64,000 bases of DNA from Cryomorpha ignava (GTDB lineage: Bacteria; Bacteroidota; Bacteroidia; Flavobacteriales_D; Cryomorphaceae). A program made the translations under genes and the position numbers. The DNA lies in the NCBI RefSeq assembly GCF_010686655.1, contig NZ_JAAGVY010000011.1:1-64000 (forward strand), given 5' to 3'. Shown in pieces: positions 1 through 64,000 of the stretch (its first letter is position 1; each line of letters begins with the position of its first letter). The notes beneath the pieces are model-generated. The model made no database searches. It was not told the origin of the DNA and saw nothing but the letters and a program-made list of their open reading frames with translations.

Positions 1-63
1 GGTACTCTCTCAAAGCTAGCGACTTTTTCTCCCCATAATTTTCCTCGCGACTCTTTTCTCCCT

Positions 64-127
64 CGCGACTAGAGACTAGAGACTAGCGACTCGCGACTCT
101 CTTGCAGCTTAAAGCTTACAGCTAAAC
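64..127. repeat. Heptad repeat array (gactaga/gcgactc type, then agcttaa type)
   Basis: Successive 7-bp words such as gcgacta, gagacta, gcgactc follow one another without spacers from about 64. After a short break three words of the agcttaa/agcttac/agctaaa type follow (107-127). The same two word families recur far away in the window (29638-29731, 42002-42100, 43750-44378, 53224-53362). The array lies beyond the terminator of the minus-strand gene at 225-842. No gene is visible in 1-150. Confidence 0.75.
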
Positions 128-150
128 CAAACCTACCAAAACCAAAAAAG

Positions 151-178
151 AAAAGCTCCGCGAAAAAACGGAGCTTTT
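151..178 (-). terminator. Rho-independent terminator of the FnIII protein gene
   Basis: A perfect 10-bp inverted repeat (AAAAGCTCCG / CGGAGCTTTT) encloses an 8-nt loop. On the minus strand it is followed by a T-rich run. It lies 46 bp beyond the stop codon of the minus-strand gene ending at 225. A-runs and T-runs flank both sides, so it could work in both directions. Confidence 0.8.
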
Positions 179-224
179 TTCCTCTATCTACACATAGAGG
201 TGAGGGTTAGCCAAATCGGGCAGT

Positions 225-842
225 TTAGGCTGCCATGACCATAGCCGGATCGCTATACGGACTCATTCCGGAGGCGCCCAGGGCACGCACACGAAACCAG
301 TAGTATTTTCCCGGTTGCAGGTTGTCGATTTGGTGATTGGAGCGCGAAGTGTAGGCGGTGTGAATCCAGTCGGCCGTTTGGTTGATCGGATCTTGCGAGC
401 TGACCTCCACGACGTATTGATTGCTTCCGCGAACTACTGCCCAGGTGAGGTTTACCCTTCCCTCCATGTCGCTTCTCATTGCTTTCAACGCGGCAGGACG
501 ACTCAATGAGGTAAGTGGTACCGGCGTTTTACTCAATTCGAATCCCGAACTCAATATGTCTGAGTCGTTTTCTGATGTGAGCTGTACGTAGCTCCCCAAT
601 TTACGCAGAATGTATCTTACCTCTTTTTCCTGCTCCTTGCGGCGCGCTATCGCACTGCGGTCGCCCATATTCGAAGCCGTAATTCTGATCTCCAGTTCCG
701 TACTGGCGGCTGCTAAATCTGCCAGTGCGGGTACTGGGTTGCTAAACACGGGATTGCCCGTCAACTTTGTTTCTACATCGATTGCTTTTGCAAGCAAATC
801 ACTTGGCTTAAGTCTGTCTAAGCCTATTTTTAATCGTTTCAT
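225..842 (-). CDS. Small fibronectin type III domain protein
   Basis: This 205-residue protein has no visible signal peptide. The C-terminal part (about residues 113-205) reads as one fibronectin type III domain: a Trp in LTWAVV, a YVVEVS strand, then the typical YYWFRVRALGASGMSPYSDP ending. The N-terminal part is charged and helical (KRLKIGLDRLKPSDLLAKA, then an Arg/Lys/Glu-rich stretch near residues 60-80). Short proteins with this layout are common in Bacteroidota, and I know of no established function for them. The gene stands alone, starts at ATG 842 and is followed by a good terminator at 151-178. A structural or adhesive role is only a guess. Confidence 0.7.
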   Translation of the reverse strand: MKRLKIGLDRLKPSDLLAKAIDVETKLTGNPVFSNPVPALADLAAASTELEIRITASNMGDRSAIARRKEQEKEVRYILRKLGSYVQLTSENDSDILSSGFELSKTPVPLTSLSRPAALKAMRSDMEGRVNLTWAVVRGSNQYVVEVSSQDPINQTADWIHTAYTSRSNHQIDNLQPGKYYWFRVRALGASGMSPYSDPAMVMAA

Positions 843-1600
843 AATAAATAATTAATATAATTAAATGTTTCTGTCCTCTTAATCGATTCTTTCCTCTTTT
901 GCTGCTGCCGAAAATTTGCCTTCATCGCCACCGCGTGTATACCCACAGTTGCCAATCCAGCCTTTTTATCTAGAATTTCTTCGGTTGTATAAGGCCTGAC
1001 TAACAGACCCTAAACAGCGTAAAAGACTATCACAATTTTCAAGAACGTTTGAGCGCCTTGCTCGACATTATATACCCTATTCCACCAGTCGAAGTTTCGA
1101 TTTTTGATTTACACGGCAATGTGTATAAGTTTTTTAAGAGATTATAATAGTCTGATAGTTAGATATATAAATAAATGATAGATTTTATGCCTACCAAACA
1201 TCCATAAAGGAATTGTTTGGATTTTAATTTAAAATAGAAAAAGTTTAAAACCGCTTTCCACAGTAAATACTGGAACTTTTAGCGATTCCGGCATTCCGGT
1301 TTCAAAATTGTTAATAACTAAAATCAGCCATCAGATTTAACATTTGATCTAAGTCATTGCTTGTTAAGCATGTAAAGCTCATAAAACAGGTTTCAATGCT
1401 TTTATTAGAGAAATTTAGGGGTAGCGACGTGCAAAAACGCAACCTTTCCTGAACCGGCTGATTGGTATGGGGTACAGCGCATCTGTACCTGCTTTCCGAA
1501 CCAGGACTCCGATTTCTAAAAAGCGAACCTTGGTGCCCATTTGAATTAAAATCCGGTCGGAAGTTCCAAAAATCCACTTTTGAAAACAGAAAAGGCAATT

Positions 1601-1655
1601 ACTTGCTTCGCTGCATTTCGACTGCGCTCAATGACCACGTGAAATCGCTACGCTA
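1601..1655. repeat. Interspersed motif containing TTTCGACTGCGCTCAATG
   Basis: This roughly 50-bp stretch recurs with few changes at 55016-55068. Shorter related pieces (TGAGCTTGTCGAAATG orientation and variants) occur near 29808-29870, 34395-34460, 43690-43722 and 47505-47540. No reading frame is associated with it. Confidence 0.65.
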
Positions 1656-1745
1656 AGTTACCCAAACCAAAAAGGGACTTCCCCAAAGCAAAAACCCAAT
1701 ATCAAAAAGCAAAACGACATGACCCCAAACCAAAAAGCTAAGCGC

Positions 1746-1871
1746 CTTAATCAAAATGTCAACGCATCAAAGCAAAAAGCCAATACCCAAAAACAAATCG
1801 ACAACACACAAAAACAAATCGACAACACACAAAACCAAAAAACCAAGTGACAAAACCAAAATGACAACCAG
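1746..1871. repeat. A-rich heptad repeat array (caaaaac/aaatcga/caacaca)
   Basis: Words of 7 bp follow each other. From 1788 the order is caaaaac, aaatcga, caacaca (twice, making a perfect 21-bp tandem repeat), then caaaacc, aaaaaac, caagtga, caaaacc, aaaatga. Because 21 is divisible by 3, the plus-strand frame here reads as a repeated KNKSTTH peptide, which creates a spurious open frame. Confidence 0.8.
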
Positions 1872-2313
1872 CATTTTGCAAGCGTGGAATGGACGAGTGC
1901 AAAAGCCAATCAGCCTAAACCAAAATCCTATTGGCATAACCTTAAAAACCAAGCGGAGCAGTGTCTCGGAAAGCAGGCGGAATGATTATCTGCCGGGGGT
2001 AGCAATATGAACGGTCTGGAAAAGCAGCATATTAGGCTTACGTCACCCATCCCGGTAACTCGAATGATGGGGCAGTACGAGTGAGATTTTTATTAAAGGC
2101 ACCACCGGCAAACCCGCGGGTTAGCTATTCCTTATGTTTTGAGCGGCCGGTGATCGAACTGATTGGAAAGGTTCTACTTTAGTGAAAGATTGATGAGACG
2201 GCGGTAAAGCTGGAGTTGTATTTAAAAGAAGAGGTTTGTTCCAGATTCAGAAAATTAGGTATCGTTACTATTGTTGGAAAATGTCAATGTACGTCATGAA
2301 GCATTGAGCTGTC

Positions 2314-2348
2314 CAAAAACAAAAAACCAAGAACTAAAAACTAAAACC
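2314..2348. repeat. Short A-rich heptad array
   Basis: Five consecutive words are visible: caaaaac, aaaaaac, caagaac, taaaaac, taaaacc. The first three are nearly the same, in the same order, as words in the array at 1746-1871, so the two are probably related. The array lies about 110 bp upstream of the polysaccharide operon. Confidence 0.75.
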
Positions 2349-2459
2349 CTATTTTCGCTCAATGGATTTTTGGGAATGACTCCTTAACCTTATTTATTTC
2401 CCCCTATGCCTCTGGTCTAAGACAAAGACGCCTCGCACCATGTGTAAAAACACGAATCT

Positions 2460-3149
2460 ATGAAAGTAGCTATCTCTCAATCAAACTACATACCCTGGAA
2501 GGGATATTTTGACATGATTGGGAAAAGTGATGTCTTCGTACTCTATGACGACATGCAATACACCAAAAGAGATTGGCGAAACAGAAATAAAATAAAAACA
2601 CCAAATGGATTGATTTGGCTTACGATTCCTGTTAATGTGAAAGGGAATTATTATCAAAAAATTAGTGAGACTCGAATTTCTGAACCAGGTTGGGCAAAGA
2701 AGCATTTAAGATCGATTGAATTAAATTATAAAAAGGCTGCTTGTTTCGATTCTGTTTTTCCAATTATCGAGAGTTGGTACAATGAAGTAGAAAACTTTGA
2801 ATTTTTAAGTGAAGTCAGCCATTTTTTTCTTGAAAATGTGTGTAATCAGTTCGGTATTCAAACTCAATTGGTAAATTCGTCAAAATATGATATCAAGGGC
2901 TCTAAAACCGATGCATTGATTTCGGTATTGGAACAGATTGGAAATGTGGATACTTATATTTCCGGACCTGCGGCCAAAGATTATATGGAAATGGACGAAT
3001 TTGCAAAACGCAATATTGAAGTGGAATGGATGAATTACGGAGCTTATCCCGCGTATCGGCAGCTCCATAATGGATTTGAGCATAGGGTTAGTATTATCGA
3101 TTTAGTGCTCAATTCTGGATTTAATAGAGACCTTATTCTACAAAAATGA
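2460..3149 (+). CDS. WbqC-like family protein
   Basis: This 229-residue protein matches the WbqC-like family from the first residues (MKVAISQSNYIPWKGYFDMI, then DDMQYTKRDWRNRNKIK and WLTIPV). WbqC-like proteins occur in O-antigen and capsule clusters of many bacteria. Their exact reaction is not settled to my knowledge, and they often accompany amino-sugar or acyltransferase genes. There is no signal peptide or membrane segment, so it should be cytoplasmic. It opens an operon in which each gene overlaps the next by a few bases; its stop overlaps the next ATG at 3146. Confidence 0.85.
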   Translation: MKVAISQSNYIPWKGYFDMIGKSDVFVLYDDMQYTKRDWRNRNKIKTPNGLIWLTIPVNVKGNYYQKISETRISEPGWAKKHLRSIELNYKKAACFDSVFPIIESWYNEVENFEFLSEVSHFFLENVCNQFGIQTQLVNSSKYDIKGSKTDALISVLEQIGNVDTYISGPAAKDYMEMDEFAKRNIEVEWMNYGAYPAYRQLHNGFEHRVSIIDLVLNSGFNRDLILQK

Positions 3150-3766
3150 GAGACGAGCTAAAATTAACTTCAGATTACTATACCAAAAAGATTCTTGAGC
3201 ATGGAGCCAATCCAAAAGGAGTTGATTGGAATGGAGAGGAATCTCAATTTGTGCGGTTTGCTCAATTGGCAAAAGTCTTTTCTTCTTTTGAAGGAACTTG
3301 TGCGGATATTGGTTGCGGGTATGGAGCGTTTTTAGATTATCTGTCTGTTATAGGAGGTAAAGATTTAGCCTATACGGGTTATGATCTTTCTCAACCCATG
3401 ATAGAAGCCGCAAAAGAAAAACATAAAAATCAAGAAGGTCTTTTTAAGTTAATCAACACAATTTCAGAGATAGAAAAAGTTGATTATGCTGTTGCCAGCG
3501 GAATTTACAATGTGCGGCAATCTATAAGTGATGGGCAATGGAAGGAATATATTTGGGAGAGCTTGAATGAAATAAATGGCATTGTGAAGAAAGGGTTTGC
3601 ATTCAATATTTTGACTGCCTATTCAGACGCTGATAAAAGGAGAGACTATCTTTATTATGCTGAACCGGAAGAGGTGTTTGCGTTCTGTAAAAAGGAATTT
3701 TCGAGAAATGTTTCACTACTTCACGACTACAACTTATATGAATTCACTATAATTGTGCGAAAATGA
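3146..3766 (+). CDS. Class I SAM-dependent methyltransferase
   Basis: This 206-residue protein has a Rossmann-type SAM-binding motif I (ADIGCGYGAFLDYL, residues about 53-66), followed by the acidic strand end YTGYDLSQPMIEAAKEK. It probably methylates a sugar or sugar-linked group of the surface glycan, but the acceptor cannot be read from sequence. It overlaps the WbqC-like gene and the NeuD-like gene by 4 bp each (ATGA), so it is translationally coupled. A C-terminal FTIIVRK strand closes the fold. Confidence 0.82.
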   Translation: MRDELKLTSDYYTKKILEHGANPKGVDWNGEESQFVRFAQLAKVFSSFEGTCADIGCGYGAFLDYLSVIGGKDLAYTGYDLSQPMIEAAKEKHKNQEGLFKLINTISEIEKVDYAVASGIYNVRQSISDGQWKEYIWESLNEINGIVKKGFAFNILTAYSDADKRRDYLYYAEPEEVFAFCKKEFSRNVSLLHDYNLYEFTIIVRK

Positions 3767-4425
3767 GTAAAAAGCTAATCCTTTTCGGTACGGGTGATAT
3801 CGCACAGATTGCCAAAGATTATTTTGAGTGTGATACAGAGTATAAGGTTGTTGCATTTTGTCTTGACAAAGATTTTATACAAGATGAAACCTATGAAGAA
3901 AGGCCATTGGTAGCTTTTGAAAACATAGAAGAAGTATATCCGCCTGATGCACATGACATGTTTATAGCATTGAGTTATACTGAGATGAACCGACTGAGAC
4001 AACGAAAATTTGATGAGGCATTGGCCAAAGGTTATAATCTCCCATCTTACATTAGCCCCAAAGCCACTTATTTAAGTAAATATGCCTGTGGCAAGAATTG
4101 TTTTATATTTGAAGATAATACCATTCAGCCGTACGTGAAAATTGGGGATAATGTCACTCTTTGGAGTGGAAATCATATCGGACATCATTCCGAAATTTAT
4201 AGTCATAATTTTATAAGTTCACACGTTGTTATATCAGGACATTGTGAAATTGGTTCGTACTGCTTTTTAGGTGTGAACAGTACTTTGGCACATAATGTGA
4301 AAATTGCTGAAGGGAGTTTGATCGGAGCGGGTGCAATAATCACAAAAGATACTGATCTTGACGGTGTCTATGTTGCTCCAAGAACAATAAAATTAGATAA
4401 ACCAAGTACAGCATTCAAACTGTGA
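3763..4425 (+). CDS. NeuD/PglD-like sugar O- or N-acyltransferase
   Basis: This 220-residue, two-part protein has a Rossmann-like N-terminal domain (LILFGTGDIAQIAKDYF, residues 4-20) that in this family binds the nucleotide sugar. The C-terminal left-handed beta-helix (about residues 95-220) is built from hexapeptide repeats such as IGDNVTLWSGNHIGHHSEI and carries the His pair GHH typical of acetyl transfer. PglD-type relatives acetylate the 4-amino group of UDP-linked sugars. The WecE-type aminotransferase at 7906 could supply such a 4-amino sugar (inference). It overlaps both neighbouring genes by 4 bp. Confidence 0.82.
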   Translation: MSKKLILFGTGDIAQIAKDYFECDTEYKVVAFCLDKDFIQDETYEERPLVAFENIEEVYPPDAHDMFIALSYTEMNRLRQRKFDEALAKGYNLPSYISPKATYLSKYACGKNCFIFEDNTIQPYVKIGDNVTLWSGNHIGHHSEIYSHNFISSHVVISGHCEIGSYCFLGVNSTLAHNVKIAEGSLIGAGAIITKDTDLDGVYVAPRTIKLDKPSTAFKL

Positions 4426-5360
4426 TAGACAAACCTCTCATTAGTGTTGTGTCGCCTGTTTATAGGGCCGAAGGAATTGTTGCCGAGCTGGTTTCAAGAA
4501 CGAAAAAAGCACTTTCTGAGATTACAGAGGAATATGAAATACTTCTGGTCAATGACGGAAGTCCAGATAATTCATGGGAGGAAATTAGAGCTGAAGCTAA
4601 TTTAGATCAAAGAGTAAAAGGAATCAACTTAAGCAGGAATTTCGGTCAGCATCAGGCTTTATTGTGTGCCTTGCAGTTATCAAAAGGCGATTACGTAGTT
4701 GCAATGGACTGCGATCTTCAAGACAATCCGGAATTTATCCCTGAGCTTTTCTTAGAAATCCAAAAAGGATTTGATCTGGTTTATACTTCTAAAAAGCGCA
4801 TTGGACATTCGCGTAATAAGAATGTATTCGCTTTTCTGTTTAATAAAGTCTTCAATTATCTAATTGATTCTCCACAGCAGGCATCCAGTTCTGATGTAGG
4901 AACATATAGTATTCTCAGCAGAAAGGTGGTAGATGCATTTTGCCAAGTGAACGATTACGAGCGTCATTACCTTATGACCTTAAGATGGCTCGGATTCGAT
5001 AGTAGTACAATAACTATAAGTCACAACAAGCGCAAAACCGGAAGAAGCTCTTATACTTTCGGTAAATTACTCTTACACGCTATTAATGGAATTACTTATC
5101 AGAGTGACAAGTTGCTTAGACTCAATATAACGGTGGGCTTTATTATTGCGACTGTAGCCTTTCTGGCTGGACTCATTATAATTATACTTTATTTTACACA
5201 AGGATTTTTGAGTGGCTGGACCAGTATGATTGTAACATTGTTTTTTATGCTGGGTGTTTTACTCATAAGTGTAGGGATACTAGGCATTTATATAGGAAAG
5301 ATTTTTGATCAAGTCAAAGATCGGCCAAAGTTCATTATTAAAGAGATAACGAATCAATGA
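4422..5360 (+). CDS. GT2 glycosyltransferase with two C-terminal membrane helices (DPM1/GtrB-like)
   Basis: This 312-residue protein has a GT-A domain: ISVVSPVYRAEG at the N terminus, the nucleotide-binding VNDGSPDNSW, and the metal-binding DCDLQDNP around residue 105. Two hydrophobic helices follow (about 233-257 and 268-292). This is the layout of polyprenyl-phosphate sugar transferases such as DPM1, GtrB and ArnC. It probably loads a sugar onto undecaprenyl phosphate at the inner membrane. The start is GTG at 4422, overlapping the previous stop (GTGA). Confidence 0.85.
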   Translation: MIDKPLISVVSPVYRAEGIVAELVSRTKKALSEITEEYEILLVNDGSPDNSWEEIRAEANLDQRVKGINLSRNFGQHQALLCALQLSKGDYVVAMDCDLQDNPEFIPELFLEIQKGFDLVYTSKKRIGHSRNKNVFAFLFNKVFNYLIDSPQQASSSDVGTYSILSRKVVDAFCQVNDYERHYLMTLRWLGFDSSTITISHNKRKTGRSSYTFGKLLLHAINGITYQSDKLLRLNITVGFIIATVAFLAGLIIIILYFTQGFLSGWTSMIVTLFFMLGVLLISVGILGIYIGKIFDQVKDRPKFIIKEITNQ

Positions 5361-6151
5361 GATCATACGGTTTTAATATAGAAAGTGGTTCTCAACAGGG
5401 ACTCCTTTTTGAAGATATAGAAAGAAAGGGATATTCGTTGCTAAAGTCTTTAATTACTTCTGATGCTGCCGCTGATTTTTGCAATTTATTAGAATCCGTT
5501 TATGAGAAACAGTGTGAGGAATTTGGACTTAAAGAGCTGGAGTTAATAAATGAATTAAATATTGTTAGATGTCCTTTGGGCTATAAAAATGATTTTCTGA
5601 AGTTGGCTTTAAATGAGACAATCCTGAATATTGTTGAAAGCGTAATAGGTAAAGAGTTTCAATTGCACTTACAAAATGCAGTTATAAACAGAGCAAATAG
5701 TCAGCATCATCAATCTGCATGGCATAGAGATTTACCTTATCAAAATTGGGTTTGTTCTAAGGTTCTTTCTATAAATGCTTTCTTTTGTTTGACCCCTTTC
5801 AATATTGAAACGGGTGGGACCCAATTTATTGAAAGTTCTCATCTTTCCGAAAATATTCCGAGTAAAGAGTTTATGGATAAACATGCCAAAACGCTAATTG
5901 CTGAACCGGGGGATGTAATTATATTTAATTCAATGCTGTTGCATCGGGCTGGTCAAAACGTCTCGAATATGGACAGATTTGGAATAAATCATGTTTATAC
6001 AGTTCCGATTATTTCTCAGCAAATTGATCTACCAAGATTTTTAACCAAGGAGAATATTGAGGACGCTGTTAGTAGAAAGATATTGGGGTATAAATATGAA
6101 TCCTCGGTATCTGTGAATGATTATAGGCTCAAAAGAATGAATAAAAAATAA
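5357..6151 (+). CDS. Phytanoyl-CoA dioxygenase (PhyH) family protein
   Basis: This 264-residue protein is a predicted Fe(II)/2-oxoglutarate-dependent oxygenase. The metal-binding triad is visible as H123-x-D125 (WHRDLPYQNW) and H196 (LLHRAGQN). R207 (MDRFGINHVY) is a candidate 2-oxoglutarate contact. Family members hydroxylate small molecules, lipids and sometimes sugars. Its position between a lipid-sugar GT2 and a glycosidase-like protein, with 4-bp and 1-bp overlaps, suggests hydroxylation of a glycan or its precursor, but that is inference. Confidence 0.82.
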   Translation: MRSYGFNIESGSQQGLLFEDIERKGYSLLKSLITSDAAADFCNLLESVYEKQCEEFGLKELELINELNIVRCPLGYKNDFLKLALNETILNIVESVIGKEFQLHLQNAVINRANSQHHQSAWHRDLPYQNWVCSKVLSINAFFCLTPFNIETGGTQFIESSHLSENIPSKEFMDKHAKTLIAEPGDVIIFNSMLLHRAGQNVSNMDRFGINHVYTVPIISQQIDLPRFLTKENIEDAVSRKILGYKYESSVSVNDYRLKRMNKK

Positions 6152-7077
6152 TGACTTCGGTTTCCTATGGTCGTATTTTTGACCCAGCCAATGATCTTCC
6201 CACAGGTTATACACATGCCTCAAATCCTGTTGGAATAGTGGTTCCCGGGAGTGAAAGTTTAATAAGAATATTTTTTTCTTCCCGTGATACATCCGGTAAA
6301 TCGCATGTCTTTTCTGCAGACTATAAATTTGAGAATAGGAAGTTTGGACTTTTGAGCACGTCAATAAAACCAATCTTATCACCTGGAGAACCCGGACTTT
6401 TTGATTGTGATGGCATTTCGGTCGGATCTGTTGTAATGGATGAAGAAGTTTTACGGCTGTATTATGTTGGCTGGCAATTACAAAAATCAGTACCTTGGAT
6501 CAATACGATAGGTTTAGCACTTTCAGATGATTTTGGCAAGTCATTTACAAAATCGGGTCGTGTACCTGTTATGGATCGGTCTGAGGAAGATCCATTCTCC
6601 ATGTCTTATCCATGGGTAGAAAAAGTCAATGATAGGTATGAGATGTGGTACGGTTCAAATCTTGTTTGGGGTAAATCTAAACAAGATATGCTACATGTGA
6701 TTAAACGTGCAAATAGCGTAGACGGGAAACAATGGGTAAGAAATAGCGCAGATTTATTTCAGTTGACAAAAGATATGACAGCCATGTCACGACCATCCGC
6801 TTTGAGAACTTCAGATAAAACCATTCTTTTATTAAGCATTAAAGATGGAAATAATAATTATGGTATTTGGCAAGCACAAACTATCAATGAAATTGATTGG
6901 GATTTAAAGAAAATGGAGATCGAATCTACAGGTTTATGGGATGAAAAATCTCAATCTTACGGCTCGTTTTTTATTTTTGAAAATACTGTATTTATCCTAT
7001 ACAACGGAAATGAGTTTGGTAAAACTGGCTTTGGAGTTGCGGAATTAGAATTATCTGACCGTAAATTCACAGTATAG
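6151..7077 (+). CDS. Predicted beta-propeller protein, glycosidase-like (GH43/GH32-like fold)
   Basis: This 308-residue protein has repeating blade-like segments with typical five-bladed propeller phrases: RIFFSSRDTSGKSHVF, LRLYYVGWQ, GLALSDDFGKSFTK, YEMWYGSNLVWG and VFILYNGNEFG. There is no signal peptide, so it should act in the cytoplasm. Proteins of this sort are found in O-antigen clusters beside glycosyltransferases; whether they cut, transfer or just bind sugars is not known to me. Its start overlaps the previous gene by one base, and its 3' end overlaps the convergent methyltransferase by 27 bp. Confidence 0.68.
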   Translation: MTSVSYGRIFDPANDLPTGYTHASNPVGIVVPGSESLIRIFFSSRDTSGKSHVFSADYKFENRKFGLLSTSIKPILSPGEPGLFDCDGISVGSVVMDEEVLRLYYVGWQLQKSVPWINTIGLALSDDFGKSFTKSGRVPVMDRSEEDPFSMSYPWVEKVNDRYEMWYGSNLVWGKSKQDMLHVIKRANSVDGKQWVRNSADLFQLTKDMTAMSRPSALRTSDKTILLLSIKDGNNNYGIWQAQTINEIDWDLKKMEIESTGLWDEKSQSYGSFFIFENTVFILYNGNEFGKTGFGVAELELSDRKFTV

Positions 7078-7830
7078 AATCATAGATTTATCTGAATTCC
7101 TAAATGCCGTTTGAAGTAAATGAAACGGATATAACACAATTGGATTCAAAACCATTTTATAATACTTTGGAAACTCAGTCTTTAAATAGACTTGACGATT
7201 ACTTGATTGTATCGTTTTGGACTCCATTGTAAAATTTGCTTTTTGCGATTCGTTTTTGGTGATAATTTTATTGCTTAACTGCAAAAGTAAATTCGATAAG
7301 GGATAGGTAAGCCCTGCCAGTTGAGCCACCTCTAAATTATTTTTTTTCGCAATTTCGTGAAAACAGTTTCTGGTATATCTTTTAAAGTGACCAGCAATTT
7401 CATCTTCAATACCCCAGTATTTCATTTGAGCAGGAACTAATGTGATTATTCTACCATTTGGTTTTAACAAAGAGATTGCTTTGGCAAAATAATCATCCAC
7501 TTTATTGTTGGGTAAATGTTCTATTACCATTGAAGAAAAAATAATATCAAATTTAGAATGGATCTCAATTTCAAAGTAATCTTGATTTACTACACTATAT
7601 TTGTTAGAATCAACATATTTTTGGTTGTGTTTATTGTTGCGATCGCATGACGAAGTATTTAGATCAATACCTATTCCTTCAAGTCCTAATTCTAATAGAA
7701 TATTTGAAAATATTCCGGTACCTGCACCTATATCAAGAAAAGAAAGAGGTTTATTTTTAAGGCCATTTATTCTTTTTCTTAAATATGTTTGTTGTAAAAT
7801 TGTACCTGGTGCGATTTCGAAGGAATTCAT
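7051..7830 (-). CDS. Class I SAM-dependent methyltransferase
   Basis: This 259-residue protein has a clear SAM-binding motif (LDIGAGTGIFSNIL, about residues 32-45), the acidic GIGIDLN, and the post-motif FDIIFSSMVIEHLPN followed by LLKPNGRIITLVPA. This is the UbiE/Methyltransf_11-like pattern. It is the only minus-strand gene in 2460-13131. It runs into the end of the beta-propeller gene, and its start is 75 bp from the divergent aminotransferase. The substrate is unknown; a glycan or lipid carrier is likely from context. Confidence 0.82.
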   Translation of the reverse strand: MNSFEIAPGTILQQTYLRKRINGLKNKPLSFLDIGAGTGIFSNILLELGLEGIGIDLNTSSCDRNNKHNQKYVDSNKYSVVNQDYFEIEIHSKFDIIFSSMVIEHLPNNKVDDYFAKAISLLKPNGRIITLVPAQMKYWGIEDEIAGHFKRYTRNCFHEIAKKNNLEVAQLAGLTYPLSNLLLQLSNKIITKNESQKANFTMESKTIQSSNRQVYLKTEFPKYYKMVLNPIVLYPFHLLQTAFRNSDKSMILYCEFTVR

Positions 7831-7905
7831 CGATGTGTATGATTTAAATGGATTGCCAAATTAAAAAGATTCGGCACAATATGAATACAAATAAAGTCTT
7901 GGATT

Positions 7906-10509
<2,604 letters not shown>

Positions 10510-10510
<1 letters not shown>

Positions 10511-11916
10511 TGTCATTTTTAGATATTCTCTTAATAATCCTGTACTTGCCGCTTTGCCTTTTTATTGGGAAGCAGATAAAGAATAAGCATCGGAATAATC
10601 CATTGTATCAAAAATGGTTTATGAAGGGGTTGTGGGCGAAACTGCTTGGTGGGCTTGCCTTTGCGCTTGTATATACCTTCTATTATGAATACGGAGGCGA
10701 TACTCGGTCTTATTTTCGGGATAGTGGGAAACTGGTTGAGGCATTATTTATAAGTCCAGCTATATATTGGGACGTAATGCAACATAGTTTTGAGAATATT
10801 AGTGCCGAAGCGCTGGATGTATTAAGGCGAATGTTATTTCACGATCCCCGGGAATATTATGTAGTGAATTTTGTTTCTATTTTTAATTTCCTTGGCTTTG
10901 GTAGTTATTTCTCAATGACGTTATTAGTAGCACTTTTTACTTACTGGGGAGTTTGGCATTTCTTTTTGTTGTTGGTAGAAAAATTTCCAAAGATTGAAAA
11001 GCAAATGGCATTTGCCGTGTTGTTTATTCCTTCAGTGTTTTTTTGGGGTTCGGGAATTAGCAAAGATTCCTTAATCTTATGTGCAGTGGGATTAATATTA
11101 TATCATGTAAATCAGATTGCATCGGGAAAGTTTTGGCAGTTTGGGTCATTACTCATCATTGGGGGCGCATCTTATTTTATGTTTGTGGTTAAAGCTTATG
11201 TTTTGATCTCTTTATTGCCTGCAATTATTTTGTGGAGAACGCTGCACTTAAGGGATAAAATTAAAAACAGTTATATACGCGCTGCGATTCTGCCCTTGGT
11301 AGGGGCAGTTTCTATTTTTGCAATGGTTTACACTCTTAATTTTATGGCACAGTATAATAAAACGTATTCTATGGACAGTTTTGTAGATACCGCCCAGAGT
11401 ATGCAAGGGTGGCATTATGTTGAAGGAGAAAACTCTGGAGATAATCACGGTCGCGGATCAAGTTATACGCTAGGGGCGTACGACGAAAATTCCTGGCAAG
11501 GTATGCTAAAGATATTTCCGGCTGCAGTAAACGTTACCTTTTTCAGACCATATATTTGGGAAGTAAAGAATGCAGGTATGTTAGCGCAAGCTTTTGAAAG
11601 TCTCGTTTTTCTCTTATTTACACTCTTTGCGGTATTAAAAACCGGGCCTATAAAGGTTTACCGTTATATAAGTAATGATTCTTTCTTGTTGATGTGTGTA
11701 GTATTTGCGATTTTCTTTGGATTCGCAGTAGGATTTTCCTCTTATAATTTTGGTGCCTTATCGAGATATAAGATTCCAGCTGTGCCGTTTTTTATTGCTG
11801 CTTTATTTATTATCCGACACAAAGCTCGTGAAGCGAAAATGGTTGGATATGTCAAGGCTCGTCAAAAAAGAGAATTTCGGGAAGGAAGCCAAGCTGTACC
11901 TGGTTTTGCGAGATGA
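10510..11916 (+). CDS. Polytopic membrane protein with GGDTRSYF motif
   Basis: This 468-residue protein has about ten predicted membrane helices, starting with LDILLIILYLPLCLFIG (residues 4-20). After helix 2 it has YEYGGDTRSYF, matching the GDTRSY of the gene before it. A large outer loop around residues 280-340 is rich in Gly, Asn and Ser (GWHYVEGENSGDNHGRGSS). Relatives sit in polysaccharide loci of Bacteroidota; a function is not known to me. A heptad array begins inside its stop codon and fills the spacer to the next gene. Confidence 0.6.
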
Positions 11917-11977
11917 GTAGTGCGTATTTAGTATGGAGTAGTGAGTATAGAGTAGTTAGTATAGAGTAGTGAGTTGT
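11915..11977. repeat. Heptad repeat array (gagtagt/gagtata) filling an intergenic spacer
   Basis: Nine consecutive 7-bp words run from within the stop codon of the membrane-protein gene to 6 bp before the GTG start of the next gene: gagtagt, gcgtatt, tagtatg, gagtagt, gagtata, gagtagt, tagtata, gagtagt, gagttgt. The same word family appears in reverse orientation inside the next gene (12566-12600). Confidence 0.85.
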
Positions 11978-11982
11978 AAGAT

Positions 11983-13131
11983 GTGAAAAGAGTTTTAATT
12001 GTTTGTCCGTATCCTGAAGGGAAAGCTCCAAGTCAGCGCTTTCGATTTGAGCAGTATTTGCCGTATTTGCGAGCGAATGGGTTGGAGGTTTCTGTTGCAT
12101 CTTTTTGGACGAATGAACAATGGCCTGCGATTTATGGGGGGATGAGTGTTGTGTATAGGGTATTGAGTACTGTGATGGCATTTGTGAAGCGATTCTTTTT
12201 ACTTTTTTCACTACATAAATACCAAACAGTTTTTATTCATCGCGAGGCTGCCCCTCTTGGTCCACCATGGTGGGAGTGGTGCGCGGCAAAGATCTTCCGA
12301 AAAAGATTGATTTACGATTTTGACGATGCTGTGTGGCTACCAAATAGCTCACAGGCAAATGCAAAGCTCGTCGGTAATCTCAAGAACCATGGGAAGACCG
12401 GAAAGATAATCTCTTGGTCGGAAACAGTTTTTGCAGGCAATTCCTTTTTGGCATCATACGCAAAGCAGTTTTGTGACAACGTAAAAATTGTACCAACTAC
12501 TATAGACTGCAATCTCCATGACCCGAATTTATTAGCGAAACCTAAGCCGAATAATAAAACGGAATCTAACTCAATACTCAATACTCAAGACTCACTACCA
12601 ACTATCGGCTGGACTGGGACGCATAGTACATTAAAGCAATTAACGCCACTGTTTCCACTTTTGGAGAAGGTTTATGCCCAACTACCATTTCGGTTTTTGT
12701 TAATTGCGGATATTGCGCCGGAAATAATGCCTGAATTTGTTGAATTCCGAAAATGGAATAAGCAAACCGAGATCACCGATTTACTTGAAATTGATATAGG
12801 TATTATGCCGCTGTACAATACAGATTGGGAGAGAGGTAAATGTGGATTTAAGGCTTTGCAGTATATGGCATTGGAGATACCTGCGGTGGTTAGTGGAGTG
12901 GGGGTCAATTCAGAAATCGTAATTGAAATGGAAACCGGGCTTATTGCAGAGCCAGTTACAAGTAGAGGTGGTGAAGATTATCTTATTTGGGAAAGTTCTT
13001 TATTGGAATTATTGAAGAATGAAGAATTGAGATTGAGATTGGGGAAAAAAGGCCGCAAAAGAGTTAAAGATTATTATTCTGTTGAAGCCTTTAAACAGGT
13101 TTATCTCGAAACTCTGGCAACTAAAAGCTAA
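11983..13131 (+). CDS. GT4-like glycosyltransferase (GT-B fold), with a heptad-derived insertion
   Basis: This 382-residue protein opens with VLIVCPYPEGKAPSQRFRFEQYLPYL, a start seen in bacterial GT-B enzymes of polysaccharide loci. The second lobe starts at TIGWTGTHSTLKQL (near residue 205). The donor-binding region is GFKALQYMALEIPAVVSGVGVNSEIV. It probably adds one sugar to the lipid-linked glycan on the cytoplasmic face. The inter-lobe linker (about residues 185-204, KPNNKTESNSILNTQDSLP) contains 7-bp tandem words and looks inserted. The start is GTG at 11983. The 3' end overlaps the convergent GT4 gene by 4 bp. Confidence 0.8.
   Translation: MKRVLIVCPYPEGKAPSQRFRFEQYLPYLRANGLEVSVASFWTNEQWPAIYGGMSVVYRVLSTVMAFVKRFFLLFSLHKYQTVFIHREAAPLGPPWWEWCAAKIFRKRLIYDFDDAVWLPNSSQANAKLVGNLKNHGKTGKIISWSETVFAGNSFLASYAKQFCDNVKIVPTTIDCNLHDPNLLAKPKPNNKTESNSILNTQDSLPTIGWTGTHSTLKQLTPLFPLLEKVYAQLPFRFLLIADIAPEIMPEFVEFRKWNKQTEITDLLEIDIGIMPLYNTDWERGKCGFKALQYMALEIPAVVSGVGVNSEIVIEMETGLIAEPVTSRGGEDYLIWESSLLELLKNEELRLRLGKKGRKRVKDYYSVEAFKQVYLETLATKS
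12566..12600. repeat. Heptad repeats inside a glycosyltransferase gene
   Basis: Five consecutive 7-bp words (ctaactc, aatactc, aatactc, aagactc, actacca) lie inside the open reading frame and are read as about SNSILNTQDSLP. Reverse-complemented they match the gagtatt/gagtata words of the array 600 bp upstream. The frame stays open through the repeats. Confidence 0.75.
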
Positions 13132-14423
13132 GCATCAATTGCTTGGTTATCGAGAATCCTTTCATAAATCCTCCTGTAGGCCTCAATTCCCTTTTCAAGC
13201 GAAAAATAATCTTCAGCTCCATGGCGGATATTTTCGGGATTCAAATGAATGATTTCATCCCAATTATCAGATATTTTTTGAAAATCTACAGAATTAAAGT
13301 CAGTATTTACGTATCCTGAATTATATTTCCGAACGATAGTTCCTGTGTCACCCACATTGTCATTACAAATCACAGGAATACCCATAGCCATCAATTCTCC
13401 CTGCTTAGTGGGGCTAGAGGCTTTTTTGCTGTACGCAGGAAGAATAAAAAAAACAGATGCAGCCATCATACTCATAAGGGCAGGTACGTCTTTTCTTTCT
13501 GCAGCAATTTGAACGAGGAATGAACGTGGAATTCCGCGTTTATCTGCTTTTTCGCGAAGCTTGTCCAAGTTATCGTGAGAGAGGATAAGAAACCGAAGTT
13601 TTGGACGTGATTGCAGAAGGTGATGGTATAAAGCGAGCATTTCTTCCGCCATATACCAAGTACCGAGTGAACCAACGTAGCCGAGATATTCCCGATCTGT
13701 ATCGATGCCGTAAACAGCACCGAGCCACTTTCGCTTATTGGTTGATATGCGTGTAAAGTCGAAATGGTTTAGATCCGTAGCACAAGGAATAATCGTTGTT
13801 TTCTTTAATACCGCCGCGGCACGGTCATAGTTGTAATAATTCTCATTACCTCCGAATATAGGATCATTATTAAACCAGTTTTCAATTTCTGATTTCCCCG
13901 CTTCGGTGAGGCTTACCACTGCATCTGCTTTTTCCAGAAATTTACGCTCCTTTTTTTTGAAGTAGCGGTAAATGGATTTATAAACGGGATTGCTGAGGTT
14001 CCATATTTTCCCGTCCACGCGTTCATCAGCCCAGAAACCACGCATATCAAATATAAAAGGGAGCTTATTATTTTCCTTTAGGCGCAAGCCTACCAAACTA
14101 GTGATATAAGAGCGGCAATGAACCAGCGCAAAGTTTTCTTTATTATGTAGCTCCTCCGACTTTTTGTGAAGTTTATCGATATCGTATAGGGTGGATAAAA
14201 CCGGGGGGTTCTTTGTGTACTCAAGGGGGTGCCAATCAATATTTGCTGCAGCACATCTCTTTTCAATCCTTCGCTTGCCTTCTTTAAATCGTTCTGGTTT
14301 TTCAAATGAGATGAGAGAAAATTTATGCCCCTTCTTAGATAAACCTTCAATATAGGGTAAGATCTGACTTTGACCGAGGGGATCAGTTAATCCATCATAA
14401 GATAGGTAGAGAATATTGGCCAT
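13128..14423 (-). CDS. GT4 family glycosyltransferase
   Basis: This 431-residue protein has a GT-B fold. The N-terminal acceptor lobe starts with ILYLSYDGLTDPLGQSQILPYIEGL. The C-terminal lobe begins near residue 240 (YLGYVGSLGTWYMAEEML). The donor-site segment ASSPTKQGELMAMGIPVICND carries the conserved Glu and Gly of GT4 enzymes. It is the last gene of a minus-strand run of glycosyltransferases (15331, 14444, 13128) and converges with the GT gene ending at 13131. The acceptor and donor cannot be told from sequence. Confidence 0.85.
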   Translation of the reverse strand: MANILYLSYDGLTDPLGQSQILPYIEGLSKKGHKFSLISFEKPERFKEGKRRIEKRCAAANIDWHPLEYTKNPPVLSTLYDIDKLHKKSEELHNKENFALVHCRSYITSLVGLRLKENNKLPFIFDMRGFWADERVDGKIWNLSNPVYKSIYRYFKKKERKFLEKADAVVSLTEAGKSEIENWFNNDPIFGGNENYYNYDRAAAVLKKTTIIPCATDLNHFDFTRISTNKRKWLGAVYGIDTDREYLGYVGSLGTWYMAEEMLALYHHLLQSRPKLRFLILSHDNLDKLREKADKRGIPRSFLVQIAAERKDVPALMSMMAASVFFILPAYSKKASSPTKQGELMAMGIPVICNDNVGDTGTIVRKYNSGYVNTDFNSVDFQKISDNWDEIIHLNPENIRHGAEDYFSLEKGIEAYRRIYERILDNQAIDA

Positions 14424-14443
14424 TGGCTACAAAGATGATATTT

Positions 14444-15334
14444 TTAGCTGATTAAATGTTTGAGTATAGCACGCGAGCGCCTGTTAAGAATTGAACCGGG
14501 TGATGCTTTCAAAGACTTAATAAAGTAAGAAATTGATCTACGCTTTGATTTGATCATTGCGAGGTGTAGAGAGATGTAGCTATAAGTATTGCTTTTCAAA
14601 GCGGGCATAAACGTACCAAATTGAGATTGGACTTCTTTATCGTCTAATACTGTTTTTAGCATTAACTCTTTTCTCTTTATCAATTTTTCGGGAGCGAAAT
14701 TAAAAACAGATCTATCATCATGCTGAACTAAGGCAGAGGTAACCTTGTGGTTAATTAGCAATGGATATCGGGCAGCAAGGCGGAGCCAGAGCGCATAATC
14801 TTCAGAACCTGCCATTTCACGATTCTCTTCAAATGGATGGGCGTCTGCAATGTCTTTTCTCAAGAAAACTCCGTGGCAGCTCATGAAATTACCTTCAGAA
14901 ACCAAAGATTTGATAGCAGTTTCTCTATCGTATTGAATTGGACTCTTCCTTCTTGTTAATTTGTTTAAGAATTCATACTCCTGAAATATCCATTCAGGTT
15001 GATTGTGATTTTGAATAAATGAGAACGCTTCCTGAAGGTGGGTGCGATAAATTAAGTCATCGGAATCTAAAAAATAGATATACTTACCCTTAGCAATGGC
15101 AGTTCCTGTATTTCTGGCTTTACCTCTTTCGCTGTTTGGTATAGAGACTAGGCGAACTTTATCTTGAAATGTTTTCTCAATAAAGGTTTTTGTGTTGTCA
15201 GTGCTACCGTCATCTACTATTATAATTTCAAAATCAGAAAAGGTTTGGTTGAGAACTGAAGATATGGTATCGGCTATGAGCTTCTGCCTATTGTAAGTTG
15301 GTATAATGATCGAGAAAAAAGGAGATTGACTCAT
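14444..15334 (-). CDS. GT2 family glycosyltransferase
   Basis: This 296-residue protein has a GT-A domain: FSIIIPTYNRQKLIADTI, IIVDDGSTDNT, and the DxD-type metal site YFLDSDDLIYRTH near residue 95. No membrane segment is visible, so it should act as a peripheral cytoplasmic enzyme. The start at 15334 overlaps the stop of the GT4 gene at 15331 by 4 bp, so the two are coupled. Confidence 0.87.
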   Translation of the reverse strand: MSQSPFFSIIIPTYNRQKLIADTISSVLNQTFSDFEIIIVDDGSTDNTKTFIEKTFQDKVRLVSIPNSERGKARNTGTAIAKGKYIYFLDSDDLIYRTHLQEAFSFIQNHNQPEWIFQEYEFLNKLTRRKSPIQYDRETAIKSLVSEGNFMSCHGVFLRKDIADAHPFEENREMAGSEDYALWLRLAARYPLLINHKVTSALVQHDDRSVFNFAPEKLIKRKELMLKTVLDDKEVQSQFGTFMPALKSNTYSYISLHLAMIKSKRRSISYFIKSLKASPGSILNRRSRAILKHLIS

Positions 15335-16428
15335 TTTACTTCCTGGTATTTGTCGATCACATTCTCAACATAGAAATGCTTGTAGACTGATTTTTTTAAT
15401 GCCGGGCCAAAATGGTTGTACTTCGATTTATCATCATAGATTTTAAGAAGTAGTTCGGTCAATTCTTGTTCTGTATTTTCTTTTGAGATAAGGAATCCAT
15501 TTTCGCCATTTTCAATATAGTCATCAAAATCTCCAACATCTGCACAAGCGATAATTAATTTCTCTAATATTCCGGCTTCCTTTATAACACTGTTGCTTGC
15601 TTCAGAGTCGGAAGTATGAACGACTACATCTGCTGCTGCCATGTAGGTTATTGCTTCACGGGTGAATCCAATAAAAAAAACATGTCGTTCCAATTCTAAG
15701 TCTTTCACTTGCGCTTTTAGTTCTGGCTCCAGCGGTCCGCCACCCAAAATAAGGAGCTTTACATCGAGTTGTTTATCAACCAGAGCTTTAATTACACTGA
15801 TAAGAAGGCCATATCGCTTGCACGGAATAAAGCGTGATACAGTAACCAGGCGAAGCGAACATGGAAAGTCTCTTGAAATAGCAAACAGTGATTCAATTTT
15901 CGGCTCCGGATAATTCTCAAACCTATACGCGTAGTTAATCAGACGTACCTTGCTTGGATTTACGCCTTCAACTTCAGTGAGTTGGTGAAAAACCTTTTTA
16001 GATGGGACGATAAATTCTTTACCTAGTCGGTTGATTATTTTATCAAATATTTTTGCGTTTCTATTAGTGCCATTCATTATATAATCACTGTGATGGCGGC
16101 AAATGATAAAACGAGCAGTTGAAAAATATTGAGCAAAAACAGCTATAATATTGGCAGGTTGGGTATGAGCATAAACCAGATCGATTTTATTCTTTTTTAC
16201 GTATTTCGTCAGGTAGCGAATATGCTTGATATAAAATACAAATGATGATGATTTAGGGAGAACAAAAGAATCTGTTTTTACACCGGATTTTTCAACCACC
16301 GCTTGAATATCCCCTTTTGGTTCCTGACTTAAGAGATGGACCTTATGCCCCATTTTAGAAAACTCTTCCATTAGAGTTTCTAACGAGTTACTGTTTTGGC
16401 TGGATGGGAAATAGAATAGAATATTCAC
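15331..16428 (-). CDS. GT4 family glycosyltransferase
   Basis: This 365-residue protein has a GT-B fold. The N-terminal lobe is MNILFYFPSSQNSNSLETLMEEFSKMGHKV, the second lobe begins at LRLVTVSRFIPCKRYGLL near residue 195, and the GT4 donor motif appears as SDSEASNSVIKEAGILEKLIIACADVGDF. Its start is only 80 bp from the divergent GT2 gene (ATG 16509), so the two share one short promoter region. Confidence 0.86.
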   Translation of the reverse strand: MNILFYFPSSQNSNSLETLMEEFSKMGHKVHLLSQEPKGDIQAVVEKSGVKTDSFVLPKSSSFVFYIKHIRYLTKYVKKNKIDLVYAHTQPANIIAVFAQYFSTARFIICRHHSDYIMNGTNRNAKIFDKIINRLGKEFIVPSKKVFHQLTEVEGVNPSKVRLINYAYRFENYPEPKIESLFAISRDFPCSLRLVTVSRFIPCKRYGLLISVIKALVDKQLDVKLLILGGGPLEPELKAQVKDLELERHVFFIGFTREAITYMAAADVVVHTSDSEASNSVIKEAGILEKLIIACADVGDFDDYIENGENGFLISKENTEQELTELLLKIYDDKSKYNHFGPALKKSVYKHFYVENVIDKYQEVK

Positions 16429-16508
16429 TGATGCTGTTTTCAGATGGCAAAACTATGTTTTCTTGTGGCTTAAAGATAATAAAGCCATTAAATTCTTTAC
16501 TTCGCGTT

Positions 16509-17438
16509 ATGGAGCTTACCATTATTATTCCGTCTGTTGGTGATATGGCTATTTTGACACGCACGTTGGATGCGGTTCTTTTAGCAACACAAACTATAGA
16601 AACAGAGATAATTCTGGTTGATGATTCTGCGGATGGAATTGTTGAGGTAGATAACCCGAGATTAAAAGTGGTTCGCAGTTATGGAAAAGGGGCATCCAAT
16701 GCCAGGAACGAGGGATTGAAACACGCTAAAAGTGATTTAATTTTGTTTCTGGATGATGATATACTGATTTCTGAAAATCACATTCTCGAAACACTTCAGC
16801 TTCATAAAGAATCAAGTAAAAAAGCATATAATTTTTACTGGGTGTATCCGGAAGATTTGATGCGGGAACTGCCGGAAACAAAGTTTGGCAAGTATGTACT
16901 CCATGAAGGTTTATATTCTAACCAGCACAGGCTCGAAGGTAAATATGATGAACTACCCAAGTTGACGAAGCAGAAAGGGCTGACAAGTCAGTATTTCTCT
17001 ATCGAGAAAAGATGGCTTGATGAAGTTGGCGGCTACGATTCAATACCATATGCTGGTATTGAGGACTTACTTTTGTTTCGGAAATTAGAGCGTATTGGGA
17101 TAGAGGTGTTTTTAGTAAAAGATCAGGTAGTGTTTCAAAACGAGGCGAATCGCATTCAGGCGGATAAACTTTTTAATCGGTATCGTACAGGAGCACTGAC
17201 AAGAAGAATAGCTGCGTTACGCGGGCACAAAGATTTGGGGGTTCAATTTAATGGTACTGAGAAAATAAAAGGGGAATTGGGAACTCTGTTTCTACCTCTG
17301 CTTAGGTTAATTGAGAATAAAGCTGCTTATGGTTTGCTTTACAGAAAAGTGGTTCACTATATCCTTTTTACCGGAACTTATTTGGGGTATTTTAAAGATG
17401 AGTTACCGACGCCCTTTGCGGAGGAGTTTAATAATTGA
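16509..17438 (+). CDS. GT2 family glycosyltransferase
   Basis: This protein has 309 residues from ATG 16509, which I prefer because MELTIIIPSVGDM is the natural start of the GT-A domain; the frame is open further upstream but overlaps the divergent gene. IILVDDSADG binds the nucleotide, GASNARNEGLKHAKSD is the usual acceptor-side helix, and LFLDDDILI is the metal site. The C-terminal region has a hydrophobic LLYRKVVHYILFTGTYLG stretch that may lie on the membrane. The 3' end overlaps the convergent GT2 gene by 36 bp. Confidence 0.84.
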   Translation: MELTIIIPSVGDMAILTRTLDAVLLATQTIETEIILVDDSADGIVEVDNPRLKVVRSYGKGASNARNEGLKHAKSDLILFLDDDILISENHILETLQLHKESSKKAYNFYWVYPEDLMRELPETKFGKYVLHEGLYSNQHRLEGKYDELPKLTKQKGLTSQYFSIEKRWLDEVGGYDSIPYAGIEDLLLFRKLERIGIEVFLVKDQVVFQNEANRIQADKLFNRYRTGALTRRIAALRGHKDLGVQFNGTEKIKGELGTLFLPLLRLIENKAAYGLLYRKVVHYILFTGTYLGYFKDELPTPFAEEFNN

Positions 17439-18401
17439 TGTGGGAAGTAATTTTCTTTTTCGTTCAAGTTTAACAAGAAAACTCCTATCGATACGAGCAA
17501 GCCAATATAAGTTGATTTGTTTAGCGAGTTTTGAACAAGCGCTCCATTCTAAGGCTTCATATTTTTCGCAATACCTTTTGAAAAGGTAGTAATTCAAAGC
17601 GTAATGAATCGTTTCGTTATTGGTGAATTTCAGAGTGAATTCAAGTTCTGCTAAGCTATTTTGATTGATGGCCTTAATTGCATTTACAGCTGGTTCATAA
17701 TTGTGTTTTGTCGCAAGGCTCAAGTAAATTCGATCTGCTTCCTGTTCAAATTTTGTCTGATGCAAGGTGGATTTAGAATCTTCATGGTATCTGAAATTTA
17801 GAATCGTTGAATCAATACTCATCGTCCTTTGATTCCCAAAAAACAGAAAATACCTCATTAGCCATTCTTTGTCCATGCAGTAGTGAAGATCTTCATTGAG
17901 CAAACCAATATGGTCAATGGCAGACTTGCGAAAAAATGTCTCAGGCTGATCTATGCGGGAGTATGCAATGGCTTTTGGAAGATTGTCCTGATATAAATCT
18001 GTGCCACGGCTTCTTCTATTTTGAAGACCGAAAACATTGGCTCGAAAAGTGGCCATCGTAATCTTCGGATTTTCAAATGCTTTAGCCACCGTTTTCAGTG
18101 CATCGGGTTCGTAGTAATCATCACTATTAATCCAGTTTATTATTTCACCGGTAGCTCTGGACAAACCTTTATTTATTGCATGACTTTGTCCATTGTCTTT
18201 TTCGCTCACCCACCAGGTAAGGTGTTTTGCATATTTTTCGATGATCTCTTTAGAATTATCTGTGCTCCCGCCATCGACGATAAAGTATTCAAGATTTGGA
18301 TAATCCTGACTAAGCACCGAATCAATTGTTTGTTCAAGATACTGTCCTTGATTAAATGAAGGTGTAACAATTGATATTTTGGGCAGAGTATTCATTGTCA
18401 T
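17403..18401 (-). CDS. GT2 family glycosyltransferase
   Basis: This 332-residue protein has all GT-A landmarks: ISIVTPSFNQGQYLEQTIDS, YFIVDGGSTDNS, WWVSEKDNGQSHAINKG and the metal-binding INWINSDDYYEPDAL. The D-G-Q-S-H-A-I-N-K-G segment is typical of a large GT2 subfamily in O-antigen clusters. Its start overlaps the stop of the epimerase gene by one base, so both are probably on one transcript. Confidence 0.87.
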   Translation of the reverse strand: MTMNTLPKISIVTPSFNQGQYLEQTIDSVLSQDYPNLEYFIVDGGSTDNSKEIIEKYAKHLTWWVSEKDNGQSHAINKGLSRATGEIINWINSDDYYEPDALKTVAKAFENPKITMATFRANVFGLQNRRSRGTDLYQDNLPKAIAYSRIDQPETFFRKSAIDHIGLLNEDLHYCMDKEWLMRYFLFFGNQRTMSIDSTILNFRYHEDSKSTLHQTKFEQEADRIYLSLATKHNYEPAVNAIKAINQNSLAELEFTLKFTNNETIHYALNYYLFKRYCEKYEALEWSACSKLAKQINLYWLARIDRSFLVKLERKRKLLPTSIIKLLRKGRR

Positions 18402-19342
18402 TAAGAACTGATACTTTTATAGAGCGCTTCAATTCCATTGGTAAGTGTAGTACCGGGTTTATAACTTATTTGTTTATCAAGCTTTGATGGATCAGCTAAA
18501 GAAATTAATACATCACCCATTCGAGTCGGCGCGTATATTGGTTTTTGCTTATAGTCGGTAACTTGGGCTATTTCGCGGAACAATTCATTTACCGAAGTTT
18601 GTATTCCAGTTCCAACATTAAAAACATCAATTTCAGTATCGCTATTGGCCGAAGCTACCAATGCATCTACAATATCTTGTACAAATACGAAATCACGAAC
18701 CTGCTCGCCATCACCATAAATTGTAATGGGAAGATTTTTGATTGCCCGATCCATAAATATTGAGATTACTCCTGCATAAGCCGACGAAGCCTTTTGACCA
18801 GGACCAAAAACATTAAAAAAGCGGAGTCCTATTGAATTTAGACCATAAGCCTGGTTGAAGAATCTAGCATATCGCTCATTGTTTAGTTTGGTTAGGCCAT
18901 ATGGTGACGTTGGGGTGACAAGTTCAGCTTCTTGAAGAGGGAGATTATCTGATTCTCCGTATACCGCGCATGACGATGCATAAACTAGCTTTTTTACTTT
19001 GTGTGTTTTGCAGAACTCTAATACGTTAATAAATCCGGTTTCATTTACCTGATGAGTGCGCAGTGGTTTCGTAAAAGAATCCGGGACACTTACCAGAGCA
19101 GCCAAGTTAAATACATAATCAACTTTAAATTCCAGAATAGGAAGCGGATTAGCTATGTCGTGTTCTATGAAATGAAAGTTTGAAGAATGTCCAAATTCTT
19201 TTAAATTGTTCGTATCAGCGTTGGAGAGATCATCAATTATAATTAAACGCGCCAGCTTTTCTTTCAGAAGAGAACGCGTTAGATGGCTACCTATAAATCC
19301 CAGGCCGCCTGTAATTAAAATCGTCTTTTGATTGAAACTCAT
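18401..19342 (-). CDS. NAD-dependent sugar epimerase/dehydratase (extended SDR, GalE/WbpP-like)
   Basis: This 313-residue protein binds NAD through TGGLGFIGSHL (residues 11-21). It has the SDR catalytic set: Ser in YASSCAVYG (near 123-124), Y148 and K152 in SPYGLTKLNNERYA. The downstream RFFNVFGPGQ and DFVFVQDIVDAL segments are typical of UDP-hexose or UDP-HexNAc 4-epimerases. It probably makes a galactose-type precursor for the local glycan. Other extended SDRs (dehydratases) are possible, since substrate residues are not decisive here. Confidence 0.83.
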   Translation of the reverse strand: MSFNQKTILITGGLGFIGSHLTRSLLKEKLARLIIIDDLSNADTNNLKEFGHSSNFHFIEHDIANPLPILEFKVDYVFNLAALVSVPDSFTKPLRTHQVNETGFINVLEFCKTHKVKKLVYASSCAVYGESDNLPLQEAELVTPTSPYGLTKLNNERYARFFNQAYGLNSIGLRFFNVFGPGQKASSAYAGVISIFMDRAIKNLPITIYGDGEQVRDFVFVQDIVDALVASANSDTEIDVFNVGTGIQTSVNELFREIAQVTDYKQKPIYAPTRMGDVLISLADPSKLDKQISYKPGTTLTNGIEALYKSISS

Positions 19343-19343
19343 T

Positions 19344-20354
19344 TTAGACTGGGAAATATTTATTTAAGAACTCAAATAATTTAACGGGTGACAAATCAAC
19401 ATCCCCCACGCGATCACTTTCTGTTGGGTTTTCCACAGCCAAAAGATAATAGTAACTAAGATTAAGAGCATTTGCGAGAGAATAAAAACAGTTGTTCTTA
19501 TCATCGCATTCTCCTCTTATTTCAACTACAGAGCAATGTTCCGGTGCAGCTATCATATTTGTAAGTCCTGCTCCATGAACTCCGATAATTACATCCGCTG
19601 CTGCCATGAGCTTCATTTGATCAGCGAAAGTGAGGTTTTCCAAATATATGGTTTCAAAATTGAACTTTTCGAGAATTGTAATGCAGTCATTCTCGTTATT
19701 TATCCTCCGTACCTTTGCAAATTTCCTGCTAATATAGACTCTTTTACCACCGTTTTTCAATTGGGATTTTGAGTGGATAGCATTTCTTATTTTATCCATT
19801 ATTGGTGGGTAAAAATTTCCGGTAGAACATACCGGTTCTGAAAACAGAATTTCGGACGTCAGAAATTTATTGCCTTTTGGGATATATTCATACTCCAGAC
19901 CCAAAAATTCCAAAGATTCTGTGACATACTTATACTTTGAATAATGGCTGGGCAACAAGATGATATGATCGCTCAACTGCTCGTTTAGAATAAAATATCG
20001 CGGTAGTGCATCGCATATCCAATGAAAGTAACCATGACTCCATCTTTCCGAAATCCAAATATATTTTTTTCGTTTTAGTTGTGGTAGTTTCAATACCATT
20101 CTGGGGAAATGGTTTAGAAGAAACGGAAATGGTTTGGAAACTCGGAGATTCACAAGTGAACTACGGTAAATTGCCATAAAGAAATTTGCGATAATTCCAC
20201 CTGAGTCTATCCAGGCATGTTTTATTTTATATCCATCAACTTTCTTAAAACTCTTTAGAAATTCATGTTGAAATAGATTCAAGTCTTCAGAATTGTAGTT
20301 GACAGGTTTGACCCTGGCAACTGTATAATTTTCTATAAGCTTGAAATTTTTCAT
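19344..20354 (-). CDS. GT61 (DUF563) family glycosyltransferase
   Basis: This 336-residue protein contains the GT61 core: ISERWSHGYFHWICDALPRYFIL near residues 100-122, LLPSHYSKYKYV, VYISRKFAKVRRINNE, and the C-terminal VIIGVHGAGLTNMIAAPEHCSVVEI. GT61 enzymes include bacterial and plant xylosyl and GlcNAc transferases. No membrane helix is seen. It lies 1 bp upstream of the epimerase gene on the same strand. Confidence 0.85.
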   Translation of the reverse strand: MKNFKLIENYTVARVKPVNYNSEDLNLFQHEFLKSFKKVDGYKIKHAWIDSGGIIANFFMAIYRSSLVNLRVSKPFPFLLNHFPRMVLKLPQLKRKKYIWISERWSHGYFHWICDALPRYFILNEQLSDHIILLPSHYSKYKYVTESLEFLGLEYEYIPKGNKFLTSEILFSEPVCSTGNFYPPIMDKIRNAIHSKSQLKNGGKRVYISRKFAKVRRINNENDCITILEKFNFETIYLENLTFADQMKLMAAADVIIGVHGAGLTNMIAAPEHCSVVEIRGECDDKNNCFYSLANALNLSYYYLLAVENPTESDRVGDVDLSPVKLFEFLNKYFPV

Positions 20355-20399
20355 TTAAGATTGACCTGAAATAAATAAACAGTATTTAAATTTTGATAC

Positions 20400-21017
20400 T
20401 CATGGAGCAATTAGATCAACGATTAAAGAACTGTAATCTTCAATTGAGCCCTTTGAAGGATTTCTAGCAGTCCTGGTGACGATTCCATTCTTTTCATCCA
20501 ACTCATTCATTATTAGTTCTCCGTCTTCTTTGTAATATTCGAATAGTTCGTAATTGTAGCCAAGTTCTTTTGCCAGATTTAGAAAATCAGAATAATTCCA
20601 AAAAGATTTGTGGTCGTCTGCTCCAGGTCCTGATCCGTTAGGGCGCACATACTCTATGTACTCCGGATTCGGATGATTTTTGTCAGGAACAGCGATCCGA
20701 ATTCTACCGTTTTTCACTAAATAAGTTTTTGCCAGTTTCAATGAGTGTCTTACATCATCTACAGTCAAGTGTTCCAGAACATGTTCTAATAGAATATTAT
20801 TGATCGGCGAGCCTTGAAAGAAATAAACCCATAATTTATCACTTGTCAAATCAAAAAAAGGTAAATTCAAGTCCGTCCAGCCTTGGTAAGAAAGTATGCC
20901 ACTTCCTATATTGAGTTTAAGCTTATTCTTTTCACTCAATATGGCAATATTGTTTCTTAAACTTCTCCGGGTTAAGAATATATACCTCTTCTTTCTTAGT
21001 TGCTTAAATAGAATCAT
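20400..21017 (-). CDS. Predicted SAM-dependent methyltransferase of the COG4627 type
   Basis: This 205-residue protein has a shortened methyltransferase fold with KLNIGSGILSYQGWTDLNL instead of the classic DxGxGxG loop, then LLEHVLEHLTVDDVRHSLKLAKTYLVKNGRIRIAVPD. This pattern is common in LPS and capsule clusters. The variant glycine loop leaves open whether it still binds SAM. The gene starts 1 bp after the FkbM gene upstream (21018). Confidence 0.75.
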   Translation of the reverse strand: MILFKQLRKKRYIFLTRRSLRNNIAILSEKNKLKLNIGSGILSYQGWTDLNLPFFDLTSDKLWVYFFQGSPINNILLEHVLEHLTVDDVRHSLKLAKTYLVKNGRIRIAVPDKNHPNPEYIEYVRPNGSGPGADDHKSFWNYSDFLNLAKELGYNYELFEYYKEDGELIMNELDEKNGIVTRTARNPSKGSIEDYSSLIVDLIAP

Positions 21018-21857
21018 TTAACGCTTAATATATTTTGAAATTTCATAAACTAAATCGTTGCGCACTGCCAGAATATTTTGGAACCTAAATATTTCCATTT
21101 TCGGATCATAAACGCGCAAATCATGTAAAAAATTTGTGTCAAGTCTAAAGAGAGCATGGGTGCTGCTTAAAAGATCATGGAAATCTTTTATAAACGATCT
21201 GGTATAAACGTGAAATTCATTGAATTCAAATTGTATAAACTTAATATCCTTTAAATAAGCCTCACCGCTTTTTAGAACGTTGAAATCATACCCTTCTGTA
21301 TCAACCTTAAGAACCCCTATTGATTTGATATTTTCATTTTTAATTAAACGCTCGAGGGTAATGCAATTAACGGATATTTCTTTTAAAGTCTCATTGGTTG
21401 GAATGCTGTTTTTAGAAAGTGATCCTAAAGTGGATATTGGGTTTTCGTTAGAAACAAAAAAGGACTGTTTACCCTCGATAGTAGAGATTGCAAAGTTAAA
21501 ACATTCGGTATCCACATTTTTGACCAGCTTATTAAAAGTGTCTGTATTGGGCTCTATACTCCATATTCGATGTAAGGGTAAATGTTTTCTAAGTGTCAAA
21601 GAATATTCTCCCGTATTCGCACCAATATCAATAACTATATCGTCAGGATCAATAAACTTCTTAAACAAAGACGCGATAGCAAACTCTTCACCCGAGTTTT
21701 TCATATCTGTACCTTTTAGAATACCATAATGGTTTAAGGCGATATACATAATTGGAGCATCAGCCGCTTTATGCAAAAATGTAATTATAGAGGTGGCATT
21801 TTTTTTACCTAAAAGTTTACCAAAGAACCTTGCTATTTTGACGGCGCTATCGTTCAT
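21018..21857 (-). CDS. FkbM family methyltransferase
   Basis: This 279-residue protein has the FkbM signature VIDIGANTGEYSLTLRKHLP (near residue 75), WSIEPNTDTFNKL, the NCITLERLI segment and VLKVDTEGYDFNVLKSGE. FkbM enzymes O-methylate sugars or polyketides. Its start overlaps the stop of the Wzt-like ATPase gene by 4 bp. In some ABC-exported O-antigens methylation caps the chain and is recognised by the Wzt C-terminal domain, so a capping role is possible (inference). Confidence 0.85.
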   Translation of the reverse strand: MNDSAVKIARFFGKLLGKKNATSIITFLHKAADAPIMYIALNHYGILKGTDMKNSGEEFAIASLFKKFIDPDDIVIDIGANTGEYSLTLRKHLPLHRIWSIEPNTDTFNKLVKNVDTECFNFAISTIEGKQSFFVSNENPISTLGSLSKNSIPTNETLKEISVNCITLERLIKNENIKSIGVLKVDTEGYDFNVLKSGEAYLKDIKFIQFEFNEFHVYTRSFIKDFHDLLSSTHALFRLDTNFLHDLRVYDPKMEIFRFQNILAVRNDLVYEISKYIKR

Positions 21858-23083
21858 TTTCCATGGTAGTTCAGGTAAAAGTTAAAACCGGGTTGTATCA
21901 TTCCTTGAATTTCATCAGTGTTTGAATATCCATAACTATTCCCTTCGCCGATTTCTATGAATATCTTATCACTAATCCAATCTTCAATTTCATCAGAAGC
22001 CCTTATAAACAACGTCAAACTATAATTTCCTGATTTTAGGTCGTTTTCTATTTCGAACCAATAAATATCCGAATCGTTTTGATGATCTATCTCGTAGCTG
22101 ATGTATTTGTTTGAAACATGTATTAATGTGTTGTTTAAGAAGTCTTTTATGGCCACACCGAAATCCAAATTTTGGTATAGTCCCGGGACAATGGTTTTTA
22201 ATTGAAGGCCTAATTTAATTTTTTCTCCCGGTTTGTTAATTTGATTTGGAATAAGTATCTTCTGAAATATCAAGTGACCTTTTCCTTTTCTTGACTCAAT
22301 ATTGTCTAAACGCGTCACAGATTCAGATTTTATCAGGTCGTTATGATAAGAACTGATAATATCGTCTATCTTTCCTTTTTGGCTCATTATTCCGTTTTCG
22401 AGAAGAATACCGGTTTCACAGAGATTGCGTACCGCTTGCATATTGTGGCTGACGAATAGAATTGTTCTTCCACTTTTGCTCACTTCGGTCATTTTTTCAA
22501 TGCACTTTTGCTGAAATGCAGAATCTCCTACCGCCAAGACCTCATCAATCACCAAAATCTCAGGTTCCAAATGAGCAGCTACCGCAAATGCCAGCCTGAG
22601 CTGCATTCCGCTTGAGTAGTGTTTTAAGGGAGTGTCTAAAAAAGGACCGACCCCTGAAAAGTCGACTATGGCATCAAACTGTCGATTTATCTCTGCTCTT
22701 CCCAAGCCAAGAATTGAACCATTCAAGAAAACGTTTTCACGCCCGGTAAGTTCAGGATGAAAGCCCGTTCCCACTTCTAGAAGACTAGCCAGCCGACCTC
22801 TTAGAATAATCTCACCTTTAGTTGGTGGAGTAATTCTTGATAGAATTTTGAGAAGCGTAGATTTCCCCGCACCATTTTTACCTATAATAGCCAAACTATC
22901 CCCCGGATACACTTCAAAACTAATATCTTCAAGCGCCATGAAGGTTTCTTTTTTGCGGGAAGGGTTAAAAGATTTAAAAACCTGATCACGTAAGCTTAGA
23001 TATTGCTCTTTTTGAGCTCCGCGCCTATATTCCTTCGATATATTCTTTACTTCAATTATTGGTTTCATTTTGGTCTCTTGCAC
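21854..23083 (-). CDS. wzt: Polysaccharide ABC exporter ATPase (Wzt/TagH-like)
   Basis: This 409-residue protein has an ATPase domain with Walker A GKNGAGKST (68-76), signature YSSGM (156-160) and Walker B ILVIDE (176-181), plus the LASLLEVGTGFHPELTGREN segment of polysaccharide and teichoic-acid exporters. A C-terminal beta-rich domain (about 260-409) resembles the Wzt carbohydrate-binding domain that selects finished chains. It works with the permease at 23951. The start may be M6 (MKPIIEVK) instead of 23083. Confidence 0.88.
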   Translation of the reverse strand: MQETKMKPIIEVKNISKEYRRGAQKEQYLSLRDQVFKSFNPSRKKETFMALEDISFEVYPGDSLAIIGKNGAGKSTLLKILSRITPPTKGEIILRGRLASLLEVGTGFHPELTGRENVFLNGSILGLGRAEINRQFDAIVDFSGVGPFLDTPLKHYSSGMQLRLAFAVAAHLEPEILVIDEVLAVGDSAFQQKCIEKMTEVSKSGRTILFVSHNMQAVRNLCETGILLENGIMSQKGKIDDIISSYHNDLIKSESVTRLDNIESRKGKGHLIFQKILIPNQINKPGEKIKLGLQLKTIVPGLYQNLDFGVAIKDFLNNTLIHVSNKYISYEIDHQNDSDIYWFEIENDLKSGNYSLTLFIRASDEIEDWISDKIFIEIGEGNSYGYSNTDEIQGMIQPGFNFYLNYHGK

Positions 23084-23105
23084 TTCGGGAAAATTTCGCT
23101 AAAAT

Positions 23106-23825
23106 TTACTGGTAAGTTAAAATATTCGCGTTAAAAAAGAGCGCATTTGCGTAATGTGCATCTGTGTTTATTAGTGAGTGATCATAAAACGCCACAAATT
23201 TAAAATTGTATTCAGTAAGCAAATGAATAACTTCGATAAAAGGAGTATGATGTTTGTCATTTTTATTGATACCCACCTCGCAATATATAAAATCTATTTT
23301 ATCAGAAGAGAGTGTATTTTTTGCTCCAATGAGAACAGGAATTTCAAACCCTTCAACGTCTATTTTTAAAAAATTTATCCGCTTCACGTCATTTTTAGAG
23401 AGATAGTTGTCAATGGTTTCAACAGTCACAGTTTCATTTGAAATAGTGTTTTCCACGTTTGGAAGATTTTTGAAACTATTCCACAAACTGTTTTTTGCGA
23501 TGCCAATAGTTAAGGTTCCAACTTCCGCACCAAAACCGATATTTTCTAAATGTACCTTCGCAAAGTGTTTGGTGGCGGCATATAATTTATCGAAAGTATC
23601 CTTAATCGGCTCAAAGGCATAAATAGTTGAAGTAGGTTTTTCTGCTTTTATCCTTGATACAGTTTGACCAGTATTGGCTCCCACATCAAAAAAGGTAGAT
23701 AATTCGATATTACCAAAATGATTTTTGATATCGATAAATGGATCATTGCCTACGGAGATGGAACGCGTCTTGTAAACGGTCAAGCCCATGCTTTGAAGAG
23801 TGCTTTTTAAAATGGATTTTATCAT
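23106..23825 (-). CDS. FkbM family methyltransferase
   Basis: This 239-residue protein shows STFFDVGANTGQTVSRI (near 40), YAFEPIKDTFDKLYA, VETIDNYLS and NFLKIDVEGFEIPVLIGA, the standard FkbM series. It sits between the ABC permease and ATPase genes. It is clearly different in sequence from the second FkbM gene at 21018, so the pair is not a recent duplication. Confidence 0.85.
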   Translation of the reverse strand: MIKSILKSTLQSMGLTVYKTRSISVGNDPFIDIKNHFGNIELSTFFDVGANTGQTVSRIKAEKPTSTIYAFEPIKDTFDKLYAATKHFAKVHLENIGFGAEVGTLTIGIAKNSLWNSFKNLPNVENTISNETVTVETIDNYLSKNDVKRINFLKIDVEGFEIPVLIGAKNTLSSDKIDFIYCEVGINKNDKHHTPFIEVIHLLTEYNFKFVAFYDHSLINTDAHYANALFFNANILTYQ

Positions 23826-23837
23826 TTTCCTCCTTGT

Positions 23838-23951
23838 TTAAGAGTGAACTTGTAGCTTATTACGGTTTTTTATTCTATTCACATTAAAGTAAGAAGCGAA
23901 TCTATTTGCAGTACCAAAGGAATTAAAAAATTTAATGAGATCGTTTTTCAT
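23838..23951 (-). CDS. Small ORF coupled to the ABC permease gene
   Basis: A 37-codon frame starts with an ATG that overlaps the permease stop codon (TAATG at 23949-23953, minus strand). It encodes a basic, aromatic peptide beginning MKNDLIKFFNSFGTANRF. The stop is 12 bp before the FkbM start. The coupling makes translation plausible. It could be a genuine small protein or the remaining N terminus of a deleted gene. No family is recognised. Confidence 0.4.
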   Translation of the reverse strand: MKNDLIKFFNSFGTANRFASYFNVNRIKNRNKLQVHS

Positions 23952-24769
23952 TACGCCAAATCCGCAAAATATCCTTCCGTCTTTCGGAAGTAATAAATGC
24001 CAATCACCAAAAACAATAATCCAGAAACCACACTAATTCCAATCATGTTTAAATCAAGAGGTTTATCAACCAATGCGTTCCTGATAAGAGATATAGGGGC
24101 ATACATCGGATTTACTGCAAGTAATTTTGTAAGCCAGGGCTTGTCGCCAAGCATGGAGATCGGATAAATAACAGGAGTCACGAAAAGTCCTACCTGAATA
24201 ATAAACGGCAATAGGTATCGAAAATCGCGGTACTTTACATTCATAGCAGCTATTAAAGAGCCAGGCCCAAAGGATGCGATTATGGTGAGGATAAGTGAGA
24301 TTGGCAGGAGATAGAGCAATTTAATGCTCAGCGAATAATCGTAATAAAGCACTAAACCAATATAAACGATAAAAGCCATAAAGAAATCAAAAACTGCAAC
24401 GAGTATGGCACTCATGGGAATAATGAGACGGGGGAAATAGATTTTCTTAATAATATTTGCATTGGAGACCATGGAGTTTCCCGCCCCGCTAAGTCCCGAG
24501 CTAAAAACATTCCAAAGCATTAAGCCCGAGAACGCAAAAAGAGGATAAGGTATTCCATCACTTGGAACATTAAGTGCTTTGCCAAAGAAAATGGAGAAAA
24601 TAACCATCATAATAAAAGGTTGCAGCACTGCCCATGCAAAACCAAGAAAAGTCTGCTTGTATTTAACCTTAATATCCCTCCAAGTGAAAAAATAGAAAAG
24701 CTCACGGTATTGCCAGAGTTCAGCGAAGCCGAGTGAGAATTTAGAAGGGGGAGTGATGCGTTGTTCCAT
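23951..24769 (-). CDS. wzm: Polysaccharide ABC exporter permease (Wzm/TagG-like)
   Basis: This 272-residue ABC-2 type integral membrane protein has six hydrophobic segments. Family landmarks are FTWRDIKVKYKQTFLGFAWAVLQPF near residues 28-52 and YPLFAFSGLMLWNVFSSGL. The end FRKTEGYFADLA is typical of Wzm. It moves undecaprenyl-linked glycans across the inner membrane with the ATPase at 21854. The two FkbM/small ORF genes sit between permease and ATPase, unlike the usual adjacent pair. Confidence 0.88.
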   Translation of the reverse strand: MEQRITPPSKFSLGFAELWQYRELFYFFTWRDIKVKYKQTFLGFAWAVLQPFIMMVIFSIFFGKALNVPSDGIPYPLFAFSGLMLWNVFSSGLSGAGNSMVSNANIIKKIYFPRLIIPMSAILVAVFDFFMAFIVYIGLVLYYDYSLSIKLLYLLPISLILTIIASFGPGSLIAAMNVKYRDFRYLLPFIIQVGLFVTPVIYPISMLGDKPWLTKLLAVNPMYAPISLIRNALVDKPLDLNMIGISVVSGLLFLVIGIYYFRKTEGYFADLA

Positions 24770-25678
24770 TTAATTCGAAATAGTCTTTTTTAATAATGAT
24801 TTAAATCTTTGAAAAATTGATGGAACGGGTTTTAAATGTCTTCTAAAATAATAGTTGTCAGCAGTCTCATTTAATAATAATTCCTTGGGGTGTTGCAAGG
24901 GGAATTCCATTACATTAATTGGTATTTTTGACAATTTGCTATGGATATCTTTTGTGTTTCGAGCATTCGGATGAAACCCTAAGTTAGAAATACAATTCAC
25001 ATTTGGTGTTAAACAAATTCCTTTGTTTTTCCATATTGTATAAAACCATTGATAATCCCATGTGTTAATCTCGCCACTATTGGTTTTTTCAAAAAGCCGT
25101 TTGTGATAATCCAGAAAATCTTTATTTTCAATATAACCAGTTAATTTGTTCAAATTATCCAAATCTATATACTTCTCATACTTGGTCCATGCATCTTTCC
25201 ATGTTGCCCATCCCCATATATGAGGAGTTGCCGTTGCATAATAGCTAAAGTTCGTTCTTTTATAACCAGATTGAAAATTTGAACCACTTATATGCATCAC
25301 CCTTGTATCATTCTTATAATATTGCAAAAGCTCACTACAAAAGATGAAAAAGTCTTGGTTTGGTAAACAATCTTCTTCGATTATAATTCCTTGACTTTCG
25401 TTTTCGAAAAACCAATTAATTCCGCGCTGCATTGCTTCCCTGCAACCCTGATTTTTTTCAAAAATATTAAGTTTAATCGTTAAATTCTTCAATTTAAACG
25501 ACGAGGCGATACCAATTATTGATTTGTTTTCTTCCTTTTTTATTTTATCTCCTCCATCATACAGGTCTATAGAAATGTAAATAATATCAGGAGAATATTG
25601 AACTATTTCATATAGAACCTGACGGAAGAATTCAGGTCGATCAAATGCCGTAATAAGCACATTTGCTTTATATGTCAT
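24770..25678 (-). CDS. Glycosyltransferase-like protein (GT-A fold)
   Basis: This 302-residue protein opens with NVLITAFDRPEFFRQVLYEI, a GT-A-like start. It contains EKNQGCREAMQRGINWFFE, an acidic metal-site candidate IIIEEDCLPNQDFFIFC, then HISGSNFQ and HIWGWATWKDAW. The last segments are typical of a GT2-related family of bacterial surface-glycan loci. Its stop is immediately followed by the permease start, and its start overlaps the stop of the gene at 25675 by 4 bp. Confidence 0.75.
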   Translation of the reverse strand: MTYKANVLITAFDRPEFFRQVLYEIVQYSPDIIYISIDLYDGGDKIKKEENKSIIGIASSFKLKNLTIKLNIFEKNQGCREAMQRGINWFFENESQGIIIEEDCLPNQDFFIFCSELLQYYKNDTRVMHISGSNFQSGYKRTNFSYYATATPHIWGWATWKDAWTKYEKYIDLDNLNKLTGYIENKDFLDYHKRLFEKTNSGEINTWDYQWFYTIWKNKGICLTPNVNCISNLGFHPNARNTKDIHSKLSKIPINVMEFPLQHPKELLLNETADNYYFRRHLKPVPSIFQRFKSLLKKTISN

Positions 25679-26388
25679 AATAGAAGATCATTAATCTGAT
25701 GTTCGATAAGGTATTGATTATTTCTAAGACTCTTTGTAATATCAGAATTACCTGAAACTATAATATACCCTCGTTTAGCTCCAGTTTCATTTTTACTGTC
25801 TTTGGGAAAAAAAAGATTTAGTTTATTAGACTCTAAATCCTCAGAAATCAAGTCTGTAGAAAGTTCAATTTCTCCGTATTTATCGAATTTAAATCCGATG
25901 TCGTGCGGAACCTTGAAATCGTCGATAATTATTATAGGGTCAGTGAATTTCTCTAATATTAATTGAATTTCTTTTTTTAAAGGTAGATCTTCATTCCAGT
26001 GAGCATCCAAATAAAACAATGTTGGTCTATTTACATTGAGATGTTTGTTAATTCCTTCCAAAAAAATCCTACTATCGTTTTGAAAAATGCGTATTGCGGG
26101 ATTTGACATAAAACGAAATTTGGCGAAATAATAGTTTCGCTTATCAAATTCGACTGACAGTATCGGTAGATTCGAGACATTATGCATAAATGCGGTAGTA
26201 TTTCCTTTGAATGTGCCAGTTTCCACAATAAATTCGATTATTGATTGTGAAATTATTTCTTTGAAAACCTGTTGTCTCTGTTGTTGTCCATTGAATGCGC
26301 CGCCCCAAATATTAAAAATTTCCTTACGTTTTGTAACCAAATCCTTTATTGCGCCGAATAATGCTCTCATACTCTGAATTTTTGTCAA
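25675..26388 (-). CDS. Methyltransferase-like protein (class I SAM fold)
   Basis: In this 237-residue protein the segment FIVETGTFKGNTTAFM near residue 55 resembles the SAM-binding loop. ILSVEFDKRNYYFA follows at the place of the acidic strand end, and LFYLDAHWNEDLPLKKEI at motif IV. IIIIDDFKVPHDIGF resembles the metal-site region of cephalosporin-hydroxylase-like and rhamnosyl O-methyltransferases. It is the first gene of the minus-strand run that continues through 13128. The spacer to the divergent T9SS gene is only 16 bp if that gene starts at 26405, or 55 bp if it starts at 26444. Confidence 0.65.
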   Translation of the reverse strand: MTKIQSMRALFGAIKDLVTKRKEIFNIWGGAFNGQQQRQQVFKEIISQSIIEFIVETGTFKGNTTAFMHNVSNLPILSVEFDKRNYYFAKFRFMSNPAIRIFQNDSRIFLEGINKHLNVNRPTLFYLDAHWNEDLPLKKEIQLILEKFTDPIIIIDDFKVPHDIGFKFDKYGEIELSTDLISEDLESNKLNLFFPKDSKNETGAKRGYIIVSGNSDITKSLRNNQYLIEHQINDLLL

Positions 26389-26404
26389 AAATAGTTTTTT
26401 ACAT

Positions 26405-29400
26405 TTGCTTACACCTAATTCATTTCATTTGCATTTATCGATATTGAGAAATTCAAGAATATTACTAGTATTTTTTTGTGTTAATATCATTTCGGTCTGT
26501 AATGTTTTCTCACAGATGCCAATTGTTGATGGTCTTGCGGCATGGTACTCTGCAGACAGTATTTACGCCGCGGCCAGTGAAGGTTTTACATGGTTTGATC
26601 TCTCAGGGAATGATAGGCATGCATTTCAAGGGAGTTCGTTAAATCAACCTATTCAACAATCGACCTCGATTTTAAATGATCAAAATTTCCTTTATTTTGA
26701 TGGGGTTGATGATTTTCTAGTAGTACCTGATACTTTTATGATAGGGACTGTATTTATAGTGGCGCAATACGACCAGGCTGAAAATACTTTTTCTAGTCCC
26801 AAAGGCCTTCTTTCAGCTTTGAATGGTGGTAGCTCAAATAGTTTATTGCTTGTAGGGCAAGGTGGCACATCAGTCTTTTACGGCACTTATTTTTCTCCGT
26901 CAAATCAGCAGCATAATGATTTCATAGGAACTAATTATTCACCTTTTGATCAATGGAAGATATCCAGATTGTCAAGACCATCTAATATATTAGAGTTGGG
27001 GGCTTTGGTTATTGGCAGGGATCGAAACAACAATGGCCGCAACTGGAAAGGTGGGGTTGCTGAATTAATCATATTTGATTATAACCTGAATCCAGAAGAA
27101 ATTCAAGCAATTGACGATTACCTTCAGGAAAAATATAGCCCTTCGATTGATATTCCTAATGAAATTAATGTATCAGATTTCTGTCCTGTTAAAATTGGTG
27201 CTTCGGGATTTTTAGATTATACTTGGTCGACATCAGAAACATCTGATTCGATTTTCATTTCTAACAGCGGAACATATTCTGTACAGGCAACGACAACTTT
27301 CAATACTTCTAAGGCGGATACCTTCACTGTTACCTTCCCTGGTACGTTCATCAATTCTTTCAACCTCTGCACAAACACAGATTCCCTCTACACCCCAAAC
27401 CTAGAATCCTTCGAGGTAACCTGGCAAGACGGAAGTACAGATCCCAACTACCTAATCACCGAAGGTGGTGAATATTCCCTAACCGTAACCGACAGCGAAG
27501 GCTGCACTTATCAAAGCGACACCCTAGTCGTAACCGAAGACTTTTATTCCACCGAAGTGGAACTCATAGAGCACCCAGTCTTCTGCCTCGGCAACGAACT
27601 TTATTTAAATTCCGGATTCGCGGAAGCGGAAACCTACACCTGGAGCACGGGCGAAGAAACGGCCTTTATAGCGCCTTCGGAAAGCGGCGAATACTGGGTA
27701 GAAGCCACCAATGCCAATGGGTGTGTGGGCAGAGATACGGTAGATGTGGACATTGCGGGGGCGGCACCTTTTGTAGAATTTAATACCGGCACGGCTTGTG
27801 AAAACAATGCGGTGGTATTTACGGATATGACTTTTGATGAAGGGAGTGGGATTGTGGATCAGGAATGGGTTTTCGGACCTTTCGAGGGGCCTCAAGGTCC
27901 GGACACCGTGCAAGGACAAACGGTTGCCTACACATTCCCGGAAACGGGCGCCTACCCTATAGAACTTACAGTACTTCTTGCCAATGGATGCTCTGGTACT
28001 GGGCGCGATACGGTGGTGGTGAATCCGCTGCCGCTGGTGGGCTTTAATGATGATGCTGTGATACCCTGCGCGGGCAATGAGGTAGCTTATGAAAGCCAGA
28101 GCGGCGTGCCCGGCAATGGCACCATAACGGGGTATAGCTGGCTGTTTGGCAATGGCAGTACCGATACCGGGATTGTGGGGACTACGGTTTTTGAAAATCT
28201 GGGTGTAAATACGGTCCAGCTTACTGTAACCACCCTGGCAGGATGTGTGGACTCGCTGATGCGCAGTGTGGTGGTGCTGGGCAGCCCTGTGGCCGAGTTT
28301 AGTTTTGACCCGGTGTGTGTGGGGATGCCTACGGTGTTTGAAGAAGATGTGGATACGTCAGAATCGGGGGCGGTGTTTTACAACTGGCAGTTTGGCGACG
28401 GGTTTTTTAGCAATTTTCCCAATACCAGCCATGTGTATGCGCAGGCGGGGCTGTATAATGTGCAGCTTACGGCTACGGGCAATGACTTTGGCGGTGCCGG
28501 ATGTGTTGACAAGATTATTAAACAAGTGCGGGTGTACGATGCGCCTACAGGTGCTGTTGTAACAAGCGATGGATGCCTGGGCGATGGGGTACTCTTTACC
28601 GATTTAACCCAGCCGGCGGTGCAGGGCGGTGTGGCAGACACTATGGATACGCGCGAATGGGTATTGCCTTTCGGCTACGGCCAGGGCCCTATCACAGTTG
28701 GCGGAGATAGTGTGCAGGTGTGGGTTGGCGCTGAAGCGGGTAGTTATTTGGTGCAATTAAATTTTGAGACCGCTGCGGGTTGTACGGGTTCCGCTTCCGC
28801 GAATGTGGATGTGCTGGGGGTGCCCGAGGCTTCGTTTACTTTGCCGGTGCCTGAGGTTGCGCCGCCCTTTGTGGTGGTGCCCCAGAATACGAGCACCGAT
28901 GCGCAAGGGTATGTGTGGCTGATGAATGGCGAGGTGGTGAGTACGGATGCGGAGCCGGAGCTGGCTTTTGCCGATTCGGGGGTTTATGTGGTGATGCTGG
29001 TGGCGACGAATAGTCTGGGTTGCAACGACACCACAGCGCAAGAGGTGGCGGTGATCAATCCGGTGTATGATTTGGGATTGGTTGATATTCGGTATTCGGT
29101 TTCTGGGAGTCGGTTGGCTTTGCGGGCTGTGCTTTCCAACAATGGGAATGTGGCTATCCGGAAGTTTCGGATGGCTGTGCAGCTGGGTTTGAGTGGGAAT
29201 ACGGATCAGGTGATGGATTTTGAGATTGCGCCGGGCGAGGTGAAGGAGTTTACGCTTCCGCAAGATTTTGAATATCTGGCTTCACGCGATCTGCCTTATG
29301 TTTGTATGGTGGTGGGGTTGGAGCCTTTGGTTGAGGTTGATTTGGAGAATAATTCGCTTTGTATCGGGCTGCAGAAGGAGAAGGCTGTTTTTATTGATCC

Positions 29401-29638
29401 GTATCCGAATCCTACTTCGGGGTTTGTTAAGTTGGGGTTTGTTTTGCCTTCGGCTGGGAGAGTTTCTTTGCGTATTTCTGATTCTTCGGGGCGGGAGGTT
29501 GATTCTTTTTCTTATGGTCTTGGTAAGGGGTATAGTTTGAAGGATTATGATCTTTCCGGTTTCTCTGAAGGGGTTTATTTTATTCGGTATGGTTTCTTGG
29601 GTGAGGAGGTTGTTAAGCGGGTTGTTGTCGTTAATTAA
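26405..29638 (+). CDS. Large T9SS-secreted LamG/PKD-repeat protein
   Basis: This protein has up to 1077 residues, with a signal peptide ending near VCNVFSQ. A LamG/concanavalin-like domain (about 40-250) has the phrases GLAAWYSADSI, FTWFDLSGNDRHAFQG and YFDGVDDFLVVPD. Ig/PKD-like repeats follow to about 900 (YNWQFGDGFFSNFPNTSHVYAQAGLYNVQLTATG is the clearest PKD). The C terminus is a type A T9SS sorting domain (DPYPNPTSGFVKLGF to VVKRVVVVN). It should be exported and fixed at the cell surface. The start may be TTG 26444 rather than TTG 26405, since 26405 lies inside a promoter-like TACATTTG. Base composition changes sharply within the gene. Confidence 0.85.
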   Translation: MLTPNSFHLHLSILRNSRILLVFFCVNIISVCNVFSQMPIVDGLAAWYSADSIYAAASEGFTWFDLSGNDRHAFQGSSLNQPIQQSTSILNDQNFLYFDGVDDFLVVPDTFMIGTVFIVAQYDQAENTFSSPKGLLSALNGGSSNSLLLVGQGGTSVFYGTYFSPSNQQHNDFIGTNYSPFDQWKISRLSRPSNILELGALVIGRDRNNNGRNWKGGVAELIIFDYNLNPEEIQAIDDYLQEKYSPSIDIPNEINVSDFCPVKIGASGFLDYTWSTSETSDSIFISNSGTYSVQATTTFNTSKADTFTVTFPGTFINSFNLCTNTDSLYTPNLESFEVTWQDGSTDPNYLITEGGEYSLTVTDSEGCTYQSDTLVVTEDFYSTEVELIEHPVFCLGNELYLNSGFAEAETYTWSTGEETAFIAPSESGEYWVEATNANGCVGRDTVDVDIAGAAPFVEFNTGTACENNAVVFTDMTFDEGSGIVDQEWVFGPFEGPQGPDTVQGQTVAYTFPETGAYPIELTVLLANGCSGTGRDTVVVNPLPLVGFNDDAVIPCAGNEVAYESQSGVPGNGTITGYSWLFGNGSTDTGIVGTTVFENLGVNTVQLTVTTLAGCVDSLMRSVVVLGSPVAEFSFDPVCVGMPTVFEEDVDTSESGAVFYNWQFGDGFFSNFPNTSHVYAQAGLYNVQLTATGNDFGGAGCVDKIIKQVRVYDAPTGAVVTSDGCLGDGVLFTDLTQPAVQGGVADTMDTREWVLPFGYGQGPITVGGDSVQVWVGAEAGSYLVQLNFETAAGCTGSASANVDVLGVPEASFTLPVPEVAPPFVVVPQNTSTDAQGYVWLMNGEVVSTDAEPELAFADSGVYVVMLVATNSLGCNDTTAQEVAVINPVYDLGLVDIRYSVSGSRLALRAVLSNNGNVAIRKFRMAVQLGLSGNTDQVMDFEIAPGEVKEFTLPQDFEYLASRDLPYVCMVVGLEPLVEVDLENNSLCIGLQKEKAVFIDPYPNPTSGFVKLGFVLPSAGRVSLRISDSSGREVDSFSYGLGKGYSLKDYDLSGFSEGVYFIRYGFLGEEVVKRVVVVN

Positions 29639-29731
29639 GTCGCGAGTCTCGAGTCTCGGGTCGCGAGGGCGGGGCTTCACGGTTCTGGTTTTGTGGCTGA
29701 TTTAGCTTTAAGCCGGAAGCCGCAAGATGAT
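29638..29731. repeat. Heptad repeats directly after the T9SS gene stop
   Basis: From the last base of the stop codon run agtcgcg, agtctcg, agtctcg, ggtcgcg. A second short array agcttta, agccgga, agccgca, agatgat lies at 29704-29731. Both word families recur together in the spacers at 42002-42100, 43750-44378 and 53224-53362. Confidence 0.78.
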
Positions 29732-31432
29732 AGGATGCGGAGTTGATGATAGTGACGATGAATTTACTGACGCTACGTTACACGCACTCACTCTGGTCGA
29801 CAGGATGTTCCATGCGATGCATTGAGTGGTTATTGAGCCTGTCGAAATGCTTGTCGAAATGTGCTGATGGAGAATTTGATGTGAAGCGTAAAAACGGTCG
29901 TACCTACGGCACTTTGATAAATACCGTTATTTGTAGTCCTTGGGCTAAAGCCCAAGGCTACAATAACTTCCGTCCCTACGGGACTGATACGTGGATAGGT
30001 TTTGTGTAGGGGGTGTTAGGTGTTTTGCGATTTTTCTCATTAAAGGCTTTTCTAAATGAAATCTCTACAATTTACAAAGTTAAATAACGATGCAGTGCTG
30101 TAGGCACGATCGTTATTGTAGCCACGGGTTTTAACCCGTGGATAAATAACGCACAATTCTCCACAGTGCTGTAGGCACGACAGTTATTACCCATTTCATC
30201 AGGCCCAACGTCCAAATGAACCCGCGTTCATTGCAATGATTCAAATAAATACTTCGGATCAAAATCAATATCATGCTCTGTCAATAAGCGTAAAACGGTC
30301 GTACCTACGGCACTTTGATAAATACCGTTATATGTAGTCCTTGGGCTAGAGCCCAAGGCTACAATAACTTCCGTCCCTACGGGACTGATACGTGGATAGG
30401 TTTTGTGCAGAAGGTGTTAGGCGTTTTGTGATAGTTGTCCATCATTCGTTTTCTAAATGAAATCTCTACAATTTACTAAGTTAAATAACGATGCAGTGCT
30501 GTAGGCACGATCGTTATTGTAGCCACGGGTTTTAACCCGTGGATAAATAAAGCACAATTCTCCAAAGTGCTGTAGGCACGACAGTTATTACCCATTTCAT
30601 CAGGCTCAACGCCCAAATGAACCCGCGTTCATTGCAATGATTCAAATAAATACTTCGGATCAAAATCAATATTTTGCTCTGTCAATAAGCGTAAAAACGG
30701 TCGTACCTGCGGCACTTTGATAAATACCGTTATATGTAGTCCTTGGGCTAAAGCCCAAGGCTACAATAACTTCCGTCCCTACGGGACTGATACGTGAATA
30801 GGTTTTGTGCAGAAGGTGTTAGGTGTTTTGCGATAGTTGTCCATCATTCGTTTTCTAAATGAAATCTCTACAATTTACTAAGTTAAATAACGATGCAGTG
30901 CTGTAGGCACGATCGTTATTGTAGCCACGGGCTTTAGCCCGTGGTTTAATGACGCACAATTCTCCGAAGTGCTGTAGGCACGACAGTTATTACCCATTTC
31001 ATCAGGCACAACGTCCAAATGAACCCGCGTTCATTGCAATGATTCAAATAAATACTTCGGATCAAAATCAATATCATGCTCTGTCAATAAGCGTAAAAAC
31101 GGTCGTACCTACGGCACTTTGATAAATACCGTTATATGTAGTCCTTGGGCTAAAGCCCAAGGCTACAATAACTTCCGTCCCTACGGGACTGATACGTGGA
31201 TAGGTTTTGTGTAGGGGGTGTTAGGCGTTTTGTGATAGTTGTCCATCATTCGTTCTCTAAATGAAATCTCTACAATTTACTAAGTTAAATAACGATGCAG
31301 TGCTGTAGGCACGATCGTTATTGTAGCCACGGGCTTTAGCCCGTGGATAAATGACACACAATTCTCCGAAGTGCTGTAGGCACGACAGTTATTACCCGTT
31401 TCATCAGGCACAACGCCCAAAAGAAGCCGCGT

Positions 31433-31894
31433 TCATTGCAATGATTCAAATAAATATTTCGGATCAAAATCAATATTTTGCTCTGTCAATAAGCGTAAAA
31501 ACTCATCGGGAAACGATTCCGTTCTATGATGCGCTTCCTGATTTTCGATGTATTTGTAAATCATATCCAATTCTCTGTATGACTGGGAGAAAGCCCCGTA
31601 GCCGGTTTGCCATCTGAATGGAGTGTCAAACATCTCCAGCTTATTAAAATCTTTGGATGAATTCCCTTTTATCTTTTGAAGGATTTCGGAGGTTGAGAAT
31701 TTGGGTGGAATACTGAATAAACAATGAACATGGTCTTCAACCCCATTTACGATAAGGCTATCGCAGCCGGTGTCTTTTACTTGTTGGGCTATTATCGCGA
31801 AAGCGGTTGGTTTGATTTCGGGACTGAAAGTGGATTTTCTGTATTTCACAGCAAATATTGCGTGGACGTATTGTTTGGAGAATGCATTGGCCAT
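31433..31894 (-). CDS. IS200-like / REP-associated tyrosine transposase (RAYT, Y1 family)
   Basis: This 153-residue HUH single-strand transposase is intact. The metal-binding HUH is H55-V-H57 in EDHVHCLFSIPP. The catalytic tyrosine is Y115 in KYIENQEAHH, with Q119 nearby. QTGYGAFSQSYRELD precedes them as in TnpA of IS200/IS605 and RAYTs. It cuts and rejoins one DNA strand at hairpin-tagged sites. It is the only complete copy; its last 20 or so codons are repeated at the end of most array units. No tnpB accessory gene is present, which fits a RAYT or a domesticated copy. Confidence 0.9.
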   Translation of the reverse strand: MANAFSKQYVHAIFAVKYRKSTFSPEIKPTAFAIIAQQVKDTGCDSLIVNGVEDHVHCLFSIPPKFSTSEILQKIKGNSSKDFNKLEMFDTPFRWQTGYGAFSQSYRELDMIYKYIENQEAHHRTESFPDEFLRLLTEQNIDFDPKYLFESLQ

Positions 31895-32467
31895 TTTGTT
31901 AAGGGTTTTGATTGATATCCAAAAATACGGTTTTTATTTTTTGTTGGGTATTTGATGAAATGATGATGTGATGATGAGATGATGTTTGAAGGGTGGACGA
32001 AACGGGGTAAAAACGGTCGTACCTGCGGCACTTTGATAAATACCGTTATATGTAGTCCTTGGGCTAAAGCCCAAGGCTACAATAACTGCCGTCCCTACGG
32101 GACTGATACGTGGATAGAGTTTGTGTAGAAGGTGTTAGGCGTTTTGTGATAGTTGTCCATCATTCGTTTTCTAAATGAAATCTTTAGAATTTATTAAGGC
32201 TAAATAACGATGCAGTGCTGTAGGCACGATCGTTATTGTAGCCACGGGTTTTAACCCGTGGATAAATAAAGCACAATTCTCCGAAGTGCTGTAGGCACGA
32301 CAGTTATTACCCATTTCATCAGGCTCAACGTCCAAATGAACCCGCGTTCATTGCAATGATTCAAATAAATATTTCGGATCAAAATCAACATTTTGCTCTG
32401 TCAATAAGCGTAAAAACGGTCGTACCTACGGCACTTTAATAAAAGCTGTTATTTGTAGTCCTTGGGC

Positions 32468-32527
32468 TAAACTAAGCGCAGCGTCCTCACGACCAACGGG
32501 AGCCCGAAGGGTGAACGAAGTGAATAA
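32468..32527. repeat. Enlarged hairpin loop (56-bp insertion), array unit 6
   Basis: The 4-nt loop TAAA of the CCTTGGGC/GCCCAAGG hairpin is replaced by a 60-nt loop that starts taaactaagcgcag and ends gaagtgaataa. The same insert, at the same place, is found in the next unit (32926-32985), so these two units share a common origin or were converted. Confidence 0.85.
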
Positions 32528-32925
32528 GCCCAAGGCTACAATAACTGCCGTCCCTACGGGACTGATACGTGGATAGGTTTTGTGTAGGGGGTGTTAGGTG
32601 TTTTGCGATATTTCTCCTTCGAGCGTTTTCTGAATGAAATCTCTACAATTTACTAAGTTAAATAACGATGCAGTGCTGTAGGCACGATCGTTATTGTAGC
32701 CACGGGCTTTAGCCCGTGGATAAATAAAGCACAATTCTCCACAGTGCTGTAGGCACGACAGTTATTACCCATTTCATAAGGCACAACGCCCAAAAGAAGC
32801 CGCGTTCATTGCAATGATTCAAATAAATACTTCGGATCAAAATCAATATTTTGCTCTGTCAATAAGCGTAAAAACGGTCGTACCTACGGCACTTTGATAA
32901 ATACCGTTATATGTGGTCCTTGGGT

Positions 32926-32985
32926 TAAACTAAGCGCAGCGTCCTCACGACCAACGGGAGCCCGAAGGGTGAACGAAGTGAATAA
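32926..32985. repeat. Enlarged hairpin loop (56-bp insertion), array unit 7
   Basis: This is the same insert as at 32468-32527. Here the stem base pair next to the loop is T-A (GGGT...ACCC) instead of C-G (GGGC...GCCC), a paired change that keeps the stem. The leading tetranucleotide is GTGG instead of GTAG in this unit. Confidence 0.85.
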
Positions 32986-33290
32986 ACCCAAGGCTACAAT
33001 AACTCCCGTCCCTACGGGACTGATACGTGGATAGAGTTTGTGCAGAAGGTGTTAGGCGTTTTGTGATAGTTGTCCATCATTCGTTTTCTAAATGAAATCT
33101 TTAGAATTTATTAAGGCTAAATAACGATGCAGTGCTGTAGGCACGATCGTTATTGTAGCCACGGGCTTTAGCCCGTGGATAAATAAAGCACAATTCTCCG
33201 AAGTGCTGTAGGCACGACAGTTATTACCCATTTCATCAGGCACAACGTCACTTCAAGAGCCTCAATGACCACATTCGAGAGCCTCAATGA

Positions 33291-33422
33291 TCACAAGATT
33301 TGTACAAGTGGGTGGAGGAGATTGATTGGTGTCCGGATATGTGGGGTGGTGAAGATAAATTAGCTACCCGTGCCTTTGGGCAGCAAAGCATTACTTATAT
33401 TTCGAAAAATTTTTGGAATTAG
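33291..33422 (+). pseudogene. C-terminal remnant of a truncated gene
   Basis: A 43-codon open stretch directly right of the repeat array reads like real protein (YKWVEEIDWCPDMWGGED, then ATRAFGQQSITYISKNFW) and ends at TAG 33420-33422, 4 bp before the next ATG. It has no start codon; an in-frame stop lies at 33288-33290 at the array edge. It looks like the tail of a gene cut off when the array formed. I do not recognise the family. Confidence 0.55.
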
Positions 33423-33426
33423 GAAT

Positions 33427-34314
33427 ATGAGTCAAGGAAATAAAATACAGGATGATTTGGTGAAGATTGGGGTTGTTGATCCTGAGCGTGTCCGCGAATA
33501 TTTTCCCAGAGTGCGCGATAGAGAAGATGTTGGGGTTATGAAATGTGAAGAGTCAGGTGTGATTTTTCTTTCGCGGTCAGATCATATGCATATGAATCAT
33601 TATGAAGAGATGTCTGATTTGGAATACTGGGGAAAGGGAAGCAGAGAGCAGTCGCTGGAAACGACATTGGAAGATGATACCAGACGAGCAATGCAGTTTG
33701 CGGATGAGATAGCCGGGAAGTATTGGGTAGATATTGGAACCGGGCTAGGTGGTGTTTTAGATATCGCTGGCGGTAATGCCAAAAAGGTGGGTGCCGTGGA
33801 ACCGCAAATCCATGCGCGTAAATGCCTAACCGATCTGGGATACGATGTGCGTGGTTCGATTGCCGAACTCGATGATAATTCAGTAGATGTATTTACTCTT
33901 TTTCATGTTTTGGAGCATTTTATAGATCCCATTGAAGAATTAAAAAAGGTGTATGAAAAACTGAAGCCGGGTGGTAAGGTGATAATTGAAGTGCCTCATG
34001 CGCGCGATTTTTTACTTTCATTTCTAGACTTGGAGTCATTTAAGAAATTTACCTTTTGGAGTGAGCACTTGATTTTACATACGCGGGAGAGTATTGAAAA
34101 ACTGCTTCAATTTGTTGGTTTTAAAGATGTTGTGGTTGATGGTTTTCAGCGGTATCGTTTTGCAAATCATTTGCATTGGTTGGCACGTGAAAAACCCGGC
34201 GGACATATTAAATGGAATGACCTGAGTACCGATGCGCTTGATAAGGCTTACGCCGAAATGCTTGTTGATAAGGATTATTCGGATACTTTGGTTGCTGTGG
34301 GGGTGAAGGGTTAG
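33427..34314 (+). CDS. Class I SAM-dependent methyltransferase
   Basis: This protein has 295 residues from ATG 33427 (MSQGNKIQDDLVKIG). A GTG at 33370 is in frame but lies inside the remnant of the preceding gene. YWVDIGTGLGGVLDIA is the SAM loop, VGAVEPQIHARKCL the acidic strand, and VFTLFHVLEHFIDPIEELKKVYEKLKPGGKVIIEVPH the classic post-motif. N-terminal residues CEESGVIFLSRSDHMHMNHYEEM resemble the N-terminal arm of sugar C-methyltransferase-like proteins. It lies just downstream of the repeat array and upstream of the nonulosonate operon, separated by 450 bp. Confidence 0.82.
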   Translation: MSQGNKIQDDLVKIGVVDPERVREYFPRVRDREDVGVMKCEESGVIFLSRSDHMHMNHYEEMSDLEYWGKGSREQSLETTLEDDTRRAMQFADEIAGKYWVDIGTGLGGVLDIAGGNAKKVGAVEPQIHARKCLTDLGYDVRGSIAELDDNSVDVFTLFHVLEHFIDPIEELKKVYEKLKPGGKVIIEVPHARDFLLSFLDLESFKKFTFWSEHLILHTRESIEKLLQFVGFKDVVVDGFQRYRFANHLHWLAREKPGGHIKWNDLSTDALDKAYAEMLVDKDYSDTLVAVGVKG

Positions 34315-34764
34315 ATATGCCGATGCGATGCATTACTTGCTTCGCTGCGTCCATACGGAGTCACTTCGATCCTGAGAGCGTTTCACTAAGTTGAGCGGTG
34401 GTTATCGAGTGGTTATTGAGCTTGTCGAAATGCGAAGCCGAGATGGGTCGAAATGTGCTGATTTGCTGATAAGGTATTTCTCTCCTCATGCATTCTGCTT
34501 GATCCGAGATTTGAGGTCTTTGCGCTTTATGTGTTTGCAAGTAGCGGTGCGCTTATGGGTTTAACCGACTCTCAGTGGTCATGTTGTTGGTCATCCCGTT
34601 CACTTAAGATAAGGCCTTGAAGCTTTCGGCATAAAGCTTGAAGCTGACTTGAAGCTGACTTGAAGCTGATAAGATCATTGATGTTGCAATAGGTGGTAGG
34701 TATGTCTTTCAATTTAGATACTTTTGTTTTTTAAATTCACAGTAGAAAACGAAGAGGTTTTTGG
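34315..34764. other. Repeat-rich spacer upstream of the nonulosonate operon
   Basis: There is no gene. The spacer contains pieces shared with other spacers: the (c)gtccatacgga motif near 34348-34362 (also 53278 and 53450), TTGAGCTTGTCGAAATG-type sequence at 34405-34455, and gcgcttatgggttt near 34550 (also 53487). From about 34617 to 34672 an 11-bp repeat (cttgaagctga) occurs three times in a row. Confidence 0.6.
34719..34726 (+). promoter_or_regulatory. Possible -7 element of the nonulosonate operon
   Basis: TACTTTTG fits the Bacteroidota -7 consensus TAnnTTTG and lies 39 bp before the neuB-like ATG. No TTG is found at the expected 19-bp distance upstream, so the call rests on one box only. 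Confidence 0.3.
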
Positions 34765-35793
34765 ATGGAAAAAGGTAAGTGTGTTCAGATAATTGCAGAG
34801 GCGGGTGTAAATCACAATGGCGATATCGCGCAGGCTATAAAGCTTATTGAAAAAGCAAAAGAGGTTGGTGCAGATATTATCAAGTTTCAGACTTTTAAGG
34901 CAAATCAGGTGGCTACCCAATCGTCGCCAAAAGCGAAATATCAGCTAGGAGTAACTGATCCAAAAGAGTCGCAGTTGAATATGCTAAAAGCGCTGGAGCT
35001 CGACTATGGCCACTACAAAGAAATTTTGCTGAAGTGTAAAGAGCTGGAAATTGGTTTTATGTCAACGCCCTACGGATTTGACGATGCCGATTTTCTCAAT
35101 GAGCTGGGTGTTGAGGCTTTTAAAATTGCTTCAGGACAGCTTACCGAACTTCCTTTTCTGCGCTACATTGCCCGAATGGGAAAGCCAATGATCTTATCTA
35201 CCGGTATGGCCAATATGGCCGAGGTGTTTGAAGCGGTGGAAGCTATACGCGATGAGGGAAATGAAAAAATGACGGTTCTGCAGTGCACTACCAACTATCC
35301 CTCGCGGGTTGAAGATGCCAATGTGCTGGCTATGTGTTCTATTCGCGATGCATGCAAGGTTGAGGTTGGTTATTCTGACCATGTGGAAACCAATTACGCA
35401 ACGTATGCGGCTGTGGCACTCGGTGCCAGTGTTATTGAAAAGCATTTTACACTTGATCGCAATGCCAAAGGGCCTGATCATAGTTCGTCGCTTGATACGG
35501 ATGGTTTTCGAACGCTGGTAAAGGGAATACGTGAAATTGAAGCGGCTCTGGGCAACGGATTGAAAGTGCCTTCGGAGGCAGAAAAGGAAAATACTTTTGG
35601 TATGAAGCGTAGCCTGGTAGCTGCTGCCGATATTGCCAAAGGAACAGTTATAGAAGGGTCGATGCTGGGTTTTAAACGACCTGAAAATGGATTGGCGGTA
35701 AATATGTACAACTCGGTTATCGGCAAGAAAGCCGCTAAAGCGATAAGCGCAGATGAACCGCTGCAGATGCACTCGATAGTGTGGGAGGCCTGA
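34765..35793 (+). CDS. neuB: N-acetylneuraminate/legionaminate-type synthase (NeuB family)
   Basis: This 342-residue protein has a TIM-barrel NeuB domain (IIAEAGVNHNGDIAQAIKLI, KFQTFKA, FMSTPYGFDDADFL, KIASGQLTELPFL, ILSTGMA, YSDHVETNYA, EKHFTLDRNAKGPDHSSSLD). A C-terminal SAF antifreeze-like domain follows (about 283-342, KRSLVAAADIAKGTVIEGSML). It condenses phosphoenolpyruvate with a 6-carbon amino sugar to make a nonulosonic acid. It opens a five-gene run with overlaps throughout. Whether the product is Neu5Ac, legionaminate or something else cannot be fixed from sequence. Confidence 0.9.
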   Translation: MEKGKCVQIIAEAGVNHNGDIAQAIKLIEKAKEVGADIIKFQTFKANQVATQSSPKAKYQLGVTDPKESQLNMLKALELDYGHYKEILLKCKELEIGFMSTPYGFDDADFLNELGVEAFKIASGQLTELPFLRYIARMGKPMILSTGMANMAEVFEAVEAIRDEGNEKMTVLQCTTNYPSRVEDANVLAMCSIRDACKVEVGYSDHVETNYATYAAVALGASVIEKHFTLDRNAKGPDHSSSLDTDGFRTLVKGIREIEAALGNGLKVPSEAEKENTFGMKRSLVAAADIAKGTVIEGSMLGFKRPENGLAVNMYNSVIGKKAAKAISADEPLQMHSIVWEA

Positions 35794-36224
35794 TGGAGTC
35801 GCAATACCTTATATTCGACAATCCGGGAACTGCTGATATTTCGGCTTTTCTTAATAATGCAGGCAACTCGGTTAACTCTTTTCGGTATTTCGATAAGCGT
35901 CCGCTAAGCATTATTGAAAATCATTTGGTAACCTGCCTGATAAGAGATGAAGCCCATAATTATGTGGGTTACGGACATTTGGATAAGGATGGCGATACGG
36001 TATGGCTGGGAATAGCTGTGGCCGAAGAAACGCGTGGCAAAGGACTGGGGAAAATGATAATGAGTTTTTTGGTGAAGCGAGCAAAGGATTTGAGCGTTGA
36101 AAGTGTGCAATTGTCGGTTGATAAAACCAATACCCCTGCCATTCACTTATATTTGTCATTTGGATTTGCGCAGGCAGGTCTGCTGAATGAAAAAGTTCAA
36201 TTAATGAAATTAACGATTGCATGA
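35793..36224 (+). CDS. GNAT family N-acetyltransferase
   Basis: This protein has 143 residues from ATG 35793 (MESQYLIFDNPG), whose A is the last base of the neuB stop codon. The acetyl-CoA-binding motif is visible as GIAVAEETRGKGLGKMIMSFL, followed by VESVQLSVDKTNTPAIHLYLSFGF. It may acetylate an amino group of the nonulosonate precursor, as the PseH/LegH acetyltransferases do. The position directly after neuB supports that, but it is inference. Confidence 0.83.
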   Translation: MESQYLIFDNPGTADISAFLNNAGNSVNSFRYFDKRPLSIIENHLVTCLIRDEAHNYVGYGHLDKDGDTVWLGIAVAEETRGKGLGKMIMSFLVKRAKDLSVESVQLSVDKTNTPAIHLYLSFGFAQAGLLNEKVQLMKLTIA

Positions 36225-37072
36225 CCGTTTATGTAAGTACATTGGCTTTTCAAACTTCTGATGTAGATGAAGTGGTACAGATGGCGCAAGACCATGGGCT
36301 TAATGTGGAGTTCAGTTCGGGATTGCCTTACAGGGAAGATATGCAAACCGTATTCGCGGAAGCCCCTGTAAAAAGAATAGCCCATAATTATTTCCCGGCA
36401 CCAAAAAATCCGTTTGTAATTAATCTGGCTAGTGCCGATGCAAGTATTCGCGAGCGATCGGTAGCTCACTGCATTCAAGGACTTAAACTTACAAGGGCTG
36501 TAGGTGCTACCTTTTTCGCTGCCCACGCAGGCTTTTGCATCGATCCAGACCCCAATGAATTGGGCAGGCCGATTTCGTATGGCGCCATAGCTGATAAAGA
36601 AATTTATTGGGCACATTTTATCCAATCGCTTAAAACAATATTGGCGGAAGCCAAAAAATTGGAACTCGACTTTTACATAGAAAACAATGTACTGGCCGGG
36701 TTTAATTATAAAGATGAAGTAAATCCGTTGCTCTGCTGCGAGAGTGCAGATATACTGCGTATGGCAGAGGCGTTTAAGGGTGAAGATCATTTTGGTCTTT
36801 TGCTAGACACGGCTCACTTTAAAGTATCATGCGGTACGCTTGGTTTTGATGTGGCTTCCGAATTGGAACGCATAAAGCCCTATATCCGCGCTATTCACCA
36901 CAGTGACAACGATGGGCTTACTGATACCAATGATCGCATTGATGCCACGTATTGGTTTTTGCCCTATATAAGAGATTATCGATCGCTCCCTCACGTGCTT
37001 GAGGTAAAGCGGCAGAGTATCGAATCTATTGAATTGCAATTAAATCTGCTTGAGAAGTATGGAAATTCGTGA
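36221..37072 (+). CDS. Sugar phosphate isomerase/epimerase-like TIM-barrel protein
   Basis: This 283-residue protein is of the AP-endonuclease-2 / xylose-isomerase-like superfamily. Metal-binding candidates are in FFAAHAGFC, FYIENNV (Glu), LLLDTAHFKVSCG (Asp, His) and AIHHSDNDG. Members isomerise or epimerise sugars. None of the classical nonulosonate pathways (NeuC, LegG, PseG routes) uses this fold, so it may replace the epimerase/hydrolase step in this operon. It overlaps the GNAT gene by 4 bp and the fusion gene downstream by 14 bp. Confidence 0.75.
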   Translation: MTVYVSTLAFQTSDVDEVVQMAQDHGLNVEFSSGLPYREDMQTVFAEAPVKRIAHNYFPAPKNPFVINLASADASIRERSVAHCIQGLKLTRAVGATFFAAHAGFCIDPDPNELGRPISYGAIADKEIYWAHFIQSLKTILAEAKKLELDFYIENNVLAGFNYKDEVNPLLCCESADILRMAEAFKGEDHFGLLLDTAHFKVSCGTLGFDVASELERIKPYIRAIHHSDNDGLTDTNDRIDATYWFLPYIRDYRSLPHVLEVKRQSIESIELQLNLLEKYGNS

Positions 37073-38510
37073 TTTTAGTATTGGCGGCGATGCCACAATT
37101 CGCAGCGCCATGGAGGTGCTGAATAAGACCCTTATGGGTATAGGATTTGTGGTAGATGGCGACGGGAAGCTTACGGGTACGGTAACCGATGGAGATATTC
37201 GCCGCGCCTTACTTAAAGGGCATACCATAAGCGATGAGGTAGGGGTGGCAATGAATCGCAATTTTGTATCGCTGCCCATGGCCACGAGCAATGTAGATAT
37301 ACTAAAAGTACTTTCGGATAAGGTCAAGGTTATTCCGCTTGTAAGCGAAAGCGGAGTGTTGAAAGACTATGCTTCCATTCGGAAAATACGGCGCATTTCT
37401 GTTGCTGCACCAAGTTTAGGCGGCAATGAGCTGGCTTATGTTACAGATTGCATTCGCACCAACTGGATTTCGTCGCAGGGGAAATATGTAAGAGAGTTTG
37501 AAGCTAAATTTAGCGAATACCACGATGGGTATAAAGCTCTGGCGGTGAGCAATGGCACGGTGGCACTCCACCTGGCACTTGTAGCTTTGGGAATTGGAGA
37601 AGGCGATGAAGTGATTGTTCCCGATTTGACCTTTGCAGCAAGCATAAACGCCATACTCTATACGGGTGCCACGCCGGTACTTGCTGATGTGGATGCCGAC
37701 TCATGGAATATTGACCCAGAGGTAATTGAGAGGCTGATTACGCCACGCACAAAGGCTATTATGCCCGTGCATCTGTATGGGCAGCCGTGTGATATGCAGC
37801 CCATTATTGAGATTGCTGGCGCGCATAATTTGCTGATTGTTGAAGATGCAGCCGAAGCTCTGGGAAGCCTTTATCAATCGCGCCCAGTAGGTACCTTTGG
37901 CGATGTAGCTACTTTTAGCTTTTTTGGAAACAAAACCATTACAACCGGCGAAGGCGGGATGGTTATTTTTCGCGATGAAGCTGCCTATGAAAGGGCTGCT
38001 GTGCTGCGCGACCACGGTATGTCTAAAACAAAGCGATACTGGCATAATGAGGTGGGGTTCAATTACCGGCTTACCAATCTTCAAGCCGCTATTGGTGTGG
38101 CCCAAATGGAAAGGATGGACGAATTTGTCGATGCCAAGCGCAGAATTGCAGGCTTGTACAATGAAGAACTGACTAAGTCAGCGCATTTTGTTTTGCCTTT
38201 GGGCGAAGAAGTGGGTAGCAAGAACTCGTACTGGCTTTATACTTTTCTGGTAAAGGCTGATAGCCCGTTTAGTCGCGATGAATTGATTGCTTTCCTTGCG
38301 GCAAATGGAATAGAATCGCGACCGGTATTTTATCCATTGCACGAAATGCCGCCCTATACCCAATACGGGAAAGCGTCTGAATTATCACGGTCTATTGCCA
38401 TTTCCAAAACGGGAATAAGCCTGCCGAGCTCGCCGATATTGGAAAAAGAGGAGGTGAAATTTATCTGCGAGCGGATATTGTATTATGCCGCACATTATAA
38501 AAACAGCTAA
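37059..38510 (+). CDS. CBS-pair fused to DegT/LegC-type sugar aminotransferase
   Basis: This protein has 483 residues from ATG 37059. Residues 1-115 form a pair of CBS domains (GGDATIRSAMEVLNKT, GTVTDGDIRRALLKG). Residues about 116-483 are a complete PLP sugar aminotransferase with D263 (EDAAEA) and the PLP lysine K292 (FFGNKTITTGEGGM), close to LegC/PseC/PerA types. In legionaminate loci the CBS pair normally sits on a nucleotidyltransferase (PtmE type), so this fusion is unusual. CBS pairs bind adenosine or other nucleotides and could regulate the enzyme. It is followed by the cytidylyltransferase with a one-base overlap. Confidence 0.88.
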   Translation: MEIRDFSIGGDATIRSAMEVLNKTLMGIGFVVDGDGKLTGTVTDGDIRRALLKGHTISDEVGVAMNRNFVSLPMATSNVDILKVLSDKVKVIPLVSESGVLKDYASIRKIRRISVAAPSLGGNELAYVTDCIRTNWISSQGKYVREFEAKFSEYHDGYKALAVSNGTVALHLALVALGIGEGDEVIVPDLTFAASINAILYTGATPVLADVDADSWNIDPEVIERLITPRTKAIMPVHLYGQPCDMQPIIEIAGAHNLLIVEDAAEALGSLYQSRPVGTFGDVATFSFFGNKTITTGEGGMVIFRDEAAYERAAVLRDHGMSKTKRYWHNEVGFNYRLTNLQAAIGVAQMERMDEFVDAKRRIAGLYNEELTKSAHFVLPLGEEVGSKNSYWLYTFLVKADSPFSRDELIAFLAANGIESRPVFYPLHEMPPYTQYGKASELSRSIAISKTGISLPSSPILEKEEVKFICERILYYAAHYKNS

Positions 38511-39199
38511 TGAAAGATTTAGTAGTAATACCTGCACGCGAGGGATCTGTGGGTGTAAAAGGCAAGAATAAACGGCCTTTAGCAGGAAAACCACTCATAC
38601 TTCATACCGTAGATTTTGCCCGCAAGAATTTTCCCGATAGTCTAATCTGTGTGAGTACAGATGATAAAGAGATTATCGATCTAGTTGAGGCAGAGGGTCT
38701 AGACGTTCCGTTTGTGCGCCCAGATTCTCTGGCTACCTCAGATGCTACAAGTGAAGATGTACTGAAACATGCGCTCCGCTACTACCGTGAGAATAAAGAT
38801 TTTGATGCTGAACGGATTATCATGTTGCAACCCACGAGTCCCTTTCGCCGCGATGAAGATTTAAAGAACATGTTTGATTTATACCACAACGACATTGATA
38901 TGGTGGTATCGGGCAGTTTGAGTCAGGCCAATCCGTATTATACTTTGTTTGAATTCAGGCAAGATGGGTACCTGGAAAAGTCGAAGCCGGGCAAGTTTAC
39001 GCGCAGGCAAGATTGTCCTAAGATATTTGAGTTTAACGGATCGGTTTATATTATGAATGTTGAGCGGCTGGAGAGTAAAGGGATTGGAGCTTTTGACAAG
39101 ATTTTGCCTTTTGTGATGGATGCGCGGTATTCGGTGGATATTGATGAGGAGCTGGATTTTTTGTGGTGTGCGTTTTTGAGTGAGAAAGGGTTGGTTTGA
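38510..39199 (+). CDS. neuA: CMP-nonulosonate synthetase (acylneuraminate cytidylyltransferase, NeuA family)
   Basis: This 229-residue protein has the N-terminal CTP-binding motif VVIPAREGSVGVKGKNKRPL. ICVSTDDKEI, MLQPTSPFRRDEDL, NGSVYIMN and YSVDIDEELDFLW follow in the order of NeuA/LegF/PseF. It activates the nonulosonic acid made by NeuB with CTP. It is the last gene of the operon 34765-39199 and is separated from the convergent GT-B-like gene by 113 bp. Confidence 0.9.
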   Translation: MKDLVVIPAREGSVGVKGKNKRPLAGKPLILHTVDFARKNFPDSLICVSTDDKEIIDLVEAEGLDVPFVRPDSLATSDATSEDVLKHALRYYRENKDFDAERIIMLQPTSPFRRDEDLKNMFDLYHNDIDMVVSGSLSQANPYYTLFEFRQDGYLEKSKPGKFTRRQDCPKIFEFNGSVYIMNVERLESKGIGAFDKILPFVMDARYSVDIDEELDFLWCAFLSEKGLV

Positions 39200-39312
39200 A
39201 ATGATTGTAATACCACGGGAATGAGGACGTGCTTGATACGCTGGAGAATGTAGCCGGCGCAGGCAAGGGCTTTGCATTGCGCCAGCCTGTTCATCGTTTG
39301 TTTGCCGGATTG

Positions 39313-40572
39313 CTATTTCTCAACCATGATTTTTAGAATCAGCTCTGCGGTTCTTTCTACCGATTGCCCTTCGTAGTCAGAGTAAAGAGCATCATTATAG
39401 TATTTTGCTTTCTTGCGGTGGAGGTTCATATCAAAATCCTGTTCGAGCCCGTTTACCAATTCTTCGATATCGGTGTATGCTTTGTCGATTAACCCGTTTT
39501 TGAGGTAATGGTAAAAATCATTTACAACTCCTTCAGATGCGAAATATACAGGTCGACGATAGAGCATAATGGCTTCTAATAGGATGGTGCTATCGCCTGA
39601 AATAACCGCTTTAGTATTTAGAATGTGATCGAGAGCGGTTTCGCGATTATCTGAAATTTTCCAGCTGTGTGCGGCGAATTTCTCTCTTATATGGGGCGGC
39701 ACATTGGGGTGAAAGCGCACAATAAATGGGATATTTCTTGACTCAAGTTCCTGGCATAGGTTGAAGTTTTTGTCGATGTCACAGAAGTAGGTTGAAATGC
39801 CGACGGAGACATATTTGCCGAGCTCTTTGATGGCGGGCAAGGCAAGGTAGGGATCTAGCTTCATTATTCCGGTGAGCGAAATTTTGGTATTTGATGATCC
39901 GGCGTTGTGGTATTTATCTTGTGCATCTTTACCATCTAAAAATGCATAAGTCATAATTAGAGGTGTAACACCCTGGTTAACCGATGCGTGCTGAACGTAT
40001 AAGGATTCTAACTTGCAACTGTTGCATGCTAAGAAAACTGAAATTGAAATCCCGGAATGGTCATTTGAAGCAATCACTAGTTTAAGTGGAGTATTTTTTT
40101 GGGTGATAAGCTTTTTAGCGTATTCGTAATATCCCAACACAGTATGCAGATTGTAAAATCGTTTGCGGTATATGATGCGATCATTTCCCCTCACGGTGAA
40201 AAACGAAAGGAGCATATTCCAACTGTGCAGTAAAGCGAGATATTGGAGTTGTTCCTGCGTGGGTTTCGTTTCACTACTTTCGGCTCTTAGGTCGAGGAGT
40301 TGTACCTCATTTCCAAATCTTTTGACCAATGGGATCAGGGCATTTCGTTGATTTTCGGTTTGCACGAGAATGAGCACTTTTCTATTAATAGCAGGCACCG
40401 GAATTTGTGAATCTTTAAAAGGTCCTCTGTACAACTCAATTAACCTTGCGACGTGCTTGAAACCATTCCGAAAGCTTATTTCCTCTCTTTCTAATTTTAA
40501 ATGGGGAAACTGATTGCTGTAGTATATCTTATCCAATGATTTTACCAGTGACCGGAATCTGGAATTTCTCAT
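39313..40572 (-). CDS. GT-B-like protein, candidate nonulosonate or capsule glycosyltransferase
   Basis: This 419-residue protein has an N-terminal lobe with KVLILVQTENQRNALIPLVKRFG. A middle region KLVIASNDHSGISISVFLACN and YVQHASVNQGV recalls capsule-type transferases. The C-terminal lobe RNIPFIVRFHPNVPPHIREKF and AVISGDSTILLEAIMLYRRPVYF is the typical donor-site region of CDP-glycerol- or sialyltransferase-like GT-B enzymes. Its place next to CMP-nonulosonate synthesis makes it a candidate for the transferase. It shares a minus-strand run with the ATPase at 40588. Confidence 0.6.
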   Translation of the reverse strand: MRNSRFRSLVKSLDKIYYSNQFPHLKLEREEISFRNGFKHVARLIELYRGPFKDSQIPVPAINRKVLILVQTENQRNALIPLVKRFGNEVQLLDLRAESSETKPTQEQLQYLALLHSWNMLLSFFTVRGNDRIIYRKRFYNLHTVLGYYEYAKKLITQKNTPLKLVIASNDHSGISISVFLACNSCKLESLYVQHASVNQGVTPLIMTYAFLDGKDAQDKYHNAGSSNTKISLTGIMKLDPYLALPAIKELGKYVSVGISTYFCDIDKNFNLCQELESRNIPFIVRFHPNVPPHIREKFAAHSWKISDNRETALDHILNTKAVISGDSTILLEAIMLYRRPVYFASEGVVNDFYHYLKNGLIDKAYTDIEELVNGLEQDFDMNLHRKKAKYYNDALYSDYEGQSVERTAELILKIMVEK

Positions 40573-40587
40573 AATAGGTTTATCCGT

Positions 40588-41826
40588 TTAAACGCTTTCG
40601 GTAATGCCGGGCAAATATACTACCGCCGGCACCAAACCCAATTCTTTGCTGGCTTTCATATTAAATTTACGCCAGTAGCGGTAGGCAGCCAGATGTTTGG
40701 ATTTGGAAATGGTTTTATCATACTGGGTAACAAAAACACTCATAGCGTACTCACCATCTATGAAAATACTTTCGGGCAGGGTAAATTTCAACTGATGCAA
40801 TTCGCGATTATTTTTAATAGATTCCTGAAACTGAACACTGTCGTATATACCGATTATCTTGAGGTCTTTGTCTGTAATCTGTAGCTTAACGTGAAACGAT
40901 TCAATCTCATCACTTACTTTTAAACTCAAATCTACGATTATCGGGTCGCGGTAATCGATTTTGGGAATGCTTGAAGTTGAGCTCCCGGAATAGATAGGAG
41001 AAGGATGAATGGTCATGTCTTCTACCTGCGCATATTGGTTAAATTCCACATTTGCTTCGTCACCCGTAAAAAGATTAAAATAGCGCTCAATACCGTCGGA
41101 AATGTTGTCTCCGTAATATTCTACGTATCCATTTTCCATTAGAAGAATCTTGTTGGTGATAGTGGCAATATTTGGCATGGAATGACTTACAAAAATTACG
41201 GCTGCATCTTGGATAACTTCGTTGATCTTATTGAATGATTTGGTCTTAAACCCTGAGTCACCCACTGCGAGCACTTCATCCAAAATCAGAACATCAGGCT
41301 TCATATGGACCGCAACAGAGAAACCCAGGCGCACCCGCATTCCTGAGCTATAATATTGTACAGGCGTATCTATAAATGCTTCGAGTTCAGAAAAGTCAAT
41401 GATTTCATCAAGAACGGCATCAATTTCTTTTTTTTTAAGACCGAGTACAGATCCGTTATTGTATATGTTTTCCCTTCCTGTGAGAATTGGGTTAAAGCCA
41501 GCTCCCAATTCAATAAGCGCGCCTACGCGACCGCGCATTTCTATTCTTCCTTTATCGGGTTTGATTAATCCACTGAGCATTTTAAGCAAGGTACTCTTAC
41601 CGGCTCCATTTCGTCCTATCAGCCCCAGGCACTCGCCGCGTTTGAGTTCAAAGTTGATGTCTTTTACGGCCCAGAATTCTTTTTCGCGCAGCTGAATATC
41701 ATCGTTTTTTTTGCGTGCAATAAATTCTGAACCGAGATCTTTTACACCATACCAAAGGCTGGTTTTCAGGTCGCGGCAAAATTTCTTGGCGACGTGTTCT
41801 ACAGTTACGAGCGTATCTTTTTCCAT
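40588..41826 (-). CDS. Polysaccharide ABC exporter ATPase, second copy (Wzt/TagH-like), no adjacent permease
   Basis: This 412-residue protein has Walker A GRNGAGKST (71-79), signature YSSGM (159-163) and Walker B VLILDE (179-184). The VGALIELGAGFNPILTGREN segment is of the exporter subfamily. Residues about 260-412 form a separate beta-rich C-terminal domain like that of Wzt. No Wzm-like gene lies beside it; the only permease in the window is at 23951. The 5' neighbour is a heptad-rich spacer. Confidence 0.88.
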   Translation of the reverse strand: MEKDTLVTVEHVAKKFCRDLKTSLWYGVKDLGSEFIARKKNDDIQLREKEFWAVKDINFELKRGECLGLIGRNGAGKSTLLKMLSGLIKPDKGRIEMRGRVGALIELGAGFNPILTGRENIYNNGSVLGLKKKEIDAVLDEIIDFSELEAFIDTPVQYYSSGMRVRLGFSVAVHMKPDVLILDEVLAVGDSGFKTKSFNKINEVIQDAAVIFVSHSMPNIATITNKILLMENGYVEYYGDNISDGIERYFNLFTGDEANVEFNQYAQVEDMTIHPSPIYSGSSTSSIPKIDYRDPIIVDLSLKVSDEIESFHVKLQITDKDLKIIGIYDSVQFQESIKNNRELHQLKFTLPESIFIDGEYAMSVFVTQYDKTISKSKHLAAYRYWRKFNMKASKELGLVPAVVYLPGITESV

Positions 41827-41873
41827 CTTAGGTTGGTGGTTGAGGCAGCAAAGATAGAGTTATTGATTTAGTT

Positions 41874-41947
41874 GATTTCAGATTCCTTTGATTTCAGATT
41901 CCTTTGATTTCAGATTTATGATTTAGGATTTATGATTTATGATTTGT
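41874..41947. repeat. Heptad array (gatttca/gattcct, then gatttat)
   Basis: Words gatttca, gattcct alternate with a 2-bp tt spacer twice. They are followed by six uninterrupted 7-bp words (gatttca, gatttat, gatttag, gatttat, gatttat, gatttgt). The array lies in front of the start of the second Wzt-like gene, which is transcribed leftward. Confidence 0.8.
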
Positions 41948-42001
41948 CGGTGTGCTGATGGGAAAGGTCGCGAGGGTGGCTTGAATATGAGGATTTAAAT
42001 T

Positions 42002-42100
42002 AGCTTTAAGCCGTAAGCCGTAAGCCGTAAGCTGTAAGAGGGTCTTGCTGTAAGAGGTCACGAGTCTCGAGTCCCGAGTCGCGAGTCGAGAGTCTCGAGA
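42002..42100. repeat. Two heptad arrays (agccgta type and cgagtct type)
   Basis: At 42002-42036 are agcttta, agccgta three times, agctgta. At 42061-42095 are cgagtct, cgagtcc, cgagtcg, cgagtcg, agagtct. This pairing of the two word families is also seen in the spacers at 29638, 43750 and 53224. Confidence 0.8.
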
Positions 42101-42335
42101 GGGCTTGCCTTTGAGGATTCAAATTAGCTTTTGAAACATCAATTTGTGTATTGGATTCCCTTTGGATTTTTGGAGTCCTGGCGGGACGCCAGAGTAGACC
42201 ACCCTCGCCCCCAACTTCGCTGTTTACGGGCAAGGCAAGATGCGAGCGTGTGCGGCTTGCGGCAAACTCCACACGCTAGTCGGCTTAATCTTAGAACTTC
42301 TTATTGAATTCACACATTAATTATCATCCGCTATG

Positions 42336-42384
42336 TCTTATTGCCTATTGCTCATTGCCTATTATTTATTGCCTATTGCAAATT
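42336..42384. repeat. Heptad array (gcctatt) overlapping the end of the MFS gene
   Basis: Seven uninterrupted words are visible: tcttatt, gcctatt, gctcatt, gcctatt, atttatt, gcctatt, gcaaatt. The array covers the stop codon (42373-42375) and the last codons of the MFS gene on the minus strand, so the final residues of that protein are written by the repeat. Confidence 0.8.
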
Positions 42385-43644
42385 AACCTCTTCCTCCTCC
42401 AAATCTTTACTAAAATCAAGCCGCCTCAACTTAGGCAATGCCGCGCCGGTGCCCACTACGGTGAGGATGGTGAGCACGCCACCAAGAACTACCGCGTTTA
42501 CGGTGCCAAAAAGTCGCGCAGTGAGGCCGCTTTCAAATGCGCCGAGTTCATTTGACGAGCCAACAAACATGGAGTTTACGGAGGCTACGCGGCCGCGCAT
42601 AGCATCGGGCGTTTTAAGCTGAAGAATGGTTTGTCTGATTACCACGCTTATCCCGTCAAGGACTCCGCTGAAGAACAGGGCTGCGACGGATACCCAGAAT
42701 ATGGTGGAGAGTCCAAAGACGATGATGCTGACGCCAAATCCGAAAATGGCGGCGAGTAGCTTGTAGCCGGCATGGCGGTGGAGTGGAAAATAGGCAACGG
42801 CCATCATTGTAATTAGCGAACCGACGGCAGGGGCTGCCCGCAGCACTCCAAATCCGGTTGATCCGACTTTGAGAATGTCCATTGCAAAGATGGGCAGAAG
42901 GGCCACCGCGCCACCAAAGAGCACTGCAAACATATCGAGTGTGAGGGCGCCCAATATAACTTTGGTGCTAAATACAAAGCGGAGACCCTCGCGGAGGCTT
43001 TGGAAAATGGGTTCGCCTTTTTTGGTGTTGAGGATGGGTTTCTTCTCAATGCGCAAAAGGACTAAAAAGGCAACAATCGACACACCTACAATGATCAGCA
43101 GGGCGTGGTGGGTGCCCATAAAACCGATTGCTATTCCGCCGATTGCCGGACCGGTTACCGCGCCCAGCTGCCATACGCCACTGCTCCAGGTGGCTCCGTT
43201 GGGGTACGACTTTTTGGGAATAACGAGCGAGAAGAGTGAGAAAATGGTGGGGCTCATAAAGGCGCGTACGAGGCCCCCGAGAAAGACCATCGCATAAATG
43301 GAGCGCACCACCCAGGTGGTTTCCATGCTATCGGTAATGAGGGGCCAGGTAAAAAGGAAGAGGCCGGTGCTGATGGTGAAAAACCCCAGAAGACATTTTA
43401 TGAGCAGGCTTCGCTTTTCGAGCTGATCTACGAAATGTCCGGCAAAGAGGGCCATCGAAACCGCCGGAATGACTTCCATGAGGCCGATGAGTCCGAGGGA
43501 GAGGGGATCTTTAGTCAGTCGATAAACCTCCCATTCAATAACCACAAACTGCATAGTCCACGCAAAAACGATGGCAAACCGCAGAAATAGAAAAAGACGA
43601 AACTCTTTGTATTGGAGCGCTTCGTAAGGGTAGTTCTTTGACAT
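42373..43644 (-). CDS. Major facilitator superfamily transporter (enterobactin-exporter-like)
   Basis: This protein has 423 residues from ATG 43644 (MSKNYPYEALQYKEFRLFLFLRF); the frame is open 30 codons further but without protein-like sequence. About 12 membrane helices are visible. The loop 2-3 motif appears as GHFVDQLEKRSLLIKC, and the middle loop is IEKKPILNTKKGEPIFQSLREGLRF. This is the DHA-type exporter layout of the EntS-like MFS group. The substrate is unknown. It stands between repeat-rich spacers. Confidence 0.85.
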   Translation of the reverse strand: MSKNYPYEALQYKEFRLFLFLRFAIVFAWTMQFVVIEWEVYRLTKDPLSLGLIGLMEVIPAVSMALFAGHFVDQLEKRSLLIKCLLGFFTISTGLFLFTWPLITDSMETTWVVRSIYAMVFLGGLVRAFMSPTIFSLFSLVIPKKSYPNGATWSSGVWQLGAVTGPAIGGIAIGFMGTHHALLIIVGVSIVAFLVLLRIEKKPILNTKKGEPIFQSLREGLRFVFSTKVILGALTLDMFAVLFGGAVALLPIFAMDILKVGSTGFGVLRAAPAVGSLITMMAVAYFPLHRHAGYKLLAAIFGFGVSIIVFGLSTIFWVSVAALFFSGVLDGISVVIRQTILQLKTPDAMRGRVASVNSMFVGSSNELGAFESGLTARLFGTVNAVVLGGVLTILTVVGTGAALPKLRRLDFSKDLEEEEVNLQ

Positions 43645-43736
43645 TTTTAATTTTGACCGGGTAAAGGTATTTATTTTGAGGATTTGTGGATGCGATGTAT
43701 TGAGCTCAGTCGAAATGTGCGGATGAAGCTGCAAGA

Positions 43737-44206
43737 GGGAGTTTCGTAGCTGTTAGCCTCAAGCCGCAAGCTGTAAGATGATGATGAGTCAGTTAGTCGC
43801 GAGTCTCTAGTCGCGAGTCTCGAGTGGGGCTTGCGTTTTAGGATTCAAATTACCTTTTGAAACCATGATTCGTGCTGTGGCCTCCCCTTTAGGGGTCGGG
43901 GGTGTGCGGTGGACTCCCTTTCTGCATCCGACGAGGCCTTTCGCAAAGAGGAACGCACGTGGGGCGCGGGAGGGAGTTTCTTAGCTGTTAGCCTTAAGCC
44001 GCAAGCTGTAAGATGATGATGAGTCAGTTAGTCGCGAGTCTCTAGTCGCGAGTCTCGAGTGGGGCCTGCGTTTGTAGATTCAAATTAGCTTTTGAAACAA
44101 CGATTCGTGCTGTGGCCTCCCCTTTAGGGGTCGGGGGTGTGCGGTGGACTCCCTTTAGGGCTGGGGCGCGGGGAGGGTTGCTGCAAGAGGGAGTTTCTTA
44201 GCTGTT
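43737..44206. repeat. Tandem duplication of a composite spacer block (235-bp period)
   Basis: The block starting at 43737 is repeated at 43972 with only scattered changes up to the phrase ggtgtgcggtggactccctt, and then the copies diverge. A truncated third start lies at 44189. Each block contains 7-bp words tagcctc/aagccgc/aagctgt and tagtcgc/gagtctc. Confidence 0.8.
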
Positions 44207-44378
44207 AGCCTTAAGCCTCAAGCCGCAAGCTTTAAGTCCTTCGACCAAGCTAAAAGCATGGCTGCAAGAGGCCGTTTCTTGGCCTTAAGCCTCAAGCTTT
44301 AAGTCATGCAGCTTGCAGCTTGCAGCTTGCAGCTAGAAGCTTACAGCTAGAAGCTTGCAGCTAGAAGCTTACAGCGAG
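44206..44378. repeat. Heptad arrays ending at the acyltransferase stop codon
   Basis: A five-word array (tagcctt, aagcctc, aagccgc, aagcttt, aagtcct) lies at 44206-44240. From 44281 to 44378 there are 14 uninterrupted 7-bp words, including cagcttg three times and an alternation of cagctag with aagctta or aagcttg. The array stops 2 bp before the stop codon of the minus-strand acyltransferase gene. Confidence 0.88.
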
Positions 44379-44380
44379 TC

Positions 44381-45505
44381 TTAGAAATCATTCTCCTTAA
44401 TCCGCGTAAGCAGTGTTTTAAACGAATACCCCGAGGCGATAAATTCCTGTATTTGCTTTTCGATAATCCGTACCCAAAGCGCCATGATATAAGAAAGTGT
44501 TACAAAAACAATAGAGAGGGCTATGGTGAGAAAAGGGTTGGGGTGAGCCTCTGCCAAAGTGATAAAAGGGAAACGCAGTGAACCGTGAATGACGAATAGG
44601 AACAAGGATATACCACCTGTAAAGGCTAGGAAAGTAGCCAGCTTTTTAAAGCGTTGAATAAAGGGTAGGAGCCATATCATAACCGTAAGCAATAGGATGG
44701 TTACAGAAATAAAAGAGAAATAGTACGCCATTTCATAAAAATTGGCGGCAGCAAACATTATCAGTGCCGCTAAAAAGACCAATACAGAAATTTTTATTTC
44801 AGAACGGGCGGCGAAGTAAATACCGAGCGCAAAAACCGGAATCTGACCCACAAAAGTATAGTAAATGCTGAAGTTAGCGATATCTGCAAAAGTATTAAAG
44901 GCAATGGTGAGACCTATGAAAATAAACGCCGTGATTAGCATACTATTTGGGCCGTACTTCTTTACTATTCGCTTTAGCAGCGGAAAAAAGGCGTATAGCT
45001 GAATGATAGCCGAGAAGAACCACCAGGGGCCGCTTACCGAAAGTGCACTTCCCGGTATAAAACCATAAAGCAATGTGAGTTTAATAAGAGATTCTTTGAC
45101 CAAAAATACGCTTGGAAAACGACTGGATGAGAAGATGTAAAGTATTATTACAAATACGATTCCGATAAGCAGAGTGGGGTAAAGCTTTAGAATCCGCTTT
45201 TTCATAAAACGCAACCATTCAATATCGCGATCCTTGTAGGAAATATAAAGTCCATAAGAACTCACTAAAATAAAAATCTGCACCCCATAATGTCCGAAAT
45301 ACGAAAATATGTGTCGCACAGCGTGAAGCGGCTCACTGGCCAGGAAGCCAATAAAGCGCTGGAAATAATCTACCGAAAAGTTAAACTCATTTTCACCCGT
45401 TTTAGGGGTTATCTGGTGAAAATAATTGTGGAACATAATCATCAGCATCGAAATGCCTTTCATGATATTGGTGTCTCTAATGGTGAGGGTCTGTTTGCGA
45501 ATCAT
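44381..45505 (-). CDS. Membrane O-acyltransferase (acyltransferase 3 family)
   Basis: This 374-residue protein has about ten membrane helices. The first carries IMKGISMLMIMFHNYFH, the place of the conserved catalytic-site His of acyltransferase-3 proteins; the preceding Arg of the usual R-x10-H is replaced by Lys or shifted. GHYGVQIFILVSSYGLYISY and GPWWFFSAIIQLYAFFPLL are family landmarks. It probably acetylates or succinylates surface polysaccharide or lipid. The downstream end abuts a long heptad array. Confidence 0.82.
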   Translation of the reverse strand: MIRKQTLTIRDTNIMKGISMLMIMFHNYFHQITPKTGENEFNFSVDYFQRFIGFLASEPLHAVRHIFSYFGHYGVQIFILVSSYGLYISYKDRDIEWLRFMKKRILKLYPTLLIGIVFVIILYIFSSSRFPSVFLVKESLIKLTLLYGFIPGSALSVSGPWWFFSAIIQLYAFFPLLKRIVKKYGPNSMLITAFIFIGLTIAFNTFADIANFSIYYTFVGQIPVFALGIYFAARSEIKISVLVFLAALIMFAAANFYEMAYYFSFISVTILLLTVMIWLLPFIQRFKKLATFLAFTGGISLFLFVIHGSLRFPFITLAEAHPNPFLTIALSIVFVTLSYIMALWVRIIEKQIQEFIASGYSFKTLLTRIKENDF

Positions 45506-45671
45506 TCTAGAAGATTATGAAGATATTTTTTGGCTAATTTAATTTTTTTATGAATATACAGGGTAGTTTGCCTTTATCTTTACTCATCTACCTTATAGAT
45601 GTTTCAAGCCATCAGTTTTTTTCCTGTTTTTTAATTGAGTGGTTGCATCAGAGTAAGCTTTTTCAAATATT

Positions 45672-47327
45672 CTATTCTTCGCGGGAGTGTGGCGGGTATT
45701 CTCTTCCATCAGCCATTACCCGGCGACGCTTATCGTTGTAATTTTCATTAAATACACTCCTCTTTGCATCCAGCACACTGGTTTCAATATTCAGCAGATC
45801 AATCAGCGAATGAAAATTGTCGTCGGTAATATAGGGCATATCGCGATGTGAGCGAATCACCGCCGATTTATCGGGGTATGTATTTTGATATTCTTCAGAA
45901 AGCCACACCACATAAGGTATCTCCACAATACTCGGGTATAGGATAACAGAATAATCGTGGCCCGCGTAATCGGCATCGTCATATACATTTTCGCCATGGT
46001 CAGATAGGTAAATGGCCGCAGTGGGGGTATTACTCACTTCTGCATAAGTGCGCAAGATTTTAAGAATACTGTCAACCACAAAATCATTGTAGAGCACCGA
46101 GTTGTCGTATTGAGCAATCACCTTTTCTTTTTTAGTGCTTCCGCTAAAGCGTTTGTATTCAGAAGGGTAACGATGAATGTAGCGCCCGTGTGAACCCAGA
46201 AGATGAAGAACTATAAATTTTTGATCGCCTTCTTCACGCAGGGTCTTTTCTAATGCACTAAACAAAACGCTGTCGTAAGAGGGTTTCTCATTCTTGCTAA
46301 GCGAAAGTCCGCTGGTTAAGTTCAGGAACTCTTGTTTGTCTGATTGCTGGGCTAGAATGGTGATTATATTATCTAAAAAGCCAATCGGAGACTGGTTTGA
46401 GAGCCAATAAGACTTTACACCCGAGGCCCTGCAGACATCCATAATATTAAAACATTCATACGATTTTCGCTTATTTTCTAAGTTTGATTCTGTAAGCGCA
46501 CCGGTAATAGATGTCATTGTAGAATGGTAGCCGCTCACCACGTCGGTGTACACTATAATATCCTCGGCCTGTTTCAATAGCGGGCTAGTATCGCGGTAGT
46601 AGCCGTATAGCGACATGTGGTTTCTATTTGTTGATTCACCTTCAATCAATACCACCACCGCCGGATTGTTTGGAGCTATAAGTTTTGCGTCTATTTCGGC
46701 GCTGCGCTTTTGCCTCTCACTTTTCAATTTTTTAAAAGCCGTAGCATCCTTATAAAATAAAATAGACGAGCGCACAAGTTCAGGAGTGCCGTAGCGAAAA
46801 CCACCTTCATAAACCCTGGTAGAAAGAAAGACCAATATTAGCAACACCGTGGCAATGAGGATATAAGTATGTTTTTTGTCTTGCTTGCGCGGATAGTTAA
46901 AAGTGTAAATGAGTGCAAGAAGGAATAGAATAATATAGGGAATGATCAGCAAGAATTCATACCCGCTTTTTAGATGCAGAAAACCTACCGCCTCATCGTA
47001 ATTTGTATTTAAGGCAACGTAAAGACTGTTTGAGGTCATAGGACCTTTCAGCATAATCCAATGCGAGAGAAGTATAAATCCATTTATAAACGAGAGAATG
47101 GCTGCCAGGAAGTAAAAAATATTCTTGCCCGATAAGTAGCGAAGAATAATCAAAATGGTGATAAACGAAAGGGTAATGACCGGTTCGGCAAACTCTACCA
47201 GTCTATAGTTGAAGTACAAACCGGCAAAAAGGGGAAAAAAGATTAACGCGAGGATAAAAGGTGGAAATAAACTTAAAAGCGTGTGCTTAATTCCTACGTG
47301 AGATTCGAGACTTTTAGGGTCATTCAT
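45672..47327 (-). CDS. Phosphoethanolamine transferase-like membrane protein (EptA/CptA, sulfatase fold)
   Basis: This 551-residue protein has five N-terminal membrane helices (about 17-169), then a periplasmic alkaline-phosphatase/sulfatase domain. The catalytic threonine is T233 in LIEGESTNRNHMSLYG. Metal-binding residues are visible in LHLLGSHGRY and YLSDHGENVYDD. This fits transfer of phosphoethanolamine from phosphatidylethanolamine to lipid A, core sugars or another glycan. It neighbours two acyltransferases, so envelope decoration is the likely theme. Confidence 0.87.
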   Translation of the reverse strand: MNDPKSLESHVGIKHTLLSLFPPFILALIFFPLFAGLYFNYRLVEFAEPVITLSFITILIILRYLSGKNIFYFLAAILSFINGFILLSHWIMLKGPMTSNSLYVALNTNYDEAVGFLHLKSGYEFLLIIPYIILFLLALIYTFNYPRKQDKKHTYILIATVLLILVFLSTRVYEGGFRYGTPELVRSSILFYKDATAFKKLKSERQKRSAEIDAKLIAPNNPAVVVLIEGESTNRNHMSLYGYYRDTSPLLKQAEDIIVYTDVVSGYHSTMTSITGALTESNLENKRKSYECFNIMDVCRASGVKSYWLSNQSPIGFLDNIITILAQQSDKQEFLNLTSGLSLSKNEKPSYDSVLFSALEKTLREEGDQKFIVLHLLGSHGRYIHRYPSEYKRFSGSTKKEKVIAQYDNSVLYNDFVVDSILKILRTYAEVSNTPTAAIYLSDHGENVYDDADYAGHDYSVILYPSIVEIPYVVWLSEEYQNTYPDKSAVIRSHRDMPYITDDNFHSLIDLLNIETSVLDAKRSVFNENYNDKRRRVMADGREYPPHSREE

Positions 47328-47757
47328 AACATTGAGAACGGGTTAACCGACAAATTTCATTTTAGGATGTTAATGATAAAGAATACGATACGTAGACAAA
47401 GTTTCTTTGTTTTAAGAAAATGGAAGTGATTAGGCAATAAAAGTAGATTATTTAATTGAAAAATAAAATGATGGATTTCAATTGCGGATTTGCTTATAGG
47501 TTGCATTGAGTGGTTATTAAGCTTGTCGAAACGCGCTGTTTGGAGGAGCCCTTGCAAAGGACTGTATAAGGGCGGGATGGCGTTTTGGTGATAATCAGAC
47601 CCTGATGTTTGTCATTAAATGCCGTTGAGACAAGGCATGCCTTGTCTCTTTGTTTGAATCCTCCGATCTGTTTCACCGGAATAACTTCCTGAAATTTCTT
47701 CCGTAATAGAAAAGTCTCTGGTATAAAAACCAGCCATTAACTTTTAATAAACAGAAA
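47328..47757. other. Spacer carrying the left copy of the 75-bp palindromic repeat
   Basis: There is no gene. It contains a TTAAGCTTGTCGAAACG-type interspersed motif at 47505-47540 and the 75-bp repeat at 47580-47654. The remaining sequence up to the TTG start at 47758 is AT-rich. Confidence 0.6.
47580..47654. repeat. 75-bp direct repeat with a 20-bp palindrome, left copy
   Basis: The repeat starts cgttttggtgataatcagac and contains the perfect palindrome AGACAAGGCATGCCTTGTCT at 47628-47647. It is identical over 75 bp to 48940-49014; a diverged third copy lies at 53597-53671. The two identical copies flank one acyltransferase gene. Confidence 0.92.
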
Positions 47758-48837
47758 TTGAGAACTCCCAGCCTCTCCAAAAGAAATATTAAACTGGATT
47801 TATTACGCTTATTAGGCGTATTAGTAATAATGGTGGCTCATGCCGATCCCCCCGAGTGGATTTTTAATTTGAGAAATTTTGGAACACCATTATTGATTCT
47901 GGGATCTGCTTTAACCTATGCTTTTATATATAAATCAAAGAATATTGAAGATAAGAATTACTTTTTCAAGAAAAGACTCAAAAGATTAATCATTCCGGCA
48001 TGGATATTTTTGACATTTTTCTTTCTACTTTTTTATGTTGCATCCCAAAGCTTAAATAAAGAGTTTCCCTTTTCAACTATTGGTATCATAAACTCTTACA
48101 ACTTTTATGCGGGAATTGGCTTCGTCTGGATTTTGAAAGTGTATATTATCCTGGCTCTTCTAACTCCGTTTGCCCTAAGTATTAGCAAATCAACCGCTAT
48201 CAATAATAAAAGATATTTTTGGTTGATTTCTCTTATTTACCTGGGATATGAATTGTTTATTACTCTTTTCTTTCATTATATTCCTGAAGCCTTCAGAGAA
48301 CCGGTGAGTAATACATTTTTGGTGGTCATCCCTTACTCTGTTCTTTATTTTTATGGCCTTCGATTACATACCCTAAGCGATAGAAATTTGATAATTATAA
48401 TTTTCTCATCACTTGTCTTAACAGTATCTTTAATTCTTCATAAATATCTGGATGCTGGCACCTTTGTTCCTACACAGGTCTATAAATATCCTCCCACTTT
48501 ATATTATCTCGCTTATGCCTTTTTCTGCATAAACTTGATTTATTACATTATTTCTCGCCATCTGAACGTTGAAAGCAATAGGGCGAATAATATAATCATC
48601 TGGCTTTCATCTAATTCACTGTGGATTTATCTGTGGCATATTCTGGGATATTATTTGTGGCTTACCTTTATTAACGATCTAAATATAAAGATTAGCACCT
48701 TTAACCTTTTTTTAATCAAGGCTTCATTTCTACTTTCGTTTGGATGCGCCATTACCCATTTGCAATTATATCTGGTCGCCATACTTCAGCCTAGGACCAA
48801 CCCAATATTTCAAAGATTTCTTGTGTTTTTAAATTAG
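47758..48837 (+). CDS. Membrane O-acyltransferase (acyltransferase 3 family)
   Basis: This 359-residue protein has about ten membrane helices. The conserved R-x10-H is exact: R17 and H28 in LRLLGVLVIMVAHAD. IFNLRNFGTPLLILGSALTYAF and a late LSSNSLWIYLWHILGYYL helix are family features. The start is TTG at 47758. It differs clearly from the acyltransferase at 44381. It is flanked by identical 75-bp direct repeats, a sign that the gene may have moved as a unit or can be deleted by recombination. Confidence 0.84.
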   Translation: MRTPSLSKRNIKLDLLRLLGVLVIMVAHADPPEWIFNLRNFGTPLLILGSALTYAFIYKSKNIEDKNYFFKKRLKRLIIPAWIFLTFFFLLFYVASQSLNKEFPFSTIGIINSYNFYAGIGFVWILKVYIILALLTPFALSISKSTAINNKRYFWLISLIYLGYELFITLFFHYIPEAFREPVSNTFLVVIPYSVLYFYGLRLHTLSDRNLIIIIFSSLVLTVSLILHKYLDAGTFVPTQVYKYPPTLYYLAYAFFCINLIYYIISRHLNVESNRANNIIIWLSSNSLWIYLWHILGYYLWLTFINDLNIKISTFNLFLIKASFLLSFGCAITHLQLYLVAILQPRTNPIFQRFLVFLN

Positions 48838-49299
48838 GCATTTTTAAATTTTAGGCACTCCGCCCATCCGTTGCACTATTTAAATTCGTCCATGGATATT
48901 GTAAAGAACTGATGCGCAGTTTGCCACCTATCAGAGAGACGTTTTGGTGATAATCAGACCCTGATGTTTGTCATTAAATGCCGTTGAGACAAGGCATGCC
49001 TTGTCTCTTTGTTTTATATAGATCGACGTCTCATTGGTTTATATAGAGCGGCCGCAGCAACCTTGATCTGCGGAGCGGAGTTTAGACATAGACTACGTCA
49101 AGATCAGGCAACTTATTTCAGGTTTCAATAGTCATGTGTTTTGAATCCAAAGGCTCATATCCCGATATCGGCAATATGCAGGTGGAGGTTTAACCCGTGG
49201 GAAAGGAACCTGTATTTAGAACCTTACACTTAAATTATTTGCCAAAAACAAGGGAATTCCCTACATTGATTCCCTATTAACCAATTTTAACCTACGGCT
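48838..49299. other. Spacer carrying the right copy of the 75-bp repeat
   Basis: No gene is visible. The 75-bp repeat lies at 48940-49014. The rest, up to the T9SS gene start at 49300, shows no clear promoter box that I could match to TTG-N19-TAnnTTTG. Confidence 0.55.
48940..49014. repeat. 75-bp direct repeat with a 20-bp palindrome, right copy
   Basis: This is identical to 47580-47654 and in the same orientation. The palindrome AGACAAGGCATGCCTTGTCT is at 48987-49006. It is 103 bp downstream of the acyltransferase stop codon. Confidence 0.92.
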
Positions 49300-52200
49300 A
49301 TGGAATCCTCGTTTATCAAATCTTTTTCGGCTCTCATTTTTCTTTTTGTTTTTTCATTCGCGGAAGCGGAAGCGCAAGATTGTCTGGCTCATGCTAACTG
49401 GACTTTTGACCCTCCACCTGTTAATGGCCAGCTTGAGCTTGGGGCTACTGTGGAAGTCTGCGTTGACCTGGTATTGTATGCCCCGGGAGGTGGAGCGTGG
49501 CTAAGTGGTCTGGAGCTTGATTTTCCGCCGGCGTGGGAATTGTCTACCCTTAACGTTGTGTCGATTCCCGAACCCTGCTCGGCCGGAGATGGTGAATGGG
49601 TTTACCTGGATACACTTGCTTGCGCCCCATACTTTTTCGGTCCGGGATTTTATTTCGATAGAAATTCAGATGGGAATTTTTGTAATAATTTTGGAGATGC
49701 ATGTGCGATCACGCCCGAAAACATGACCTTCTGCTTTGACATTACCCTTGCAGGAGATTGCCCGAGCGATGAAGAAAATCTGTTTCCCTATATTAGAATC
49801 GTGTCTGATGACTATTTTGGTGATTTTCCATCGCCTTGCCCCAATCCAATATATGTGCAACCTGATTTGGATAATCTCTCGCTTAATTGTTGCGGGGTAT
49901 CATCAGGAAACAGCCCCGGTACGGTGGCTCTTTGTGAATCTCAGTGTTTATTTGACCTTTTGGAAGGTGCATATCCTGAAGGTGTGTGGGCGGGGCCGGC
50001 CGGTTATACCGATGTTCTGGGTTGTGGCTACTTTGATGTGAATGTCGATGTTTCGGGCGATTATACCTACACCGTTGAGGGAGGTATGTGTTTGCAATCG
50101 TCCACAATTACGGTCATTGATACTGACCTGGGTGTCGTTGGTGAAGTGTTTACATGCAGCGGCGAATATGGCTATCTCAATGAAGCAATAGCCGATGAAT
50201 ATCCAGATGACGGCACCTGGTACAATCCGGCAGGTGAAGTGGTGGTAGATGGAATTGCAGAGTTTGCAGTAGATGGATTGGGAATTTATGAATATCAGTT
50301 CCTTTCAGAAACGGGTTGCCTGAGGACCTTGGGCGTTGAGGCTTTTGTAACTCAGACTTCGGGAATGCCAGTAAGCACAGTAATTTGCGAAAACAGCGGA
50401 ACGTTTTGCCCTTTTGATGTTTTTCAATCGCTGCAGCCTCCAGGAATAGAAGTTACTGAAGGTGGTAACTGGATAGTATATGACGATGCCGGAAATTTTC
50501 TGGATTTTCTCCCTTCTAGTGATATGTGTTTGGATTACGCTGCTATGCAAGGTTATGGCGCCAGTCAGCTATACTTTAATTATCTTCTGGGCTCGACTGA
50601 ATGTGGTATAAGTCTGGATACGCTTACGGTTACTGTTGGTGAATACTCTGAAGGAGTTACAGGTACAGCCTGTGCGGGGATTATTGATTTGGAACCCTAT
50701 TTGCCACCCGGTACTCCAACTGGTGGTTTCTGGACAAATTATGTGGAAGATTGGGAAAGTGTGTTTGATTGTACGCCCTGCGCAGTGGGATCAGTACATA
50801 GCTTTTTATATACTTATGACTTAGAATCAGGTTGTACGAGCAGTGTTGGAGTAGAGTTGGTTATTACGAGTTCCGGAGACGGAGACAATTATACTGTAGT
50901 GGAATGCGGCGACGGCTCGGTGCTTGATCTGGCTACCCTTTTGCCCGATGACACCGATTCTGGAGGTGTATTCAGTCCATCGCAGGAAGTGGTTCTGCTT
51001 CCGCAAAATTCCGGAACGTATACGTATACGACTGACTTCGCAAATTGCGGTGAGGCGGTGTATTCTTTCAATCTCGATATTGGCGATAGCCTAAACTATA
51101 CAGGTCTTACCACCACCCTTAGTGATGATGGGAATGAATATACCGTGGTTTTTGCGATTACAGGCGGGTTAGCTCCTTACTCTATAAATGGAGTTTCAGT
51201 TATCGGCAATGATTTTACTTCTTCGCTAATTCCGGTTGGAACATCTTATATGTTTACTCTTTCAGATGCCGGTCCGTGCAACGATTTTAGTGTTTCAGGG
51301 GGTTATTTGCCTACATGCACGGTAAGTGCAGGCGAGAGTCCGGGCGAAATGGATCATTGTCAGCCGGAGCCTTTCTGTCTTTTTAATGAATTGGCAAATG
51401 CCGATACCGGTGGCGTGTGGGCAGGTCCTCCCGGATGGGTTGATGCCGGCTGCGGGTTGGTTGATCCTTCCTCGAGTCCGCCAGGCGATTATTACTATAT
51501 CGTTTCAGATGGAAATCAATGCGCAGATACTGCTGTGATTTCGCTGGTGCCAATAGAGCTGGGGATTCTCTACGGATTAACTTCCTGCACGGATGATGGA
51601 GTAAATTTGTATGAATGGTACGAAGCTACAGAAGATAGGTTTTGGATGGGGCCAGGGTATCCTCAGGTTTTGGATACGATTACCGATCAATACCTAAATC
51701 CTGATCAGTATGCACCAGGTATCTACACTTATGTCTATTACGAAGAAGGCTGTTTGACTACAGTTGAGACTTTTGTGAATTTCAACAATGCATATTCGGG
51801 TAATACTGATGTTGAACCAGTCACGATTTGCATTGATGAAATGAATTTTCGCCCGGCTGAAGCCCTTGGTATAACCGACCCATATGTTGGAGGAAATTGG
51901 ATTCTTTATGATTCTACAGGTACTGTTTTTCTGGATTATTTTCCTTACGGGGATATAAACTTTACTGGCGAATACTTGCACAGTTTCGGTTCATCGGTGG
52001 TGCTTAAATACATACAGGGAGCTCCACCTTGCGATCCGATCTTGATAGATTTATACGTATTTATTAGCGTAGGAAATACTCAACAGATAGAAGATACTGT
52101 TTGTCAATCTGACGGAAGTGTTGATCTAAATATTTATTTGCCTTCCTTTCCGTTTCCGGGAGGTGTGTGGGTCGATGTGTCAGGGAATTCTATACCATAT

Positions 52201-53220
52201 CTGATTGATCTTAGCCTGTTTGAACCCGGGTCTGTCCAAATTTTTTACTACTACAACCTCTTGGAAACCGGCTGTACTGATATTGTAGAAGTGTGGCTTA
52301 CCATTTCGGAAAGTATGGGTGCAGGCGACGATTATGATATAATTCTCTGCGGCACAGGCGAGATGATTGATTTATACGATCTCCTTCCAGACGATGTTGA
52401 CCAAAACGGGATATTTCCTATTTCTCAAATTTTGGCCATCCCGTCAAACTCGGGTACTTATGATTACTTCCTTCCAATCCCTTCATGTAACGATCAGTCG
52501 GCTGTTTACACCCTTACTTTCACAGAGCCCTTTACAAGTGGGGTAGAAGCGGAGTGTAATCCTGGTGGTACGAGTTTTAATGCTATTCTTGAAATTGCAG
52601 GTGGAATGCCGCCCTATACAGTTAATGGCGAAGCGGTGGAAGGTACGGTCTACGAAGCCTCCGATTTAGCTGTAGCCGATGGTGAAGTAGTATTTGTAGT
52701 GGCAGATGCTGGGCTTTGCGATGCGATAGAAATGACCATCGGCGTTGACGATACCGATGGCGACGGTGTTTGTGATGATCAGGAAATTACTGGTTGCATG
52801 GATCCCGCAGCAACCAATTACGATCCCAATGCCACCGATCCCGGCAACTGTTGGTTTGAGATTGGCGGCCTCGAAGCTCCATTAACCGAATGGGATGAAG
52901 AAACGGGAGGTGAGAAACCGGGGCTTGATCGAAATTCCGTAACGGGCAGTTCACCTGATCAGGATTTAGCGATGCTCATATTCCCCAATCCGGCGAACGG
53001 AGAAGTAAATCTCGATATCCGTGGACTTGCCTCTTCTGAAGCTGTCGTTGAGATCAGCGATATTCTGGGTTCAATTCGCTACCGTTCAGGTCTGGCTTCT
53101 GCCGATGGTGAGGTATTAAAGAAAATCGATCTGTCTGGATACGCCAGCGGCGTTTATCTCATTCGCCTTATTGACGGAGAGGAGAGTCTTGTAAGCAAGG
53201 TTGTTGTTGTTGGGAGGTAG
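49300..53220 (+). CDS. Large Cys-rich T9SS-secreted protein with an internal duplication
   Basis: This 1306-residue protein has a signal peptide that ends near AEAQDC (residue 26). Two homologous halves follow, about residues 197-671 and 672-1145. Compare SSGNSPGTVALCESQCLFDLL...GVWAGPAGY with SAGESPGEMDHCQPEPFCLFNEL...GVWAGPPGW, and LLPDDTDSGGVF with LLPDDVDQNGIF. A calcium-binding-like DDTDGDGVCDDQE and a MDPAATNYDPNATD motif lie near 1150-1180. The C terminus is a type A T9SS sorting domain (LIFPNPANGEVNLDI to LVSKVVVVG). Frequent Cys pairs suggest disulfides. The role is unknown; an adhesin or surface-layer part is plausible. Confidence 0.87.
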   Translation: MESSFIKSFSALIFLFVFSFAEAEAQDCLAHANWTFDPPPVNGQLELGATVEVCVDLVLYAPGGGAWLSGLELDFPPAWELSTLNVVSIPEPCSAGDGEWVYLDTLACAPYFFGPGFYFDRNSDGNFCNNFGDACAITPENMTFCFDITLAGDCPSDEENLFPYIRIVSDDYFGDFPSPCPNPIYVQPDLDNLSLNCCGVSSGNSPGTVALCESQCLFDLLEGAYPEGVWAGPAGYTDVLGCGYFDVNVDVSGDYTYTVEGGMCLQSSTITVIDTDLGVVGEVFTCSGEYGYLNEAIADEYPDDGTWYNPAGEVVVDGIAEFAVDGLGIYEYQFLSETGCLRTLGVEAFVTQTSGMPVSTVICENSGTFCPFDVFQSLQPPGIEVTEGGNWIVYDDAGNFLDFLPSSDMCLDYAAMQGYGASQLYFNYLLGSTECGISLDTLTVTVGEYSEGVTGTACAGIIDLEPYLPPGTPTGGFWTNYVEDWESVFDCTPCAVGSVHSFLYTYDLESGCTSSVGVELVITSSGDGDNYTVVECGDGSVLDLATLLPDDTDSGGVFSPSQEVVLLPQNSGTYTYTTDFANCGEAVYSFNLDIGDSLNYTGLTTTLSDDGNEYTVVFAITGGLAPYSINGVSVIGNDFTSSLIPVGTSYMFTLSDAGPCNDFSVSGGYLPTCTVSAGESPGEMDHCQPEPFCLFNELANADTGGVWAGPPGWVDAGCGLVDPSSSPPGDYYYIVSDGNQCADTAVISLVPIELGILYGLTSCTDDGVNLYEWYEATEDRFWMGPGYPQVLDTITDQYLNPDQYAPGIYTYVYYEEGCLTTVETFVNFNNAYSGNTDVEPVTICIDEMNFRPAEALGITDPYVGGNWILYDSTGTVFLDYFPYGDINFTGEYLHSFGSSVVLKYIQGAPPCDPILIDLYVFISVGNTQQIEDTVCQSDGSVDLNIYLPSFPFPGGVWVDVSGNSIPYLIDLSLFEPGSVQIFYYYNLLETGCTDIVEVWLTISESMGAGDDYDIILCGTGEMIDLYDLLPDDVDQNGIFPISQILAIPSNSGTYDYFLPIPSCNDQSAVYTLTFTEPFTSGVEAECNPGGTSFNAILEIAGGMPPYTVNGEAVEGTVYEASDLAVADGEVVFVVADAGLCDAIEMTIGVDDTDGDGVCDDQEITGCMDPAATNYDPNATDPGNCWFEIGGLEAPLTEWDEETGGEKPGLDRNSVTGSSPDQDLAMLIFPNPANGEVNLDIRGLASSEAVVEISDILGSIRYRSGLASADGEVLKKIDLSGYASGVYLIRLIDGEESLVSKVVVVGR

Positions 53221-53223
53221 GTT

Positions 53224-53279
53224 TGAGTCTCGAGTCTCTAGTCTCTAGTCGCTAGTCTCAAGTCTCAAGTCTCGAGTCG
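53224..53279. repeat. Heptad array right after the T9SS gene stop
   Basis: Eight uninterrupted 7-bp words start 4 bp after the stop codon: tgagtct, cgagtct, ctagtct, ctagtcg, ctagtct, caagtct, caagtct, cgagtcg. A second short array (ggcttta, agccgta, agctgca, agctcca) lies at 53335-53362. Confidence 0.85.
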
Positions 53280-53596
53280 TCCATACGGACTTGCTTCGCA
53301 GCGCGAGTGGGGCTTGCGTTTGAAGATTTAAATTGGCTTTAAGCCGTAAGCTGCAAGCTCCAAGAGGGTGTTTCGTTTGTAATTGAGATTGGTTTTTTGA
53401 AACATATAGCTGTGATGTGCTGATGCGTTGCATTTCTTATCTTTGCTTCGTCCATACGGACTTACTTCAATTCTGGGAGCGCTAGCGCGCTTATGGGTTT
53501 TACCGCGGAGGCGCAAAGGCGCCGCCGAGAACGCGGAGAAATCGTTTTGTATTACTATACGTCATATTCCGCAGCAGCGCAGATGCCGCGAAGCGG

Positions 53597-53671
53597 CGTT
53601 TTGGAGATAAGCAGACCGTGAAGTTTGTCGTTGGTGCCGTAAAGACAAGGCACGCCTTGTCTCATTCGTTT
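53597..53671. repeat. Diverged third copy of the 75-bp palindromic repeat
   Basis: The sequence keeps the length and the hairpin (AGACAAGGCACGCCTTGTCT at 53643-53662, one central change) but differs at scattered positions from the two identical copies at 47580 and 48940. The conserved stem within a diverged frame suggests that the hairpin is the functional part. Confidence 0.8.
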
Positions 53672-53777
53672 AGATGGAGCCGCGGCGGCATACTTGATGT
53701 GCAGATCCGTACGGGCTAATAAAATCTAAAGGGAGTCAACCGCACTAAGCCGTGCAATTATTTCTAGGAACAAAAAA

Positions 53778-53805
53778 AAGCGCGAACCCCGTAGGATTCG
53801 CGCTT
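53778..53805 (-). terminator. Rho-independent terminator of the lipoprotein gene
   Basis: A 9-bp perfect stem AAGCGCGAA / TTCGCGCTT with a 10-nt loop is followed on the minus strand by a run of T. It lies 35 bp beyond the lipoprotein stop codon at 53840. Confidence 0.88.
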
Positions 53806-53839
53806 AAACTTTTTAACCTGTTAAAGGTTTGCGGTAATA

Positions 53840-54673
53840 TTATTGATCTGATTTATAATCACCATCAATAACAATGCTCGTACCACCACCAGAAATAGTT
53901 GTTACAGTTCCATCAGTAATGTGGAGAAGGTAATTTTTTCCGTCGTGGGTCACACCAAGTACATCGTTATATGTACCGTCTGCGGTCGCAGAAACACCGG
54001 TATATTGGGTAATTTCTGCACCTGTAGCTATGGCGTCTGCCAAGTCTTCTTCAGTTACGATATTGGTCCATTCAGAACTTGCAAGAGATACCATTGTAGT
54101 TTCGCCATCTATTGCAACCACAGCACTTGTAGTAGTGTTGTTGGTCCATTTAAGACCAAACTGGTCTAAACCAATACCATCAGCTCCACCGACACGCGTC
54201 CATGTAAATGCCATAGGATCGGTCAGGTTTGTGGTAGCAGAAACTACGTCCACATCAAAACTTACAGTTTGTGTTTTTCCGAAATCATCAGTTACTGTAA
54301 ATGAATATGTTGTAATTCCTACATTGCTTCCTGAGGTAAATGCTATTGTATCAACATATGTATTGTCGTCTGCATTTGGAAAGCTGTAAGGAAATTCATG
54401 ACCTTCATAGCTCTGTGGAAAAGTTCCGGTATTGATACCATTTCGAGCGATCGAGAACACATCCAAGTCATTTTCACCTTTTCTGGCTTCTATTGCAAAA
54501 ATCAAGGATGTATTTGGAGTAGTTTCAATATCTCCTCCGGTCGAAGCATTCTGTGTTTCTGTAACACTTAATGATGGACCTAATGGTTCAGGATCTTCAT
54601 CATCAGCACAAGAGCTTGTAAATATTACTGCGGCTCCTAATAGGGCAAGGGTAAATAATCTTCTTTTTTTCAT
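53840..54673 (-). CDS. Predicted lipoprotein of unknown function
   Basis: This 277-residue protein has a lipoprotein signal: MKKRR, a hydrophobic core LFTLALLGAAVIF and the lipobox TSSC with C22 as lipidation site. An Asp/Glu-rich tail follows (CADDEDPEPLG), typical of surface-directed Bacteroidota lipoproteins. The rest is Thr/Ser-rich and predicted all-beta, with an Ig/PKD-like segment near 60-140 (FTSGSNVGITTYSFTVTDDFGKT). No enzyme motif is visible. The gene has its own -7 box and terminator, so it is a single-gene unit. Confidence 0.8.
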   Translation of the reverse strand: MKKRRLFTLALLGAAVIFTSSCADDEDPEPLGPSLSVTETQNASTGGDIETTPNTSLIFAIEARKGENDLDVFSIARNGINTGTFPQSYEGHEFPYSFPNADDNTYVDTIAFTSGSNVGITTYSFTVTDDFGKTQTVSFDVDVVSATTNLTDPMAFTWTRVGGADGIGLDQFGLKWTNNTTTSAVVAIDGETTMVSLASSEWTNIVTEEDLADAIATGAEITQYTGVSATADGTYNDVLGVTHDGKNYLLHITDGTVTTISGGGTSIVIDGDYKSDQ

Positions 54674-54703
54674 GTTGTGTATTTAAATAATTTTCGTGAT
54701 TTT

Positions 54704-54723
54704 ATCAGGAGTTTTACCCTGAT
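54704..54723 (-). promoter_or_regulatory. Small hairpin in the lipoprotein leader
   Basis: A 6-bp stem ATCAGG / CCTGAT with an 8-nt loop lies between the -7 box and the start codon of the lipoprotein gene, so it would be in the mRNA leader. A role in mRNA stability is possible but untested. Confidence 0.35.
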
Positions 54724-54740
54724 TTGCTTTTTAAAGAGCG

Positions 54741-54748
54741 CAAATATA
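54741..54748 (-). promoter_or_regulatory. -7 element of the lipoprotein gene
   Basis: On the minus strand TATATTTG matches TAnnTTTG exactly, 67 bp before the ATG. No TTG lies at the usual 19-bp distance, so only one box supports it. Confidence 0.45.
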
Positions 54749-54953
54749 CAGCCATGTTCGGATTGTTTGGAGGAAAGATTTGATGGAGTTAGCAATGAAT
54801 CGGTGTTAACGGCTTGTTAGTCAGAGTTTAATCGGTTATTTCGTTGGTTTGGGATTTGTGAATTCTTAGGGAATCGATGAATGATGTGGGGAAAAAGTGT
54901 TGAGATTCTTCCTGATGTGTGGAAATTTTCAGCAGGTGTTTCTTTTTACAATA

Positions 54954-55115
54954 GGCAATTTGCAATTTGCAATTGGCAATTGGCAATTAGCAATTGGCAA
55001 TGGGTAATTAGCGATTACTTGCTGTGCTGCATTTCGACTGCGCTCAATAACCACGTGAGGTCGCTTCGTAGTTGGCAATTAGCAATGGGCAATTTGCAAT
55101 TAGCAGTAGGCAATT
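54954..55115. repeat. Heptad array (ggcaatt) split by an interspersed motif
   Basis: Nine uninterrupted 7-bp words run from 54954 to 55016 (ggcaatt, tgcaatt twice, ggcaatt twice, agcaatt, ggcaatg, ggtaatt, agcgatt). After about 57 bp six more follow from 55074 (ggcaatt, agcaatg, ggcaatt, tgcaatt, agcagta, ggcaatt). The gap holds the TTTCGACTGCGCTCAATA motif, as if inserted into the array. Confidence 0.85.
55016..55070. repeat. Interspersed motif inside a heptad array
   Basis: This is nearly the same as 1601-1655: attacttgct, tgcatttcgactgcgctcaa and accacgtga are shared. At both places the flanks contain ggcaatt-like words, so motif and heptads may travel together. Confidence 0.7.
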
Positions 55116-55170
55116 TATACACAATCAACAACTGTCATAATTCATTTTGAAAACATGAAATACAATTCGT

Positions 55171-55268
55171 AATACACAATTCACATTTCAAAATTCACAA
55201 TTCAAAATTCACAATTCACAATTCAAAATTCACAATTCACAATTCACAATTCAAAATTCACAACGCAA
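55171..55268. repeat. Heptad array (aattcac/aattcaa) upstream of the ribosomal promoter
   Basis: Fourteen uninterrupted 7-bp words run from 55171, mostly aattcac and aattcaa. The array ends 8 bp before a TATATTTG box at 55277-55284, which has no matching TTG and is at best a weak promoter, and 78 bp before the good promoter at 55346. Confidence 0.88.
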
Positions 55269-55345
55269 AAACCCTATATTTGCGGCCGTTTTAAACCCTC
55301 AAATGTTTATAAACGAAAACTATCGAAAAAATTTAAATCTCGATG

Positions 55346-55375
55346 TTGGTTTATTCATTAATTCTCGTACATTTG
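55346..55375 (+). promoter_or_regulatory. Ribosomal operon promoter (Bacteroidota type)
   Basis: TTG at 55346-55348, exactly 19 bp, then TACATTTG at 55368-55375. This fits the Bacteroidota sigma-ABfr consensus TTG-N19-TAnnTTTG in both boxes and spacing. Transcription would start about 60 bp before the rpsL ATG. Confidence 0.8.
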
Positions 55376-55444
55376 CACCCCCAATTTAGCGAAATGGGGC
55401 TATTTTTAAGCGCGAAAAAACTGATTTAGAGCAATTTTAATACT

Positions 55445-55819
55445 ATGCCAACTATACAGCAACTAGTACGCAAAGGGCGGACTACCAAAGCAAAAACAAG
55501 TAAGTCTGCCGCACTTGCATCATGTCCGCAGAGACGTGGAGTATGTGTGCGTGTTTATACGACTACTCCTAAGAAACCAAACTCGGCTATGCGTAAAGTA
55601 GCGCGTGTTCGTCTTACCAATGGTAAGGAAGTCAATGCCTATATAGGCGGAGAGGGACACAACCTGCAAGAGCACAGTATTGTGTTGGTACGTGGTGGTA
55701 GAGTAAAAGACTTACCGGGTGTACGATACCATATTGTACGTGGTGCACTCGATACTGCCGGAGTAAACGGTAGAACTCAAAGAAGATCAAAATACGGAAC
55801 TAAACGTCCGAAAAAATAA
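55445..55819 (+). CDS. rpsL: 30S ribosomal protein S12
   Basis: This 124-residue protein is S12 of the decoding centre. It begins [20 protein letters not shown]. The decoding loop reads [19 protein letters not shown], with the lysine at which streptomycin-resistance changes usually occur unchanged. The second conserved loop is [19 protein letters not shown]. It is the first gene of the operon, about 70 bp downstream of the promoter, and 15 bp upstream of rpsG. Confidence 0.98.
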
Positions 55820-55834
55820 TTATTAGCCGAAGTC

Positions 55835-56305
55835 ATGAGAAGAAAGACCGCTAAAAAGCGAATAACGCTGCCAGATCCGAAGTTTAACGAGATCATTGTT
55901 ACCAAGTTTGTAAACAATATGATGCTTTCAGGTAAGAAAAACCTGGCGTACAATATTTTTTACGATGCTATCGCTATAGTTGATGAAAAAAGCGAAGATA
56001 CTACAGGATTGGATGTCTGGAAAAAAGCCCTGGCAAACGTTACTCCGGCCGTAGAGGTTAAGAGTCGCCGTGTAGGTGGTGCTACTTTTCAAATTCCACA
56101 ACCGGTACGCGAAAATCGCAAAATGGCTATATCTATGCAATGGCTGATAGGCTATTCGCGGAAGCGCAATGAAAAAACAATGAGCCAGAGATTGGCTTAT
56201 GAAATTATTGCCGCTGCAAAAGAAGAAGGTGCTGCCTTTAAGAAAAAAGAAGATACCCATAGAATGGCTGAAGCAAACAGAGCTTTCTCTCATTTTAGAT
56301 TCTAA
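55835..56305 (+). CDS. rpsG: 30S ribosomal protein S7
   Basis: This 156-residue protein binds the 3' domain of 16S rRNA and starts 30S head assembly. The N terminus [19 protein letters not shown], then [25 protein letters not shown] and the helix [20 protein letters not shown] are typical. The length is that of bacterial S7 without the longer E. coli K-12 tail. It sits between rpsL and fusA with short gaps. Confidence 0.98.
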
Positions 56306-56333
56306 ATAAAAGGATCAGTAAAGAAATATTACA

Positions 56334-58442
56334 ATGGCTAGAAGAGATTTAAAATTTACAAGAAACATCGGTATTGCTGCCCACATTGATGCGGGTAAGA
56401 CTACAACTACCGAGCGTATTCTATATTATGGAGGTGTGAGCCACAAAATAGGAGAGGTGCACGATGGTGCCGCTACTATGGACTGGATGGCGCAGGAGCA
56501 GGAGCGTGGTATTACCATTACTTCGGCAGCGACTACCCTTGACTGGTTGTACCGTGGGCAATTGTACCACGTTAACGTTATTGATACCCCCGGCCACGTT
56601 GATTTTACCGTTGAGGTAAACAGATCGCTACGTGTGCTTGATGGGTTGGTTTTTCTTTTTAGTGCTGTTGATGGTGTAGAGCCACAATCTGAAACTAACT
56701 GGAGACTTGCCAACAACTATAATGTACCACGTCTTGGATTCGTTAATAAAATGGATCGCTCCGGTGCCGACTTTTTGAAAGTTTGCCAGGAGGTTAGAGA
56801 TATGCTGGGCAGCCACGCAGTAGCGCTTCAAATTCCAATTGGAACTGAAGACGATTTTAGAGGTGTTGTTGATTTGATCAACTTCCGTGGAATTGTTTGG
56901 AATACAGAAGATTTGGGTATGACCTTTGAAACGGTTGATATCCCTGATGAGATAATGGAGGAAGCAAAAGAGCACCGCGAGAAATTGCTTGAGGCTGTTG
57001 CTGAATTTGATGATACGTTGATGGAGAAGTATTTTGAAGATCCGGAGTCGCTTACTGAGCGCGAGGTTCTTGATGCTTTACGCGCAGCGGTAATCACCGG
57101 GAAAGTTGTTCCGATGATGTGTGGTTCTTCATTTAAGAACAAAGGTGTACAGGCGATGCTTGATATGGTTATGGAATTGCTTCCATCGCCTGTGGATGTT
57201 GAAGCGATTATAGGAGTTAATCCTGACACTGAGATGGAAGAAAAAAGAAAGCCGGGTCTTGATGAACCGTTTGCAGCATTGGCATTTAAAATTGCTACCG
57301 ATCCATTTGTAGGTCGTCTATGCTTTACACGTGTTTATTCTGGTACACTTGATTCAGGTTCGTATGTATTGAATACGCGCACCGGAAGAAAAGAGCGTAT
57401 TTCGCGTATTTTCCAGATGCACGCCAACAAACAAAAACAAGTTGATTCACTAGGTGCCGGAGATATAGGTGCATTGGTTGGATTTAAAGATATTAAAACG
57501 GGAGATACCCTTTGCGACGAGAAACACCCAATTGTGCTTGAGTCAATGGATTTCCCAGAGCCGGTAATCGGATTGGCCATTGAGCCAAAAACACAAGCTG
57601 ACCTTGACCGTCTTGGTGTAGGTTTGGCTAAGCTTGCCGAGGAAGATCCAACATTCAAGGTACATACTGACGAGGATTCTGGTCAGACAGTTATTAGCGG
57701 AATGGGTGAGCTTCACTTAGATATTCTTATCGACCGATTGCGTCGTGAGTTTAAGGTAGAAGTTAATCAGGGAGCTCCACAGGTATCTTATAAAGAAACT
57801 ATTACCGGTACTGTAGATCACCGTGAGACTTACAAGAAACAAACGGGTGGTCGTGGTAAATTTGCCGATATTCTGGTTACAATAGAGCCAGGCGATCCGG
57901 AGAAACCAGGATTGATTTTCGAGAACGTAATTAAAGGTGGAAACATTCCGCGTGAATTTGTTCCTTCGATTGAGAAAGGATTTAGAGAAGCAATGGCAAA
58001 CGGTGTTTTGGCCGGTTACCCAGTAGATTCTTTGAAAGTAACACTACGCGATGGTTCATTCCACGCGGTCGATTCAGACCAGTTGTCGTTTGAGCTTGCA
58101 GCCAAATTGGCTTATCGTACAGCATTGCCTAAAGCGAAGCCTGTACTTCTTGAGCCGATCATGAAAATAGAAGTATTAACTCCCGAGGAAAATATGGGTG
58201 ACATCGTAGGTGACCTTAACCGACGTCGCGGAGTAATGGAAGGAATGGGCGACCGTTCCGGAGCAAAAGTTATCAAAGCCAAAGTTCCACTTTCGGAGAT
58301 GTTTGGTTATGTAACACAGTTGAGAACAATGTCTTCTGGCCGTGCTACATCTACAATGGAATTTTCGCATTTCGCGGAAGCGCCAAAAGGTGTACAGGAA
58401 GAAGTTATTGCAAAAGTTAAAGGTAAAAAATTAGAAGCGTAA
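56334..58442 (+). CDS. fusA: Translation elongation factor G
   Basis: This 702-residue GTPase drives translocation. Visible are G1 [11 protein letters not shown] (15-25), the switch I threonine region [12 protein letters not shown]3 DTPGHVDF, and G4 NKMD near 140. Domain IV ([17 protein letters not shown]) and the C-terminal domain V ([27 protein letters not shown]) follow. It has full length without gaps. It is followed by rpsJ after 18 bp; there is no tuf gene between, as is usual in Bacteroidota. Confidence 0.98.
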
Positions 58443-58460
58443 CAAGCAGCATTCATAACG

Positions 58461-58766
58461 ATGAGTCAAAAAATTCGCATCAAGTTAAAGTCATACGATC
58501 ACAATCTCGTTGACAAATCAGCAGAGAAGATTGTTAAGACAGTTAAGACTACCGGAGCGGTAGTGAGTGGTCCAATTCCATTGCCTACTCACAAACGTAT
58601 TTACACGGTACTTCGTTCACCACACGTGAACAAGAAATCGAGAGAACAATTTGAGCTTTGCGCCTACAAGCGACTGCTCGATATTTACAGTTCCTCTTCA
58701 AAAACGGTTGATGCTCTAATGAGATTAGAGTTACCAAGCGGTGTAGAAGTTGAAATTAAAGTTTGA
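58461..58766 (+). CDS. rpsJ: 30S ribosomal protein S10
   Basis: This 101-residue protein is S10 of the 30S head; in E. coli it also works as NusE in antitermination. Conserved segments are [45 protein letters not shown] and RLLDIYSSS. It follows fusA directly, so the str and S10 gene groups are joined in one run. Confidence 0.98.
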
Positions 58767-58784
58767 TAGAATAAAAACAAGAAA

Positions 58785-59405
58785 ATGCCAGGTTTAATAG
58801 GTAAAAAAATCGGAATGACCAGCACGTACGATGCGGATGGAAAAAACATCCCTTGTACGATTATACAGGCTGGTCCTTGTGTAGTTACACAAGTGAAGAC
58901 CGAAGCCAAGGATGGCTATAGAGCTATCCAATTGGGTTTCGGCGAAAGGAAGGAGAAAAATACTCCCGCTCCACTAAAAGGGCATTTCAAGAAAGCTAAG
59001 ACTACCCCCAAGCAACGACTAGCCGAGTTTACAGGCTACGCGGAAGACTTGACACTTGGCGATGAAGTGAATGTTGAAATCTTTGTAGAAGGTGAATACA
59101 TTGACGTCGTTGGCAAAACAAAGGGTAAAGGTTTTCAAGGCGTTATAAAACGTCATGGCTTTGCAGGAGTAGGACAAGCAACTCACGGACAGCACAACAG
59201 GGGGAGAGCGCCAGGATCTATCGGTGCGGCATCTTATCCAGCACGTGTATTTAAAGGAATGCGCATGGGCGGACAAATGGGAAATACCCAAGTTACTTTG
59301 GAGAACATCCAGGTAGTGAAGGTACTTGCCGATCAGTCTTTGCTTATTGTAAAGGGTTCTGTACCCGGTCCTAAAGGTTCGTTTCTAATCTTAGAGAAAA
59401 ACTAA
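58785..59405 (+). CDS. rplC: 50S ribosomal protein L3
   Basis: This 206-residue protein lies near the peptidyl transferase centre. It begins [20 protein letters not shown]. The central loop [18 protein letters not shown] and [20 protein letters not shown], and the end [15 protein letters not shown], are conserved. The stop codon is directly followed by the rplD ATG. Confidence 0.98.
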
Positions 59406-60041
59406 ATGGAACTATCAGTATTAAATATAGAGGGCAAGGAAACCAAAAAGGTTAAGCTCAACGACGAAATCTTCGGTATTGAACCAAACGATCACGCCAT
59501 TTATTTGGATGTGAAGCAGTATGGAGCCAATAACCGTCAGGGTACACACAAAGCGAAAGAGCGAAGTGAAGTAAAAGGAAGTACCCGAAAGATTAAGAAA
59601 CAAAAAGGAACAGGTACTGCACGTGCCGGCGATATCAAAAACCCGTTGTTTAGAGGTGGAGGTAGAGTTTTTGGTCCACGACCAAGAGACTACAGCTTCA
59701 AGCTAAATAAAAAGGTAAAGATTCTAGCCCGCAAATCGGCTCTTAGTTACAAAGCTAAAGACGGTCAAATCGTGGTTGTTGAAGACATCAAAATGGATGT
59801 TGCGAAGACTTCAAAATACCTTTCAATCATGAATGCATTAAAAGTTGCTGATCAAAAACCACTTTTAGTGTTGAGTGAGAAGGATAATATATTATCTTTG
59901 TCCTCCCGAAATTGCCAGGGGCATAAAGTAGTGCAGGCTAGCGATTTGTGTACATATGATATTTTACGTCATAAATCACTTATCATTTCTGAAAGCGCTT
60001 TACCGGTAATTGAGAGCACATTAAACAGATTTAACAAATGA
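59406..60041 (+). CDS. rplD: 50S ribosomal protein L4
   Basis: This 211-residue protein lines the exit tunnel with its long loop (KERSEVKGSTRKIKKQKGTG and RGGGRVFGPRPRDYSFKLNKK). In E. coli L4 also represses its own operon; nothing in this sequence tells whether that holds here. The start joins the rplC stop without a gap, and the end overlaps rplW by 4 bp. Confidence 0.97.
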   Translation: MELSVLNIEGKETKKVKLNDEIFGIEPNDHAIYLDVKQYGANNRQGTHKAKERSEVKGSTRKIKKQKGTGTARAGDIKNPLFRGGGRVFGPRPRDYSFKLNKKVKILARKSALSYKAKDGQIVVVEDIKMDVAKTSKYLSIMNALKVADQKPLLVLSEKDNILSLSSRNCQGHKVVQASDLCTYDILRHKSLIISESALPVIESTLNRFNK

Positions 60042-60331
60042 GCCAGATAGTAATTAAGCCAATAATCACCGAAAAGATGACGGCTACTACCGAAGACATG
60101 AACCGATACGGTTTTATTGTTAAGAATGATGCGAATAAGATTCAAATCAAGGATGCGGTAGAAAAGCTATACGGTGTAAATGTTGAGAAAGTGTGGACAA
60201 TGCGCTACGCCGGAAAATCGAAAAGCCGTTTTACAAAAACAGGACTTATAACAGGTAAGAGTGGAGCCTACAAGAAAGCGATGATAAGCATCGCAGATGG
60301 CGAAACGATTGATCTTTACAGTAATATTTAA
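60038..60331 (+). CDS. rplW: 50S ribosomal protein L23
   Basis: This 97-residue protein lies at the tunnel exit and docks trigger factor and SRP. It starts [48 protein letters not shown] is typical. The ATG overlaps the rplD stop codon (ATGA), and rplB follows after 11 bp. Confidence 0.97.
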
Positions 60332-60342
60332 ACCGAACAGTA

Positions 60343-61167
60343 ATGCCGGTAAGAAAACTCCGTCCAACGACACCAGGACAACGACATAAGATTCTGAGCA
60401 CGTTCTCAGAAATCACTACAGACAAACCTGAAAAGAGTCTTTTGGCTCCTATCAGCAAATCGGGTGGTAGAAATAACCAGGGACGCATGACAATGCGTTA
60501 TATTGGAGGTGGTCATAAAAGACGCTACCGTATAATAGACTTCAAGCGCGATAAGCATGGAGTAGATGCTACAGTAGAAACCGTAGAATACGATCCAAAC
60601 CGCACAGCGCGTATTGCATTGGTAAAATATACCGATGGTGAGAAACGCTATATCATTGCACCCGAAGGCATTAAAGTAGGCCAGACGATTCGCAGTGGCG
60701 AAGGGGTGAGTGTAGAAGTAGGAAACGCGATGTACCTAAGTGAAGTTCCTTTGGGAACGGTGGTACACAACGTTGAGATGCGACCCGCACAGGGTGGTGT
60801 TTTGGCTCGTGGTGCCGGCGCTTATGCTCAGCTTAACGCAAGAGACGGAAAGTATGCTACGCTTAAAATGCCATCTGGCGAGATCCGTATGGTATTGGTA
60901 ACGTGCATGGCAACTGTTGGAACCGTTTCAAACGGTGAGCATTCGCTAGAGCGTTCAGGTAAGGCAGGTAGAAGCCGTTGGTTAGGACGCCGTCCACGAG
61001 TACGTGGGGTTGTAATGAATCCGGTAGATCACCCAATGGGTGGTGGTGAAGGAAAGAATTCTGGTGGTCACCCACGCAGCAGAAACGGAATTCCGGCTAA
61101 AGGGTTTAAGACGCGCAACAAGAAAAAGGCGTCTAATAAGCACATTATTGAACGCAGAAAGAAATAA
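60343..61167 (+). CDS. rplB: 50S ribosomal protein L2
   Basis: This 274-residue protein is needed for subunit joining and peptidyl transfer. Conserved features are [19 protein letters not shown], the SH3-like middle part, and the C-terminal loop [14 protein letters not shown] with the functionally important histidine. The tail [16 protein letters not shown] is basic. It has full length. rpsS follows after 7 bp. Confidence 0.98.
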
Positions 61168-61174
61168 TTGAGAA

Positions 61175-61453
61175 ATGAGCAGATCACTCAAAAAACCACC
61201 TTTCGTACACTACAAGCTTAATGCTAAAGTAGATGATGCACAGGCTAGCGGCAAGAAAACAGTAATCAAGACATGGTCACGCGCAAGCACGATCACTCCA
61301 GATTTTGTTGGAATGACAATAGCGGTACACAACGGAAATAAATTTATACCGGTTTATGTTACCGAGAATATGGTAGGACATAAACTAGGTGAGTTTTCAC
61401 CTACGCGGACCTTCCGCGGACACGCCGGTAACAAGAAAGATAAACGACGCTAA
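61175..61453 (+). CDS. rpsS: 30S ribosomal protein S19
   Basis: This 92-residue protein pairs with S13 in the 30S head. It starts [58 protein letters not shown] and the basic end are typical. It is followed by rplV after 31 bp, one of the longer gaps in this operon. Confidence 0.98.
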
Positions 61454-61484
61454 ATGCCCGAAAAGGCTCGAAAATAAATAACCT

Positions 61485-61880
61485 ATGGGTTCGAGAAAGA
61501 AAATAGCAGCAGACAAAAGAAAAGAAGAGCGCAAACTTATCGCGATAGCGAAGTTGAACAATGTGCCTACTTCACCACGCAAAATGCGTCTGGTAGCAGA
61601 TGTAATACGTGGCGAAGAAGTACTAAAGTCGCTTAACATGCTTAAACACATGCCTCAAGATGCTGCGAAGAGATTAGAAAAGCTTGTACTGAGTGCATTA
61701 GCAAACTGGCAAGCCAAAAACGAGGATAAAAATGCCGATGAAGAAGGTTTGATCGTGAAGGAAATATTCGTTGACAGCGCCAGAATGCTGAAGCGACTAC
61801 GTCCGGCTCCACAAGGGCGTGCACACCGCATTCGCAAAAGATCAAATCACGTAACCATCATATTAGATAGCGCGAAATAA
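61485..61880 (+). CDS. rplV: 50S ribosomal protein L22
   Basis: This 131-residue protein has its tunnel-wall hairpin at the end ([22 protein letters not shown]). The body begins at [20 protein letters not shown], preceded by a basic N-terminal extension of about 25 residues ([17 protein letters not shown]), which is usual in Bacteroidota. The rpsC ATG follows after 2 bp. Confidence 0.97.
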
Positions 61881-61882
61881 TT

Positions 61883-62614
61883 ATGGGACAAAAGACCAAT
61901 CCAATAGGAAATAGATTAGGCTTTATCCGTGGCTGGGATTCAAACTGGTTCGGTGGAGACAAATACGCTGACAAATTAGTAGAAGACGATAAAATTCGTC
62001 AATACTTAAATGTTCGTTTGGCGAAAGCAAGCGTATCGAGAATAATCATTGAGCGCACACTAAAGCTGGTAACCGTTACCATTAAAACTGCACGTCCGGG
62101 AGTAATTATCGGTCGCGGAGGTACAGAGGTTGACAAGCTGAAGGAAGAGTTAAAGAAATTGACGAATAAAGAAGTTCAGATCAATATATTTGAAATCAAA
62201 CGTCCGGAGCTTGACGCCAAATTAGTGGCCGACAGTATTGCACGTCAGATAGAAGGTCGTATTTCTTTTCGTAGAGCGATAAAAATGTCTATTGCTTCGA
62301 CCATGCGAATGGGAGCTGAAGGAATTAAGGTACAGGTATCGGGCCGTTTAAACGGGGCTGAGATGGCACGTACTGAAGGATACAAAGAAGGTCGTATTCC
62401 ATTGCACACTTTTCGTGCAGATATAGACTACGCACTTACCGAGGCACATACTAAAATGGGTCGGATGGGTGTAAAAGTTTGGATTTGTTTGGGAGAGGTA
62501 TATGGCAAGCGCGATTTATCGCCAAATATTGAAACCGGCAAGACTCAGAGTGGAGCCCCTAAATCTCAGGGAGCAAGAAAACCACGCGGAGGCGGAAGCG
62601 GTAGAAGAAGATAA
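61883..62614 (+). CDS. rpsC: 30S ribosomal protein S3
   Basis: This 243-residue protein lies at the mRNA entry and takes part in helicase activity. Its KH domain shows [21 protein letters not shown]. The C-terminal domain begins [36 protein letters not shown] Gly/Arg-rich tail ([13 protein letters not shown]) closes the protein. The gap to rplP is 27 bp. Confidence 0.98.
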
Positions 62615-62641
62615 TTAAGGAATTAGTATAATAATAGAGCG

Positions 62642-63064
62642 ATGTTACAGCCTAAAAGAACGAAATTCAGAAAAATGCAGAAAGGCCGCATGAAGGGTAA
62701 TGCTACCCGCGGTACAGCCATTTCTTTTGGATCATTCGGAATTAAGTCGATGGATGAATCCTTTATAACATCACGACAAATAGAAGCGGCCCGTATTGCG
62801 GTTACGCGTTATATGAAGCGTGAAGGGAAAGTATGGATACGCATTTTTCCAGACAAACCAATTACAGCGAAGCCTGCAGAGGTACGTATGGGTAAAGGTA
62901 AAGGAGCCCCAAGTCACTGGGTAGCTACAGTACGCCCGGGTCGTATGTTGTTTGAGTGCGATGGAGTTCCTGTAGCAATAGCTCAGGAGGCAATGCGCCT
63001 TGCAGCACAAAAACTACCTGTGAAAACCAAATTTGTAGTTCGTAGAGATTACGTAGAATCATAA
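62642..63064 (+). CDS. rplP: 50S ribosomal protein L16
   Basis: This 140-residue protein lies at the A-site and binds 23S rRNA. It starts [74 protein letters not shown] and the end [11 protein letters not shown] are typical. rpmC follows after 7 bp. Confidence 0.98.
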
Positions 63065-63071
63065 TTACATT

Positions 63072-63269
63072 ATGAAAGCAAAAGAAATAGCAGATCTTAC
63101 TACAGCTGAGGTCAAAGAGAAAATTGAAATTGAGTCGGAAAGTTATAGCAAGATGCGCATGAACCACGAGGTGAGTGCTCTTGAGAATCCGGTTCAGATT
63201 AAAATGAAGCGTAGGGAAATTGCCCGTTTGAAAACGGAAATGCGCAAGCGCGAATTGTCAGAAAAATAA
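63072..63269 (+). CDS. rpmC: 50S ribosomal protein L29
   Basis: This 65-residue protein forms two helices at the tunnel exit. The sequence MKAKEIADLTTAEVKEKIE and the conserved end NPVQIKMKRREIARLKTEMRKRE identify it. It lies between rplP and rpsQ. Confidence 0.96.
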   Translation: MKAKEIADLTTAEVKEKIEIESESYSKMRMNHEVSALENPVQIKMKRREIARLKTEMRKRELSEK

Positions 63270-63287
63270 CAGATCTAGATTTATACC

Positions 63288-63545
63288 ATGTCTGAAAGAA
63301 ATTTAAGAAAACAACGTGTCGGAGTTGTTGCAAGCAACAAGATGGAGAAGTCTATTACAGTAGTAGTAGAACGCCGGATGAAACATGAGCTTTACGGTAA
63401 GTTTATGAAAAACACGTCAAAATTCGTAGCGCACGACGAAAAGAACGATTGCAATATAGGCGATACCGTTCGCATAATGGAAACGCGACCAATGAGCAAG
63501 CGCAAAAACTGGCGATTGGTTGAAATTATTGAAAGAGCTAAATAA
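63288..63545 (+). CDS. rpsQ: 30S ribosomal protein S17
   Basis: This 85-residue OB-fold protein starts [35 protein letters not shown], followed by [33 protein letters not shown], the S17 signature. rplN follows after 9 bp. Confidence 0.98.
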
Positions 63546-63554
63546 TATTATAAG

Positions 63555-63923
63555 ATGATACAGCAAGAAAGCAGGCTGAAAGTTGCCGACAATAGTGGAG
63601 CCAAAGAAGTACTTTGTATTCGCGTGCTTGGAGGTACAAAACGCCGTTACGCTTCGATAGGCGACAAGATCGTTGTGTCGGTAAAAGGCGCGATGCCATC
63701 TGGAAACGTGAAGAAAGGAATGGTTTCAAAAGCCGTTGTAGTTCGCACCAGAAAAGAAGTGCGTCGTGCGGATGGTTCATACATCCGATTTGACGACAAC
63801 GCTGTGGTATTGCTAAATACAACAGGAGAAATGCGCGGAACGCGTATATTCGGCCCTGTGGCAAGAGAATTGCGCGATAAGCAATTTATGAAGATTGTTT
63901 CACTAGCCCCAGAGGTACTATAA
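63555..63923 (+). CDS. rplN: 50S ribosomal protein L14
   Basis: This 122-residue protein forms an intersubunit bridge and carries the silencing-factor site of Rsf[28 protein letters not shown] and [29 protein letters not shown] are conserved. The gap to the next gene is 20 bp. Confidence 0.98.
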
Positions 63924-63943
63924 ATTTTCAAAGTTCGGAAAAG

Positions 63944-64000
63944 ATGAAAATTCACATCAAAAAAGACGATAACGTAGTAGTAACTGCCGGCGTTGCCAAA
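63944..64000 (+). CDS. rplX: 50S ribosomal protein L24, 5' part only
   Basis: The window ends after 19 codons starting MKIHIKKDDNVVVTAGVAK, which is the typical start of L24 (a KOW-domain protein initiating 50S assembly). Its place after rplN is the standard order. The partial length is due to the window edge, not to truncation. Confidence 0.9.
   Translation, partial: MKIHIKKDDNVVVTAGVAK

Follow-up and report, generated by a model that had tools for sequence, protein, structure and literature searches.

Y1 transposase genes flanked by palindromes are known from REPtrons, in which a RAYT gene is associated with GTAG REPs, BIMEs, and REPINs; the palindromes are multicopy and dispersed, and they occur in inverted pairs and in tandem clusters that include flanking DNA (PMC3733652, PMC3116915). 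Indeed, large REP clusters reiterated in tandem together with flanking DNA have been reported (Di Nocera, 2013; PMC3733652), and the same work described TIRtrons, whose Y1 (TIRYT) gene lies between moderately repeated inverted repeats, some of which are partly self-complementary. Most TIRYTs were subsequently placed in subclass 2.1, with GGGGWSAS repeats (Quentin et al., 2018). TnpA_Y1 subclass 1.2, in that classification, comprises low-copy proteins of Bacteroidetes with the motifs DH[IV]H, WQ, and Y---Q--HH, a length of ~150 aa, and a C-terminal extension; it was scored "no" for REPs and generally lacks IS200-type terminal structures (PMC6006769). A separate family, Acido-Lenti-1 (RF01687), which takes its name from Acidobacteriota and Lentisphaeria, was rated a probable RNA (Weinberg, 2010; PMC2864571) and is filed by Rfam as an sRNA; according to a 2026 paper (PMC13298647), which still invokes it as a possible regulator, little is known of its function. 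A link between RF01687 and the subclass 1.2 transposase was not found in the literature searched. Here we describe a locus of Cryomorpha ignava where both occur together, and consider it probable (~0.72) that the locus is a tandem array of a hairpin-ended subclass 1.2 element and its deletion derivatives, shaped by duplication and recombination, with hairpins that are REP-like mobile DNA of the RF01687 class.

The window analyzed was a 64,000-nt stretch of a C. ignava contig (NZ_JAAGVY010000011.1, positions 1 to 64,000). Tandem Repeats Finder detected, at 29884-31502, a repeat with a period of 402 (score 2879; 4.0 copies with 95% matches) and, at 32067-33247, a further block with a period of 458, the longer period arising because U6 and U7 (see below) each hold a 56-bp insert. 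Alignment resolved seven units of ~402 bp, all on the plus strand, between 29884 and 33249, with four units to the left and three to the right of one gene. U1 (29884-30285) has at its left edge the fused, post-deletion junction AAGCGTAAAAAC and is followed by U2 (30286-30686), U3 (30687-31088), which served as the reference unit, and U4 (31089-31490), whose right end coincides with the intact gene's own 3' tail. On the other side of the gene, U5 (32005-32405) begins with GGGTAAAAAC, the undisturbed and unfused 5' flank of the gene; U6 (32406-32863) has a hairpin B whose loop holds the 56-bp insert; and U7 (32864-33249) contains the same loop insert and ends before the gene tail. A preliminary description of this DNA had reported seven ~402-bp tandem units surrounding a single intact HUH transposase gene, and both methods bore this out; the array that it placed at 29882-33245 is real, with a right end that extends to ~33249.

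The genome is available as a draft assembly in 149 contigs, which makes the copy number of the array provisional, and one might attribute this number to misassembly. We regard such an artefact as highly improbable, given that the units differ from one another at 51 gapless columns (90-97% identity) and hold distinguishing inserts, and that the contig continues well beyond the array on both sides.

Each unit is built from the flanks and the tail of the transposase gene, as had been proposed. Reading along the plus strand, U3 consists of GTAAAAACGGTC; a small hairpin A (GTACCTGCGGCAC; 30703-30715), the innermost of the left cluster; a large hairpin B (30736-30764) with GTAG...CTAC ends; a small hairpin C (30775-30787) with a CTAC loop; a spacer of ~100 bases; a small hairpin C' (30898-30910) with a TGTAG loop; a large hairpin B' (30921-30944) with a GTAG foot and the sequence CCACGGGC-TTTA-GCCCGTGG; a small hairpin C'' (30969-30981); and ~100 bases that adjoin C'' and hold the ~22 final codons of the gene on the opposite strand. 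Hairpin A was identified from the sequence and the fold of its cluster, the others by DNA folding. Cluster C'-B'-C'' is an inverted copy of cluster A-B-C (~72%), and when folded as single-stranded DNA each of the two is much more stable than its shuffled versions (z -4.1 to -5.2; 0/200). The intact gene sits between these clusters, such that the full element reads C'B'C''-gene-ABC. The last ~22 codons of the gene are present in six of the seven units, U4 being counted through the gene itself, in agreement with the earlier statement that most units carry the last ~20 codons; the five such units outside the gene retain 21-22 codons at 90-100% identity, and U7 has no tail. Coding selection on these tails was considered and rejected, as the few differences between copies (e.g., EQN/EHD) alter amino acids.

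GTAG and CTAC together occur 56 times in the 3364 bp of the array (16.6/kb vs. 6.2/kb across the window). The abundance of these motifs noted in the preliminary description is genuine, but many of the occurrences are the loops of small hairpins rather than tags at a hairpin foot. GTAG as a constant tag of every hairpin was likewise rejected: at the paralogue with 63% identity, the foot of the large hairpin is TTAG and the small-hairpin loops are CAGAG. Stem changes are paired in B', which reads either GGGTTTTAACCC or GGGCTTTAGCCC, and the B stem of U7 is altered on both sides of its insert; these changes fit hairpins that have been maintained. The inserts themselves (32470-32525 in U6 and 32928-32983 in U7) are of identical type, with related copies elsewhere in the genome at C20, C21, C19, C28, and C11:77.7 kb, and the loops of hairpins at C4:104.5 kb and C23:28.0 kb hold shorter inserts of similar appearance. 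These may represent a second small repeat family that targets hairpin loops.

The intact gene (31433-31894, minus strand) encodes a Y1 HUH transposase of 153 aa (Pfam Y1_Tnp, 6.5e-26). Its motifs are DHVH, RWQ, and YIENQEAHH, with H55, H57, Y115, Q119, H122, and H123 invariant in 12 relatives, and its nearest solved structures by sequence are IS200/IS605-type transposases. The protein passed the IS200/IS605 model NCBIfam NF033573 (75 bits; cutoff 55) and failed the RAYT model NF047646 (22.6 bits; cutoff 80). Likewise, the YI--NP type of Y motif that defines class 2 TnpA_REP, i.e., RAYTs (PMC6006769), is absent, and the DH[IV]H, WQ, and Y---Q--HH motifs and the length are those of subclass 1.2, with which the protein also has in common a C-terminal extension, a low copy number, and a host among the Bacteroidetes. 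By its motifs, then, the protein belongs to TnpA_Y1 subclass 1.2, and by the curated model it is not a RAYT. The earlier view of a RAYT gene with its hairpins holds insofar as a Y1 HUH gene lies beside cognate hairpins, and fails as to the RAYT assignment.

A RAYT-like trait is present nonetheless: palindromes, with a GTAG foot in B', lie on either side of the gene, and their relatives are dispersed through the genome, as the preliminary description had suggested searching for. Clusters paired without a gene (C'B'C''-70..110 nt-ABC) occur at three loci (C32:38748, C4:104439, and C23:27997), where the 70-110 bases between the clusters are non-gene sequence. REPINs are short, dispersed elements of two inverted palindromes, and these three pairs have that form, as do -/+ pairs of RF01687 in other genomes. 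Further near-identical copies of the gene, as would be seen with an IS200/IS605 insertion sequence, were not found in the genome; the nearest paralogue (63%, C32:8809) lies between two single clusters and is reversed relative to them. The locus is a system of the REP/REPtron kind, in a variant built on the IS200 side of the family. It differs from REPtrons with RAYTs in failing the RAYT model, in its double-hairpin repeat with a variable foot, and in units that hold a gene tail; from TIRtrons, which it resembles in having a Y1 gene between inverted repeats, it would differ in subclass and repeat sequence, judging by the published descriptions.

Hairpins B and C match the RF01687 covariance model above the gathering threshold (37) in five units, at 39.0-44.0 bits. 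In U3, the match covers 30741-30788 on the plus strand (43.2 bits), and a second, similar match at 30897-30944 on the minus strand, spanning C'/B', falls below gathering (33.3 bits). To date RF01687 has been treated as an RNA, whereas here it behaves as DNA at the ends of an element. We found it (E<=1e-3) in 61 of 296 sampled genomes of Bacteroidota and in 44 of 195 genomes of a Verrucomicrobiota sample, and two Planctomycetota genomes and one Desulfococcaceae genome each contain at least 95-149 copies. The genome of Desulfococcaceae bacterium HSG8 has at least 149, which are scattered across numerous contigs; inverted pairs with a distance of ~90 bp are frequent among them. Among the matches listed, 16 of 113 in Bacteroidota (15 other genomes) lay within 1 kb of a Y1_Tnp gene vs. 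0.21 expected, and 23 of 129 in Verrucomicrobiota (14 genomes; 21 without the seed genome) vs. 0.19 expected. This amounts to an enrichment of ~75-120x over chance in the two phyla. The expected values are those for uniformly placed copies, and copies within a cluster are not independent; the matches correspond to eight Y1 loci in seven genomes of Bacteroidota and nine in seven of Verrucomicrobiota. Subclass 1.2 motifs were present in 20 of the 21 RF01687-adjacent Y1 genes, although sampled non-adjacent genes are mostly of subclass 1.2 too, and the motif test thus does not show that other classes are excluded.

RF01687 is not the universal hairpin of the subclass, a possibility rejected on finding above-gathering matches beside the gene in only five of 40 relatives (one from Verrucomicrobiota and four from Planctomycetota). 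Since the other 35 loci checked gave no match at the Rfam threshold, RF01687 is one of several hairpin families of subclass 1.2. The foot varies across RF01687 loci (ATAG, GTAG, ACAG, TTAA, and others), in a scan that also catches chance hairpins. A tight, 66-bp tandem array of RF01687 was observed in a further genome (G060 C30:19085-19394), ~220-500 bp from a subclass 1.2 gene.

It could be argued that the element carries RF01687 as a true small or regulatory RNA and that the array was amplified for the sake of its transcript. The Rfam filing and the 2010 rating speak for such a role, as do the compensatory stem changes between units; however, DNA hairpins recognized by a Y1 enzyme explain stem pairing equally well, and the arrangement of the copies is that of DNA elements. 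Around genes, the copies on the two sides are inverted relative to each other, directed inward at some loci and outward at others, and at high copy number they form inverted pairs: among those listed matches in high-copy genomes that have close neighbors, 13 of 20 pairs were -/+ and none was +/-. RF01687 copies behave as REP/REPIN DNA rather than as a transcript, and we consider a regulatory RNA a poor candidate. RF01687 is best read as the REP-like, mobile-DNA hairpins of the subclass 1.2 transposase in the phyla sampled.

Flanking repeats are not confined to C. ignava. Using a comparison set of 80 relatives retrieved by a pattern typical of subclass 1.2, we found inverted repeats linking the 300-bp 5' and 3' flanks at 37 of 73 testable loci; for the outer segments of these loci the figure was one of 59, and for mismatched flanks 16 of 217. 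Direct repeats of at least 40 bp were present in 46 of 136 inner flanks vs. eight of 136 outer flanks, and direct repeats lay beside the gene in 35 of 78 related loci. Subclass 1.2 genes thus often have repeat partners and tandem arrays, in contrast to the published description. The absence of REPs and terminal structures is a published generality rather than a sequence criterion for the subclass, and it appears to need revision. These frequencies, along with the published tandem REP clusters, also indicate that tandem arrays of such hairpins are not unusual, whereas the preliminary description had called a regular tandem amplification of flank plus gene tail unusual. An array at the orthologous site was not found in genomes of the same family, whose genes are only 30-39% identical.

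Capture of gene pieces is recurrent but rare (two of ~97 loci), as expected if internal deletions keep the DNA that adjoins the end clusters. In Roseimaritima sediminicola (Planctomycetota), tandem units of ~400 bp with RF01687 hairpins lie downstream of the gene and contain copies of 17 of its last ~18 residues at 70-76% identity. At a locus of Salinimicrobium nanhaiense, the first 23 codons and upstream DNA are duplicated just upstream (78% identity), a mirror of tail capture. At the sensitivity used, the remaining ~95 loci yielded no convincing fragment of the gene.

The origin of the unit can be read from its junction. The gene tail joins the 5' flank at the 8-bp repeat GTAAAAAC, exact copies of which lie 512 bp apart, within the gene (31495-31502) and in its 5' flank, where the hairpin cluster has its inner end (32007-32014). 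The gene interior reads AAGCGTAAAAACTCATC, the flank GGGGTAAAAACGGTCG, and the unit junction ...AAGCGTAAAAACGGTCG; judged from these sequences, a 512-bp deletion between the two repeats explains the unit. Of the two repeats, the right-hand one belongs to the cluster end: several dispersed clusters of the genome have this motif, or a near-identical one, at their inner ends. The fused junction is already present at the left outer edge of U1, and the unfused flank is kept in U5. All units have one spacer in common, indicating that blocks were duplicated whole; independent, side-by-side insertion of the units was rejected on this ground. Furthermore, U6 and U7 share the 56-bp loop insert, yet the spacer of U7 resembles that of U5 and the spacer of U6 that of U1, and 105 of 300 pairs of informative sites failed the four-gamete test. 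The simplest reading is that units have recombined or undergone conversion with one another, and recurrent mutation can contribute to the pattern. The array is not recent because its units are 3-10% diverged.

In the scheme that we favor, five tandem elements would be internal-deletion derivatives that kept both clusters and the last ~22 codons and lost the first ~85% of the gene, and one element retained the gene whole. The array would have been made, and later shuffled, by duplication through unequal recombination or through slippage of replication at the hairpin-rich repeats, the elements having one shared spacer between them. We infer that this amplification was passive, as short-repeat deletion, slippage, and unequal exchange would suffice for an array without the enzyme, which may still have contributed. 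The array itself is real and consists of non-autonomous elements derived from the gene next to them. On the model of IS608 and of TnpA_REP from E. coli (PMC6006769), the transposase would be expected to recognize the hairpins as single strands, e.g., on the lagging-strand template, and to cut and rejoin nearby, and short paired-cluster elements would be mobilized in trans. Recognition and cleavage of these hairpins by this particular protein would follow from the same analogy.

The transposase could instead have built the array itself, by excising single strands, forming circles, and joining them again at GTTTTTAC sites, with units added successively. At the inner end of the hairpin cluster, the junction GTTTTTAC|GC would be a plausible cleavage position by comparison with IS608, in which the cleavage-site analogue is TTAC. 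The tail-carrying units in a second phylum, which apparently arose independently, and the concentration of direct repeats beside these genes also favor a role for the enzyme. The same junction, however, falls within an exact 8-bp direct repeat, which is sufficient for slippage, the units share a spacer and are mosaic, and several tandem runs of RF01687 occur on contigs without a listed Y1 gene (G304 C103, C55). We consider transposase-driven amplification unlikely. The preliminary description had invoked rolling amplification or repeated single-strand joining at one site, whereas the identical spacers, the junction homology, the divergence, and the mosaicism fit a single deletion and, after it, duplication and recombination of the ordinary kind. 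A narrower proposal is that tail retention is no accident of deletion, the single-strand joining activity of the enzyme at a TTTTTAC-type site having made and amplified derivatives separately in Bacteroidota and Planctomycetota; this we find more doubtful still.

A passively amplified array of deletion derivatives would be a readable record of non-autonomous hairpin elements arising from an autonomous one, by short-repeat deletion and then duplication. The connection of RF01687 with subclass 1.2 also joins two orphans, a family listed since 2010 as a probable sRNA without an assigned function and a transposase subclass described as having no known repeats (PMC6006769). If RF01687 hairpins are the DNA ends of subclass 1.2 elements, many genomes would need to be re-annotated, and there would be a second REP-like system, one that derives from the IS200 side of the family.

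Other repeats were observed in the same genome. Two further Y1 genes lie within tandem arrays of unrelated hairpins. At C9:9026-12469, a gene with 32% identity is found inside kilobases of another tandem hairpin family, GACCCTGTAAGGCGTCGTATGTTTGTAG, many copies of which have a common insert of ~24 bases; at C3:33072-36527, the Y1 gene has an internal TAA, and tandem units holding CGTCACCGTTCGGGATAAAATATGGGATGAT lie upstream. The window also contains arrays of seven-base units (GAGTCTC, TGCAGCT, CAATTGG, ACAATTC, and others) at 11914-11974, 42057-42099, 44307-44375, 53225-53279, 54945-55016, and 55162-55263.
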